DNA from: Halanaerobium saccharolyticum
Lineage (GTDB): Bacteria; Bacillota; Halanaerobiia; Halanaerobiales; Halanaerobiaceae
NCBI RefSeq assembly: GCF_004362045.1
Contig: NZ_SNWX01000020.1
Location: forward strand, 1-54,368
Length of the DNA: 54,368 nt
Direction: 5' to 3'
The notes beneath the pieces were generated by a model. It ran no database searches. It worked only from the letters and a program-made list of their open reading frames with translations, and was not told where the DNA came from. Within the stretch, counting starts at the first letter, position 1. Each line of letters begins with the position of its first letter. Positions 1-54,368 of this stretch are shown here, piece after piece. The position numbers were made by a program, and so were the translations under genes.

Positions 1-21
1 TCAGGATCATAAGATTTAGCC
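1..21 (-). CDS. 5' end of an unidentified leftward gene
   Basis: An ATG at 21 on the minus strand opens a frame that reads MAKSYDP and runs off the left edge. A purine-rich AGGGGG stretch sits about 10 bases upstream, as for other starts here. Too little is present to name a product, and the frame could be chance. Confidence 0.45.
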
Positions 22-94
22 ATTTGCTTTTACCCCCTGTAATTATTATAAGATGTTTAATTGGTCTCTGTCCAATACTCTTAGGGGGCGTTAC

Positions 95-126
95 AACACT
101 GCTGATTATTTTTAGCAGTGTTTTAA
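95..126 (+). terminator. hairpin, possible terminator
   Basis: Perfect 9-bp stem, AACACTGCT (95-103) with AGCAGTGTT (114-122), followed on the plus strand by TTAATTTATATT. The T-run is short, so termination is likely but not certain. It lies between the SprA-like gene and the leftward gene at the edge; on the minus strand no T-run follows it. Confidence 0.45.
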
Positions 127-152
127 TTTATATTAATTTATATTAAATTTTA

Positions 153-878
153 TTAAGCTGCAAAACCCTGATTAGAAGATATTTTTCTACTGGAGTTTTG
201 ATAAGAACTTTCTCTTTGATTGATTAAATACTTATTATCAAAAATAGAATCTTCTTTTTTATTAATTTCCCGGGAGCTTTCAGTTTCTTCGTCTTCACCA
301 CTGATTTCCTTTTTATTTAATTCTGCCTGAGCTTCCATTTTCATTCTGGCAGCTTTGGCAGCAATCTGTAAATCAGCCCCGGATGGTTGTGCTGGAGCTG
401 TTGCAGCTCGTTTTATCTGATCTGCTTTTTTAACAGTTTCCTCAGGTGTTTTTGACGGTGAGGTTTCAATATCAACTGAACCTCCAACTGCATAACGTCT
501 ATTATCCGGACCAGTAGTATAACTATATGAGGCTGAGCCCGCATACTGTCCACCTGCAGATTGATGAGCCATCTCATGAGCTCTAACTTCTCGATCCCGG
601 CGTTTTAATTTCTCTATTTCGCGCTGTTCGGCTTTACTAAATTCATTTTCTGCTGTTTCATTCTTGTTTTCATAATTTTTGTTTTGTCCTTCAGCAGAGC
701 TGGAGGAGTTATCTACAGCATTATTAAAACTATTATTTTGATTACTTTTATCTTCGGAGGTATTTAATCCTAAGTCAATATCTTTTGACTGAGAATTGCT
801 GTTATTAATATTTGATTTAATTGCCCAACCTGGAATCGGTTGGCTGTTTAATGATGACAGTGCCAACATTTTGCTCAC
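153..878 (-). CDS. SprA-related putative metalloprotease
   Basis: 241 aa. The N-terminal 80 residues are Asn/Ser-rich, low complexity and probably disordered. The core, roughly residues 95-185, holds HEMAHQ (an HExxH-type zinc-protease motif), then AGGQYAGSASYSYTTGPD and YAVGGSVDIE, and an Ala-rich helix. This layout matches the SprA-related family of putative metalloproteases, whose role in most bacteria is unknown. The tail is again polar. No signal peptide or membrane segment is seen. The start is supported by GAGGTG 6 bases upstream of ATG. It is transcribed divergently from the ROK regulator gene and appears monocistronic. The family call is fairly safe; the protease activity is inferred from the motif. 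Confidence 0.75.
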   Translation of the reverse strand: MSKMLALSSLNSQPIPGWAIKSNINNSNSQSKDIDLGLNTSEDKSNQNNSFNNAVDNSSSSAEGQNKNYENKNETAENEFSKAEQREIEKLKRRDREVRAHEMAHQSAGGQYAGSASYSYTTGPDNRRYAVGGSVDIETSPSKTPEETVKKADQIKRAATAPAQPSGADLQIAAKAARMKMEAQAELNKKEISGEDEETESSREINKKEDSIFDNKYLINQRESSYQNSSRKISSNQGFAA

Positions 879-898
879 CTCTTTATTATCTTTTTTTT

Positions 899-927
899 AT
901 TATACTATATTTATAATTTTCAAGCAA
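899..927 (-). promoter_or_regulatory. promoter of the SprA-like gene
   Basis: On the minus strand TTGCTT (927-922) and TATAAT (904-899) are separated by 17 bp, directly upstream of the gene starting at 878. The -10 is perfect consensus. Confidence 0.6.
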
Positions 928-982
928 ATAATATTAGAAAAAATTTCAAAATTTATTTTTGTTAAAAATATTTATCAGTTAC

Positions 983-1011
983 TTTACTAAATAAAAAAAT
1001 AGTGCTATAAT
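983..1011 (+). promoter_or_regulatory. promoter of the ROK regulator gene
   Basis: TTTACT (983-988), 17-bp spacer, TATAAT (1006-1011). It would start transcription about 40 bases before the regulator ATG and probably serves galE as well. Confidence 0.6.
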
Positions 1012-1057
1012 AGACTTAGTTAATTTAATAAATTAACAAAGAAATGGAAGTGAGAAG

Positions 1058-2206
1058 ATGGAAAAAGGCAGTTTTAAAAATATGAAAAAACAGAATCAAA
1101 AAAATATACTTACTTTAATTAAAAATGAAGATGGGATTTCCCGGGCCCAGATAGCAGATAAACTCGAAGTTTCTCGAGCTACGGTTACCAATATAGTCAG
1201 GGAACTGATCAAACTGAAACTGGTCAGGGAGTCCAAGATGGGTAAATCCAGAGGTGGCAGGAGACCAATGCTGCTTAAATTAAACTCTGAGGGTGCCTAT
1301 ATAATTGGTATTGAATGGGGGATTGAAGCAGTAAAAGCTGTTTTATTAGATTTTGAAGCAGAAATAATTGCAGAAGATCAAATTAGTACTGAAGAGTATA
1401 CACTGGCTGAATATAAAAATCATACTTTTTCTTTGATTAAAAAATATAAAGTTCAGCTTAAAGACAGTAATAAAATAATTGGTATTGGCCTTGGAATTCA
1501 TGGTCTGGTTGATCCGAAAGCGGGTAAATCAATTTTTACTCCTCATTTTGACTGGGGGGAAGTTGATATCAAAAGTATTCTGGCTGAAAAATATGACTAT
1601 CCAGTCTTTATTGATAATGATGTCCGGATGATGGCTGCCGGAGAAATCTGGCAGGATAGAGAGGATTTTATCTTTATTAATACTGGTTCTGGTATTGGTG
1701 CTGCTTTAGTTTTTAAAGCTGAACTTCATTATGGAAATAATTATGCAGCAGGGGAATTTGGCCATATGAAAATTATTGATGATGGGCCAATATGCCACTG
1801 TGGTAAAAAAGGGTGTCTGGAGGCACTTTCTTCTAAGGAAAGTATTATTTCCCGCTATCAAAAACTTAAAGAATTAAAAATTGAGATAAATTTTGATCAG
1901 ATAATAAAAAATTACCAAAAAGGAGAAACTGAAGCACTAATTGTGATTAATGATGCTTTGAAATATTTTGGTCGTGCTATTTCTGATCTGGTAAATATTT
2001 TAAATCCAGAAGCAGTAATTATTGGTGGTTTATTTGCTGAATATGAAGAAACGCTAATTAAACCTCTTTATCAAATAGTTAAGGAAGAATCACTGGCTCA
2101 GGCGGTTAAAGATTTGAAGATCAGAACAGCCTATTACCAGGAGTTTGCCGGTGCTGCAGGGGCAGCGGAAAAAGTTTTAAATAATTTTTTTGAGCTTAAA
2201 ATCTAA
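1058..2206 (+). CDS. ROK-family transcriptional regulator (NagC/XylR type)
   Basis: 382 aa. The N-terminal 60 residues form a winged helix-turn-helix (SRAQIADKLEVSRATVTNIV). The rest is a ROK sugar-kinase fold with the zinc motif CHCGKKGCLEA near residue 250 and NPEAVIIGG near 325. Proteins of this architecture are repressors that respond to sugars. Start: GGAAGTGA lies just upstream of ATG 1058; a second ATG at 1082 lacks a good ribosome site. galE follows after 26 bases, so it probably controls galactose metabolism or the adjoining beta-galactoside locus. Whether it keeps kinase activity cannot be told from this reading. Confidence 0.85.
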   Translation: MEKGSFKNMKKQNQKNILTLIKNEDGISRAQIADKLEVSRATVTNIVRELIKLKLVRESKMGKSRGGRRPMLLKLNSEGAYIIGIEWGIEAVKAVLLDFEAEIIAEDQISTEEYTLAEYKNHTFSLIKKYKVQLKDSNKIIGIGLGIHGLVDPKAGKSIFTPHFDWGEVDIKSILAEKYDYPVFIDNDVRMMAAGEIWQDREDFIFINTGSGIGAALVFKAELHYGNNYAAGEFGHMKIIDDGPICHCGKKGCLEALSSKESIISRYQKLKELKIEINFDQIIKNYQKGETEALIVINDALKYFGRAISDLVNILNPEAVIIGGLFAEYEETLIKPLYQIVKEESLAQAVKDLKIRTAYYQEFAGAAGAAEKVLNNFFELKI

Positions 2207-2232
2207 GTTTCATTAAATTTAAAGGAGGGCGA

Positions 2233-3222
2233 ATGATGAATATTTTAGTAACAGGAGGAGCAGGTTATATTGGCAGTCACGTTCTTAAAGCACTGCTTAA
2301 TGAAGGACATCAGGTTGTTACCCTAGATAATTTACAAAAAGGGCACAAAAAAGCTGTAACAGGTGGTAAATTTGTTAAGGGAGATCTGGCAGATAAAGAA
2401 CTTTTAAATCAGGTGATGGAAGAAAATATGATTGAAGGTGTAATCCATCTGGCTGCAGACAGCCTGGTGGGAGAATCAATGGAGAACCCCGGTAAATATT
2501 ATCGAAATAATTTTGCCAATGGAATTAACCTTTTAGAGGCGATGGTCAAAAATGGGGTTAAAAACATTGTTTTTTCCTCTACGGCGGCTGTTTATGGAGA
2601 ACCGGATCAGATTCCCATTAAAGAAGATAATCAAACTGAGCCGACAAGCACCTATGGAGAAAGTAAGCTGTTTTTTGAAAAAGCATTGAAACGCTATGAT
2701 GATATTTACGACTTAAAATATGTTTCTTTACGCTATTTTAATGCAGCAGGGGCAGATCCAGAGGGAGAAATTGGAGAGGCCCATGATCCAGAAACACATC
2801 TAATTCCAATTGTTCTGCAGACTGCTTTAGGTATCAGAGATAAGATTTATATTTTTGGCAATGATTATCCAACCCATGACGGCAGCTGTATTAGAGATTA
2901 TATACATGTTACTGATCTGGCAGCAGCTCATGTGCTGGCAGTAGAAGCACTGGCTGATGGTAAAGATAGTTCAATTTATAATCTGGGTAATGGAGAAGGC
3001 TATTCTGTTAAAGAAGTTATTGATACTGTTAAAGAAGTTACCGGTCGTGATTTTGAGGTTGAGATTTCCGAAAGAAGAGCAGGAGATCCGGCAGTATTAA
3101 TTGCTAGTTCGGATAAAATTCAAGAAGAATTGAACTGGCAGCCTCAATATCCGGAATTAGAAAAAATAATATCTACAGCCTGGAAGTGGCATAAATCAGG
3201 TGGGTTTGAGGTAATTTATTAA
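2233..3222 (+). CDS. galE: UDP-glucose 4-epimerase
   Basis: 329 aa, normal length for GalE. Rossmann NAD motif TGGAGYIGSH at residues 7-16, catalytic YGESK with Tyr141 and Lys145, Ser/Thr at 116-117, and the sugar-binding RYFNAAGA segment. It interconverts UDP-galactose and UDP-glucose in the cytoplasm (Leloir pathway). Two adjacent ATGs (2233, 2236) follow AGGAGG, so the start is uncertain by one codon. It lies between the ROK regulator gene and galK, but no galT is present in this window. Confidence 0.93.
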   Translation: MMNILVTGGAGYIGSHVLKALLNEGHQVVTLDNLQKGHKKAVTGGKFVKGDLADKELLNQVMEENMIEGVIHLAADSLVGESMENPGKYYRNNFANGINLLEAMVKNGVKNIVFSSTAAVYGEPDQIPIKEDNQTEPTSTYGESKLFFEKALKRYDDIYDLKYVSLRYFNAAGADPEGEIGEAHDPETHLIPIVLQTALGIRDKIYIFGNDYPTHDGSCIRDYIHVTDLAAAHVLAVEALADGKDSSIYNLGNGEGYSVKEVIDTVKEVTGRDFEVEISERRAGDPAVLIASSDKIQEELNWQPQYPELEKIISTAWKWHKSGGFEVIY

Positions 3223-3327
3223 GCAGCTGATTTCTAATCTGCAGAAATTAAGAAAAATAAAGCTTATTTGATCTAAAATCAAGAGTGAGTTTATTCATTA
3301 AATTAAAATTATAAAAGAGGTGTAATT

Positions 3328-4488
3328 ATGAATATACAGGAGTTATGGGATAAGTTTGGAAAAATTTTTAGAGATTTTGATTTAGAAAGTGGAGCTTATA
3401 AAGCACCAGGCCGGGTTAATCTAATTGGTGAACATACAGATTATAATGATGGTTTTGTTATGCCAATGGCAATTGAAAAAGAAATTACAATGCTTGCTCA
3501 ATTAAGACCGGATAGGAAAGTGAAATTCTATTCTCTCGATTATGATCAGATGGTAGAATATGATCTGGACAGTTTAGAATATGATGAAGAAAACATCTGG
3601 GCAAATTATATAATGGGAGTTATTGATGAAATTCAGAAATTGGGAAAAAGCCTGCAGGGTTTCAATTTAATGTTTACCGGTAATATTCCACAGGGTTCTG
3701 GATTAAGTTCTTCAGCTGCTCTGGAGGTTGTTACCGCCCTGGCAGTTACTGACCTGCATAAAATTAAAATTGATGGAATAGAAATGGCTCTGCTTGCCCA
3801 GAGAGCAGAAAACAATTTTGTCGGAGTCCAGTGTGGAATTATGGATCAGTATATTTCCCGGCTGGGTCAAAAAGATCAGGCTCTGTTAATTGACTGCAGA
3901 ACAAATGATTATCAGCTGGTACCATTTAAAGATGAAAATTATCAAATTGTAATCTGTAATTCTAGGGTGGATAGAGGTCTTGTGGATTCTAAATATAATG
4001 AGCGCCGAAGTGAATGTGATCAGGCTGTAGAATTTTTTGCAGAAAAAGAAGCTGGTGAAATTAACGCCTTAAGAGATGTTGATCTTGAAACAGTAGAAAA
4101 ATATAAAGCTGAACTGGCAGAAAATATTTACAAAAGAGCTCACCATGTAGTCAGCGAAAATGCTAGAGTTTTAGAAAGTAAAAAAGCTCTGGAAGCTGAT
4201 GACCTGCAGAAATTTGGTGACCTGATGTATGCTTCTCATAAAAGTTTAAGTGAAGATTATGAAGTCAGCTGTAAAGAATTGGATATTTTAGTTAATCTGG
4301 CAGCTGAAGCAGAAATAGAAGGAGCCAGAATGACTGGAGCCGGTTTTGGAGGCTGTACGGTTAATTTAGTCAAAAAAGACCAGATAGATCAATTTATAGA
4401 TCTGATTAAGAAAAATTATAAAGAAAAAACAGGTATTGATGCTGAGGTTTATGTCAGTAATCCTGGGGAAGGTGCCCGTAAATTATAA
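3328..4488 (+). CDS. galK: galactokinase
   Basis: 386 aa, typical of bacterial GalK. The signature GRVNLIGEHTDYNDG is at residues 28-42, the GHMP-kinase ATP loop GSGLSSSAALE near 127-137, and the C-terminal GAGFGGCTVNL motif near 338-348. It phosphorylates alpha-D-galactose to galactose-1-phosphate, the product expected from the GH42 enzyme encoded downstream. A 105-base gap separates it from galE. The ribosome site AAAGAGGTG precedes ATG 3328. Confidence 0.95.
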   Translation: MNIQELWDKFGKIFRDFDLESGAYKAPGRVNLIGEHTDYNDGFVMPMAIEKEITMLAQLRPDRKVKFYSLDYDQMVEYDLDSLEYDEENIWANYIMGVIDEIQKLGKSLQGFNLMFTGNIPQGSGLSSSAALEVVTALAVTDLHKIKIDGIEMALLAQRAENNFVGVQCGIMDQYISRLGQKDQALLIDCRTNDYQLVPFKDENYQIVICNSRVDRGLVDSKYNERRSECDQAVEFFAEKEAGEINALRDVDLETVEKYKAELAENIYKRAHHVVSENARVLESKKALEADDLQKFGDLMYASHKSLSEDYEVSCKELDILVNLAAEAEIEGARMTGAGFGGCTVNLVKKDQIDQFIDLIKKNYKEKTGIDAEVYVSNPGEGARKL

Positions 4489-4571
4489 AGTGAAAAGGGG
4501 ATGATGTTTAAGCAACATTATCCCTTAAATTGTTTTCAGAAAAAAATAAATAATTAAAACTTTAAAAAGAC

Positions 4572-4600
4572 TTGATTAATTAAATAAATTATGTTAATAT
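4572..4600 (+). promoter_or_regulatory. promoter of the LacI regulator gene
   Basis: TTGATT (4572-4577), 17-bp spacer, TAATAT (4595-4600). The palindromic operator at 4615-4630 falls just after the expected start point, consistent with autorepression. Confidence 0.5.
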
Positions 4601-4614
4601 TTTTATAAAGACAA

Positions 4615-4630
4615 TTTAAATCGATTTAAA
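4615..4630. promoter_or_regulatory. LacI-type operator, copy 1
   Basis: Perfect 16-bp palindrome TTTAAATCGATTTAAA with the central CG typical of LacI-family sites. It lies between the promoter and the start of the LacI regulator gene. Two further identical copies precede the binding-protein gene. Confidence 0.75.
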
Positions 4631-4662
4631 ACTATTCTTTTATTTATGAAAGAGGTCTATAT

Positions 4663-5664
4663 ATGATTAGATTAAAAGATGTGGCAGAAAAAGCAAATGT
4701 TTCCCCGGCAACAGCTTCTTTAGCTTTAAATGATAATGAACTGGTAAATGATAAGACTAAAGAACGGGTAAAAAAGATAGCTAAAGAAATGAACTATATA
4801 CCTGATGCTAGAGCAAAAGCTTTAAAAACTAAAGAGACAAAGATAATCGGGCTTGTCATTCCAGAGATAGACAACCCATTTTTCTCTGAGATTGCCAAAG
4901 AAGTAAAAACTGTTGCCAAGAAAAATGGTTATAATATTATTTACTGTGGAGTGGAAAGCAAGGAAGATGAACTGGATTATATTACTCTTTTTAGAGGTAT
5001 GCAGGTAGATGGTGCTATTTTTGCTTCTTCAGTCAGTAATTCAGACTCCAATCTAGATTTAATTAAAGAACTTGCTGATAATTTTATTCCAGTAGTTTTT
5101 ATTGACCGTCTTTTAGATGCCGGGAATGAAATTGATTCTGTTAACTCTGATCTAGAAAAAGCAGCTTTTATTGCAGCAGAACATCTATATAATCTTGGTC
5201 ACACAAAAATTGCTTTTGCCGGTAAGGAAAAAGAATTTAGAATGACCGGTTATTTAGAAGCTTTAAAAAAATATAATTTAAATTATGATAATAAATATTT
5301 ATTTAAAAATATACTTTCATTTGAAGACGGATATAAACTAGGAAAAAAAATTGCCTCACAAAAGGATAGACCAACAGCTATTTTATCCCATAATGATGAA
5401 GTTGCTGTCGGGTTAATTCAGTCTCTGGTAAGCTCAGGAATCAGTGTTCCCGGGGAGATGTCAATTTGTGGGATTGATAATATTCGTTTATCTCATTTTT
5501 ATAATCCAGCCTTAACTACTGTTGATATTCCTAATATAAAAATGGCCAGAAAAGCCATCCAGTTATTACTTAAAAAAATTAAAGATGAAAAGAAGTCAGA
5601 AACAAAGCAGATTAAGTTTGATGTTTCTTTAATTGAAAGAGAAACTACTCAAAAACTACTTTAA
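4663..5664 (+). CDS. LacI-family transcriptional repressor, probable regulator of the beta-galactoside importer
   Basis: 333 aa. N-terminal LacI headpiece (RLKDVAEKANVSPATASLAL, residues 3-22), then a periplasmic-binding-protein-like effector domain ending with ICGIDNIRLSHFYNPALTTV. Start supported by AAAGAGGT upstream of ATG. Identical palindromes at its own promoter and before the downstream ABC operon suggest that it represses both itself and the importer plus GH42 gene. The effector is probably a galactoside or galactose derivative; that is inferred from the neighbours only. Confidence 0.9.
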   Translation: MIRLKDVAEKANVSPATASLALNDNELVNDKTKERVKKIAKEMNYIPDARAKALKTKETKIIGLVIPEIDNPFFSEIAKEVKTVAKKNGYNIIYCGVESKEDELDYITLFRGMQVDGAIFASSVSNSDSNLDLIKELADNFIPVVFIDRLLDAGNEIDSVNSDLEKAAFIAAEHLYNLGHTKIAFAGKEKEFRMTGYLEALKKYNLNYDNKYLFKNILSFEDGYKLGKKIASQKDRPTAILSHNDEVAVGLIQSLVSSGISVPGEMSICGIDNIRLSHFYNPALTTVDIPNIKMARKAIQLLLKKIKDEKKSETKQIKFDVSLIERETTQKLL

Positions 5665-5719
5665 TTCATTTATTTAAAGAGAAACATGTCAAAGTCAGCA
5701 AATAAATTTTTAATTTAAA

Positions 5720-5735
5720 TTTAAATCGATTTAAA
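5720..5735. promoter_or_regulatory. LacI-type operator, copy 2
   Basis: TTTAAATCGATTTAAA, identical to the site at 4615. One more matching base on each side extends the palindrome to 18 bp. It lies 145 bp before the binding-protein start. Confidence 0.75.
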
Positions 5736-5753
5736 TATATTTAATATTCATAC

Positions 5754-5769
5754 TTTAAATCGATTTAAA
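5754..5769. promoter_or_regulatory. LacI-type operator, copy 3
   Basis: Third identical TTTAAATCGATTTAAA. Its centre is 34 bp from that of copy 2, about three helical turns, so two dimers could sit on the same face of the DNA. Confidence 0.75.
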
Positions 5770-5880
5770 GATAAATCTTTTTCCAAAATCTGTTCAATAA
5801 AAGCAAAAGGGGGGGTCTTTAAAAAAGATTTAAATTTACTTAAAACTTTATGATCAATCAAAATTATTAGGAGGAGTAAA

Positions 5881-7152
5881 ATGAAGAAAAAATTAACTGT
5901 ATTATTTTTAATGATTGTAATGATGGCTGGATTTACTACAATGACTTTTGCCCAGGAAGAGACAACAATTACAGTCTGGTGCTGGGATCCCAACTTTAAT
6001 ATTTATGCGATGGAAGAAGCAGCAGCTATTTATAAGGATATTAATCCAGATGTAAATATTGAAATTAAAGAGGTAGCCTGGGAGGATCTTCAAACTCAGC
6101 TGAGTACTTCTTTAAGTGCAAATCAGACAGACAGTTTACCTGATATTATTTTAATGCAGGATAATGCTCTGGCCAAAAATGTAAATAGTTTTCCAAATGC
6201 TTTTTATGATTTATCAGATAGTGGGATAGAATTTGATAAATTTGCTAACTTTAAAGTTGAATTAACTAAAGTAGATGGCAAAAATTATGCAGTACCTTTT
6301 GATAATGGAGCAGCAATTAATGCAATGAGAGTTGATGTTTTAGAAGAAGCAGGTTATACCATTGAAGATTTTACAAATATCACCTGGGAAGAGTTTATCG
6401 AAAAAGGTTCGGATGTTAAAGAAAAAACCGGAAAACCTCTACTATCTGCAATAGCTGGACAATCTGACTTACTGATGATTATGATGCAGAGTACCGGCAA
6501 CTGGTTCTTTGATCAGAATGGAGAGCCAAATATTGCTGATAATGAGCCTCTAAAAGAAATCATTAGAGTTTATCAAGAACTGTTAGAAAAAGAAATTTTA
6601 GTTCAAATCAATGACTGGAATCAGTATATTAGTTCCTTTCAGAGTGGTACAGTTGCTGGAACTATGAACGGAGCCTGGATTATTGGCTCTATTGTTCCTG
6701 TAAAAGAACAGGCAGGAAACTGGAGAATTACTAATCTTCCCAGACTTGCAAATGTTGAAGGAGCAACTAATTACAGTAATCAGGGTGGATCCAGCTGGAT
6801 GGTAATGGCTAATTCTGAACACCCAGAAATTGCTGCAGATTTCTTGAATCAGACTTTTGCCGGCAGCAAAGAATTATATGAGACAATACTTCCTTCCTCA
6901 GGAGCTATAGCTACTTATTTACCTGCAGGTGACAGTGAAGTATATAATATGCCACATCCATTCTTTGGCGGCCAGAAGATCTATACAGAAATAATTGATT
7001 ATGCTGCTAAGGTACCGGAAGTTGATTATGGAATTTATAATTATGAAGCAAGAGATACTATTAGTACTGCAATTACCCAGATAATGTCCGGACAGGATAT
7101 TCAGAGTGCCTTAGATGAAGCACAATCCACTTTAGAATTTCAGATGTGGTAA
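5881..7152 (+). CDS. ABC transporter sugar-binding protein (family 1)
   Basis: 423 aa. Signal peptide MKKKLTVLFLMIVMMAGF... with probable cleavage after TFA (about residue 24). No lipobox cysteine is present, so it should be a soluble periplasmic protein. The mature part has the family-1 extracellular solute-binding fold (ITVWCWDPNFN start, DIILMQDNALAKN, GTMNGAWIIGS, NQGGSSWMVMA). It would deliver oligosaccharides, most likely beta-galactosides given the GH42 gene and galK, to the two permeases encoded next. AGGAGGAGT precedes ATG. No ATPase gene lies in the operon, so a shared MsmX-like ATPase encoded elsewhere is probable. Confidence 0.9.
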   Translation: MKKKLTVLFLMIVMMAGFTTMTFAQEETTITVWCWDPNFNIYAMEEAAAIYKDINPDVNIEIKEVAWEDLQTQLSTSLSANQTDSLPDIILMQDNALAKNVNSFPNAFYDLSDSGIEFDKFANFKVELTKVDGKNYAVPFDNGAAINAMRVDVLEEAGYTIEDFTNITWEEFIEKGSDVKEKTGKPLLSAIAGQSDLLMIMMQSTGNWFFDQNGEPNIADNEPLKEIIRVYQELLEKEILVQINDWNQYISSFQSGTVAGTMNGAWIIGSIVPVKEQAGNWRITNLPRLANVEGATNYSNQGGSSWMVMANSEHPEIAADFLNQTFAGSKELYETILPSSGAIATYLPAGDSEVYNMPHPFFGGQKIYTEIIDYAAKVPEVDYGIYNYEARDTISTAITQIMSGQDIQSALDEAQSTLEFQMW

Positions 7153-7163
7153 AATTGAATTAG

Positions 7164-7199
7164 AATATATTGGGGGAAGAATTCTTCCCCCAATATATT
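7164..7199 (+). terminator. 36-bp perfect palindrome after the binding-protein gene
   Basis: The 18-base arm (AATATATTGGGGGAAGAA) is followed directly by its exact complement. It begins 11 bases after the binding-protein stop and ends just before the permease ribosome site. No long T-run follows, so it more likely stabilises the upstream mRNA or partly attenuates than fully terminates. Confidence 0.8.
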
Positions 7200-7213
7200 T
7201 AAAGGAGGTCAGT

Positions 7214-8128
7214 ATGATTAACTCAACTATTGAAAAATTTAAAGCTTATAAGCGTGGATTTTCAATAAATAAAAAACATAAAATGATCGGCTGGTTTTTT
7301 GTTATTCCAGGTGCTTTACTGATTTTTTCATTTTATTTTTATCCAATTGTTAGAGCCTTCCTTCTTTCTTTACAGGGAGGAGTTGGTAATAATTTAAGAT
7401 TTGCTGGAGCTGCTAATTACAAGCGTCTATTAGTAGATCCACTTTTTAAAAAATCACTGTTTAATGTATTTGTTTATTTAATTTTACAGGTTCCAATAAT
7501 GCTAACTCTGGCTTTGATTTTAGCCGGAATTTTAAATGATAAAACTTTAAGATTTAGATCCTTTTTCAGAACAGCAATTTTTGTTCCCTGTGCAACCTCA
7601 CTTGTCTCATATGCCATTATTTTTCGTTCTATGTTTGCACTGGATGGCTTTGTGAACACTATTTTGATGAATATGAATCTTCTGGGAGAACCGATAAACT
7701 GGCTTGGTGGTCCCTGGACAGCAAGAATATTAATTGTGATTGGTTTAACCTGGCGCTGGACCGGTTATAATATGATATTTTATCTGGCAGGCTTACAGAA
7801 TATTGATCCTTCAATTTACGAGGCAGCAAAAATAGATGGTGCCAGTGCTTTTGATCGGCTGACTAAAATTACAATTCCGATGTTGAAACCAATTATTCTG
7901 CTGACAACAATTATGTCTACTAATGGTACCTTACAGATTTTTGATGAAACTAAGAACTTAACCAACGGTGGGCCAGCAAATGCGACTCTTTCGGTCTCCC
8001 AGTATATTTATCGATTATCATTTGAATATGTTCCCCGTTTTGGCTATGCAGCAGCTGTTGCCTTTATAGTTTTTATTATTGTAGCAATTTTATCCTTTAT
8101 GCAGCTTAAGGTTGGTGATGAAAGATGA
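7214..8128 (+). CDS. ABC sugar transporter permease, MalF/UgpA type
   Basis: 304 aa with about six membrane segments, the first near residues 27-47 (IGWFFVIPGALLIFSFYFYP). The cytoplasmic coupling motif EAAKIDGASAFDRLTKITIP is near residue 208, as expected of the MalF partner. AAAGGAGG precedes ATG. It overlaps the next permease gene by 4 bases (ATGA), showing translational coupling. It works in the inner membrane with the binding protein encoded upstream. Confidence 0.92.
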   Translation: MINSTIEKFKAYKRGFSINKKHKMIGWFFVIPGALLIFSFYFYPIVRAFLLSLQGGVGNNLRFAGAANYKRLLVDPLFKKSLFNVFVYLILQVPIMLTLALILAGILNDKTLRFRSFFRTAIFVPCATSLVSYAIIFRSMFALDGFVNTILMNMNLLGEPINWLGGPWTARILIVIGLTWRWTGYNMIFYLAGLQNIDPSIYEAAKIDGASAFDRLTKITIPMLKPIILLTTIMSTNGTLQIFDETKNLTNGGPANATLSVSQYIYRLSFEYVPRFGYAAAVAFIVFIIVAILSFMQLKVGDER

Positions 8129-8937
8129 ATAAACAAAAATTATTTAGAGCCAGCAAGTATGGTTTTTTAATTTTCATTTCCTTTTGCTCATTATTTCCTT
8201 TATTCTGGATGTTTGTGGCGGCTACAAATACAAGTGTTGATGTACTTGGTGGTACTTTAATTCCGGGTTTTAATTTAATAGAAAACTTTAAAGTTTTAAC
8301 AGCAAACACTAATTTTTATCAGGCAATGTGGAACTCATTTAAATATGCAGCAGTAACTACTCTGGCCAGTTTACTGGTCTCATCTTTAGCTGGCTATGGT
8401 TTTGAAATCTATCATGATCGAGGCAAAGATATGCTAATGAAAGTTTTACTGCTTTCACTGATGGTTCCTTTTGCGGTAATCATGGTTCCACTGTATATGC
8501 TTTTTGGAAACTTAGGTCTTTTAAATACAACTGCAGGTTTTGCGCTGCCTACTGTTTCGACAGCCTTTTTGATTTTTCTTTTCAGACAGAGCAGCCGCAA
8601 CTTTCCCCATGAAGTTATTGAGGCTTCAAGGCTGGATGGTCTGACTGAAATCGGGATTTTCTTTAGAATGTTTATTCCTATAATGCGTTCTACGTATGCA
8701 GCTGCAGCTGTAATAACTTTTATGAATGCCTGGAATAATTATCTCTGGCCCTTAATTATTATGCAGAAAGAAAGTGCTAAAACGATGCCACTTTTAATTT
8801 CAAATTTAACAGCAGGCTATACAATTGATTATGGAGTTTTAATGCTGGCTGTAGGAATCAGTATTTTACCAACTCTAATTTTATTTTTAGCCCTGCAGAA
8901 AAACTTTGCCGAAGGAGTTACAGGTTCAGCAAAATAA
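8125..8937 (+). CDS. ABC sugar transporter permease, MalG/UgpE type
   Basis: 270 aa with six predicted membrane segments and the EAA motif VIEASRLDGLTEIGIFFRMF near residue 167. Its start overlaps the stop of the preceding permease gene. It completes the heterodimeric membrane channel of the importer. The GH42 gene follows after 92 bases and may be in the same transcript. Confidence 0.92.
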   Translation: MNKQKLFRASKYGFLIFISFCSLFPLFWMFVAATNTSVDVLGGTLIPGFNLIENFKVLTANTNFYQAMWNSFKYAAVTTLASLLVSSLAGYGFEIYHDRGKDMLMKVLLLSLMVPFAVIMVPLYMLFGNLGLLNTTAGFALPTVSTAFLIFLFRQSSRNFPHEVIEASRLDGLTEIGIFFRMFIPIMRSTYAAAAVITFMNAWNNYLWPLIIMQKESAKTMPLLISNLTAGYTIDYGVLMLAVGISILPTLILFLALQKNFAEGVTGSAK

Positions 8938-9029
8938 TGATACACTAGTATATATTATATATTTACGCAAATTATTAAAACTTTAAGCTAATAATTATTA
9001 ATATTTTTAAGGAAGAAAGGAAGAATAGA

Positions 9030-11084
9030 ATGCAAAAATATGATTTATTCAATGGTAAAGTTAATAATCTGCTGCATGGTGCAGATTATAATCCAGATCA
9101 GTGGCTGCACCGGCCGGATATTTTAGAAAAAGATATTGAATTAATGAAAAAAGCAAACTGTAATGTTATGAGCCTGGGGATTTTTTCCTGGTCCACCCTT
9201 GAGCCGGAGGAGGGTCAATTTCAATTTGAATGGCTTGATCAGATAATTAATAATTTATACCAAAATGGGATAAATGTTATCCTGGCAACTCCAAGTGGAG
9301 CCAGACCGGACTGGCTGGCAGCAAAATATCCCGAAGTTTTGAGGGTTAATGCTGACCGCAGTAAAAACTTATTTGGAGAAAGACACAATCACTGCTATAC
9401 TTCTCCAGTTTATAGAGAAAAAATTAAAATTATTAATAGAAAATTGGCGGAAAGGTACGGTAATCACCCGGCAGTAATAATGTGGCATGTTTCCAATGAA
9501 TATGGAGGAGACTGTCACTGTGAACTCTGCCAGCAGGACTTTAGAAAATGGCTGCAGAATAAATATGGCAGTCTGGAAAATTTAAATCGATCCTGGTGGA
9601 GTTCTTTCTGGAGTCATACTTACACTGACTGGCAAAATATTGAATCACCTGCACCTCAGGGTATGCAGTCGGTTCACGGACTGGCACTGGACTGGAAGCG
9701 TTTTTCTTCTGATCAGACAATAGAATTTTATAAAAATGAAATTGAACCATTAAGAGAAATATCACCTGAAATTCCGATTACTACTAATTTTATGTATAAA
9801 TACATAGGTCTAAATTACTGGAAATTTGCTCAGGAGGTGGATGTTATTTCCTGGGATAGTTATCCCAGCTGGCACAGTGATTACGAAACAGATATTAATC
9901 GAGCAGTTGATAGCGCTTTTATGCACGATATGTTCAGATCACTTAAAGATGGGAAACCATTTTTATTAATGGAAAGTACTCCCAGTAAAACTAACTGGCA
10001 GTCGGTTGCAAAACTAAAGCGACCAGGGATGCACAAACTTTCTTCTCTGCAGGCGATAGCCCATGGTTCTGATTCGGTGCAGTATTTTCAGTGGCGAAAA
10101 AGTCGTGGGGGAGTAGAAAAATTTCACGGCTCTGTAGTGGATCATGTCGGTAATGAGAATACAAGAGTCTTTAAAGATGTATCTGAACTTGGTGCTGAAC
10201 TGCAAAAAATTACTTCAATTACTGGAACATCTGTTAAAGCAGAGGTTGCAGTAGTCTTTGATCAGGAAAATCGCTGGGCAATCAATGAAGCTTCAGGACC
10301 CCGACAGGAAAAGAAGGATTATTTAAAGACCTGTCTGAGCCATTACAAAAATTTCTGGCAGCAGGGAATTTCGGTCGATATAATTAATCAGGAAAAGGAT
10401 TTTTCTAAGTATAAATTGGTCATTGCACCTATGCTCTATCTTCTTAAAGAAGATACTGCAGCCAGATTGAAAAAATTTGTAAAAAATGGAGGAACTGTAG
10501 TTTCTACTTACTGGACAGGAATAGTTAATGAGAATGATCTCTGTTTTTTAGGTGGATTTCCGGGACCTTTAAGAGATTTATTTGCTATCTGGTCAGAAGA
10601 ACTGGATGCACTTTATGATCAGGACAGCAATCAGATAGTGATTAAAGATAATTCAGAATTAAAAACAGGTCAAGAATATGAAGCTAAAACATTCTGTGAT
10701 TTAATTCAGCTTGAGGGAGCAGAAGTGCTGGCTGAATATAAAAGTGATTTTTATGCCGGCCGTCCTGCTTTAACAGTTAACGATTATGGAAAAGGAAAAG
10801 CGTATTATATTGCCTCTCGCAATGAAGAGCAGTTTTTAAAAGATTTTTATTATAGTTTGGTTTCTAAGCTTAATTTGAGCAAAACTATTGTTTCTCAGCT
10901 GCCAGAGGGAGTAACAGCACAAAAAAGATCTGATAAAAATTATGATTATATTTTTCTGATGAATTTCAGTCAAGATGAGAAAAAAGTAGATTTAACAGAG
11001 GAATTAATGGAGTTTGTTAGTGGAAATGTTATTAAAGATAGCATTATTTTAGAAAAATATGAAGTTAAAATATTAAAAAAATAA
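9030..11084 (+). CDS. GH42 beta-galactosidase
   Basis: 684 aa, usual length for GH42. The catalytic acid/base is Glu157 in HVSNEYGG and the nucleophile Glu315 in LLMESTPS. Cysteines in HNHCYTSP and CHCELC form the zinc site seen in many GH42 enzymes. A beta-galactosidase trimerisation domain (from about residue 390) and a short beta domain follow. There is no signal peptide, so it cleaves imported beta-galactosides in the cytoplasm and feeds galactose to GalK. GGAAGAAAGGAAG precedes ATG. Its linkage preference cannot be read from the sequence. Confidence 0.92.
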   Translation: MQKYDLFNGKVNNLLHGADYNPDQWLHRPDILEKDIELMKKANCNVMSLGIFSWSTLEPEEGQFQFEWLDQIINNLYQNGINVILATPSGARPDWLAAKYPEVLRVNADRSKNLFGERHNHCYTSPVYREKIKIINRKLAERYGNHPAVIMWHVSNEYGGDCHCELCQQDFRKWLQNKYGSLENLNRSWWSSFWSHTYTDWQNIESPAPQGMQSVHGLALDWKRFSSDQTIEFYKNEIEPLREISPEIPITTNFMYKYIGLNYWKFAQEVDVISWDSYPSWHSDYETDINRAVDSAFMHDMFRSLKDGKPFLLMESTPSKTNWQSVAKLKRPGMHKLSSLQAIAHGSDSVQYFQWRKSRGGVEKFHGSVVDHVGNENTRVFKDVSELGAELQKITSITGTSVKAEVAVVFDQENRWAINEASGPRQEKKDYLKTCLSHYKNFWQQGISVDIINQEKDFSKYKLVIAPMLYLLKEDTAARLKKFVKNGGTVVSTYWTGIVNENDLCFLGGFPGPLRDLFAIWSEELDALYDQDSNQIVIKDNSELKTGQEYEAKTFCDLIQLEGAEVLAEYKSDFYAGRPALTVNDYGKGKAYYIASRNEEQFLKDFYYSLVSKLNLSKTIVSQLPEGVTAQKRSDKNYDYIFLMNFSQDEKKVDLTEELMEFVSGNVIKDSIILEKYEVKILKK

Positions 11085-11089
11085 ATACT

Positions 11090-11118
11090 TTGACTTAAAA
11101 GACTTCCTTTAATATAAT
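11090..11118 (+). promoter_or_regulatory. promoter of the ferredoxin gene
   Basis: TTGACT (11090-11095), 17-bp spacer, TATAAT (11113-11118). It lies directly after the GH42 stop codon and 42 bases before the ferredoxin ATG. Confidence 0.7.
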
Positions 11119-11159
11119 ATAGTTAGAATTGTTAAAAAATTTTAAAAGGAGGTATCATA

Positions 11160-11384
11160 ATGGCAGATTTAGCAAACAGAGTTGATGAAAATGTTGAAGG
11201 GGAATATTATGTAGATACCCAGTGTATTGCCTGTGGAGTATGTGTTGGTGAAGCTCCAGATAATTTTGAGATGGAAGCTGAATATGCTTATGTTTATAAG
11301 CAGCCGGAAGATGAAGCAGAACGAGAAGCCTGCGAGAGTGCTCTGGAGGCCTGTCCTGTAGATGCAATTGGAAATGACGGTTAA
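11160..11384 (+). CDS. small acidic ferredoxin, probably one [4Fe-4S] cluster
   Basis: 74 aa, strongly acidic. CIACGVC near residues 21-27 and CPVDAI near residue 65 give a CxxCxxC-like arrangement plus a distant CP, as in monocluster ferredoxins; the third position, in CGVCVGEAP, is followed by Glu/Ala instead of the usual CP. An extra Cys lies in REACESALEACP. It is a soluble electron carrier, probably for fermentation enzymes. It has its own promoter and terminator, with AAAGGAGGT before ATG. It could be an electron donor for the membrane complex at 20402-31197, but nothing in the sequence shows this directly. Confidence 0.88.
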   Translation: MADLANRVDENVEGEYYVDTQCIACGVCVGEAPDNFEMEAEYAYVYKQPEDEAEREACESALEACPVDAIGNDG

Positions 11385-11437
11385 ATTTGGCCAGTGATTA
11401 ATTTTAGTATCTCTTTACTTAAATAGGAAATTATGAG

Positions 11438-11467
11438 AAGGGGGCTATTTAGCCTCCTTTTTTTATT
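11438..11467 (+). terminator. intrinsic terminator of the ferredoxin gene
   Basis: AAGGGGGCT (11438-11446) pairs with AGCCTCCTT (11451-11459), a 9-bp stem with one G-T pair and an ATTT loop, followed by a T-run. Confidence 0.9.
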
Positions 11468-11474
11468 ATAGTAT

Positions 11475-11528
11475 TCCCCTTTATGTTAGACAGATTTAAT
11501 TTTTAAATTCTGTTTAGTAGAAAGGGGA
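11475..11528. repeat. 54-bp imperfect inverted repeat
   Basis: Outer arms TCCCCTTT (11475-11482) and AAAGGGGA (11521-11528). Inner arms ACAGATTTAA and TTAAATTCTGT pair with one bulge. It lies after the ferredoxin terminator and before the murQ operators. Function unknown; it could be a structured RNA or a remnant of a small element. Confidence 0.55.
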
Positions 11529-11537
11529 TTATATATT

Positions 11538-11556
11538 TATGAAAGTATATTTCATA
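11538..11556. promoter_or_regulatory. candidate MurR/RpiR operator, distal
   Basis: Palindrome TATGAAAGTATATTTCATA, sharing the core TGAAA-N5-TTTCA with the site at 11571. The centres are 32 bp apart. Confidence 0.55.
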
Positions 11557-11570
11557 ATTTGAATAAATAC

Positions 11571-11599
11571 TTGAAATAATGTTTCAAAAATGTTAAACT
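11571..11599 (+). promoter_or_regulatory. murQ promoter overlapped by a candidate MurR operator
   Basis: TTGAAA (11571-11576), 17-bp spacer, TAAACT (11594-11599). The palindrome TTGAAATAATGTTTCAA (11571-11587) covers the -35 box and spacer, where a repressor would block polymerase. The RpiR-type regulator encoded in the same operon is the obvious candidate. Confidence 0.55.
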
Positions 11600-11641
11600 C
11601 TTATTAAGAAATGAAAGAATATTTTGAATGGAGGCTAAAAT

Positions 11642-12547
11642 ATGAATAATGATTTAGACAAACTGGTTACAGAATCTGTTAATGAAAAGTCCAGAAACAT
11701 TGATAGAGTAAGTACAGAAAAAATGATAGAAATCATTAACAATGAAGACAAAAAAGTAGCATTAGCTGTAGAAAAAGAAAAGCATAAGATAGCTGAAGCT
11801 GTTGATTTAATTACTACTGCATTAAAAAATGGTGGAAGATTAATTTATATGGGTGCAGGAACAAGTGGTAGATTGGGGATTTTAGATGCTTCTGAATGTC
11901 CTCCAACTTATGGTGTGAGTAGTGATTTAGTACAGGGCTTAATTGCTGGTGGAGAAAAAGCAATTAGAAATTCGATAGAGAATGCAGAAGATAGTAAGGA
12001 AGAAGCCGCAGCACATCTTCAGGATATTAATTTTACTAAGAATGACTTTTTAGTCGGTATAGCTGCAAGTGGAAGTACTCCTTATGTAATAGGGGGACTG
12101 GAATACGCCAAATCAAAGGGAGCCAAAACAGCAGCGTTAAGCTGTAATCCTGATTCTAAAATTGCTGAAGTTGCTGATGTTTCTATAGCACCGGTTGTTG
12201 GTCCTGAAGTTGTAACAGGATCTACCAGGATGAAAGCAGGTACTGCTCAAAAAATGGTATTAAATATGCTAAGTACAGCCACAATGATCAAGCTGGGAAA
12301 AGTTTATAAGAATTATATGGTTGATCTGCAGGTTAAAAACAATAAATTAGCTAAAAGAGCTAAAAATATGATCATGGAAGTAAGTGAGGTGAGTTATGAA
12401 AAAGCAGAAAAATACCTAAAAAAAACAGATTATAATGTTAAACTTGCAATTATGATGCTTAATTCTGGTCTGGAGAAAAGAAAGGCTGAACAGGAATTAG
12501 AAAAATATGAAGGCCGTTTAGCCGATGCGATTAAAAATAATAGGTAA
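11642..12547 (+). CDS. murQ: N-acetylmuramic acid 6-phosphate etherase
   Basis: 301 aa, normal MurQ length. SIS sugar-isomerase domain with [21 protein letters not shown] near residues 75-95 and the second signature [22 protein letters not shown] near 187-208. It cleaves the lactyl ether of MurNAc-6-phosphate to GlcNAc-6-phosphate and lactate in the cytoplasm. It is the first gene of a recycling operon with a MurP-type PTS, a MupG-like hydrolase, a MurR-like regulator and NagZ. GGAGG precedes ATG. Confidence 0.95.
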
Positions 12548-12608
12548 TTATTTATATTTTGATTACAATATGTTTCAAAAATTAGAATAAGAAAACAGGA
12601 GGGGTACA

Positions 12609-14033
12609 ATGAATAATCAAGATTTGGTTAAGGAAATTGTACAAAAACTAGGCGGGGAAGAAAATATACTTGCAGCTTCAAATTGCATGACAAGATTGAG
12701 AGTTGATCTTAAGGATGACTCTATAGTTAATATTAAAGATTTGAAGGCTGTAGAAGGAGTTATGGGAGTTGTTGAAGATGAGACTCTGCAGATAGTTGTT
12801 GGCCCAGGAAAAGCAAAAAAATGTCTTGATATTCTAAAAAGCGATTATAATATTTCATCTGAGTTAGAAGTTGGAGATGATTGGGAGAAAAATAAGGCTG
12901 CTGTTAAGAGTGGACAAAAACAGAGTAAATTAAAAAGAGGTTTAAAGACAATCGGTAAAATTTTCATACCACTTATTCCTGCTATTATTGCAGCCGGTAT
13001 TTTTAATGGCTTTGCCGGTTTAATTACCAATCTTCAGAATACAGGTAGTTTACCAACAACTGATTTTTGGAATTTCATCCAACTTCTTTTATCCCTGCTT
13101 GGTGGGTCCTTCCTTGGCTATTTAGCAATTTTCACAGGGGTCAATGCTGCCAAACAGTTTGGAGCAACTGAAGGTCTAGGGGGTATGTTAGGTGCTTTAA
13201 CAATAATGAGTCAGATAACTGAAATCTCTCAAATCTTTGGAATGTATGATGCACAAGTACCCTTGAATTCAATTTTAACCACAGGTAAAGGTGGAATTAT
13301 TGGTGTTATAATTGGTGTTTATATCCTATCAATAATTGAAAAGAAAGTCAGAAAATCAATTCCAGATGTTTTAGATTTAATAGTTACTCCGGTAGTTACA
13401 ATGCTGCTTATGGCCCTGGCAATGATCTTTGTTATCATGCCACTGTCAGGTGTGCTTTCTGACTGGTTAGTAGGAGCTTTAACTCTGCTTGTAGCTTCAG
13501 AAAATCCAATTGTTAGCGTAATTTCCGGTTATGTACTGGCAGCTGTGTTTTTACCAATGGTATTACTCGGCTTACATCATGGATTAATTCCATTATATGC
13601 TATTCAGCTGGAAAATATGGGTGGAGTTTCCTTATTCCCAGTTTTAGCGATGGCAGGAGCAGGCCAGGTAGGGGCCGCAATTGCTATTTATCTTAAAGCT
13701 AAAAAGACTAATAATATGAAGTTGAAACAAATTATTTCCGGTGCCCTGCCAGCAGGGATTCTGGGTATAGGTGAGCCTTTAATTTATGGTGTTACCTTAC
13801 CATTAGGCAAGCCCTTTATAACAGCTGGATTAGGAGCAGGTTTTGGTGGAGCTTTTGTCATGCTGCAGAATGTAATGGCAGGTGCCTGGGGTCCTTCTGG
13901 TATAACAGCTATTCCTCTGATGCAGCCTGGATCAATGCTTAGTTATTTTATAGGACTTGTTATTGCCTATATTGGTGGATTTGTTGTTACTCATTTCTTT
14001 ATTAAAGACGAAGAAGTTGCCCAATTACAGTAA
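12609..14033 (+). CDS. murP: PTS transporter EIIBC, MurNAc (or MurNAc-GlcNAc) type
   Basis: 474 aa. An N-terminal EIIB domain (about residues 5-80) has the phosphocysteine Cys26 in NCMTRLR. The EIIC membrane domain from about residue 110 has roughly ten segments and the conserved GIGEPLIYGVTLP motif near 395. It imports and phosphorylates its sugar. No EIIA domain is fused or encoded nearby, so it must borrow one, as MurP does in E. coli and Bacillus. The substrate is assigned from the surrounding murQ, mupG and nagZ; the sequence alone resembles several sucrose/trehalose-family PTS proteins. AGGAGGGG precedes ATG. Confidence 0.88.
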   Translation: MNNQDLVKEIVQKLGGEENILAASNCMTRLRVDLKDDSIVNIKDLKAVEGVMGVVEDETLQIVVGPGKAKKCLDILKSDYNISSELEVGDDWEKNKAAVKSGQKQSKLKRGLKTIGKIFIPLIPAIIAAGIFNGFAGLITNLQNTGSLPTTDFWNFIQLLLSLLGGSFLGYLAIFTGVNAAKQFGATEGLGGMLGALTIMSQITEISQIFGMYDAQVPLNSILTTGKGGIIGVIIGVYILSIIEKKVRKSIPDVLDLIVTPVVTMLLMALAMIFVIMPLSGVLSDWLVGALTLLVASENPIVSVISGYVLAAVFLPMVLLGLHHGLIPLYAIQLENMGGVSLFPVLAMAGAGQVGAAIAIYLKAKKTNNMKLKQIISGALPAGILGIGEPLIYGVTLPLGKPFITAGLGAGFGGAFVMLQNVMAGAWGPSGITAIPLMQPGSMLSYFIGLVIAYIGGFVVTHFFIKDEEVAQLQ

Positions 14034-14044
14034 AAATAAATTGT

Positions 14045-14076
14045 GGCTCCCATGTTCAATTTTTTGGGAGCCTTTA
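14045..14076 (+). terminator. hairpin between the PTS gene and mupG
   Basis: GGCTCCC (14045-14051) and GGGAGCC (14066-14072), followed by TTTAAATTTAT. It lies within the operon, 12 bases after the PTS stop codon, so it may attenuate the downstream genes or protect the upstream mRNA. Confidence 0.7.
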
Positions 14077-14107
14077 AATTTATAATAACTTAAAAAGGAG
14101 CAAAAAA

Positions 14108-15151
14108 ATGTTAGGAATATCAGTTTACGCAGGTCTGGATTTAAGTTTAGAAGAAAACATTAAATATTTAGAAGAAGCTAAGCAACTGGGAATTGAAAAT
14201 GTATTTTTATCACTACATATACCTGAGGTGAATAATAATTTTCTGACTGAAGTTAAAGAGCTGCTTTTAACTATTAATCGACTTAATTTAAATTTAACAG
14301 CAGATATTTCAAAAAAATATTTTGAAAAAATTAATTTAAATAAATTTAATTTTGATGCTTTAAGACTGGATTTCGGTTTTAATACTCAAGAAATTGCTGA
14401 ACTTAGTCAGAATAAAGATTATAAAATCAACCTTAATGCCAGTACTTTGACAGAGTCTGATTTAAAATCTATAATTTTCCATGGTGGCAATTCAGATAAT
14501 TTTGAAGCCTCTCATAATTATTATCCACGTGAAGAAACAGGGTTATCTGAAGAATTATTACTTAAAAAAAATAATGTTTTGAAGAAATATGGTATAGAAG
14601 TAGCAGCTTTTGTACCGGCCAAATATAAAAAGAGACCTCCTATTAAAGCTGGACTTCCAACCCTGGAAAAACATAGATTTTTAACACCGCAAACAGCAGC
14701 TCAAGATTTATTAAAATTAGGAATTGATAAAGTTTATATAGGAGACAGCAGGGCCTCAACAGATGAATTAAAAGATTTTACTGCAGTGAATAAAGATATA
14801 ACTATTATACCTATTGAAATTTTTGATAGTATAAGTCAAGAAGAAAAAAGACTGTTAAACTTAGTTCATAAAAATCGTCAGGACCCTGGAGAATATATTA
14901 TTAGGTCTGAAACCGCAAGAAAAAACAAAAAGAATAAAATAATACCAAATAATAATATAAAAAGATTTAAATATGCTTTGACGATTGATAATTGTAATTA
15001 TCAAAGATATGAAGGAGATCTGCAGATCTTAAAAAAAGAATATCCCGCAGATAAAAGAATAAATGTAGTTGCTGATGCAGGAGATTCGGCAGTGCTTATT
15101 GAAAAGGTAAAAGAAGGAGATAAATTTAAATTTAAAATTAAAGGTGAGTAA
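14108..15151 (+). CDS. mupG: MupG-family protein (DUF871), probable 6-phospho-N-acetylmuramidase
   Basis: 347 aa. N-terminal TIM-barrel (LGISVYAGLDLSLEEN, SHNYYPREETGLS near residues 136-148, GLPTLEKHRF) and a small C-terminal beta domain from about residue 230. This is the DUF871 architecture. The Staphylococcus member MupG splits MurNAc-6-phosphate-GlcNAc inside the cell. Placement between the PTS gene and the regulator gene of a MurNAc operon supports that role here: imported phosphorylated disaccharide would be cut to MurNAc-6-phosphate (for MurQ) and GlcNAc. AAAAGGAG precedes ATG. Confidence 0.82.
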   Translation: MLGISVYAGLDLSLEENIKYLEEAKQLGIENVFLSLHIPEVNNNFLTEVKELLLTINRLNLNLTADISKKYFEKINLNKFNFDALRLDFGFNTQEIAELSQNKDYKINLNASTLTESDLKSIIFHGGNSDNFEASHNYYPREETGLSEELLLKKNNVLKKYGIEVAAFVPAKYKKRPPIKAGLPTLEKHRFLTPQTAAQDLLKLGIDKVYIGDSRASTDELKDFTAVNKDITIIPIEIFDSISQEEKRLLNLVHKNRQDPGEYIIRSETARKNKKNKIIPNNNIKRFKYALTIDNCNYQRYEGDLQILKKEYPADKRINVVADAGDSAVLIEKVKEGDKFKFKIKGE

Positions 15152-15153
15152 TA

Positions 15154-16008
15154 ATGAAAGTTATATTAAAAATAAAAGCTATGTTTAAAGATTTTACAGC
15201 AACAGAAAAAAAGATTGCTGATTATATTTTAAATAATAAAGAAGAGGTCAGTCAATTATCAGTTAAAGAGCTTGCTCAGGCTGCAGCCAGCAGTCCAGCT
15301 TCAGTTGTTAGATTTTCTAAGAAGATTGGCTATCAGGGCTTTCAGGACTTTAAAATCGCTTTGATTAAAGACTTGCAGGAAGTTGAAAATGAAGAAAAGG
15401 TAAAAGTCTATGAAGATATAGCGGTAGACGACGAAATTGAAGATATAATGGAAAAACTTGCGCATGACAATGTAAAGGTTATAAATAATACAATTAATTT
15501 ATTATCTGTTAGAGAATTGAAAAAAGCAGTTAAGGCAATTGAAACTGCAGAAAATATTTATATTTTTGGAATTGGAGCTTCTGGGCTGGTTGCAAAAGAT
15601 TTAGAGTATAAATTAATGCGGATTAAGAAAACAGTTATCAATTATGCAGATACACATGCTCAATTAGCTTCAGCAGCTAATATAGAAAGTACTGATTTAG
15701 CAATAGCGATTTCATATAGCGGAGAGAGTTTAGAAGTATATGAAGCTTTAAAAACAGCAAAAAAAAGAGGTGCTGTAACTATTTCTATCACAAAATACGG
15801 CGAAAATCCTTTGAATAAAATTGCTAATATTAAGCTTCAGGTGGCAGGCAGTGAGAAAAATCTGCGTCTGGGGGCTATCACTTCTAGAATAGCACAGTTA
15901 ACTGCGGTAGATATTTTATTTGTGGCTTTTGCTAAAAATGATTTTAGCAAAATAAGTACTTACTTAAAAAACACTCGTGAAAGTGTAGAGCAATTTAAAA
16001 TAAATTAA
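15154..16008 (+). CDS. murR: MurR/RpiR-family transcriptional regulator
   Basis: 284 aa. The N-terminal 77 residues form the RpiR helix-turn-helix (LSVKELAQAAASSPASVVRFSK), and a C-terminal SIS domain (IYIFGIGASGLVAKDLEYKL, AISYSGESLEVYEAL) binds a phosphosugar. In related systems the ligand is MurNAc-6-phosphate. It starts two bases after the mupG stop, so it is translationally coupled. It probably controls its own operon through the TGAAA-N5-TTTCA palindromes upstream of murQ; that pairing is inferred. Confidence 0.87.
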   Translation: MKVILKIKAMFKDFTATEKKIADYILNNKEEVSQLSVKELAQAAASSPASVVRFSKKIGYQGFQDFKIALIKDLQEVENEEKVKVYEDIAVDDEIEDIMEKLAHDNVKVINNTINLLSVRELKKAVKAIETAENIYIFGIGASGLVAKDLEYKLMRIKKTVINYADTHAQLASAANIESTDLAIAISYSGESLEVYEALKTAKKRGAVTISITKYGENPLNKIANIKLQVAGSEKNLRLGAITSRIAQLTAVDILFVAFAKNDFSKISTYLKNTRESVEQFKIN

Positions 16009-16027
16009 TAAAGGAAAGGTACAATAA

Positions 16028-17737
16028 ATGAAAAAAAATATAAGTTTAGTTTTATTAATTTTTATTTTATTATCTTTCTCGTTTATAACTAAAGCAAATA
16101 ATTTTCAGCAAAAATTTAACTTTTATAAATTTTTGGGCTCAGGAGGTGAATATTTAATGGAATATAAGTTAGAAAATATGTCCTTAGAAGAAAAGGTAGG
16201 ACAATTATTTCAGATTGGTTTTTCAACTTCAACAGTTAATGATCAAGTCAGAGATATGATAGAGAATTATCATGTGGGGGGAGTAATCTATTTTAGCAGA
16301 AATATAGAAAGTCTCGAACAGACTGCAGAATTATCAAACAGCTTACAGCAGCTGGCTTTAAACTCAGAAGGAGGAATTCCACTTTTTATTTCCGCAGATC
16401 AGGAAGGTGGAACTGTGACCAGATTAGCTGGTGCAACTCATTTTCCAGGCAATATGGCTCTGGGAGCAGCTAATGATCAGGATTTAACTACAGAAGTAGC
16501 AGAATCTACTGCTGCAGAACTTAAAAATTTAGGTATAAATGTAAACCTGGCTCCAGTACTTGATGTTAACAATAATCCTGATAATCCGGTAATTGGAGTC
16601 CGTTCATTTGGTGGAGATCCAGAGCTGGTGGCAAAGTTGGGTGCTGCCTATATTAAAGGCCTGCAGTCAGGTGGAGTTATAGCTACTGCCAAACATTTCC
16701 CGGGACATGGAGATACAGATACAGATTCTCATCTTGATCTGCCAATTATTAGGCATCAGCGTTCACGTCTGAATAGGGTAGAATTATATCCTTTCAAAAA
16801 AGCAATTGAGGCTGGAGTGGACAGTATAATGACTGCTCATGTATATTTTCCGGCTATCGAAAAAAAGGAAGGAATCCCGGCTACTCTTTCAAAATCAGTA
16901 TTAACTGGTCTATTAAGAGATGAATTAAAATTTGAAGGCGTAATCATTACAGACTGCATGGAAATGAAGGCCATAGTTGAGACATTTGGTACTGTAGAAG
17001 GAGCAGTCAAAACAATTGAAGCAGGTAGTGATACAGTTTTGGTTTCCCACAGCTATCAGAAGCAGAAAAATGCAATTGGGGCTGTAATTGAGGCTGTTAA
17101 ATCCGGAAGAATTAGCGAAAAAAGAATTGATGCTTCTGTAAAAAGAATACTAAAGCTTAAGGCAAAAAGAATTAATCTTGATCAGGTAGATAAAGCTGAT
17201 CCAGCTCAAATCGATTTTAAAAGCCACAAAAAACTTGCAGAAAAACTTGCAGAAAAATCATTAACTTTAGTTAAAAATGAGGATATTTTCCCTCTAGAAA
17301 ACATTAAGGAAAAGAAAGTAACTGTTATTGATTTTGAAATGGGAAGAGTTTCTCTGGCAGAAAATGAAGGTGAAAAAAATAATCTATTTGTTAACTATTT
17401 GAACCAGAAAATAATAAGTCTAGATCATATTCGACTGCAGAATAATGCTGTGTTAAGTTTTGATGATCAGCAAAGAATAGAAGCTAGTGATTTAATAATT
17501 GTCTGCACCTATAATGCTACAGTAAATAGATATCAGGCAGAGCTGGCAGAAAAACTGGCTGAGAATAATAATATCCTGGTACTTGCACTTCGTAATCCTT
17601 ATGATTATCAGCTAATTGATAAAACTCAGGCTTTTATAACAACTTATGATTACAGTCCGGCCAGTCAGAAAGCAGCTGCGAATTTTATCTTAGGGAAAAT
17701 TGAAGCTAAAGGAAAGCTGCCGGTTAGTGTTGATTAA
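16028..17737 (+). CDS. nagZ: GH3 beta-N-acetylhexosaminidase
   Basis: 569 aa from the first ATG. The N-terminus MKKNISLVLLIFILLSFSFITKA is a signal peptide. The GH3 domain carries KHFPGHGDTDTDSHLDLP, the NagZ signature with the catalytic His/Asp, and a nucleophile Asp in IITDCMEMKAI. A second domain from about residue 400 resembles the GH3 C-terminal domain of the Bacillus enzyme. It removes GlcNAc from muropeptides or GlcNAc-MurNAc. Odd feature: an in-frame ATG at 16157 (Met44) has a far stronger ribosome site than the first ATG and would give a leaderless 526-aa enzyme. Last gene of the MurNAc operon. Confidence 0.9.
   Translation: MKKNISLVLLIFILLSFSFITKANNFQQKFNFYKFLGSGGEYLMEYKLENMSLEEKVGQLFQIGFSTSTVNDQVRDMIENYHVGGVIYFSRNIESLEQTAELSNSLQQLALNSEGGIPLFISADQEGGTVTRLAGATHFPGNMALGAANDQDLTTEVAESTAAELKNLGINVNLAPVLDVNNNPDNPVIGVRSFGGDPELVAKLGAAYIKGLQSGGVIATAKHFPGHGDTDTDSHLDLPIIRHQRSRLNRVELYPFKKAIEAGVDSIMTAHVYFPAIEKKEGIPATLSKSVLTGLLRDELKFEGVIITDCMEMKAIVETFGTVEGAVKTIEAGSDTVLVSHSYQKQKNAIGAVIEAVKSGRISEKRIDASVKRILKLKAKRINLDQVDKADPAQIDFKSHKKLAEKLAEKSLTLVKNEDIFPLENIKEKKVTVIDFEMGRVSLAENEGEKNNLFVNYLNQKIISLDHIRLQNNAVLSFDDQQRIEASDLIIVCTYNATVNRYQAELAEKLAENNNILVLALRNPYDYQLIDKTQAFITTYDYSPASQKAAANFILGKIEAKGKLPVSVD
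16141..16159 (+). promoter_or_regulatory. internal ribosome-binding site and second nagZ start
   Basis: AGGAGGTGA (16141-16149), a nine-base match to the anti-Shine-Dalgarno sequence, sits 7 bases before ATG 16157, in frame with nagZ. This start omits the whole signal peptide and begins at MEYKLENMSLEEKVGQLF, where the GH3 domain itself begins. Confidence 0.65.
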
Positions 17738-17750
17738 CAAAAATCTTTTC

Positions 17751-17779
17751 TTGACAGAATTACTTATCTATGTTAAAGT
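17751..17779 (+). promoter_or_regulatory. promoter of the SAM-riboswitch metY transcript
   Basis: TTGACA (17751-17756), 17-bp spacer, TAAAGT (17774-17779), ending just upstream of the riboswitch P1 stem. Confidence 0.7.
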
Positions 17780-17796
17780 TATAAAAAACAATAAAA

Positions 17797-17943
17797 CTTA
17801 TCTAGAGAGGTGGAGGGACTGGCCCTTTGAAACCCGGCAACCAGCAGTTAGTTACTGCCCGGTGCTAATTCCAGCAGGAAAATTCCTGAAAGATAAGGAG
17901 TTAATTAATTACCCACTCCTACTTTTAGGAAGTGGGATTTTTT
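17797..17943 (+). ncRNA. SAM-I (S-box) riboswitch with terminator
   Basis: P1 is CTTATC (17797-17802) with GATAAG (17892-17897). The core contains GAGGTGGAGGGACTGGCCC, then TTTGAAACCCGGCAACC and GGTGCTAATTCC, the classic S-box conserved elements. An expression platform follows: CCCACTCCT (17912-17920) pairs with AGGAAGTGGG (17926-17935), then a T-run. Without SAM, AGGAGT beside P1 (17896-17901) can pair with ACTCCT (17915-17920) as antiterminator. SAM should therefore switch off metY and metA. Confidence 0.95.
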
Positions 17944-18063
17944 GATTTAAGAACAGGATATTTTGTTTCTGAAATGAGTAGTATAGTGAGCAGTAATTAG
18001 TAGGTTGATTATCTGGTTTTATTGTTTTTAATTTGAGAAGAGAAAATTAGAGGAGGAAATTAA

Positions 18064-19341
<1,278 letters not shown>

Positions 19342-19361
19342 GAAGCCAGGAGTGAGAAGAG

Positions 19362-20279
19362 ATGCCTATTAAAATACAGGACGAATTGCCAGCAGTAGAA
19401 ACCCTTGAAAATGAAAATATATTTGTAATGAAAGAATCACGAGCAACTCATCAGGATATACGTTCCTTAAAAATATTAATTTTAAATTTAATGCCCACCA
19501 AAATAAAAACAGAAACCCAGATTTTACGTTTAATTGGTAATTCCCCACTGCAGGTTGATATTGATCTGATGCATCCGGAGAGTCATGATTCAAAAAATAC
19601 TTCCGAGGAACATCTGATTAAGTTTTACAATACTTTTGAAGAAATCAAAGATAATAATTATGATGGTATGATCATTACCGGTGCTCCGGTCGAAACCTTA
19701 AATTTTGAAGAAGTGGATTACTGGGAAGAACTGCAGCAGATAATGGACTGGAGTCTGCACCATGTTTTTTCTACCCTTCATATCTGCTGGGGAAGTCAGG
19801 CAGGCCTTTATCATCATTATGGAATTCCTAAATATCCTTTAGCTGAAAAGATGTTTGGAGTTTTCCCTCATTATAAGACTAAAAAACATGTTAAATTAAT
19901 GCGTGGTTTTGATGATTTATTTTATGTTCCCCAATCACGGCATACAGAAATCAGAAGAGAAGACATTGCTGAGATTGAGGAGCTGGAAATTCTTTCGGAA
20001 TCAGCAGAATCCGGTATTTATCTGGTGGCCAGCAAAAATGGCCGTCAGGTTTTTGCAACCGGTCATTCGGAGTATGATCGAGAAAGTCTGGAGGAAGAGT
20101 ACTTAAGAGATATCAATAAAGGGATGGAGATTGAACCTCCAAAGAATTATTATAGAGACAATGATCCTGATAAGGAAATTGTTATGCGCTGGCGCAGTCA
20201 TGCCAATCTATTATTTGTTAACTGGTTAAACTACTATGTTTATCAGGAAACTCCATTTGATTTAAGTAAACTAAAATAA
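19362..20279 (+). CDS. metA: homoserine O-acetyltransferase, MetA family
   Basis: 305 aa, normal MetA length. The catalytic triad is Cys142 (HICWGSQ), His235 and Glu237 (ATGHSEYD). Residue 111 is Glu (GAPVETL). Work on the family shows that Glu at this site favours acetyl-CoA and Gly favours succinyl-CoA. The name homoserine O-succinyltransferase would thus mislead, and the product matches MetY next door. AGGAG lies 8-9 bases before ATG. Same SAM-controlled transcript as metY. Confidence 0.92.
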
Positions 20280-20321
20280 AGCTGATAAATCATTTTATAG
20301 TTAGACCGACAACTATAATAC

Positions 20322-20366
20322 AAAAGAGCCCTTCTAGAATCATAATAGAAGGGCTCAAGCTCTTTT
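20322..20366. terminator. bidirectional terminator between converging operons
   Basis: GAGCCCTTCTA (20326-20336) pairs perfectly with TAGAAGGGCTC (20346-20356). On the minus strand TTTTG follows; on the plus strand an overlapping AAAAGAGC/GCTCTTTT arrangement ends in TTTT. It separates metA from the minus-strand Mrp operon. Confidence 0.8.
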
Positions 20367-20401
20367 ACAGTTCTTATGCAGCAGATATTAGCTGTTATTT
20401 T

Positions 20402-22198
20402 TTACAATTCATCATTTAAATATTTATCAATACCGACAGCAGCATCATGACCGGTTCTGATAGCATTGATTACATCAGGTCCCCGGGCAATGTCTCCTCC
20501 GGCAAAGAGCCAGTCAACGGAAGTCTGGCTGAAATCATTAATTTTAATTCTGGGGCCGGCATACTCGATTTCAAACTGATCATCAATATAGGAATTATCT
20601 CCTCCCTGACCAATAGCTTCGATTACCATATCACATTCGTAATTTTCAATATCACTGTCATCAAAAGTAGGGTTGAAATTCATTTCTTCATCAAAGACTG
20701 ACACACAGCAGTTGGTGCAGAGCTGAGCTAAAGAGCCGTCTTCATTGACCTCAATTTCTTTAGGACCACGGCCTGGTTTAAAGACAATTCCTTCTTCCCG
20801 GGCTTCTTCAATTTCTTCCTGGTCAGCAGGCATAATATCTTCAGTTTCTAAGGAAGTAACAGTAATATTTACTTCCCCGTATTTTTCCATCTGCAGTCTG
20901 GCCATTGAGCGGGCAATATCCATAGCCACATTTCCTCCACCAATAACTACTAAGTTTTTGGTAACCGGAACTTCTTTACCGCGGGCAATATCTGCCAGCA
21001 GGTTGACAGCCTGATAGACATTATTGTTGTCCGTTCCCGGTACTCTGGTGCTGCGGCCGTTGTGGAGACCAGTTGCTGCAAAAACTGCATCATACTGCTC
21101 GTGCAGCTCATCTAAAGTGATATCCTCACCAACTCTGGTGTTGAAAACAAAGTCTACACCGAGACTTTTAATATAATTAATGTCTTTATCCAGGGCATCA
21201 TAGGGCAGGCGGTATTCAGGGATTCCATAGCGCATCATCCCTCCGGCATTTTCCTTATCTTCATAAACTGTAATCTGATAGCCCATTACACTTAAATAGT
21301 GGGCAGCCGAAAGTCCGGCCGGACCGGCACCAACAACAGCAATCTTTTTATTATTCTGTTCAATTTTTTCTGTCCCTAAAATTTTCTTGTAGTCTGCAGA
21401 ATCAACATTATCAACCGCATAACGCTTCAGCCAGCGGATGGAAACTGCCTCTCCCCGGTGAGAGATAGCACAGACTCCCTCACATTTATGAGTGCAGACC
21501 CGGCCGCAGACCTCAGGCAGTGGATTATCCTCGTAAATCTGCTGTACTGATTCTTCCAGTTCTTCGTCGAAAATTCCTCTTATATACTGAGGAATATTCA
21601 TATTGGCCGGACAGGTGTCTGTACAGATTTCACATTCCACACAGCGGGAAGCTTCCTTTTCCGCCTGTTCTTTCGAAAAACCCTCCACTATTTCAATAAA
21701 GGAATCGACTCTTGCTTCCGGATCCAGCATTTCGATGTCAATTCTTTTTAAGTCTAAGAGATCAGAATTTTCATCTCTCAAATAGCCGAGGGGATGATCA
21801 ACCTTATTAATATCATGCTGATCTGGAGTAACTATAAATGTATCAGGGTCCAGGTCAATATAGCTGTAATCCCGGCTCATTTCCAGAGAACCGGTGGTGC
21901 AGACATCAACACAGAGTCCACACCAGCAGCAGCGGCCGTAATCAATCTGGGGCCTTTCATTCCGCTGTCCTTCCTCAGCTGGTACATCCAGCATTTCCAC
22001 CATCGAAATGGCATCATTAACACAGACTTCCTGGCAGGTAGAACAGCCGATACATTCTTCTAAATCATTAATATGAAAACCCCTGTATCTTTTAGCAGCA
22101 TCATTTGACTCTGCCGGATAGCGCACTGTTTCCGGTTTCTTTACTAAATTTTTAAAAGCTGTAACAGGAGAGAAGATGCTTTTTTTATCATTAGCCAA
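20402..22198 (-). CDS. NuoI-like ferredoxin fused to GltD-like FAD/NAD(P)H oxidoreductase
   Basis: About 598 aa. Residue numbers count from the upstream GTG (22207). Residues 11-110 match NuoI: KNLVKKPETVRYPAE, then two 4Fe-4S sites, Cys52-55-58-62 and Cys93-96-99-103. Residues 175-601 match the glutamate-synthase beta-subunit (GltD/NfnB) fold, with cysteines 189-192-195-199 and 234-238-242-246, the FAD loop GAGPAG (293-298) and a second nucleotide site VVIGGGNVAMD. There is no GltB partner. As last gene of the Mrp/Nuo operon it probably passes electrons between ferredoxin or NAD(P)H and the membrane complex. Start: GTG 22207 lies inside the ribosome site GAGGTG; the TTG at 22198 is better spaced. 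Confidence 0.85.
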   Translation of the reverse strand: MANDKKSIFSPVTAFKNLVKKPETVRYPAESNDAAKRYRGFHINDLEECIGCSTCQEVCVNDAISMVEMLDVPAEEGQRNERPQIDYGRCCWCGLCVDVCTTGSLEMSRDYSYIDLDPDTFIVTPDQHDINKVDHPLGYLRDENSDLLDLKRIDIEMLDPEARVDSFIEIVEGFSKEQAEKEASRCVECEICTDTCPANMNIPQYIRGIFDEELEESVQQIYEDNPLPEVCGRVCTHKCEGVCAISHRGEAVSIRWLKRYAVDNVDSADYKKILGTEKIEQNNKKIAVVGAGPAGLSAAHYLSVMGYQITVYEDKENAGGMMRYGIPEYRLPYDALDKDINYIKSLGVDFVFNTRVGEDITLDELHEQYDAVFAATGLHNGRSTRVPGTDNNNVYQAVNLLADIARGKEVPVTKNLVVIGGGNVAMDIARSMARLQMEKYGEVNITVTSLETEDIMPADQEEIEEAREEGIVFKPGRGPKEIEVNEDGSLAQLCTNCCVSVFDEEMNFNPTFDDSDIENYECDMVIEAIGQGGDNSYIDDQFEIEYAGPRIKINDFSQTSVDWLFAGGDIARGPDVINAIRTGHDAAVGIDKYLNDEL

Positions 22199-22325
22199 TT
22201 TTTTCACCTCATTAGTCTTCGTTTGGATTTCAAGTTAATTAAGCTGATTTTAAATAATAGATTAAGACAGAACTGTTTAATATCTTAACTGAACAAGAGT
22301 TTGAATTTAGACTGCTGAATCAAAT

Positions 22326-23435
22326 TTAGCGGTCAAATTCAGGTGGGCAGATCCCCAGACTTTTGGCCCAGACAGGAACATCTGCAATTCTGGTCCCGGG
22401 CAGAAATTCTCTGACTCCGTATAAGCCGAGGGGGGTAGAAGCACCTCTCACATGGACCCGGTATGGTTTTAAACCTCCATCTGAGACCATATAGTAGCCG
22501 TATTCTCCCCGCTTTGATTCAATTTTAACATAGGCATCACCTTTAGGTATCTTATATTTCAAGCCATTACCCAGGTCAGTCTGAACAGGTCCGTCAGGAA
22601 TATTTTGAATCAGCTGGCGAATAATTTTGATACTCTGCAGCATATCATCTCTGGCAATTTTGATTCGATCCCAGGCATCACCATTTTCATAGGTCGGCAC
22701 CTCAAATTCAACATCATCATAGGCTGCATAGGGCATCATCTTTCGGAGATCATGGGGAACACCATTGGCCCTTAAAACAGGTCCGGTGGCTCCCATCTCA
22801 ACTGCTTCTTCTTTGGTGATTACTGCTTTACCCTGCCAGCGTTTTTGTGCATTTGGATTTTCAAACAATGTTTTTTCCAGATCGGGAAAACGCTCATTTT
22901 CAAGCTCATCCATTAAATCTAAGATTTTATCAAAAGTCTCGTCTTCAATATCCTGTCTAACTCCACCGGGACGGATGTAGATGTGGTAAACTCGAGCCCC
23001 GGTGATTTCTTCAAAAATATCTAAAATGTAATCTCTGGTTAAGGTTCCCCAGTGCATAACCGTGTACTGACCAATTCCGGCTGCATTACCACCAATTGAA
23101 AAGATGTGGCCCTGAATTCTGGCCAGCTCCAGAATAATCGAGCGGATGTAGTCAGCCCTTCTGGGAACTTCAATTTCTCCAATTGCCTCAAAACCCATTG
23201 CATAGACCATTTCGTTGATATCAGGTTCTTCAACACAGATCCGGGGAACTAAAGCTGTATTTTTAATCCAGAGTCTTTCTTCCATTAATTTTTCAAAACC
23301 GCGGTGGAGGTGGCCGGCATTTGCCTTAGCTGAAGTAACAGTATCACCTTCAAATTCATAAATAATTCCATAGTTGCCGGGAACTCCGGGATGGTTTGGT
23401 CCAAAAAATATTTCAGTCTGTGTGCTTTTGTCCAT
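22326..23435 (-). CDS. NuoD / hydrogenase-large-subunit homologue (MbxL-like) with degenerate NiFe site
   Basis: About 369 aa. NuoD/NiFe large-subunit fold: HLHRGFEKLMEER, GNAAGIGQYTVMHWG, RANGVPHDLRK, ESKRGEYGYYMVSDG. Hydrogenases hold NiFe with CxxC at both ends. Here the first is RICVEEPD and the last GICPPEFDR, so only one Cys of each pair remains (Cys67 and Cys363 from the start used). This resembles archaeal MbxL more than a hydrogenase. It should sit on the cytoplasmic arm with NuoB and NuoC homologues. Start: ATG 23435 has GGAGGG 6 bases upstream; an ATG at 23483 overlaps nuoC much further and has no such site. Confidence 0.88.
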   Translation of the reverse strand: MDKSTQTEIFFGPNHPGVPGNYGIIYEFEGDTVTSAKANAGHLHRGFEKLMEERLWIKNTALVPRICVEEPDINEMVYAMGFEAIGEIEVPRRADYIRSIILELARIQGHIFSIGGNAAGIGQYTVMHWGTLTRDYILDIFEEITGARVYHIYIRPGGVRQDIEDETFDKILDLMDELENERFPDLEKTLFENPNAQKRWQGKAVITKEEAVEMGATGPVLRANGVPHDLRKMMPYAAYDDVEFEVPTYENGDAWDRIKIARDDMLQSIKIIRQLIQNIPDGPVQTDLGNGLKYKIPKGDAYVKIESKRGEYGYYMVSDGGLKPYRVHVRGASTPLGLYGVREFLPGTRIADVPVWAKSLGICPPEFDR

Positions 23436-23910
23436 TGTAATCCCTCCATTCATATTGATCATTAACAAATTCTCTGGTGTCAAAATCCTTACGCATTGGA
23501 GGGAGGTGCTGCCAGTTTTCCAAAATCATTTCCTCTAAATTATCATTCCCTTTAAATTCAACCCCAAAGAATTCATGTATATCTCGTTCATAAAATTCGG
23601 CTACCGGCCAGATTTCTTTTGCAGTCTGGAAAATGCCGGGCTCACGCTTAATTCTGGTTTTTAAACTGATATTTATATAATCATCATAGGAGAAGAGGTG
23701 GTAGACAAGTTCAAATGCCCCCTCTTCAAGCCAGTCCACACAGCTGATTGTAGAAAGGTGCTGATAGGAGTGAGACTTTAAAAAGGAAAGAGCCTGAATT
23801 AAATTTTTTGGAGCAAGTTCCACAGATACATTCTGCTCCCTTTTGATTTCTACTGCCTGAGGCTCAAGATGAACATTAATTAACTCTAAAAGTTCTTTTT
23901 CATTTCTCAC
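23413..23910 (-). CDS. NuoC / 30-kDa-like subunit (MbxK-like)
   Basis: 165 aa. Contains the NuoC family core TISCVDWLEEGAFELVYHLF and ERDIHEFFGVEFKGNDNLEE. GTG start overlaps the nuoB-like stop by 4 bases (GTGA). It bridges the NuoB and NuoD homologues in the cytoplasmic arm. Its end overlaps the start of the NuoD-like gene by 23 bases. Confidence 0.88.
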   Translation of the reverse strand: MRNEKELLELINVHLEPQAVEIKREQNVSVELAPKNLIQALSFLKSHSYQHLSTISCVDWLEEGAFELVYHLFSYDDYINISLKTRIKREPGIFQTAKEIWPVAEFYERDIHEFFGVEFKGNDNLEEMILENWQHLPPMRKDFDTREFVNDQYEWRDYNGQKHTD

Positions 23911-24440
23911 TGTGTTCTCTGCACCTCCCCTAATACTGCTTCCTGATTCTGATGATAAAACTCCAGGTTATCCTGATAGCGCTGGTATCCATCTGCCTCA
24001 CCATTATTGATCATTTTTTTGAGTTTAAGTAAGCCATCTAAGATTGCTTCCGGACGGGGCATACAGCCGGCGATATACATTTCAACCGGCAGATATTTAT
24101 CCAGCTGTTTGATTGTATTATATGAATCCCAGTACATGCCGCCGTTGATTGTACAGGAGCCAAAGCCTACTACAAATTTTGGGGCCTGCATTTGTTCATA
24201 GGTATAGATCAAGCGTCTTAAGGTTTTGGTGCTTAAATAACCGGTAACTAAAAGTAAATCTGCCTGACGGGGAGTTGCTGCTGGTCCGATACCGAAGCGG
24301 CTCATGTCATAGCGAGAAGTCATGGTCGGCGGCAGCTCTATTGCCCCACAGCCTGTACAGTAATGAAGCATATTTATCGATTTGTTCTGGGCCCAGTCAA
24401 GAATCTCCTGCCAGCTCCCTTTAACAAAGTTATTATTCAT
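23907..24440 (-). CDS. NuoB / small-subunit homologue (MbxJ-like)
   Basis: 177 aa. Proximal 4Fe-4S ligands are all present: Cys28 and Cys31 (YCTGCGAIE), Cys96 (GFGSC) and Cys126 (AGCMPRP). The CxxC spacing is that of hydrogenase-type and Mbx-type subunits, not the tandem CC of respiratory NuoB. It carries electrons to the NuoD-like site. AGGAGG precedes ATG. Confidence 0.9.
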   Translation of the reverse strand: MNNNFVKGSWQEILDWAQNKSINMLHYCTGCGAIELPPTMTSRYDMSRFGIGPAATPRQADLLLVTGYLSTKTLRRLIYTYEQMQAPKFVVGFGSCTINGGMYWDSYNTIKQLDKYLPVEMYIAGCMPRPEAILDGLLKLKKMINNGEADGYQRYQDNLEFYHQNQEAVLGEVQRTQ

Positions 24441-24457
24441 TTAAAAAAACCTCCTGC

Positions 24458-25354
24458 TTAAATTATTATATATAATGCCTGTAAAATAGCTATTCCGAGC
24501 GGCCACTTCCAGAAAAACTTAACTCCATCTTCAATTCTGAATCTGGGGAAAAGACTGCCGAACATTGTTGCTAAGATCCAGACGATCAGCATTTTAAAGC
24601 TGAAGCTGAAGATGTTATCTGCTCCTCCCAAAAAGAGGTTGACATAAAGGGCCAGCTCGATAATAATTGTAATTGATTTCTGTAAGAGCAGCATACCTAA
24701 ATATTTTCCACCTGATTCTACAACCGGGCCAGAACCAATCTCCGATGGAGCTATCATCGCATCAAAAGGCTTTTTACCCATCATTCCAATTAGCACCACA
24801 AAGGCTACTAAAGCCATCATTGGATAGGCAAAGAGATTCCAGTTTAAAAAGCTTCCGGCCTGGGCCTGCATCAAACCCCAGATTGAAGAAGTCTGATACC
24901 TGAAGATCAGTGAAAATAGAATAACAAGAAAGGGCAGCTCATAACCAAGCATCTGAGTTAAAGCCCTTGAGATACCAATTGACGCCTGAGGATTACCCGA
25001 GCCAACAGTACCCATTGCCATTCCGAGAGAGGCCACAGCTAAGAGGTAAATAACCAGTAAAACTGTACCTTCCATCGAATAAAGCTGCCAGCTGCCGAGC
25101 GGGATAAAAAATAAAGTTGCAATTACTCCCCCGAGAGCCATTACAGCACCAAAATCAAAGATAAAGCCGTGAGTTATCGCATCTTTACCGAAGAGCTTTA
25201 AAACATCAAGATAGGGCTGATAAACAGGTGGGCCGTATCTTTTTTGAATTCGGGCTATGATTTTGCGGGCAATTCCCATAAAGAGCAGCCCCAGAGCCGT
25301 CGCAAAAACTGTTATTAAAAGAAAATGTCCGATTTTATAGATTAGATCTATCAT
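24458..25354 (-). CDS. NuoH-like membrane subunit (MbxM-like)
   Basis: About 298 aa with eight or so membrane segments. NuoH motifs: RIQKRYGPPVYQPYLDVLK near residue 36, SRALTQMLGYELP, and APSEIGSGPVVESGG with acidic residues on the cytoplasmic side. It links the redox arm to the ion-pumping subunits. Start: ATG 25354 overlaps the upstream stop as ATGA and has GGGGTGG before it; a GTG at 25363 is also possible. Confidence 0.9.
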   Translation of the reverse strand: MIDLIYKIGHFLLITVFATALGLLFMGIARKIIARIQKRYGPPVYQPYLDVLKLFGKDAITHGFIFDFGAVMALGGVIATLFFIPLGSWQLYSMEGTVLLVIYLLAVASLGMAMGTVGSGNPQASIGISRALTQMLGYELPFLVILFSLIFRYQTSSIWGLMQAQAGSFLNWNLFAYPMMALVAFVVLIGMMGKKPFDAMIAPSEIGSGPVVESGGKYLGMLLLQKSITIIIELALYVNLFLGGADNIFSFSFKMLIVWILATMFGSLFPRFRIEDGVKFFWKWPLGIAILQALYIII

Positions 25355-27216
25355 ATTATCCACCCCACTGCTGCCAGAATAACAAATAATAAGACTGAAT
25401 AGAGAGCATAGTTTTGGACTCTTCCGGCTGCGAAAATTCTTCTAAAACTTTCACCACTTTTAAGCAAATTAGCTGTCAGTGTTTCGTAAAAGCCGGTCAG
25501 ACTTTTGGCTGCCAGATTATCAAATAAGCGGTCAAAGGGTCTGTAATACTGGTAGGCATAGTGATAGCTCTCAGCATCAGTAACATATTCACCGGAGCTG
25601 TAGGTATCAAGCAGGCCAACCAGTTTTGATTTCTTGGCGAGGCCAAAGACTAAGAGGGCAATTACAAAGCCAGCTGCAAAGACATTAAAGATGTAGAGCG
25701 AGTTCCAGGCACCAAAGGCTCCCTGAATACTGTAGAGGCTGTAGTTAACAGTTTCTATTCCCAGGTCGCCAGAAATCTGGCTTATAATATTCATCTGAAT
25801 GCCGGGAAAAACACCAAAGAGCACAATAACTCCAATTAAAATCAGCATTGGTATTTTCATCAGCAGGGGAACTTCTTTAATTTCCTGATGCTGCGGCTTT
25901 AGCTGGCCCAAAAAGACTGTGCTTAAGGGCTTAAAAACATACATAAATGAAGCTATACTGCCGAAAAAGGCGGCCAGTGCCAGGAATAAATAACCTTTTT
26001 CAATCAGGGCCTGGTAGATAACCCACTTGGAAATAAAACCATTTGTTGGTGGAATACCTGCCAGAGCAATAATTGCTGTTAAGTAGGCAGCAAAAGTGAG
26101 CGGCATCCGAAAGATCAGGCCACCCACCTCATACATCTTAGTGGTTCCTGTTCTGTAAATAACTGCTGCCAGAGCCAGGAAAATAGTTGATTTAAAAATC
26201 AGGTGATTCATCAGATGCAGCATTGAGCCGCTGAAACCTAAGGGAGTTGCAATAGCAATCCCGATAATTATATAGCCCATCTGTGAGATCGAAGAATAGG
26301 CTATTAGTTTTTTCATATCTTCCTGTCTGATTGCTAAAATTGTTCCTGTAATAATAGTCACTGCACCTAAGAGAGCAAATAGATAGCTCAAAAGCGGCAG
26401 CCCCCGATAGGCAATTGTATTTTCTATAATCTTAAAAAAGGAGAGCTGATGGAAAACAACTATAAGTCCATAGAATCCAACTTTAAGCAGCATCCCTGAG
26501 AGAAAAGGAGAAAATTCCTTGGGGGCATTACCGTGTGCATCCTTAACCCAGACATGAAGCGGGAAAATACCTGCCTTAACCCAAAAGGGTAAGCTGATGG
26601 CTAAAAGCAGTAATATTGACTGTGGAGCAGAATTATTCAATAAAAATTCGGCTGCCGGCTCAAAGGCAAAGCTTCCGGTCTGCTGAAAAATAAAGATTAC
26701 TGCCATCAAAAATGAATAGGCTGCAGCTGCACTTAAGATCAGGTAGCGGTAAGCTGCCCTGCCTGCCATTTTCTTTTTCCCGGAAGAAATCAAGTAAAAA
26801 GAAGTCCAGGTCATTAACTCCCAGAAAATAAAAAGAGTTAAAAAGTCACGAGCAAAGAGAACTCCCATAATACTGCCGATAACAAGCAGAAAATTTAGAT
26901 TAAAAACAGAGCTGAATTTAAAATCTGCCTGTGAATCGATGGAAAAGACGGCAATCAAAAGTGAAATGGCTGATGTCAGGACTGCAAAGAGCCAGGAAAG
27001 CGGAGTTAAGGCCATTAAAAATTCAAGCTGATAACCCATTAAACTTAAGTTAAAACTCTGATTAAGCTCCCAGCTGCCGTAAATTAAAGCCAGACTGAGC
27101 AGCAGGTAAGCTGAGACCAACGCCGTAATTGTCGCTCCCGCCTTTTTATTTTTCTTATTTAAAATGTAGGCTGCGAAAGCTGCTGCAGCTGGAACAAATA
27201 TATATTTGGTCAGCAA
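25351..27216 (-). CDS. NuoL/MrpD-like antiporter subunit (MbxH'-like)
   Basis: 621 aa, about 14-16 membrane segments. Proton-antiporter core: FWELMTWTSFYLISSGKKK, FWVKAGIFPLHVWVKDAHGNAP with a conserved channel Lys, HLMNHLIFKSTIFLALAA with another Lys. The C-terminal extension (SYHYAYQYYRPFDRLFDNL) is longer than in MrpD. Start is TTG with GGAGGG upstream; it follows the previous stop directly. One of two antiporter-type subunits in this operon. Confidence 0.88.
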   Translation of the reverse strand: MLTKYIFVPAAAAFAAYILNKKNKKAGATITALVSAYLLLSLALIYGSWELNQSFNLSLMGYQLEFLMALTPLSWLFAVLTSAISLLIAVFSIDSQADFKFSSVFNLNFLLVIGSIMGVLFARDFLTLFIFWELMTWTSFYLISSGKKKMAGRAAYRYLILSAAAAYSFLMAVIFIFQQTGSFAFEPAAEFLLNNSAPQSILLLLAISLPFWVKAGIFPLHVWVKDAHGNAPKEFSPFLSGMLLKVGFYGLIVVFHQLSFFKIIENTIAYRGLPLLSYLFALLGAVTIITGTILAIRQEDMKKLIAYSSISQMGYIIIGIAIATPLGFSGSMLHLMNHLIFKSTIFLALAAVIYRTGTTKMYEVGGLIFRMPLTFAAYLTAIIALAGIPPTNGFISKWVIYQALIEKGYLFLALAAFFGSIASFMYVFKPLSTVFLGQLKPQHQEIKEVPLLMKIPMLILIGVIVLFGVFPGIQMNIISQISGDLGIETVNYSLYSIQGAFGAWNSLYIFNVFAAGFVIALLVFGLAKKSKLVGLLDTYSSGEYVTDAESYHYAYQYYRPFDRLFDNLAAKSLTGFYETLTANLLKSGESFRRIFAAGRVQNYALYSVLLFVILAAVGWII

Positions 27217-28668
27217 TTAGATCCCTCCTAAAACTGTCATAATGTAGCGGCTGTTATTTAAAATTTCTGCGGCTGCCTTTTCCAGAGGCTCAGCAATAAG
27301 CTGTGGATAAACTCCGAGGCCGATAATCAGCAGAGTCAATAAAATAACCGGTACAGTAATTACAGCTGTATTTTTAACTTCAATTTCTAAGTCTTCAAAG
27401 TATAATTTCTGTACAACTTTTAGATAATAGGCGATTTCGATTAGAGCAGCTGCCAGAATCAAAAAAGTAATCAAAAACTGATCTGCATTTAAACTGCTGC
27501 TGATAATCATAAATTTACTGATAAAACCATTTAAAAAAGGAACTCCCAGGATCCCCATGGCAGCAATAGTAAAGCCAAAGGCTGCTGTTGGTTTTTTAGT
27601 TCCCAGTCCTGCCAGATCTTTAATCTTTTTGCTCCCGGCTGCTGAAATTAAAACCCCAGCACTGATAAAGAGCAGAACCTTTAAAATAGAATGATTGATC
27701 AGCTGAAAAAGCCCGGCCTTGACTGCTGCTTCAGTTCCCAGACTGATAACTGTGACAATTAATCCCATCTGAGCCAGACTGGAGTAAGCAAGCATTCTCT
27801 TTATATTTTCCTGCTGATAAGCAATTAATTCTCCCATGATTAGAGTGATTACTCCAATCACCAGCAGATAGTTAAAAAACTGCTGAGCTGGAAAGAGGGT
27901 GAAAAATATTCTGGCCAGAGCATAGATCCCAGCTGCAGAGACTGCACCACTCATGATGCCGCTGACTGCTGTTGGTGCTTCTGTATAGATATCAGGCACC
28001 CAGAAATTTAGTGGGAATAATTCTGCTTCAATTCCAATCCCGATTAAAAAGAGGAGAGCTGTAATCTGCAGCAGAAGTGGATTAATTAAACCAGCTGAGG
28101 CTGCAATTTCTGCCAGATTGAGGCTGCCGACTGCTGAATATGTAAAACCGATTCCGAGCAGTAAAAATACAGAACCCACACCACCGATAATTAAATATTT
28201 AAAACTTGCTTCATAACTACTGCCGCCGGCAAAGGTTGTCAGGCTGTAGGCGGCAATGCTTGTGATTTCAATAAAAACGAAGAGATTAAAGAGATCACCT
28301 GTCATTACCATCCCGCTGGCCCCGGCGGTTATCATTAAAAAGAGCAGATAAAATTTATCATCAAACTGATAGTCTTGAGATAAATTATAAATTGAAAGAA
28401 TAAAGGCACTGCCGTTAATTAAAAAGGCTGCCACTAAAGCCAGAGGACCAACATATAAGTTAATAGCAAAAGGTGCCTGCCAGCCGCCAAGTTCTAGTAT
28501 AAGTGGAGCAGCCATAATTTCAGTAAAATTGCTGCTGAGCACAATTAAATTAAAAGCGGTTGTCAGTAAAGCAATAAATTTAGGCAGTTTTGAATTGAGC
28601 ATCTTAAAAATTGGCATTGTAAAAGCCATTAATAAGGGTAGAGCAATAATTAAAGTTAAATTCACCAT
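27217..28668 (-). CDS. MrpD/NuoN-like antiporter subunit (MbxH-like)
   Basis: 483 aa, about 14 membrane segments. Core motifs FVFIEITSIAAYSLTTFAGG, ELFPLNFWVPDIYTEAPTAVSG and KAGLFQLINHSILKVLLFISAG, with conserved Glu and Lys in the channel helices. Length fits MrpD. GGGGGTT precedes ATG; it overlaps the MrpC-like gene by 7 bases. Confidence 0.9.
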   Translation of the reverse strand: MVNLTLIIALPLLMAFTMPIFKMLNSKLPKFIALLTTAFNLIVLSSNFTEIMAAPLILELGGWQAPFAINLYVGPLALVAAFLINGSAFILSIYNLSQDYQFDDKFYLLFLMITAGASGMVMTGDLFNLFVFIEITSIAAYSLTTFAGGSSYEASFKYLIIGGVGSVFLLLGIGFTYSAVGSLNLAEIAASAGLINPLLLQITALLFLIGIGIEAELFPLNFWVPDIYTEAPTAVSGIMSGAVSAAGIYALARIFFTLFPAQQFFNYLLVIGVITLIMGELIAYQQENIKRMLAYSSLAQMGLIVTVISLGTEAAVKAGLFQLINHSILKVLLFISAGVLISAAGSKKIKDLAGLGTKKPTAAFGFTIAAMGILGVPFLNGFISKFMIISSSLNADQFLITFLILAAALIEIAYYLKVVQKLYFEDLEIEVKNTAVITVPVILLTLLIIGLGVYPQLIAEPLEKAAAEILNNSRYIMTVLGGI

Positions 28669-29036
28669 TTTAACCCCCTTATTTCAGAAATATTTAGGGT
28701 TGAATATTTGTCGTAAATTTTCATTACTAAAGCCAGTCCCAGGGCCAGTACAGCGGTTCCAATTACAATTGAAGTTAAAACTAAGGCCTGTGGAATTGGG
28801 TCAACAAAAGCAGCTGCATTACTTGGATTTACAGAATTTATGATTGGTGCATTAGCTGCTTCAACATAGCCTAAGGCTACCAGCAGTAAATTTACTCCGG
28901 TATCCATCAGGCCGAGTGAAATAAGAATTTTTATCATGTTTTTTCTGCTTAAGACTCCATAAAGCCCGATAAAAATGAGAAGTATTGATCCCCCAAAAAA
29001 GGACCACTCCTCCAGGAAGTTGAGCAAAGTGATCAC
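28662..29036 (-). CDS. MrpC/NuoK-like subunit
   Basis: About 124 aa with three membrane segments. MrpC/NuoK family features: LIFIGLYGVLSRKNMIKILISLGLMDTGVNLLLVALG, shown here only in part as GLYGVLSRKNMIKILI, and DPIPQALVLTSIVIGTAV near residue 80. The start is uncertain: GTG 29036 overlaps the ribosome site AAAGGATGTGATC, whereas TTG 29027 is better spaced. Confidence 0.88.
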   Translation of the reverse strand: MITLLNFLEEWSFFGGSILLIFIGLYGVLSRKNMIKILISLGLMDTGVNLLLVALGYVEAANAPIINSVNPSNAAAFVDPIPQALVLTSIVIGTAVLALGLALVMKIYDKYSTLNISEIRGLKW

Positions 29037-29099
29037 ATCCTTTATAAATTTTAATCTGCAGTTGATTTCTGTTTTTACTGCAGCTGATTTAAAAAAAAA

Positions 29100-29861
29100 T
29101 TAAGCTTCAATTAAATTTTTAACTATGTTGGTCAGTTCAGCTCCTACTTTAAAAGCAATAGCAATATAAATCAGAGGAATGATTCCAGCACTGAAAAGCT
29201 GACCAACTGTACCGGTTGCCATAAAGTTTTCTAAAAATGAACCCCGAGTTACTAAGCCGTAGAGGCCGAGTCCGACAAATGAAATACCGGCAGTACTTTC
29301 AACTAAAGTAATACTGATTTCTTTAATTTCAAATTTATTATCAGAGAGCATTTTTAGTAAAAAGGCAGTTGCAATAACTGCTCCCCCCTGAAAACCCCCA
29401 CCAGGACTTAAATGACCGTAGACAAAGATATATGTTCCAGCCAGTAAAAGCAGAGGAAAGAGGAGCTTGATTCCTGTATTTAAAATTAGAGATGAATCAT
29501 CTGCAGCAAATTTCTTTTTCTTTGAATTTTCTAAATTAAGTACAACTCCAATTCCTGCAGCAGCCAGAAATAAAACGGTAATTTCACCGAGTGTATCAAA
29601 TGATCTGTAATTTGCCACTACAGAGGTAACAATATTAGCTGAGCCGCTTTCTAAATTCTTACTTTCCTGATAGATTACTTTTTTATTATCTGTATTAACA
29701 CTTTTATTAAGGTAGAGTTGGGCTGTTCTGTTATTGATATCAGCCTTTCCAAATTCATTTAAAGTGATTTCCCCAGCTGCAGGAGTAATAGTAAATGCCT
29801 GCAGAATAATTAAGGCAAAGGCAGCTGTTATAACAAGAGCAATTAAATTTCTGAATTTCAC
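29100..29861 (-). CDS. MrpB-like subunit with fused MbhE-like N-terminal part
   Basis: 253 aa. The first 110 residues (ANYRSFDTLGEITVLFLAAA) resemble MbhE, or the C-terminal tail of MrpA. Residues 130-250 are the MrpB/MnhB domain (YGHLSPGGGFQGGAVIATAF). In many Mbh/Mbx clusters these are separate small genes, so this looks like a fusion. GTG start overlaps the preceding stop (GTGA), with GAAAGGGGGA upstream. Confidence 0.85.
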   Translation of the reverse strand: MKFRNLIALVITAAFALIILQAFTITPAAGEITLNEFGKADINNRTAQLYLNKSVNTDNKKVIYQESKNLESGSANIVTSVVANYRSFDTLGEITVLFLAAAGIGVVLNLENSKKKKFAADDSSLILNTGIKLLFPLLLLAGTYIFVYGHLSPGGGFQGGAVIATAFLLKMLSDNKFEIKEISITLVESTAGISFVGLGLYGLVTRGSFLENFMATGTVGQLFSAGIIPLIYIAIAFKVGAELTNIVKNLIEA

Positions 29862-30109
29862 TCACTTTTCCCCCTTTCAGTTTTAAATAGGGCCAGCACA
29901 AAAATTGCTGTAGTTAAACCGGCACCGATGGCAGCTTCTGTCATTGCCACATCTGGAGCTTTTAAAAAATAAAATAAAACAGCAGCGGTTAAGCTGACAA
30001 GTCCAGCAGCAATTATTGAGCTTAAAAGATCATCAAAAGCTAAAGCGGCAGCTGCAGCAGCCAGCATAATTAAAATTAGAAAACTAGAGATTAGCGGCAT
30101 TCTGATCAC
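29858..30109 (-). CDS. MbhD-like (DUF4040) subunit
   Basis: About 83 aa, two or three membrane helices, with FYFLKAPDVAMTEAAIGAGL, the motif shared by MbhD and the middle of MrpA. It starts inside the 3' end of the MrpG-like gene. GTG 30109 and ATG 30100 are both possible starts. Confidence 0.82.
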   Translation of the reverse strand: MIRMPLISSFLILIMLAAAAAALAFDDLLSSIIAAGLVSLTAAVLFYFLKAPDVAMTEAAIGAGLTTAIFVLALFKTERGKSE

Positions 30110-30452
30110 TGCCTTTCTGAATATTATTTAAGTGTTTTTCCTGATATTTATCCTGAGCAGTGATTTTTTCTACTGCAATTTTGCTGAGCCTGGCAGCTCG
30201 AGCAATGGAATGACTGCCGATTGGGTTTGTCATTAAAATAAAAACGGCAATAATCAGGGTTTTAAAAAACCAGTCAGTTTCTACCATTCCTACCCCAATA
30301 ATTGTAGAAAGGGCACCAAGTGTTGTTGCTTTAGTACCTGCCTGCAGGCGATTGTAGACATCAGGCATTCTAAATAAGCCAAGAGCTCCTAAAAAAAGGA
30401 ATAAACTGCCGGCTAAAATTAAAATATAACCTAAAATATTAATTATCAGCAA
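30084..30452 (-). CDS. mrpG: MrpG-like antiporter subunit
   Basis: 122 aa, three membrane helices. MrpG family motif GLFRMPDVYNRLQAGTKATT near residue 26 and MTNPIGSHSIARAA near 74. TTG start with GGGAGGG 7 bases upstream. It lies two bases after the mrpF-like stop. Confidence 0.87.
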   Translation of the reverse strand: MLIINILGYILILAGSLFLFLGALGLFRMPDVYNRLQAGTKATTLGALSTIIGVGMVETDWFFKTLIIAVFILMTNPIGSHSIARAARLSKIAVEKITAQDKYQEKHLNNIQKGSDQNAANL

Positions 30453-30454
30453 GA

Positions 30455-30703
30455 TTAAGCCCTCCCTTCAAGGTAGCGGGCGATGACAACTACTCCAGTA
30501 AAAGAAAGAGCAGCAAAGACAAATGAAATATCAAGGTAAATATTATTTCTTAAAAATAAGGCCAGCACCACCAGCAGAGAACTAATAATGGTAGTAATTG
30601 TATCCAGAGCCACAATTCTGTCAGCCGAGCCTGGACCTTTTAACATTCTAACTGCTGCCAGTAAAACCGCAGCACTAATAATTAAAAAAATATAGTTTAA
30701 CAT
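30455..30703 (-). CDS. mrpF: MrpF-like antiporter subunit
   Basis: 82 aa, three membrane helices, with RMLKGPGSADRIVALDTITT, the MrpF signature. ATG shares a base with the mrpE stop (TAATG), so it is translationally coupled. Confidence 0.87.
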   Translation of the reverse strand: MLNYIFLIISAAVLLAAVRMLKGPGSADRIVALDTITTIISSLLVVLALFLRNNIYLDISFVFAALSFTGVVVIARYLEGRA

Positions 30704-31197
30704 TAAAAAACCCCCTCCAGCAGCCTTTCGAACTTCTCAGAAATTATTTTTTTCTGTTCTCCTGGATCCTCAGTTTTAACATCAATCCAGTGAATATAAA
30801 GGCTGTCATCAATTATATCTACTGTAAGTGTACCAGGAGTTAAGGTAATTGAATTGGCTAAAAATAATTTTGCCTGATCTGATTTTAGTTTGGTTTTAAT
30901 TTCTATAATACCTGGATTAATAGGAAGTGAAGGATCAATAACTCTTCTGGCAACATCAAAATTGGCCTTTATCATTTCCCATAAAAAAACAGGTAAATAC
31001 TTAAAAAAAGCTAGAAACCTGCTTAAAATATTATTATTACCTTTTTCTCTGCTGAAACTTTGATAGGTAAAATAGGAAAGAATTAAAGAAATTATTAACC
31101 CAGCCATCATTTCACTCCGAACTAAAGATGAGGTGTAAGCCAGCCAGAAGAGAAAATAGACTGCTGTAGTAAAGAAATATCTTTTTAATTTCTGCAA
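30703..31197 (-). CDS. mrpE: MrpE-like antiporter subunit
   Basis: 164 aa, two to three N-terminal membrane helices and a cytoplasmic domain with LANSITLTPGTLTVDI and LYIHWIDV, typical of MrpE. First gene of the operon. TTG start, with GAAGGGGG 7 bases upstream. Confidence 0.88.
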   Translation of the reverse strand: MQKLKRYFFTTAVYFLFWLAYTSSLVRSEMMAGLIISLILSYFTYQSFSREKGNNNILSRFLAFFKYLPVFLWEMIKANFDVARRVIDPSLPINPGIIEIKTKLKSDQAKLFLANSITLTPGTLTVDIIDDSLYIHWIDVKTEDPGEQKKIISEKFERLLEGVF

Positions 31198-31323
31198 AAT
31201 AGAACCCCCTTCAAAATAAAGTTGATAAAATCACTATGAGATTTTTTTCATAAATTTAGTGAAAAAAATAATATTTAACTGCAGCATCCCCCCTTTCATA
31301 AGATTCAAATAACTTATATTTAT

Positions 31324-31352
31324 ATATTATGATATTACGATATAAAAGTCAA
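31324..31352 (-). promoter_or_regulatory. promoter of the Mrp/Nuo operon
   Basis: On the minus strand TTGACT (31352-31347), 17-bp spacer, TAATAT (31329-31324). The untranslated leader would be about 120 bases. It contains a bulged hairpin with arms at 31231-31239 and 31248-31262. No known riboswitch was recognised. Confidence 0.6.
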
Positions 31353-31390
31353 CAAATAATTAGAATTTTTCTGAAAATAAATAAAGTTAT

Positions 31391-31436
31391 AAAAAAACTG
31401 TTATTAAAAGGAGCTCAGCTCCAGTAATAACAGTTT
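31391..31436 (-). terminator. terminator of the minus-strand LacI gene
   Basis: AAACTGTTATTA (31395-31406) and TAATAACAGTTT (31425-31436) form a 12-bp stem, with a GGAGCT/AGCTCC pair inside the loop. Seven T follow on the minus strand. Confidence 0.88.
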
Positions 31437-31481
31437 AGAAGGCAGGCTATTTAATTATACTCTTTAGAAAGAAAATAAAAG

Positions 31482-32492
31482 TTAAATTTTTTTTACTGAT
31501 TCTCTTTCAATCAGTTCTATTGGAATAACTGATTTAGTAGATTTTTTTTCTGGATTCTGGATCCTGTCAAATAATTTACTAGCTGCTTCCTGGCCCATTC
31601 CTTCTTTATCAATGGAAATTGTTGTTATTTTGGGAGTAGTAAAAGCAGTTAATTCGATATTATCAAAACCAATAATTGAAACATCACCAGGGACTTTGAT
31701 TCCATATTTATTAAAAGTCTGGAGTAAACCAATGGCGGTAGCATCATTAGCTGCAAAAATTGCAGTTGGCAGCTGTTTTTCTTTTAAAAAATCTTTTGCC
31801 AGTTCTTTACCCATATCCTGACTGAAATCTTTCTTAATTTTAATTAAATTTTCCTGGATCTCCAAATTGTTTTCGAGCATCTCCATTTTATAAGCCCGAT
31901 AACGTTCTTCAAAACTGGGATGGCTATTAGGACCACCAGCATAACCAATTTTTTTATGTCCCATTCTAATTAAATAGTCTACTGCCTGCATTGCCCCATT
32001 AAAATTATCAGAAACAATAGAATCCATAATTGGAGAGCGAAGATAATTATCTACAAGTACTGTAGGAAATTTAAGTTCTTCAATCGCTCTGATCATATCT
32101 TTATTAATGTCAGCTCCGGCAAGAATCAGACCATCAACCTTATTCTGACTTATTATTGATGGGACTTTTTTGCTCTGTAAAGCATCTAATTTAATAGTCG
32201 AAAAAAGGAGATTATAATCATAATTCTCTACTTCAATCTCAACCCCAGCTATAACTCTTGTATAAAAGGGATTATTAAAAATAGGGATATGTCTGCGGCT
32301 CATAATGAATGCAATATTATGGGTTTTTAAACCTGCCTGAGAGCGAAAAGAAAAATATCCCATTTCTTTTGCAATGTTTAATACTTTTTGTCTGGTGACA
32401 GGAGAGACTCCCCCTTTATCGTTTAAAGATTTAGAGACTGTAGAGATTGAAACATCTGCCTTTTCTGCTATATCTTTAATTGTTACATTCAT
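31482..32492 (-). CDS. LacI-family regulator of the manno/gluco-oligosaccharide locus
   Basis: 336 aa. LacI headpiece (TIKDIAEKADVSISTVSKSL) and a sugar-binding effector domain ending IIGFDNIELTAFTTPKITTI. Start: ATG 32492 with AGGAAAGG 10 bases upstream; a TTG at 32513 has no such site. It is divergent from the oligosaccharide importer operon and shares a 490-bp regulatory region with it. The palindrome at 32661 is a plausible binding site, though this cannot be proved here. Confidence 0.9.
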   Translation of the reverse strand: MNVTIKDIAEKADVSISTVSKSLNDKGGVSPVTRQKVLNIAKEMGYFSFRSQAGLKTHNIAFIMSRRHIPIFNNPFYTRVIAGVEIEVENYDYNLLFSTIKLDALQSKKVPSIISQNKVDGLILAGADINKDMIRAIEELKFPTVLVDNYLRSPIMDSIVSDNFNGAMQAVDYLIRMGHKKIGYAGGPNSHPSFEERYRAYKMEMLENNLEIQENLIKIKKDFSQDMGKELAKDFLKEKQLPTAIFAANDATAIGLLQTFNKYGIKVPGDVSIIGFDNIELTAFTTPKITTISIDKEGMGQEAASKLFDRIQNPEKKSTKSVIPIELIERESVKKI

Positions 32493-32623
32493 TTTAAAGC
32501 ATCCTTTCCTCAAAATTAATCCGAATATTAAAATTGAAATAAATTTTCAAAAGTAATGAAAACTTTTTCTTAGTATATCATATCACAAAAAACAAATAAA
32601 ATTAAATTATTTTTAAAAATTGT

Positions 32624-32652
32624 TTGATAATATGAAAAAACAATGCTATAAT
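32624..32652 (+). promoter_or_regulatory. importer operon promoter P1
   Basis: TTGATA (32624-32629), 17-bp spacer, TATAAT (32647-32652). A 17-bp palindrome begins 9 bases downstream. Confidence 0.7.
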
Positions 32653-32660
32653 TAAAGAAA

Positions 32661-32677
32661 GTTATTTCGTAAATAAC
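32661..32677. promoter_or_regulatory. palindromic operator at the P1 start
   Basis: GTTATTTCGTAAATAAC: perfect 7-base arms around CGT, at the expected P1 start point, a typical repressor position. The divergent LacI protein is the likely ligand. Confidence 0.6.
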
Positions 32678-32749
32678 GAAAATATTTTAAAATAAGGCTA
32701 AAAATAATTTTGAACCTTGAAAAAATAATAAAAAAATCAAAAATACTGC

Positions 32750-32778
32750 TTGAATTGTCTGCAAATTTGCGCTATAAT
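32750..32778 (+). promoter_or_regulatory. importer operon promoter P2
   Basis: TTGAAT (32750-32755), 17-bp spacer, TATAAT (32773-32778). GAAATCGTTTT, an imperfect operator-like sequence, lies at its start point. The leader downstream holds hairpins TGCTAG/CTAGCA (32827-32844) and TCACTCT/AGAGTGA (32894-32943). Confidence 0.65.
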
Positions 32779-32982
32779 TAAATCAAGAAATCGTTTTAGT
32801 AAATTTTAGCGCAGTTTTCACTGGATTGCTAGTTTTCTCTAGCATTAAATTGATTTAATTTAATGAAGATTCATAAAACAGCTAAAATTTTGCTCACTCT
32901 TACTTTTTATAAGTTAATAATCCCTTAAGATAAAAGAGAGTGACATTTTGCATCACAAAATAATTTAAAGGGGTGTTTATTA

Positions 32983-34662
32983 ATGATTAATGTTGGTAAG
33001 AAAGTTTTAATTTTAACTCTGGCTTTTCTATTTTTAGTTGGAGGAATGTCTTTAGCTCAGGATCTTCCCAGAGAAGAGACATTAGTAGTTTCCGGAGCAA
33101 TGTGGGGACCTCCATCAACCTGGAATGTTTTAATTCCTAACCCTACACCTGGAACTGGTGGTTTAGTTTATGAGACAATGTTCTCTTATAATCCTCTCGA
33201 TAATACTTATAAGCCCTGGCTTGCAAAAAGTGGAGAATGGGTAAGCAACAACGAGTATGTTCTTAAATTAAGAGAAGGAATTAATTGGACTGATGGTGAA
33301 GAATTTAATTCAGAAGATGTAGTCTTTACCTATGAAATTGCAAAAGAAAATTCTATAATGTATTCACCTGTCTGGGAATGGCTTAAATCTGTAGAAGCCG
33401 AAGGTGATTATACAGTTAGATTTACTTTTAGCGAACCTCATTATGCAGAATGGAATGCAGAATTATATCAGCGCTACATTATACCAGAACACATCTGGAG
33501 TGAAGTTCCTGCTGACGAATTAATCACCAGAACAATGAAAGACCCAGTTGGAACTGGTCCCTATACTGCCAGAGAAGCAGGTCAGGATAGAATGGTCTGG
33601 GAAAGAAATGATGACTGGTGGGGTAATGATGTTTTTGGACAGCCCAAACCTAAGTATATTGTTGACTTAGTTAATCAGAGCAACAATGTAGTAATGGGTA
33701 TGTTAATGAAGGGTGAGCTTGATTTAAGCAACAACTTTATTCCTGGAGTTCAGAAAATCAAAGACCAATTTGGTTTAAAAACCTGGTATGAAGAAGAGCC
33801 TTATATGCTTTCCTGGAATACTGCCAATTTATACATGAACACCACTAGAAAACCAATGGGTGATGTTAATTTTAGAAGAGCAATGGCTTTTATGATAAAT
33901 AAAGATTCAATTGTTGAGCGAGTATATGGTGGTCTTGTAAAAGCTGCTAATCCTACAGGCTTATTTGGAGAAGGTTGGTTAAAATATCTTGATGAAGAAG
34001 TTGTAGAGGAATACGGCTTTGAATACAATACTACTAAAGCTAAAGCACTTTTAGATAATGCAGGATATGTAGATGCAGATGGTGATGGCTGGAGAGATAT
34101 GCCAAATGGTGATCCACTAGAATTAAGTATTATAGTACCAAGTGGCTGGACAGACTGGATGTCAGCTGTTAGAGTTATTGCTCAAAATGCTGAAGAAATT
34201 GGTGTGAATATTAAACCTAACTTCCCCGATTCTTCATTATTTGACAATAAGCGCTTTAACAAAGATTTTGACATGTTAATCGCTAACTTCCAGACCACAT
34301 TATCCTCAACACCATTTGACTACTGGAATGGTGTAGCAAATGAAAGTATTCATGGGGAAACAATCAGTAATGGTAACTGGGGTGCTTATGATAACCCGGA
34401 ACTGTTTGAATTAATTGATGAGTTTAATATGACTAGAAATGAAACTAGAAAACAGGAAATAGCATCTAAGATTCAGCGGATCTTACTAAAAGATATGCCA
34501 ACTGTTCCTCTCTGGCATAATGGTCTCTGGGCTCAGCAGACAACAAATAATTGGACTAACTGGCCAAGTGAAGATAATCCTTATGGTGTACCAGTAACCT
34601 GGGGTAATGCTTATCAGTTAGGTATGATTGATACCTTAATTGGTATTGAACCAGCTAAATAA
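32983..34662 (+). CDS. ABC solute-binding protein, family 5 (peptide/oligosaccharide type)
   Basis: 559 aa. Signal peptide ending MSLA (about residue 24) before QDLPREE; no lipobox cysteine, so a soluble periplasmic protein. The family-5 fold is shown by YKPWLAKSGEWVSNNEY, LREGINWTDGEEFNSEDVVFTYE and RRAMAFMINKDSIV (here FRRAMAFMINKD). Dipeptide-type binding proteins carry beta-gluco- or manno-oligosaccharides in Thermotoga, and the surrounding GH1, GH2, epimerase and GH130 genes point the same way here. AAAGGGGTG precedes ATG. It is the first gene of the operon. Confidence 0.88.
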   Translation: MINVGKKVLILTLAFLFLVGGMSLAQDLPREETLVVSGAMWGPPSTWNVLIPNPTPGTGGLVYETMFSYNPLDNTYKPWLAKSGEWVSNNEYVLKLREGINWTDGEEFNSEDVVFTYEIAKENSIMYSPVWEWLKSVEAEGDYTVRFTFSEPHYAEWNAELYQRYIIPEHIWSEVPADELITRTMKDPVGTGPYTAREAGQDRMVWERNDDWWGNDVFGQPKPKYIVDLVNQSNNVVMGMLMKGELDLSNNFIPGVQKIKDQFGLKTWYEEEPYMLSWNTANLYMNTTRKPMGDVNFRRAMAFMINKDSIVERVYGGLVKAANPTGLFGEGWLKYLDEEVVEEYGFEYNTTKAKALLDNAGYVDADGDGWRDMPNGDPLELSIIVPSGWTDWMSAVRVIAQNAEEIGVNIKPNFPDSSLFDNKRFNKDFDMLIANFQTTLSSTPFDYWNGVANESIHGETISNGNWGAYDNPELFELIDEFNMTRNETRKQEIASKIQRILLKDMPTVPLWHNGLWAQQTTNNWTNWPSEDNPYGVPVTWGNAYQLGMIDTLIGIEPAK

Positions 34663-34692
34663 TTAATAGACAATTGAATTTAATTAATAAAT

Positions 34693-34720
34693 ACAGGTCC
34701 GATATTCTTATCGGGCCTGT
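34693..34720 (+). terminator. hairpin between binding-protein and permease genes
   Basis: ACAGGTCCGATA (34693-34704) and TATCGGGCCTGT (34709-34720), 12 bp with one T-G pair and a TTCT loop, but only a weak T-run. It probably raises binding-protein mRNA relative to the permease genes. Confidence 0.75.
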
Positions 34721-34743
34721 TATTTAGAAAGGAGCAGTATAAA

Positions 34744-35733
34744 ATGGGCAAATATTTACGGAAAAAATTAATGATCTATATTATTACATTTATCCTGGCA
34801 GTTACCATCAATTTTATTATCCCCAGAATGATGCCTGGAGATCCAATCCAATCACTTTTGTCACGTTTTTCTGGAATGGAGGGGGGACGCCAAATTTTAG
34901 AAGAACAATTAACATTATTATTTAATCTTGATCAGCCAGTGTGGCAGCAGTATCTTAATTTTTGGAAATCAGTCTTTACTCTTGATTTTGGAATTTCAAT
35001 TATCCAGTTCCCAACTCCAGTAATAGATATTATAAAAAGAGCAATTGTATATGATTTATCTGTTTTGTTTCCTGCAATTATATTAAGCTGGATCGTTGGT
35101 AATAAACTGGGTGCTTATTCAGGAACTGATAAAAAAGTAGATAATGCTTCAATGCCTTTCTTTTATTTTCTTGCCTCCTCTCCTTATTTCTGGATGGCTG
35201 GTTTAGTAGCATTCTTCTTTGGAGTGGTTCTGAGGTGGTTCCCAATCAGTGGAGCCTATAGTGCTGTAGCTTCCCCTGCTTTTACCTGGAATTTTATTAA
35301 AGATTTTTTACACCACTGGTTTTTACCTTTCTTTACCATGTTTTTAGTTCAGCTGGGAGGCTGGGCAATTGGTATGAGAAATATGATTATGTACGAAAAA
35401 AGTTCAAATTATTCAAAGTACATGGAAACCCTTGGTTCTTCGAAAAAGTTAATTCGTAAATACGGTTTTCGGAATGGTGTTTTACCTCAGGTTACCGGCC
35501 TGGCCTTGAGAATCGGCCGCATAGTTGGTGGAGCAATTACAGTTCAGGTAGTATTTAATTATCCCGGCCTGGGAAGAATGCTTTTAGATGCAGTTCAAAA
35601 TCAGGATTACTTTTTAATGCAGGGAATCTTCCTGACAATTGTAACAATGGTGTTAGTAGCAAACTTTGTAGTCGATATTGTTTACATGTTTATTGATCCA
35701 AGAGTCAGGCTTTCATTTACTGAGGAGGTGTAG
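34744..35733 (+). CDS. ABC transporter permease, DppB type
   Basis: 329 aa, six membrane segments. N-terminal IPRMMPGDPIQSLLSRF is the DppB/OppB signature, and GGAITVQVVFNYPGLGRMLL is in the C-terminal half. The coupling region METLGSSKKLIRKYGFRN lies near residue 225. GAAAGGAG precedes ATG. Partner of the next permease. Confidence 0.9.
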   Translation: MGKYLRKKLMIYIITFILAVTINFIIPRMMPGDPIQSLLSRFSGMEGGRQILEEQLTLLFNLDQPVWQQYLNFWKSVFTLDFGISIIQFPTPVIDIIKRAIVYDLSVLFPAIILSWIVGNKLGAYSGTDKKVDNASMPFFYFLASSPYFWMAGLVAFFFGVVLRWFPISGAYSAVASPAFTWNFIKDFLHHWFLPFFTMFLVQLGGWAIGMRNMIMYEKSSNYSKYMETLGSSKKLIRKYGFRNGVLPQVTGLALRIGRIVGGAITVQVVFNYPGLGRMLLDAVQNQDYFLMQGIFLTIVTMVLVANFVVDIVYMFIDPRVRLSFTEEV

Positions 35734-35736
35734 ATT

Positions 35737-36600
35737 GTGGCAAAAGATTTCTGGGCAAAACATGAAAATTTGTATTATGCCCTCACAAATAAAAAAGTAA
35801 TTTTTGGTTTGTCTATCGTAATTTTAGTATTTTTACTGGCAGCTTTTGGTCCACTTTTAACAAGATATGAATATGATGAATATGCAGGTCAGGGTTATTT
35901 ACCTCCTTCATCAGAACACTTTTTTGGTACCACAATTGATGGAAAGGATGTATTTACACGGACAGTACATGGTTTACGTTCGACCCTTTTAGTAGGTGCT
36001 ATTGCAGGTACAATTGCAACTTTAATTGGCTGTATAATTGGTTTTGTGGCCGGTTATTATGGTGGAACAATTTTTGATGAACTTTTAATGATGCTGACAA
36101 ATATCTTTGTTGTAATTCCCCAGCTGGCACTTTTAATTGTAATTGCAGCCTTTTTAGAAGTACGGGGAACCTTTGTGATGGCAGTTATAGTTGCCTCAAC
36201 AGCCTGGCCCTGGACAGCAAGAGCAGTAAGATCTCAGACCCTTTCTCTAAAAAATCAGGAATATGTATCTTTATCGAAGATTTCTTCAATTAGTGTGGGC
36301 AGAATTTTAAGAGAAGATATTGCTTCCAATATGTTTTCCTATGTCTTTATGGTTTTTATTCAGCAGTTTAATGGAACTATGCTGGCTACAGTGCAGCTTG
36401 AGTTTTTAGGACTGGGACCTACAAAAGGAATTTCTCTGGGACTTGTAATGCAAAATGCTGTTAACTGGAATGGAATTCAACTTGGTATGTGGTGGTGGGC
36501 AATAATCCCTGGACTAATTTTAACAATTTTAATAACCGCACTTTATTTTATCAATACAGGATTAGATGCAGCCTTTAACCCACGTTTAAGGGAGATGTAA
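35737..36600 (+). CDS. ABC transporter permease, DppC type
   Basis: 287 aa, six membrane segments. LPPSSEHFFGTTIDGKDVFT and LRSTLLVGAIAGTIATLIG are typical of DppC/OppC. GTG start with GAGGAGGTG upstream, three bases after the previous stop. Forms the importer channel with the DppB-type subunit. Confidence 0.9.
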   Translation: MAKDFWAKHENLYYALTNKKVIFGLSIVILVFLLAAFGPLLTRYEYDEYAGQGYLPPSSEHFFGTTIDGKDVFTRTVHGLRSTLLVGAIAGTIATLIGCIIGFVAGYYGGTIFDELLMMLTNIFVVIPQLALLIVIAAFLEVRGTFVMAVIVASTAWPWTARAVRSQTLSLKNQEYVSLSKISSISVGRILREDIASNMFSYVFMVFIQQFNGTMLATVQLEFLGLGPTKGISLGLVMQNAVNWNGIQLGMWWWAIIPGLILTILITALYFINTGLDAAFNPRLREM

Positions 36601-37596
36601 GTGATGAGTGAAAATATATTAGAAGTCAAAAACTTAAGAGCATATTATGATATTTTAAAAGGACAGGTTAAAGCAGTAGATAATGTTACATTTAATTTAA
36701 AAAATGGCGAAATTCTTGGACTGGCAGGAGAGTCAGGTTGTGGAAAAAGTACTCTGGCAAGTACCTTTATTTCCCGAAAGAAGCCGCTTAAGTATATCTC
36801 AGGTGAGGTAGATCTGGTAGGAAATAAAATAATGAAGATGAGCGAAAAAGAGTTTAAAAAACTGCGCTTAAGAACAATTTCTTTAATACCTCAGTATGCT
36901 CTGGATGCTTTTAGCCCAACCAAAAAGATTAAAACATATATTGCAGATTTAGCCGGACAGCATGGAATAAAAACAAATAAAAAGTTTTTTGACAAAGTTA
37001 AAGAAAGACTGGACCTGGTAAATCTGGATGAATCAGTTTTAAACAGATATTCAATTGAGCTTTCAGGTGGAATGAAGCAGAGAGTTATCATGGTAATTTC
37101 TACAATTTTAGATCCGGAATTTTTAATTGCTGATGAGATCACATCAGCTCTTGATGTAAGTTCTCAAAGATTTGTAGCAACTATGCTGGCGAATTTGAGA
37201 GATTTAGGAATTATAAAATCAGCTATTTTTATTACCCATGATTTATCTATACTTTATCAGATAGCAGATCGAATTATGATTATGTATGCCGGTAATTTTG
37301 CTGAAATAGGACCAACAGATGAAATTGTAGCTAATCCACGCCATCCTTACACCAGAGCTTTAATTGATTCTCTGCCCAAGGTTGGTATTCAGTATAAAGA
37401 TAAACGTTTATCCGGTATCGAGGGAACTCCTCCTCACCTTTTAGATATTGAAGAAGGATGTCGTTTTAGACAGCGCTGTCCTTATGCAATTAATAAATGT
37501 GAAGAAAATCCGGAAAGAGAGCAGGTAGCAGAAGGACATTATGTCTCCTGCTGGAGATGGAAAGAGTTAGGAAGTGATTTAAGTGGCCAAAAATAA
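36601..37596 (+). CDS. ABC transporter ATPase, DppD type
   Basis: 331 aa. Walker A GESGCGKST near residue 46, signature LSGGMKQR near 156, Walker B FLIADEITSALD. The C-terminal cysteine region (CRFRQRCPYAINKCEENPE) is the oligopeptide/dipeptide extension that often binds an FeS cluster. Starts at GTG 36601 or ATG 36604, with AAGGGAG upstream. Confidence 0.92.
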   Translation: MMSENILEVKNLRAYYDILKGQVKAVDNVTFNLKNGEILGLAGESGCGKSTLASTFISRKKPLKYISGEVDLVGNKIMKMSEKEFKKLRLRTISLIPQYALDAFSPTKKIKTYIADLAGQHGIKTNKKFFDKVKERLDLVNLDESVLNRYSIELSGGMKQRVIMVISTILDPEFLIADEITSALDVSSQRFVATMLANLRDLGIIKSAIFITHDLSILYQIADRIMIMYAGNFAEIGPTDEIVANPRHPYTRALIDSLPKVGIQYKDKRLSGIEGTPPHLLDIEEGCRFRQRCPYAINKCEENPEREQVAEGHYVSCWRWKELGSDLSGQK

Positions 37597-38506
37597 AGAT
37601 GTTATTATGTCAGTTAAAAACCTATCTAAGGTTTTTAAAAGTGGTATTTTAAATCCAGAATATACTGTAGCAGCTAAAGATATTTCTTTCGATATAGAAA
37701 AAGGAAAGATAATTTCTCTAATCGGAGAAAGCGGCAGTGGAAAAACAACAGTTGGCAAATTGATTTTAAAATTAATCGAAGTTTCTGAAGGTGAAATCAT
37801 ATATAAAGGAAAAAATATTTCTAAAATAAATGATAAGGAGGAAACACAGCAGTATTATCGTAGAGTTCAGGGGATTTTTCAGGATCCATTTGCAACCTTT
37901 AATCCTTTATACAGAGTGGATAGAGTATTTGATTTGATTTTTGATTCTTTTGACCTGGGTTTTGAAGATAAAGACCAGGCAATTAGAGATGCACTTTATG
38001 ATGTAAATTTAAATCCCGATCGCACTCTGGGTAAATTTCCGCATCAGCTTAGTGGAGGCCAGCTGCAGAGACTGCTAATTGCTCGTGCTTTACTGATGGA
38101 CGTTGATATTTTAATAGCGGATGAGTTAATTAGTATGCTGGATGCATCCACCAGAATTGGAGTTTTAAATTTACTGGTAGAATCCTGTAAAAAACATGGA
38201 ATGGCAGTAATTTTTATTACCCATGATCTTAACTTAGGTTATTATATTAGTGATAAATCACTTATTATGTACAAAGGTCGTCTGGTTGAAAGAGGAGACA
38301 CCAAAAAGATTTACGAAAACGCAACTCACCCCTATACTCAAATGTTATTTGAAGCAGTACCTGAAATAGGAGAGCGCTGGGACCCAGATGAAGAATTTTT
38401 ACCGGAACAGATAGTAAACGATGTTCAGAAATTCTACAAAGAAAATGCAGGGAAAGGTTTTGTAGAAATTGAAGAAGATCACAGTGTATTATTTAGTGAT
38501 AAGTAG
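37583..38506 (+). CDS. ABC transporter ATPase, DppF type
   Basis: 307 aa. Walker A GESGSGKTT near residue 47, signature LSGGQLQR, Walker B ILIADELISMLD. Overlaps the preceding ATPase gene by 14 bases; GTG start with AGGAAG about 7 bases upstream. It lacks the C-terminal cysteine cluster of its partner. Together they energise the oligosaccharide importer. Confidence 0.9.
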   Translation: MAKNKDVIMSVKNLSKVFKSGILNPEYTVAAKDISFDIEKGKIISLIGESGSGKTTVGKLILKLIEVSEGEIIYKGKNISKINDKEETQQYYRRVQGIFQDPFATFNPLYRVDRVFDLIFDSFDLGFEDKDQAIRDALYDVNLNPDRTLGKFPHQLSGGQLQRLLIARALLMDVDILIADELISMLDASTRIGVLNLLVESCKKHGMAVIFITHDLNLGYYISDKSLIMYKGRLVERGDTKKIYENATHPYTQMLFEAVPEIGERWDPDEEFLPEQIVNDVQKFYKENAGKGFVEIEEDHSVLFSDK

Positions 38507-38590
38507 ATTTAATTTACTAATATAACTAGATAAATAATAATTTTAAAAGATGTTAATAGATATTAGTTGTAATCTTGAGGAGGCACTTGA

Positions 38591-39943
38591 ATGGCAAAGA
38601 TAATATTTCCCAAAGATTTTGAATGGGGGGCCGCTACAGCATCCTATCAAATTGAGGGAGCATACAATGAAGATGGTAAGGGTGAATCAATCTGGGATAG
38701 ATTTACCCATCAAAAAGGAAATATAGTAAATAATAATACCGGTGATGTAGCCTGTGATCATTATCATCGCTACAAAGAAGATGTAAAGTTAATGCAGGAA
38801 ATTGGTCTGGACACATACCGGTTTTCTATTTCCTGGCCCCGGATTTTACCTGACGGAAAAGGTGAGATCAACCAAAAAGGGATTGATTTTTATAAAAGAT
38901 TAGTAGATGAGCTTTTAAAAGCAGGGATTGAACCAGCTGCAACTCTTTATCACTGGGATTTACCGCAGAAACTGCAGGATAAAGGAGGCTGGGAAGACAG
39001 GGATACAGCTAAATATTTTAATGAATATGCTCAGATAATGTACAAAGAGCTTGGCGGTCTGATTCCCCGCTGGATAACCCATAATGAACCCATGGTGGTT
39101 TCAATGGTTGGGAATTTATGGGGAGAACATGCTCCCGGTTTTAAAGATCATCAAAAAGCTCTGCAGGTTGCGCATAATGTTTTGCTCTCTCATGGAATGG
39201 CAGTTAAGAGTTTTAGAGAAAGTGGAATTGAAGGGGAAATTGGAATTACCTTAAATTTGAACCATGTTTACACTAATAGTGAAAGCAGAGAAGATCAAAT
39301 TGCAAAAGATTATTGTGATGCCTTTAATAACCGCTGGTTTTTAGATCCTGTCTTTAATGGGAAATATCCAGAGAAATTAATGTCCTTCTATCAGAATGAA
39401 TTTGATAACCCATTTAAGATAGAAGCTGGAGATTTCGATATAATTAGTAGAGAGATTGATTTTCTGGGTATTAATTATTATTCCAGAGCTCTGGTAGAAT
39501 ATGATGAAAGTGAATTCCTGAATTTTAAAACAATAAAACCAGAAGTTTCAGATTATACTGCAATGGACTGGGAGGTTTATCCTCAGGGTTTAACAGATCT
39601 CTTAAAAAGACTGGATCAGGAATATACTAAAAAGCCAATTTTTATAACTGAAAATGGAGCTGCTTATGATGACCAGATTGCAGAAGATGGCAGAGTTCAT
39701 GATCAAAAAAGGGTTGATTATTTAGAAAAACACTTTCAGGCTGCACACCAGGCAATTGAAGAGGGAGTAAATCTTGCCGGTTATTATGTCTGGTCTTTGA
39801 TGGATAATTTTGAATGGGCTTTTGGATATGATAAACGGTTTGGAATTATCTATATTGACTATGAGAATAATCAGAAGAGGATTTTAAAAGATAGTGCCCG
39901 ATTATTAAAAGATGTAATTGAAAAAAATGGAATAGAAAAATAA
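38591..39943 (+). CDS. GH1 beta-glucosidase (possible beta-glucosidase/mannosidase)
   Basis: 450 aa, typical GH1 length. Acid/base Glu166 in THNEP and nucleophile Glu354 in ITENGA; N-terminal [15 protein letters not shown] is the GH1 signature. No signal peptide, so it acts on imported oligosaccharides. GAGGAGG precedes ATG. In this locus it could hydrolyse cellobiose-like, glucomannan-derived or short manno-oligosaccharides; substrate choice cannot be settled by reading. Confidence 0.92.
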
Positions 39944-40003
39944 ATATTGATTAATTAAAAATAAGTATGATATTTAATTTTATATTATAATAATTTTCAA
40001 TTG

Positions 40004-40078
40004 AAGCTTAAAGCTGCTTAAAACAGAGAAGCTGGTTCCCCTATACCAGTTTTATAAGTTACTGGCTGCTTTAAGCTT
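40004..40078 (+). ncRNA. unrecognised structured leader before the chemoreceptor gene
   Basis: Outer stem AAGCTTAAAGC (40004-40014) with GCTTTAAGCTT (40068-40078), 11 bp perfect. Inside, CCAGT (40046-40050) can pair either with the CTGGT side at 40032-40036 or with ACTGG (40061-40065), so two alternative folds exist. No clear T-run follows. It matches no riboswitch class that I know. It could also be a terminator of the GH1 transcript. Confidence 0.45.
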
Positions 40079-40116
40079 TATTGATTTTAAAAATTAAAAG
40101 CAGGAGGAAAAAAATT

Positions 40117-42207
40117 ATGTCTGCTCAAACAAAAAAATTATCTTTTTTTCATTCCTTAAAATGGAAAATTTCCGCTGTGATAGTAATTATTTTATTAATG
40201 GTGCTGGGAGCTATTAGTTATCTAACTTTTAATTCAGCAGCTGAGATTGTCAGAAATCAAATTAATGAAAATATTAATTTAGTAGCTTCTTCCTATCAGA
40301 GTAATGTAGAGGCAATGCTCAAAACTCTGGACAGACAGATCGATTCTATTGATTCTGACAGCAGTTTTAATGGTTATTTTACTTTAATGGAAGGTCTGTA
40401 TCCGGGAAAAGATGCTGATCCGGGGGCCAGAAAAGAATTTATTGCAAATATAGATTCTTTTATGGGAATGCAGTATTCGGCTGCTGGAGCTCTCGGTTCT
40501 ATTAGTGATAATATAGGAAGTATTGAATATGTTTATCTGGCGATGTCTGATGGAACAGTGATTGCAGATTCGCGGGTTTATTCAGCTACGGCTTTAGAGG
40601 ATAATGAACATTATTTAAAACAGCAACTAAATAAAGATTTATATAAAAATATTTCTTTTGGCACTATCCATCAGGAAAACAGTCAGAACTATCTTTTGTA
40701 TAATTCTCCTATCTATGCTGATGATGGTGAAACAATAACAGCTTACATAGTTCTGGCTTTAAAGCCAGAGATTGTCTATTCAGAGCTGCAGAGTTTGGAT
40801 ATCGAAAATGCTGAGAACTATAAGTTAATCAATTCCGAAGGGCAGATAATTAGGGCTCAGAATAAAGAGCTTTTTGCAACTCCAATAGATAATAGCTGGT
40901 TTGTAAATGAAACTACAGCGAAAAATGCAGTTAGTTCAGAAGTAGTTGGTGGGAATTATCTTTTAAAAAATCAGATAACAGAAAATCTGGCTCTGGCAGT
41001 AGAAATTCCAACAGAACAGATGCTGGCACCTGTAAACAGACTGGGGAAAACAATCTGGACTGTTTCAGGAATCTTTTTAGCTCTGGCCCTGCTGATAACC
41101 TTCTTATTTATCAGCTGGCAGCTTAAACCTCTTTCTTCTTTTATGGAATCATTTAGAAAAATGAAAAATGGTGATCTTCGAAACCAGGTTAAGATGAAGG
41201 AAAAAGATTTAAATCGGAAAGATGAAATTGGTATCATGGCCGGTATTTTTAACGAAATGCTGGAGGAACTTAACAATCTGGTTATCGATATCAATAATCA
41301 GGCCCAAAATTTAAATACTTCCGCCGAAAAAATGGATCGCAACAGCAGGGAAGTTAATAAAGGAGCGGAAGAAGTTGGTTTAGCTGTAGAAAATCTTTCA
41401 GCAGGTTCAGAAGAACAGCTGGCTCAAATTGAAGAAAGCAATAATAATGTGCAGAGTTTAAATCGGGAAATCAAAGAAGTTGATAAAAATGCAGAAGAAA
41501 TTGCTAATGGAGCAGACGAAGTACTGGGAAGAATTGAAAAGGGTAATCAGAGTGTCAGCAGTTCCCTTAATAATATCAATAATTTGAGTCAGGAAACAAA
41601 AGAGGTTGCAGAATTAATTCAAAATCTGGGTACAATGTCCGAAGAAATTGGTGATATAGTTGTTTTAATCAATGATATTTCTAGCCAGACTAATCTTTTA
41701 GCCTTAAATGCTGCTATAGAGGCAGCAAGAGCCGGAGAGGCAGGCCGTGGTTTTTCTGTTGTTGCTGATGAAATCCGTTCTTTAGCCGAGGAATCAGCTG
41801 GAGCTACCGAAAAAATATCTAAATTAATAGAAAAAATTCAGGTGGGAGTAGATAAAGCAGTAAACTCCATGGATCAAAATGAAGAGCTGGTAGATGCCAG
41901 TGTAGAAAGTATTGAAGATACAGATAATATTTTCAAAGAAATCAGAAAAGTATCTAAAAATCTGGGTATTTCAATAGACAATGTGGTGGCTCGAATTAGC
42001 TCCATGCGGGGAGAAAGTGAAAATGTAGAAAATGCAATTAATGATATTGCAAAGGTGACCAGGGATTTTGCTTCCAGTTCTCAACAGATTTCTGCTTCTA
42101 CAGAAGAACAAACTGCTTCCACAGATGAAATACTGACCACAGCAGTTGAATTAAAATCGATGTCAGAGGAGTTAATTGCAAATATTAATGATTTTAAAGT
42201 GGAATAA
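40117..42207 (+). CDS. methyl-accepting chemotaxis protein
   Basis: About 696 aa. Membrane helix near residues 16-36, a large periplasmic Cache-like sensor domain, a second helix near 311-332, HAMP to about 390, then a coiled-coil signalling domain whose tip is [20 protein letters not shown] and [15 protein letters not shown] near 545. Start: ATG 40117 has AGGAGG 9 bases upstream; the frame extends further but without a ribosome site. Placed between glycosidase genes, it probably guides swimming toward mannan or glucan oligosaccharides; the ligand is inferred. Confidence 0.93.
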
Positions 42208-42272
42208 TTTTATGATTTAATAAAAGTAAGTTAAATGATTGTGGCTGAAAAAATCTAATTGAGGTGAAAAAA

Positions 42273-44756
42273 ATGGAGAAATTATCTTTAAATGGTAAGT
42301 GGCAGTTAAATCAAACTGAGCAAGAACAATTTATTAATGCCGAAGTACCCGGATGTGTACACACAGATTTAATTAGAACTGGAGAAATTGATGATCCGTT
42401 TTATAGAAATAATGAGGAAAAAGTTATGTGGATTGGAGAAAGTGACTGGGATTACAGCCGTAAATTTAGTCTGGGTTCAGAATTTATTAATTCTAAGAAG
42501 ATTATTTTAAGTGCTCAGGGTTTAGATACTCTGGCAGAGATATATATTAATGGTGAACAAGTTGCTTCCACTAATAACATGTATCGCAGGTGGGAATTTG
42601 AAGTACAGGATTATTTAAGAGAGGGAGAAAATGAAATTAAAGTCCATTTTAATTCTCCTTTACCATATTTAAGAAAAAAAGATGAGGAGTTTCATATCCC
42701 TGCCTGGAGTGTAGGTGATCACCGTTTACATGGTGGTGGCTGGCTGCGCAAACAGCCGAGTAACTTTGGCTGGGACTGGGGCCCGATGCTGGTTACTATG
42801 GGAATCTGGAAAGACATTGATTTAATTGCTTTAGATACCGCCAGAATTGATGAAGTTAGGGTTGAACAGAATCATCTAGAAACTGGCAGTGTTGAAGTAG
42901 ATATTGATCTGATAACTGAAAAAATTGCTGCAAAAAAATTAAAGGTGCAGATTGATTTTACTCAGTCTGGAGAATCAATTTATCAAAACAATTTTGAAAT
43001 TGAAGGTGAAAAGGCAAAAATAGAATTTGAAGTAGAAAATCCTGAGCTCTGGTGGCCTAATGGACTGGGTGAACAGCCGCTTTATGATCTTGAAATTACC
43101 ATTTTTGACAGTGGAGGACATAAATTAGATTCAGTTCAGAAAAAAATTGGCTTAAGAGAGCTGGAATTAATTACAGAAGATGATCAGTGGGGCCAATCTT
43201 TTAAATTTGCAGCCAATGGAAAAGAATTTTTTGCTAAAGGTGCCAACTGGATACCCGCAGATGCTTTTGTCTCCAGAGTAAAAAGAAATGATTATCGCCG
43301 GCTTTTAGAATCAGCAGCAGATGCAAACATGAATATGCTGCGGGTCTGGGGTGGTGGACTTTATGAGCAGGATGATTTTTATGAAATCTGTGATGAACTG
43401 GGGCTGACTGTCTGGCAGGATTTTATTTTTGCCTGTGGAACTTATCCCAGCTTTGATGATGATTTTATGGAAAATGTTAAAATTGAAGCTGAAGAAAATG
43501 TTAAAAGAATTAGACACCATGCTTCTCTTGCTCTCTGGTGTGGTAATAACGAAATTGAACAGGGGATTGCAGCACAGGAGTGGAATAGTGAAAAAATAAC
43601 AATGCCCTGGGATGACTATCAAAAATTATTTGACGAACTCTTACCTGAGGTAGTAGCGGATCTTGATCCACAGACTGATTACTGGCCCGGTAGTCCACAC
43701 AGTCCCAGGGGTGATCGTAATGATTTTAATAACCCTGATTGGGGAGATGCTCATCTCTGGGATGTCTGGCATGGTAAAAAACCTTTTGAATGGTACCGCA
43801 CCTGTGAACACCGCTTTAATAGTGAATTTGGATTTCAGTCATTTCCTGAACCAAAAACAGTTTATGGATATACCGAGCCAGAGGATCGTAATATAACCTC
43901 TTATGTGATGGAACATCATCAGCGCAGCGGTATCGGAAATACTACAATTATGCAGTATATGCTTGACTGGTTTAAGCTGCCAGAAGGATTTGATAATGTA
44001 ATCTGGGCCAGCCAGATTCTGCAGGGACTTGGCATTAAATATGCTGTAGAAAACTGGAGAAGAAATATGCCTCGCGGAATGGGAACTCTTTACTGGCAGT
44101 TAAATGATAACTGGCCTGTTGCCAGCTGGTCTTCCCTAGATTATCACGGCCGCTGGAAAGCTCTGCACTATATGGCTAAAAAGTTTTATGCACCAATAAT
44201 TATTAGTGGGATAGAAAATAATGAAGATTCAACTGTAGAACTACATGTCACCAGTGATCGGCTTGAAAATAAAAAAGGAAAAGTAAAATGGAAGCTGCGA
44301 GATGTTGCAGGTAATATAATAAAGGAAGATAATTTTGAAACAGAAATTAAGCGGCAGAGTAACCAGCATGTAAAAACCATTAATTTAGAAGAATATGTTG
44401 AAGAATATGGAATCAGAGATTTAATGCTCTGGCTGGAGCTGGAAATTGAGGGAGAAACTATTGCTGATAACTTTGTTTCTTTCGCCAAACCAAAACACAT
44501 GCAGCTTGAGCAGCCAGAAATTAAAACCGAAATTAAGCGTCTGGAGGCTGGAAAATACTGGATCAGTTTAAGTACAGATAAAACAGCACTCTGGACCTGG
44601 CTGGAACTGCAAAATCTGGATATGAAATTAAGTAAAAACTTCTTTCATCTTTATCCTGGAAGAGAAATAAAAGTTATAGCAGAAATTGATAAAGATCTTA
44701 GAGTTGATGAATTTGAAAATAAATTAATTATTAGATCATTAATTGATACTTATTAA
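42273..44756 (+). CDS. GH2 beta-mannosidase
   Basis: About 827 aa. GH2 layout: jelly-roll domain (residues 1-180), Ig-like domain, catalytic barrel with acid/base Glu427 ([10 protein letters not shown]) and nucleophile Glu518 ([11 protein letters not shown]), and C-terminal beta domains. [18 protein letters not shown] and [15 protein letters not shown] are typical of the mannosidase subgroup. No signal peptide. Start: ATG 42273, GAGGTG upstream. It releases mannose from imported manno-oligosaccharides in the cytoplasm. Confidence 0.92.
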
Positions 44757-44844
44757 AAAATGGAATATAATAATTACTGGAGAGAAATATTAATTCATAT
44801 TAAATAATTCTCTTAATTAATGAAATAAATTCAGTAAAAATAAG

Positions 44845-44890
44845 GGTTGAATTATTGAGGATTAATAAAACTTAGTAATTCAACCTTTTT
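44845..44890 (+). terminator. intrinsic terminator just before the epimerase gene
   Basis: GGTTGAATTA (44845-44854) pairs perfectly with TAATTCAACC (44876-44885), followed by TTTTT. It ends only about 20 bases before the next ATG, leaving no room for a promoter between. Confidence 0.8.
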
Positions 44891-44910
44891 AAAATCTAGG
44901 GGAGGATAAG

Positions 44911-46110
44911 ATGAAAAAAAATTTACTGCAGGAATTTGCTGATTCAGTTTATCAGGAAAAAGAAAACTTGCTGGAGTTCTGGCTGAATAATTCTATAGAT
45001 AAACATTATGGAGGATTTTATGGAGAAGTCTCAGTTTCTAATAAACCTCAAACTGAAGCTGATAAGGCTTTAATTTTAAACAGCCGTATTCTCTGGAGTT
45101 TTGCTAATGCCTACCGCGAGGATAAAAATCCAGATTATTTAAAGATGGCAGATCGAGCTTATGATTATCTTCTAGCTAATTTTGAAGATAAAAAATACGG
45201 TGGTTTTTACTGGTTACTTGATTATAGAGGAGAAGTTAAAGAGAACAAAAAGCAGATTTATGGACAGGCTTTCTGCATCTATGCCTTTAGCGAATATTAT
45301 CGAGCAACTGATAATGAAGCTGCATTAAAAAAAGCAGTTGATTTATTTGCAATTCTGGAAAGTGAAAGTTATGATCCAGACTACAGAGGTTATTTTGAAG
45401 CTTACAATAGAGACTGGTCAGCGGCTGATGACATGAGTTTAAGTGAAAAAGATATGAATGCTGCCAAATCTATGAATACCCACCTTCATATTTTAGAGGC
45501 TTATACTAATTTATATCTGGTCTGGCCTGATCCAGGTTTAGAAGCAAAGCTAAAAGAATTAATCGAAGTTTTAATAAATAATATAGTTGATCAGGAGCAG
45601 TATAGGTTTAAGCTCTTTTTTGATCAGGACTGGACATCAAAATCTGATATTATTTCCTACGGTCATGATATTGAAGGGAGCTGGCTTCTTTATGAGGCTG
45701 CAGAAGTCCTGGGAGAACAAGTAGTCCTTGATTTTGTAGAAGATTATGTTCTAAAAATGGCGGCCCGGGTGCTCGAAAAAGGTACAGCAGAAGATGGAAG
45801 TATTTATTATGAGTCTGAAGCCGGTGAGCTGGATAGAGATCACCACTGGTGGCCTCAGGCAGAAGCAGTGGTTGGTTTTATTAATGCTTATCAGTTAAGT
45901 GGAGAAGAAGATTTTATTCAGGCTGCTGCTAAAGGCTGGGATTATATCACAAAAAATATAGTTGATCAGGACAATGGCGGCTGGTACTGGCTGGTAAATG
46001 ATCAGGGGAAATCTTCTTCAAAAGCTAAAATTAATGACTGGAAGTCCCCCTATCACAGCAGTCGTGCCTGTTATGAAATCATAAACAGAATAGAGCAGAT
46101 ACTTGCTTAA
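44911..46110 (+). CDS. cellobiose 2-epimerase (AGE family)
   Basis: 399 aa, usual length. Alpha/alpha-barrel AGE fold with the conserved His set in [30 protein letters not shown] and [13 protein letters not shown]. Cellobiose 2-epimerases turn the reducing glucose or mannose of beta-1,4-disaccharides into its C2 epimer: mannobiose becomes mannosyl-glucose. The GH130 gene next to it encodes the enzyme that uses this product. GGGGAGGATAAG precedes ATG. Confidence 0.9.
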
Positions 46111-46133
46111 AAAATTTATTTGAGGTGATAAAA

Positions 46134-47339
46134 ATGGATTTAATAAAAAAACCAGATAAAGATGAATTTCAGACACGTCTTCGCCTTTTAAAAAAAGAGA
46201 GACAGAATTTAGTTGAAAGAGAAAATGTAAGAGTCAAACCTGGAAATGGAATTTTTTATCGTTATAAATATCCTGTTTTAACAGCAGAGCACACTCCAAT
46301 TTTCTGGCGTTATGATTTAGATTATGAAAGCAATCCTTATTTAATGGAAAGACAGGGGATTAATGCTACTTTTAATCCTGGAGCCATTAAATTAAATGGT
46401 AAATATTATTTAGTTGTCAGAACAGAAGGTAAGGACCGCAAATCTTTTTTCTCTATCGTAGAGAGTGATAATGGAATTGACAATTTTGAATTCTGGGATT
46501 ATCCTCTAGAAATACCCGAAACAGAAAGACCGGATATTAATGTTTATGATATGCGGCTTGTTCAGCATGAAGATGGCTGGATCTATGGTATTTTTTGTAC
46601 TGAAAGAAAAGATCCAGAAGCTGAGCCTGGAGATACAACTTCTGCAGAAGCTCAGGCGGGTATAGTAAGGACAAAAGATCTTAAAAGTTGGGAGCGTCTG
46701 CCTGATCTAGAAACCCCTTCTGCTCAGCAGAGAAATGTAGTTTTACATCCAGAGTTTGTAGATGGTAAGTATGCATTTTATACCAGACCTCAGGATAGCT
46801 TTATTACTACCGGTTCTGGAGGTGGGATCGGCTGGGGTTTAGCAGAAGATATTGAAAATCCCAAAATTGCAGCTGAAGAGATAATTGACAAAAAGTTTTA
46901 TCATACAATCAAGGAAGTTAAAAATGGTCAGGGAGATGCCCCTATAAAAACTGAAGCTGGCTGGCTGCATCTTGCTCATGGTGTTCGTAATACCGCTGCC
47001 GGTCTGCGTTATGTGATTTATGCTTTTATGACAGATTTAGATGATCCAACTAAAGTTATCTACAATCCAGGTGGTTATTTAATAGCCCCTCATGGAGAAG
47101 AGCGAGTGGGAGATGTCTCCAATGTAGTTTTTGTTAATGGTGTAATTAAAGAAGATAATGGTAGAGTATTAATCTATTATGCTTCCTCTGATACCAGGAT
47201 TCATGTGGCAGAATCATCAGTTAGTCGATTGGTAGACTATGTTAAAAATACGCCTACCGATAAGCTTCGTTCTGCTGCTTCAGTCCAGACAAGAAAAGAG
47301 TTAATTGAAAAGAATCTGGAGATTATTAAAAATAAATAG
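46134..47339 (+). CDS. GH130 4-O-beta-mannosyl-glucose phosphorylase
   Basis: 401 aa. GH130 five-blade propeller: [21 protein letters not shown], the [15 protein letters not shown] segment and [19 protein letters not shown]. The pairing with cellobiose 2-epimerase favours the subgroup that splits mannosyl-glucose with phosphate to mannose-1-phosphate and glucose. Start: ATG 46134, because the GTG at 46125 is part of the ribosome site GAGGTG. It is the last gene before a terminator. Confidence 0.9.
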
Positions 47340-47374
47340 TGTTTTCAGGTTAAAATATCAAGAATAAATTGCAG

Positions 47375-47406
47375 TGGACACACTTAATCAGGTGTGTCCA
47401 TTTTTG
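47375..47406 (+). terminator. terminator of the manno-oligosaccharide operon
   Basis: TGGACACAC (47375-47383) and GTGTGTCCA (47392-47400), 9-bp perfect stem, followed by TTTTTGT. The stretch 47407-47598 after it is AT-rich; no convincing promoter or other element is seen there. Confidence 0.9.
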
Positions 47407-47598
47407 TACTTTATTAAAGATGATATATTTAAATATTGTAAAAAATAATTAATTTTAAAATATACTTGCAAGTTTAATTTTAAAGTGATAACTTTAATGG
47501 TGAGAATTAATTTAACTGTTTAAATAATAAAAAAATTTAGGTAAATATTTAGTTATTTATAAATTATTTTAATATAAATTAAAAAGGAGAGATAAAAA

Positions 47599-48558
47599 AT
47601 GCTATTTGAAATGTCAGTAGAAGAAATGAAAGAATATAAGGGTTCCAGCCGCAAAGCTGATGATTTTGATCAGTACTGGGAAAAAGCCCTGGCTGAAATG
47701 AAGACAGTTGATCCTGATATTGAAATTAAACATTCTGCTTTTCAGACTGATTTTGCAGAATGCTATGATCTATATTTCACCGGTGTTAGAGATGCCAGAA
47801 TCCATGTTAAATACATAAAACCTAAAATGATTGAGAAAAAACATCCCGCAGTAATTGAGTTTCATGGTTATGGCAGTAGAATTGAAGATTGGGCAGATAA
47901 ATTACAGTTTGCGGCCCGTGGTTATTCTTATTTTGGAATGAACTGCCGCGGTCAGAATGCGGGTTTTTCTGAAGATGTTGGCGGAGTTAAGGGTAATACT
48001 AAAAATGGACATATTATTAGAGGTCTGGCAGATGATTCGGATAAACTTTACTACCGCAATGTATTTTTAGATACGGCCCAATTAGCCGGAATTGTAATGG
48101 AGCTGGATAGTATTGATCAGAAGAGGGTTGGCGTTTATGGTTATTCTCAGGGTGGTGCTCTAACAATCGCCTGTGCGGCCCTGGAACCACGGATAAAAAA
48201 AGCAGCTCCGGTTTATCCGTTTTTAAGTGATTATAAACGGGTAACTCAGCTTGACATTGAGAATAGTGCCTATGCAGAAATCAGGGAATTCTTCAGAAAA
48301 TATGACCCCCTCCATCTAAAGGAAGCAGAAATTTTTAATAAATTATCTTATATTGATATTCAAAATCTAGCAGATAAAATAAAGGCAGAAGTTTTAATGA
48401 CTACAGCTATTTCAGATCCAATCTGCCCCCCTTCAACCCAATTTGCTGTTTATAATAAAATAAAAAGCAAAAAAGAGATGGTAATTTATCCTGATTATGG
48501 GCATGAAGATTTACCGGGGATTAGAGATAGACATTATAGATTTTTTAATGATTTATAA
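47599..48558 (+). CDS. CE7-family acetyl esterase (acetyl-xylan/cephalosporin-C deacetylase type)
   Basis: 319 aa, typical CE7 length. Alpha/beta hydrolase with oxyanion motif FHGYGSR near residue 92, the family's RGQ in NCRGQNAG, nucleophile Ser183 in GYSQGG, an Asp in ISDPICPPS and a His in YGHE. No signal peptide, so it deacetylates imported oligosaccharides, plausibly acetylated (gluco)mannan or xylan fragments. Separate transcript from the operon upstream. AAAGGAGAG precedes ATG. Confidence 0.9.
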   Translation: MLFEMSVEEMKEYKGSSRKADDFDQYWEKALAEMKTVDPDIEIKHSAFQTDFAECYDLYFTGVRDARIHVKYIKPKMIEKKHPAVIEFHGYGSRIEDWADKLQFAARGYSYFGMNCRGQNAGFSEDVGGVKGNTKNGHIIRGLADDSDKLYYRNVFLDTAQLAGIVMELDSIDQKRVGVYGYSQGGALTIACAALEPRIKKAAPVYPFLSDYKRVTQLDIENSAYAEIREFFRKYDPLHLKEAEIFNKLSYIDIQNLADKIKAEVLMTTAISDPICPPSTQFAVYNKIKSKKEMVIYPDYGHEDLPGIRDRHYRFFNDL

Positions 48559-48610
48559 TTTTAGTGATTTATAATTATTGTTCCAACTTTTTTCTTTAGG
48601 AGAGATATAA

Positions 48611-50368
48611 ATGGCAGAATTAAAGAAATTATGGCTTTATTTAAGAAAATATAAATTATTTTTTTTCGGAGCTCTCTTTTTTATTATCTTAAATGTATTA
48701 TTTTCGATGATTCCCGGTTATTTAAATCGAAGAATCATCGATGATGTAATTAATGGCCAGCAAATGGAACTGCTGGCTGGTTTTTTGGCTGCTTATATTG
48801 TGGCGAATCTGCTCAGAGCAGCTTCAATTATGGTTCAGCGATTTTTTACCGAAAGTTTATCTCAAAATATGCTGCGAGATTTAAAACAGGATCTCTATGA
48901 TCACCTGCAGAAGCTTTCTTTTAACTTTTTTAATAATAATCGAACTGGAGAATTAATGTCCAGAATGACAGGTGATATGGAAGCGGTAAGAATGCTTTTT
49001 GCTGATGGAATGATTCAGTTTACAAGAGCAATTTTTTATGTAGTATTTGTAATGGCCGTTTTGATTCCCGAGAGCCTCAAGCTCTCATTAGTCTCACTGG
49101 CTTTAAGTCCCTTAATTGGTTTTTTCGCCTACAGACTTGGAGTCAGGATTAAACCAGTTTTTCGTCAGGTAAGAAGGCAGTATTCTGATCTGAACTCAAC
49201 TGTCCAGGAAAATATATCTGGGATTAGAATAGTTAAAGCCTTCCACCAGCAGTCTTATGAGATGGAAAAATTTGACGAGGAAAATAATAATTATTTTACT
49301 AAAAACTATAGTGCGGCAAAAATTTGGTCAAAGTATTTTCCGATAATGGAATTTCTGGGAGGTACAAGTACAGTTCTGCTGCTCTTTTATGGCGGGCGTC
49401 TGGTAATTCAGGGAGAAATAACACTTGGAATCTGGATGCAGTTTAACTCTTATCTCTGGATGCTAATTATGCCGATGCGGATGATTGGACATATTGTAAA
49501 TATGTTTTCCCGGACCAGTGCTTCTGCAGAAAGAATTTTTAATATTTTAGAAACTGAGCCGGAAATCAAAAACAGAGAAAATGCTCTTAAGACTGATAGG
49601 ATTAAGGGAGAAGTTGAATTTAAAAATGTATCTTTAAATTATGGGGGAGAAGAAATCTTAAAAAATATTTCTTTTCATGCCAGGCCTGGAGAAGTAGTTG
49701 CTATTATGGGAGCAACTGGCAGCGGTAAATCTTCCTTGATTAATCTAATTCCGCGCTATTATGAAGTTACAGAAGGACAGGTTTTAATTGATGGCGTTGA
49801 TAATAGGAATTATGATCTGCAGAATTTAAGATCACAGATTTCGATAGTAATGCAGGATGTATTTCTTTTTTCGGAGACAATAACCAATAATATTGCCTAT
49901 GGAAGACCAGGACTTGATTTAGAAAAAATTAAAAGAGCGGCCGAAATAAGCAGTGCCCGTCATTTTATTGAAGAAATGGAAGATGGTTTCCAGGAGGTTG
50001 TAGGTGAGCGGGGAATGGGACTTTCCGGGGGACAGAAACAGAGAGTTTCGCTGGCCCGGGCTATTGTAGAAGAAAGTCCAATTTTAATCCTTGATGATGC
50101 AACATCTGCGGTAGATATGGAGACTGAACATCAGATTCAGCAGGCTTTAGAAGGAATGGATCAGAGAAGCACACTCTTTTTAATAGCTCATCGTATTTCT
50201 TCAGTCAGAAATGCAGATCAGATTTTAATTTTGGACCATGGGAAAATTATCGAGCGGGGAACCCACGAGCAGCTGATAAAAAATAAGGGACATTATTATA
50301 CAATGTTTAAGGAACAGTACAGAGAAGTTATTGATGAAGAAGAGATCGAAGAAAGGTGGGTGAATTAA
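48611..50368 (+). CDS. ABC exporter half-transporter with degenerate catalytic site (TM287-like)
   Basis: 585 aa. Six membrane helices to about residue 305, then an ATPase domain: Walker A GATGSGKSS near 367, signature LSGGQKQR, Walker B ILILDDATSAVD. The residue after the Walker B Asp is Asp496 where active ATPases have Glu. This is the pattern of the degenerate half of heterodimeric exporters such as TM287/288. AGGAGAG precedes ATG. The partner gene starts directly after the stop. Cargo unknown: drugs, lipids and peptides are all possible. Confidence 0.92.
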   Translation: MAELKKLWLYLRKYKLFFFGALFFIILNVLFSMIPGYLNRRIIDDVINGQQMELLAGFLAAYIVANLLRAASIMVQRFFTESLSQNMLRDLKQDLYDHLQKLSFNFFNNNRTGELMSRMTGDMEAVRMLFADGMIQFTRAIFYVVFVMAVLIPESLKLSLVSLALSPLIGFFAYRLGVRIKPVFRQVRRQYSDLNSTVQENISGIRIVKAFHQQSYEMEKFDEENNNYFTKNYSAAKIWSKYFPIMEFLGGTSTVLLLFYGGRLVIQGEITLGIWMQFNSYLWMLIMPMRMIGHIVNMFSRTSASAERIFNILETEPEIKNRENALKTDRIKGEVEFKNVSLNYGGEEILKNISFHARPGEVVAIMGATGSGKSSLINLIPRYYEVTEGQVLIDGVDNRNYDLQNLRSQISIVMQDVFLFSETITNNIAYGRPGLDLEKIKRAAEISSARHFIEEMEDGFQEVVGERGMGLSGGQKQRVSLARAIVEESPILILDDATSAVDMETEHQIQQALEGMDQRSTLFLIAHRISSVRNADQILILDHGKIIERGTHEQLIKNKGHYYTMFKEQYREVIDEEEIEERWVN

Positions 50369-52147
50369 ATGGCCTATAATAGATATTTTGAAGATGAAAA
50401 AATGGAAAATCTAGATCCAAACAATATCAAAAGAGTTCTTGCTTATCTAAAGCCCTATAAATACAGGGTAGCATTTTCGCTATTTTTAATGGCCATGGCC
50501 GCCTTTGCTGATCTTTTAGGACCATATTTAACCAAAATAGCAATAGATAATTATATTTCAGCCGGAGATTTTAGGGGCCTGACTATGATTTCTCTTATAT
50601 ATCTGGCTCTACTTGCTGTCAATGGAATTGCAGTTCGTTTTCGGGTGCTAATTATGAGTAAGGTTGGACACAAGGTTGTAAGAAATATCAGACAGGATCT
50701 TTTTCAGCATATTCAAAAATTATCTTTCAGTTATTTTGATTCAATTCCTGCCGGGAAAATCATTGTTAGAGTAATGAATAATGTCAACTCACTCCAGAAT
50801 TTATTAGAAAACGGTTTGATCAACATTATTACTGATACCTTTCGCTTTCTGGCAATTTTGATAATTATGCTCAATCTTGATCTGCGTTTAACCTTGATTT
50901 CTATTACAGTCATGCCGGTTCTCATCTTTTCAATCTTTCTACTAAAAAAGAAGATTAGAATTGGCTGGCGCCGAGTTCAAAAAAAGAGATCCAATATGAA
51001 TGCCTATATTCACGAAAGTTTAACCGGAATGCAGATTACTCAGGCTTTTGTAAGGGAAGAAAAGAACAGCAGTATTTTTAAAGATCTCCAGGATGATTAT
51101 GTCAGCAACTGGATGAAAACAGTAATGCTCTCTCACGGTATTTTCCCAATTGTACTATTAATTAACACTACCAGTGTAATTATCATGTACTTAGTTGGTA
51201 TCAGAGATTTAAATGCCGGTCTGGTGACTATCGGTACTCTTATTGCATTACTGCAGTATATCTGGCGTCTATGGCAGCCAATTATTAATATCAGTAATTT
51301 TTATAACCAGGTTTTAGTAGCAAATTCAGCTGCCGAAAGAATTTTTGATGTCTTGGATACAGATCCGGAGATTGTAGATCAGCCAGATGCTGTAGAAATG
51401 CCCGAAATTAAGGGCAGGGTAGAATTTGAAGATGTAACCTTCAGTTATGAGGAAGGTGGAGAAGTTATTCTTAAAGATATGAATTTTGAAGTTCAACCTG
51501 GTGAGACTATTGCTTTTGTTGGTGCAACAGGAGCCGGGAAAAGTACTATCATTAATTTAATGACCCGTTTTTATGATATCGACCAGGGTGATATTTTAAT
51601 TGATGGATCTGATATTCAGGATGTTAAAATTGAGTCTCTGAGAAAACAAATTGGGGTTATGATGCAGGATACCTTTATTTTCTCTGGCTCTATTGCTGAC
51701 AATATCCGTTATGGTAATTTGGAAGCCAGCAGGAAAGATATAGAAAAAGCGGCGGAGATGGTATATGCAGATGGATTTATTAGAGAAATGGAAAATGGTT
51801 ATGATACTGAGGTTAATGAGCGTGGTTCCAGATTATCAGTTGGACAGAGGCAGCTGATCTCATTTGCGAGAACAATTCTTTCTGATCCTAAAATTTTGAT
51901 TTTAGATGAGGCCACCTCCAGTATTGATACTCAGACTGAGATTTTAATTCAGAAAGCAACTCAGGCAGTTTTAGAAGGAAGGACTTCTTTTGTGATAGCT
52001 CACAGACTTTCCACTATTAGAAATGCAGACCGGATTATGGTCCTGGAGGAAGGCGAAATTATTGAAACTGGAAGCCATGAGGAATTAATGGCCAGAGAGG
52101 GACACTATCACGATTTATATATGGCCCAGTATAATAGAGTAATTTAA
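50369..52147 (+). CDS. ABC exporter half-transporter, catalytically competent partner (TM288-like)
   Basis: 592 aa. Six membrane helices, then Walker A GATGAGKST, Walker B ILILDEATSSID with Glu514 intact, and a signature LSVGQRQL (residues 489-496) instead of LSGGQ. In a heterodimer this altered signature faces the Asp496 site of the upstream partner, so both defects fall in one ATP site. ATG directly follows the upstream stop codon. Confidence 0.92.
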   Translation: MAYNRYFEDEKMENLDPNNIKRVLAYLKPYKYRVAFSLFLMAMAAFADLLGPYLTKIAIDNYISAGDFRGLTMISLIYLALLAVNGIAVRFRVLIMSKVGHKVVRNIRQDLFQHIQKLSFSYFDSIPAGKIIVRVMNNVNSLQNLLENGLINIITDTFRFLAILIIMLNLDLRLTLISITVMPVLIFSIFLLKKKIRIGWRRVQKKRSNMNAYIHESLTGMQITQAFVREEKNSSIFKDLQDDYVSNWMKTVMLSHGIFPIVLLINTTSVIIMYLVGIRDLNAGLVTIGTLIALLQYIWRLWQPIINISNFYNQVLVANSAAERIFDVLDTDPEIVDQPDAVEMPEIKGRVEFEDVTFSYEEGGEVILKDMNFEVQPGETIAFVGATGAGKSTIINLMTRFYDIDQGDILIDGSDIQDVKIESLRKQIGVMMQDTFIFSGSIADNIRYGNLEASRKDIEKAAEMVYADGFIREMENGYDTEVNERGSRLSVGQRQLISFARTILSDPKILILDEATSSIDTQTEILIQKATQAVLEGRTSFVIAHRLSTIRNADRIMVLEEGEIIETGSHEELMAREGHYHDLYMAQYNRVI

Positions 52148-52247
52148 AAAATGATAAAGCAAAAGAGCATTTATTATAAATTATCAGCAGGATCCAGGAA
52201 TGCCTGTGTAAAACAAAATACAATTTAATAAAAAACAGTAATTATTC

Positions 52248-52275
52248 TTGACAATGAATATTATTTCTGTATAAT
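52248..52275 (+). promoter_or_regulatory. promoter of small gene 1
   Basis: TTGACA (52248-52253), 16-bp spacer, TATAAT (52270-52275): both boxes perfect. Same architecture as the promoter at 53714. Confidence 0.85.
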
Positions 52276-52297
52276 AACAGTATAACAATTATAAGAA

Positions 52298-52337
52298 AAT
52301 CACTTATAAGTAAAAAAGACTATAAGAAAGGGTGATT
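52298..52337 (+). promoter_or_regulatory. leader hairpin covering the ribosome site of small gene 1
   Basis: AATCACTT (52298-52305) can pair with GGGTGATT (52330-52337), which is the 3' part of the Shine-Dalgarno sequence AGAAAGGGTGAT. Two of the eight pairs are T-G. The same arrangement recurs before small genes 2 and 3. Confidence 0.55.
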
Positions 52338-52341
52338 AATA

Positions 52342-52467
52342 ATGTTTGAAAAAGTAAAAAGATTTTTTAATGAGGTAAATTCTGAGGGACAGAGAATAGA
52401 AAACAACCTTAGAGAAGTCAAAGATCAATATCGTAATAATGAAAACAGCAGTTACATGCAGTTTTAG
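52342..52467 (+). CDS. small conserved-looking protein, paralogue 1 of 3 (41 aa)
   Basis: 41 codons, starting MFEKVKRFFNEVNSEGQRIE and ending SSYMQF. Charged and probably one amphipathic helix; no signal peptide or membrane helix. Shares with the 42-aa protein at 53821 the phrase EG-x-RIE-x-N at the same position and a short tail ending in an aromatic residue. Perfect promoter, a good ribosome site and an intrinsic terminator make it a real gene. Function unknown. It lies directly downstream of a heterodimeric ABC exporter but has its own transcript. Confidence 0.8.
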   Translation: MFEKVKRFFNEVNSEGQRIENNLREVKDQYRNNENSSYMQF

Positions 52468-52521
52468 GAAATAAGACTATAATGAATACTACAATTAAAA
52501 ACAATAAACATTATGAGACTT

Positions 52522-52567
52522 AAAAAGAACACTTCCTTTATTATCAAGGGTGTTCTTTTTTTATTTT
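52522..52567 (+). terminator. terminator of small gene 1
   Basis: AAGAACACTTCCTT (from 52525) pairs with AAGGGTGTTCTT (52546-52557), with a bulge or mismatch at the centre, followed by eight T. Confidence 0.85.
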
Positions 52568-52578
52568 AGCTCATTATC

Positions 52579-52607
52579 TTTTAATATGACTGTTAAAGTG
52601 ATATAAT
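52579..52607 (+). promoter_or_regulatory. probable promoter of the aldo/keto reductase gene
   Basis: TATAAT at 52602-52607 with only a weak -35 (TTTTAA, 52579-52584) at 17-bp spacing. Confidence 0.4.
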
Positions 52608-52687
52608 AAATTTAGATAATTTACAACTTAAAATAACTTAAAACCATTTTTATTTATAATATTTCAAAATTCAAGGAGGTAGAAGAA

Positions 52688-53671
52688 ATGAAATATAGGA
52701 AATTAGGTAAAACAGGTTTCGAAGTATCAGAAGTTTCTTTTGGCGGTTGGGCAATTGGCGGTTCCTGGGGAGATGTAGAAGATGAGCAGTCAATGGCAGC
52801 TTTAAGAGAGGCTGTAAAGCAGGGGATCAATTTTTTTGACACTGCTGATGTTTATGGAGATGGTCGCAGTGAGCGTTTAATGGCTAAGTTGAGAAATGAG
52901 ACCGATAAAAAGATACATATAGCCACTAAAGCAGGTAGAAGGCTTGATCCTCATGTAGCTGAGGGTTATAATAAGGAAAATTTAAATAAGTTTGTGGACC
53001 GCAGTCTTAAAAATTTAGATGTAGAAACAATTGATCTGCTGCAGCTGCACTGTCCTCCAACTGAAGTTTATGAGCAGGAGGAAGTATTTGAGGCCTTAGA
53101 AGAAATGGTTAAGGCAGGTAAAATTGAGAACTACGGTGTTAGTGTAGAAAAGGTAGAAGAAGCGATGAAAGCTTTAGAATATGAAAATCTGGCAACTGTT
53201 CAGATTATTTATAATATGTTCCGCCATAAGCCAGGAGACGAATTTTTAGATAAAGCAAAAGAAAAAGGGGTAGGTATTATCTGTAGAGTGCCTCTGGCAA
53301 GTGGATTATTAACAGGTAAGTTTTCTAAAGACTCCACTTTTGCTGAAGATGACCACCGTAATTATAATCGGGATGGAGAAGCTTTTGATAAAGGAGAAAC
53401 TTTCTCCGGTGTAGATTTTGAACTTGGCCTGAAAGCTGTAGATGAGCTGGAAAAAATTAAACCTGAGGGCTTAACAATGGCTCAGTTTGCTCTTAAATGG
53501 ATCCTGATGAATGATGCAGTCAGCTGTGTAATTCCTGGTGGTAAAAAACCGTGGCAGGTAAAAGATAATGCAGCAGCATCTGAAGCAGATGACCTCTCCG
53601 ATGAAGTAATGGCAAGAGTTGACGAAATCTATGATGAATATATCAGAGATAGTGTCCATCACCTCTGGTAA
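52688..53671 (+). CDS. aldo/keto reductase
   Basis: 327 aa, normal length. Catalytic tetrad Asp51, Tyr56 (DTADVYGDG), Lys81 (IATKAG) and His121 (LLQLHCP). The C-terminal NADP-binding part includes SCVIPGGKKPWQVKDN. It reduces aldehydes or ketones, or oxidises sugars, with NAD(P)H in the cytoplasm; the substrate is not evident. CAAGGAGGT precedes ATG. It separates small gene 1 from small genes 2 and 3. Confidence 0.92.
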   Translation: MKYRKLGKTGFEVSEVSFGGWAIGGSWGDVEDEQSMAALREAVKQGINFFDTADVYGDGRSERLMAKLRNETDKKIHIATKAGRRLDPHVAEGYNKENLNKFVDRSLKNLDVETIDLLQLHCPPTEVYEQEEVFEALEEMVKAGKIENYGVSVEKVEEAMKALEYENLATVQIIYNMFRHKPGDEFLDKAKEKGVGIICRVPLASGLLTGKFSKDSTFAEDDHRNYNRDGEAFDKGETFSGVDFELGLKAVDELEKIKPEGLTMAQFALKWILMNDAVSCVIPGGKKPWQVKDNAAASEADDLSDEVMARVDEIYDEYIRDSVHHLW

Positions 53672-53713
53672 AAAGTAAGTAAAAGTCTGTAAATTTAGAC
53701 TTTAATAAAATCC

Positions 53714-53741
53714 TTGACAAGAAGATTAAAAGATGTATAAT
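53714..53741 (+). promoter_or_regulatory. promoter of small gene 2
   Basis: TTGACA (53714-53719), 16-bp spacer, TATAAT (53736-53741), perfect boxes in the same configuration as small gene 1. Confidence 0.85.
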
Positions 53742-53765
53742 GAAGTTAAGATAAGTTATATAAGA

Positions 53766-53816
53766 AAATCACTAATAACTAATTAACAACAATAAGACTA
53801 TAAGAAAGGGTGATTT
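53766..53816 (+). promoter_or_regulatory. leader hairpin covering the ribosome site of small gene 2
   Basis: AAATCACT (53766-53773) can pair with GGTGATTT (53809-53816), overlapping the ribosome site AGAAAGGGTGAT. The flanks TATAAGAAAATCACT and CTATAAGAAAGGGTGATT are shared with small gene 1; the intervening bases differ. Confidence 0.55.
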
Positions 53817-53820
53817 AATA

Positions 53821-53949
53821 ATGTTAAATTCATTATTTACATTCATTAAGAGTGCTAATGCTGAGGGCAGAAGAATCGAAAGTAATATCCAATCTGTAAA
53901 ACAAAAACAGATTGAGCATGATTCTTTTACAAATTTGAATCAGTACTAG
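53821..53949 (+). CDS. small conserved-looking protein, paralogue 2 of 3 (42 aa)
   Basis: 42 codons, starting MLNSLFTFIKSANAEGRRIE and ending TNLNQY. It resembles paralogue 1 in EG-x-RIE-x-N and paralogue 3 in NS-x-F-x-FIK. One amphipathic helix is likely, with no export signal. Own promoter and ribosome site. No terminator is seen before the third copy, so the two may be transcribed together. Function unknown. Confidence 0.8.
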   Translation: MLNSLFTFIKSANAEGRRIESNIQSVKQKQIEHDSFTNLNQY

Positions 53950-53988
53950 AAATCGTTTTATTTAAAAGACAATAATAGAAATATAAGT

Positions 53989-54032
53989 CAATCATATTAT
54001 AACTACAATAACTTTATAAGAAAGGATGATTG
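53989..54032 (+). promoter_or_regulatory. leader hairpin covering the ribosome site of small gene 3
   Basis: CAATCAT (53989-53995) pairs perfectly with ATGATTG (54026-54032). Copies 1 and 2 have C and G at a position where this copy has T and A, so the pairing is kept although the bases changed. Confidence 0.55.
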
Positions 54033-54035
54033 CAG

Positions 54036-54134
54036 ATGTTTAACAGTATGTTTAAATTCATAAAAGAGGCTAAACTTGAATCAAATGAGAATCAAGCAAA
54101 GCTAAATGCATTTAAAAACTTAGGTAACTACTAA
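54036..54134 (+). CDS. small conserved-looking protein, paralogue 3 of 3 (32 aa)
   Basis: 32 codons, starting MFNSMFKFIKEAKLESNENQ and ending KNLGNY. Shortest and most diverged copy: it keeps the N-terminal MxNSxFxFIK block of paralogue 2 and the aromatic end but lacks the RIE phrase. Ribosome site AGAAAGGATGAT. No clear promoter of its own; read-through from small gene 2 is likely. Confidence 0.7.
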   Translation: MFNSMFKFIKEAKLESNENQAKLNAFKNLGNY

Positions 54135-54235
54135 GCTATTTATAAAAGCCGAGCAGGCTAAAATAACAATTAAAGCTAAAAAATAACTAAAACTAATAAG
54201 CAAATAATTATATAACCCTTAAATATAATGATAAT

Positions 54236-54262
54236 AAAACCACCCTCCCCGGGTGGTTTTTC
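54236..54262 (+). terminator. terminator after the small-gene cluster
   Basis: AAAACCACCC (54236-54245) and GGGTGGTTTT (54251-54260), a 10-bp perfect stem with a TCCCC loop. The stretch from 54263 to the right edge holds no gene that I can support. Confidence 0.9.
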
Positions 54263-54368
54263 GTAGTTATGGCCATAGTGTAAAATAAGTTTTGGAGATT
54301 CATTTTGAAATTATCTAGAAAATTAGAAAGAAGACTCCCTTTTTGATAAAATGTTTTTAGGATAAAAA

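Follow-up and report, generated by a model that had tools for sequence, protein, structure and literature searches.

The leaders of the trp operon and related genes of Bacillus that are bound by TRAP contain (G/U)AG triplets separated by spacers of 2-3 nt, lie before tryptophan genes and are read by a multimeric protein. The element recognised by CsrA is GGA in hairpin loops, and CsrB-type RNAs act as sponges. Among the products of small open reading frames (ORFs), leaderless helical peptides form families such as the SpoVM-like, the phenol-soluble-modulin-like and the type I toxin peptides. Annotation overlooks most bacterial proteins of less than 60 aa, and a handle by which such proteins can be grouped is rare; gene regulation in the Halanaerobiia, a class of halophilic anaerobes, is little studied.

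The window, that is the whole stretch of 54,368 nucleotides analysed here (Halanaerobium saccharolyticum, contig NZ_SNWX01000020.1), holds at its right end three ORFs of 41, 42 and 32 codons (copies 1 to 3; Table 1), which exist as a first-pass annotation of this DNA had described them. Upstream of the Shine-Dalgarno (SD) site of such genes, ATAAG/ATAAC elements follow one another every 8-9 nt in an array terminating at the SD. Both the 8-nt period inside the leader and the recurrence of the leader before unrelated tiny genes of the class had been overlooked in the first pass. The arrangement resembles the TRAP-bound leaders in the regular spacing of short RNA repeats within a 5′ leader, which in the case of TRAP are known to have a multimeric reader, but here AUAAG, or ATAA(G/C), is repeated every 8-9 nt before tiny genes and the repeated element is not (G/U)AG. 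With the leaders bound by CsrA or Hfq and with the CsrB-type sponges it shares the presence of several sites near or over the SD in unrelated mRNAs together with a small RNA carrying the same sites; unlike in CsrA targets, the element is not GGA. Hfq was considered as the factor from its distribution and was not singled out, its gene being present in 57 of the 59 class genomes, with arrays or without. The products are shorter than 60 aa, like the helical-peptide families named above, the window family being predicted as one helix and other array-led products having hydrophobic stretches, whereas the window peptides gave no match, or one well below the cut-off, in Pfam, NCBIfam, PHROGs and PDB (the last for copy 2 only). 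No database family covers these peptides or their leader, as the first pass had supposed, and a literature search found nothing on such leader repeats or these small proteins. The placing of one leader array in front of tiny genes of different families, and of one small RNA, points to a common system of control that has not been described.

Table 1. Coordinates of the features in the window, and loci of the small RNA that shares the array
Feature	Position	Strand	Description
Promoter of copy 1	52248..52275	+	TTGACA-16-TATAAT, 12/12 consensus
Copy 1 leader array	52281..52337	+	ATAAC/ATAAG at 52282, 52291, 52306, 52322; SD AAAGGGTGATT; arm AATCAC 52298-52303
Copy 1 gene	52342..52467	+	41-aa ORF, protein MFEKVKRFFNEVNSEGQRIENNLREVKDQYRNNENSSYMQF; relatives in G003, G004, G009, G057, G044
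Terminator after copy 1, probable	52521..52563	+	AAAAGAACACTTCC...AAGGGTGTTCTTTTTTT, read from sequence
Promoter of copies 2-3	53714..53741	+	TTGACA-16-TATAAT, 12/12 consensus
Copy 2 leader array	53751..53815	+	ATAAG/ATAAC at 53751, 53760, 53775, 53792, 53800; SD AAAGGGTGATT; arm AATCAC 53767-53772
Copy 2 gene	53821..53949	+	42-aa ORF, protein MLNSLFTFIKSANAEGRRIESNIQSVKQKQIEHDSFTNLNQY; orthologues 64-79% identical in six genomes
Copy 3 leader array	53982..54031	+	ATAAG/ATAAC at 53983, 53999, 54008, 54016; SD AAAGGATGATT; arm CAATCAT 53989-53995
Copy 3 gene	54036..54134	+	32-aa ORF, protein MFNSMFKFIKEAKLESNENQAKLNAFKNLGNY; present in 10 other Halanaerobium genomes
Terminator after copy 3	54236..54264	+	AAAACCACCC TCCCC GGGTGGTTTTTC; CCACCC/GGGTGG stem
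f7 small RNA loci			L165, L154, L207, L191, L192, L193, L209, L227

The reading frames of copies 1, 2 and 3 are kept in the orthologues of other Halanaerobium genomes, and purifying selection on them supports translation (pooled pN/pS of 0.219, 0.267 and 0.240 over 4, 6 and 6 orthologues, respectively, several of the compared genomes being close relatives and not independent). As judged from their sequences, the three ORFs evolve as proteins, that is, they are genes. Their paralogy is borne out by hhalign, with probabilities of 97.9 between copies 1 and 2 and of 96.1 between copies 2 and 3. Hence the conserved family of translated tiny genes proposed in the first pass finds support in orthologues, selection and profile comparison alike. 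The last residue of each protein is F or Y, in agreement with the aromatic C-terminal residue claimed for each. Of the short motifs said to be shared, the central EG-x-RIE-x-N segment is missing from copy 3. AlphaFold2 predicts copy 2 as one helix spanning residues 2-41 (mean pLDDT 91.5). Amphipathicity of the first 18 residues is clear in copy 1 and its G057 and G044 relatives (p 0.001, 0.002 and 0.0002), weak in copy 2 (p 0.04) and short of significance in copy 3 (p 0.09). The tiny genes recur in most Halanaerobium genomes, and relatives of the copy 1 type extend to Orenia (G057) and to G044, of the same class. They are not always in tandem, copy 3 standing alone in G005, G006 and G010. An aldo/keto reductase gene lies between copies 1 and 2 in the window, and in several genomes with copies 1-3 this gene is flanked by copies and deoD lies beyond. 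A functional tie to the neighbours was considered and rejected, given that G006 has a lone copy 3 between metA and deoD and that the neighbours of the G044 relative differ.

The near-identical TTGACA-16-TATAAT promoters reported for copies 1 and 2 are present, each matching the consensus at every position. The promoter scan as a whole gave no excess, with 11 promoter-like sites against 10.7 in shuffles, and the perfect ones are these two alone. Between copies 2 and 3 the best candidate promoter reaches merely 9/12 and none scores above it; copy 3 is therefore probably co-transcribed with copy 2, and its leader array lies inside the copy 2-3 transcript.

The array departs strongly from random expectation. 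In 19 leaders, chosen only by their last element and SD, ATAA(G/C) is present 57 times in the 60 nt upstream, against 11.2 ± 3.1 in dinucleotide shuffles, and the spacing of 39 elements is a multiple of 8 (or 8+1) nt, compared with 2.5 ± 1.5 elements in the shuffles, none of which had more than 8. Exact triple arrays number 29 in 15 sampled genomes of the class, against 3 for the reversed control. The unit can be written as (T/A)ATAA(G/C)NN, is present as 3-6 near-repeats starting near the predicted transcription start, and adjoins the SD with its last element, whose distance to the −10 box ranges from about 30 to 60 nt. Outside the class, many triple-array matches are simple tandem repeats. 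L291 (G355:C1:2686710-2686786), from a genome of another class, is one long stretch of perfectly tandem ATAAGCCT octamers.

The leader block ATAAGAAAGG(G/A)TGATT, claimed for the three leaders, was found at 52322, 53800 and 54016, and its conserved end is AAGAAAGG(G/A)TGATT. Because it is complementary to the 16S tail of related genomes (GGATCACCTCCTTTCTAAGGA or GGATCACCTCCTTTCT in G006, G007, G025 and G044; the pattern was unmatched in G000), this shared block is mostly an extended SD with a 2-nt gap. The possibility that the whole leader block is an SD extension was rejected, since the 16S tail explains AAGAAAGG..GTGAT and not the upstream ATAAG elements. At the gathering score Rfam returned nothing relevant for the window region and nothing for six array loci; a known riboswitch or leader was likewise discarded, the two weak Rfam matches in the window being to plastid and yeast RNAs and attributable to chance.

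The genes behind the array were surveyed by scanning about 85,000 species genomes with the pattern ATAAN{3,4}ATAAGAAAGGRTGAT, ORF length playing no part in the selection. The scan gave 18 matches in 15 stretches of the Halanaerobiia (Halanaerobium, Orenia, Halanaerobacter and order-level MAGs), all 18 preceding an ORF of 30-57 aa; larger ORFs or none follow in most of the other 72 stretches. Two sequence-only models placed arrays in 20 of 38 genomes of the order and in 37 of 59 of the class. The 56 matches of model R2 with E ≤ 0.001 in these 59 genomes, counted by hand from predicted ORFs without annotation, lie before 42 small ORFs, 7 small-RNA loci and 6 long ORFs, with 1 before nothing clear. 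Since the models were trained on part of their own matches, the 18 of 18 is the cleaner figure. The tiny products, of 28-57 aa, comprise the window family, unrelated families, two of them of hydrophobic peptides, and several singletons. There are 30-aa peptides ending in -WS or -WT, hydrophobic peptides of 28-29 aa of the MRDLLISALMVGIVMIPQLAELYVSKNN type and, at about 50 aa, zinc-ribbon proteins related to Pfam DUF7577 (one at 30.3 bits, cut-off 28), which have nothing but the leader in common with the window genes. Weaker arrays, conserved between species, also precede ordinary genes, namely those of a Cof-type hydrolase, an EamA-type transporter, gpmI and a lipoprotein. The loci of these weaker arrays are L175, L217, L222 and L229; L158, L216 and L228; L143 and L202; and L203 and L215. 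Hence the association of the array with tiny genes is strong yet not exclusive.

Six genera of one related family (f7) share an undescribed non-coding RNA, some 115-150 nt long (model R3), which opens with the same promoter-array start and has no conserved ORF. Its 5′ CCCCTTATAA, which holds the ATAAG array, pairs with a downstream TTATAAGGGG; after this hairpin come a conserved CATTTTTTATCCTCCTTTTT tract (CATTTTTTATCCTCC), which is the complement of an SD with its start codon, and a GC-rich terminator-like hairpin with compensatory changes. The loci gave no Rfam match at the RNA, and a search in Halanaerobium did not find it. The presence of the array where no ORF follows suggests that it is not simply a component of the ribosome site.

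Considering that (i) the array is held tight to the SD, (ii) its distance from the promoter is variable, and (iii) the copy 3 array lies inside a transcript, recognition in the RNA is favoured, and the regular 8-nt period suggests binding by a multimer or in a cooperative manner. We propose, as a tentative reading whose chances fall somewhat short of even, that a class-wide array in RNA is read by a putative multimeric or cooperative factor and jointly controls tiny genes. The three window genes would then be members of a class-wide set encoding very small proteins, the 5′ UTR of which is dominated by the array. The array would act at the RNA level, where the putative factor, which may be a small RNA or a protein, perhaps of the Hfq kind, would read the spaced AUAAG elements near the ribosome site and, whatever the presumed direction of its control, set the translation or the lifetime of the mRNA. 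As an outcome, unrelated tiny proteins would come under joint control, together with a small RNA in one family; in copies 1 and 2 a local pairing between arm and SD may add to the switch. A narrower version, in which a multimeric RNA-binding regulator of the Halanaerobiia reads AUAAG octamer arrays and co-controls unrelated tiny proteins, with the structured small RNA, by its array and its anti-SD/anti-AUG tract, serving as sponge or effector in one family, is rather unlikely. Against the class-wide proposal stand the confinement of the small RNA to one family and its absence from Halanaerobium.

The first-pass annotation had seen in the conserved leader a shared control of expression exerted through masking of the SD; the conservation of the leader stands, and masking as a general mechanism is rejected by the arm survey, the pairing of swapped arms, the accessibility of the SD and the folding. 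The arms AATCAC, AATCAC and CAATCAT are located in the three leaders (Table 1), and in Halanaerobium copies 1 and 2 AATCAC opposite GTGATT is kept in 10 of 10 cases, one of them with a G-U pair, which favours an upstream arm that masks the SD as a translational switch or thermosensor. The relatives in Orenia and G044 lack the arm or show a weak wobble pairing only. Conservation of the arms across relatives does not extend to copy 3, where an aligned 6-bp AATCA(T/C) arm is found in 3 of 11 orthologues (G000, G005 and G008), the ATAA elements being kept in all 11; G006, G010 and G011 are without a 6-bp arm, G001 has only an unrelated A/T match, and overall the arm is lost or shifted in most of them. 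The supposed compensatory change fares no better, as the pair is T-A in G000 and G008, C-G in G005, and broken in G003, G009, G002 and G004. Folds of the three window leaders were no better than those of shuffles (z 0.21, −0.38 and 0.02). Across 45 leaders the SD is about as exposed as in shuffles (mean z −0.28); exposure is slightly reduced in copies 1 and 2 (mean z about −1), with no reduction in the zinc-ribbon or -TWS families. At family level, pairing with the own arm does not exceed pairing with swapped arms (fraction 0.55), although in individual leaders of the zinc-ribbon and hydrophobic-peptide kinds the own arm pairs strongly and specifically (TTAAGCTC/GGGCTTAA, CGTAACC/GGTTACG and AACCTTTT/AAAGGGAGGTT). 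Such pairs are placed at L213 and L211 (zinc-ribbon leaders), L135 and L152, with SD flanks that differ among them, and a local compensatory change is possible there; the pairs may have been added locally. Moreover, AATCAC itself resembles the 16S anti-SD. Masking of the SD as the function of these leaders is thus quite improbable, and the pairing is at best a local feature, with the arms kept in copies 1 and 2.

The array could also work with no dedicated regulator, as an A/U-rich, weakly structured standby site or enhancer that boosts translation of very short ORFs, its period reflecting contacts with the ribosome or with S1. Arrays that end at an extended SD, leaders without a stable fold and the arrays preceding ordinary genes of the clade all agree with this explanation; the last also speak against an array regulon, as they may reflect a looser 5′ UTR habit of A/T-rich genomes. 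However, ATAAG at an 8-nt period is unnecessary for a general enhancer, the f7 small RNA begins with the same array and has no conserved ORF, and few of the best array matches lie before anything but tiny genes, so that we regard such an enhancer as somewhat unlikely. Action in the DNA, through an operator just downstream of the transcription start where a transcription factor tiles direct repeats, would account for the several promoter-proximal leaders in which the array starts at a nearly fixed 6-9 nt past the −10 box, with the last element at 29-33 nt, and for the same promoter-array geometry in the f7 small RNA; this constancy counts against action in the RNA. It is nevertheless quite unlikely: the copy 3 array is without a recognisable promoter, the last elements in the window are about 46 and 58 nt past the −10 box, an 8-bp period does not fit the helical repeat of DNA, and the array abuts the SD.

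If the proposed reading of the array by a factor in the RNA is true, the leader common to unrelated tiny genes would be a sequence-defined handle predicting which tiny ORFs are co-expressed, giving an address for new ones and an RNA bait for the regulator. It would also be a hint that this class of halophilic anaerobes has its own layer of translation control.

At the 3′ side of the genes, the probable terminator of copy 1 was not returned by the terminator scan, the loop limit of which is 8. The symmetrical stem of the copy 3 terminator was scored on the minus strand, and the T run follows on the plus strand. Beyond it, the contig end (54273-54300) carries a repeat of 27-28 bp that is also present in contigs C19, C39, C41 and C55, for the most part close to their ends. 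This repeat probably marks the border of an insertion sequence at which the assembly was interrupted. Where it stands here, relatives have deoD following copy 3.
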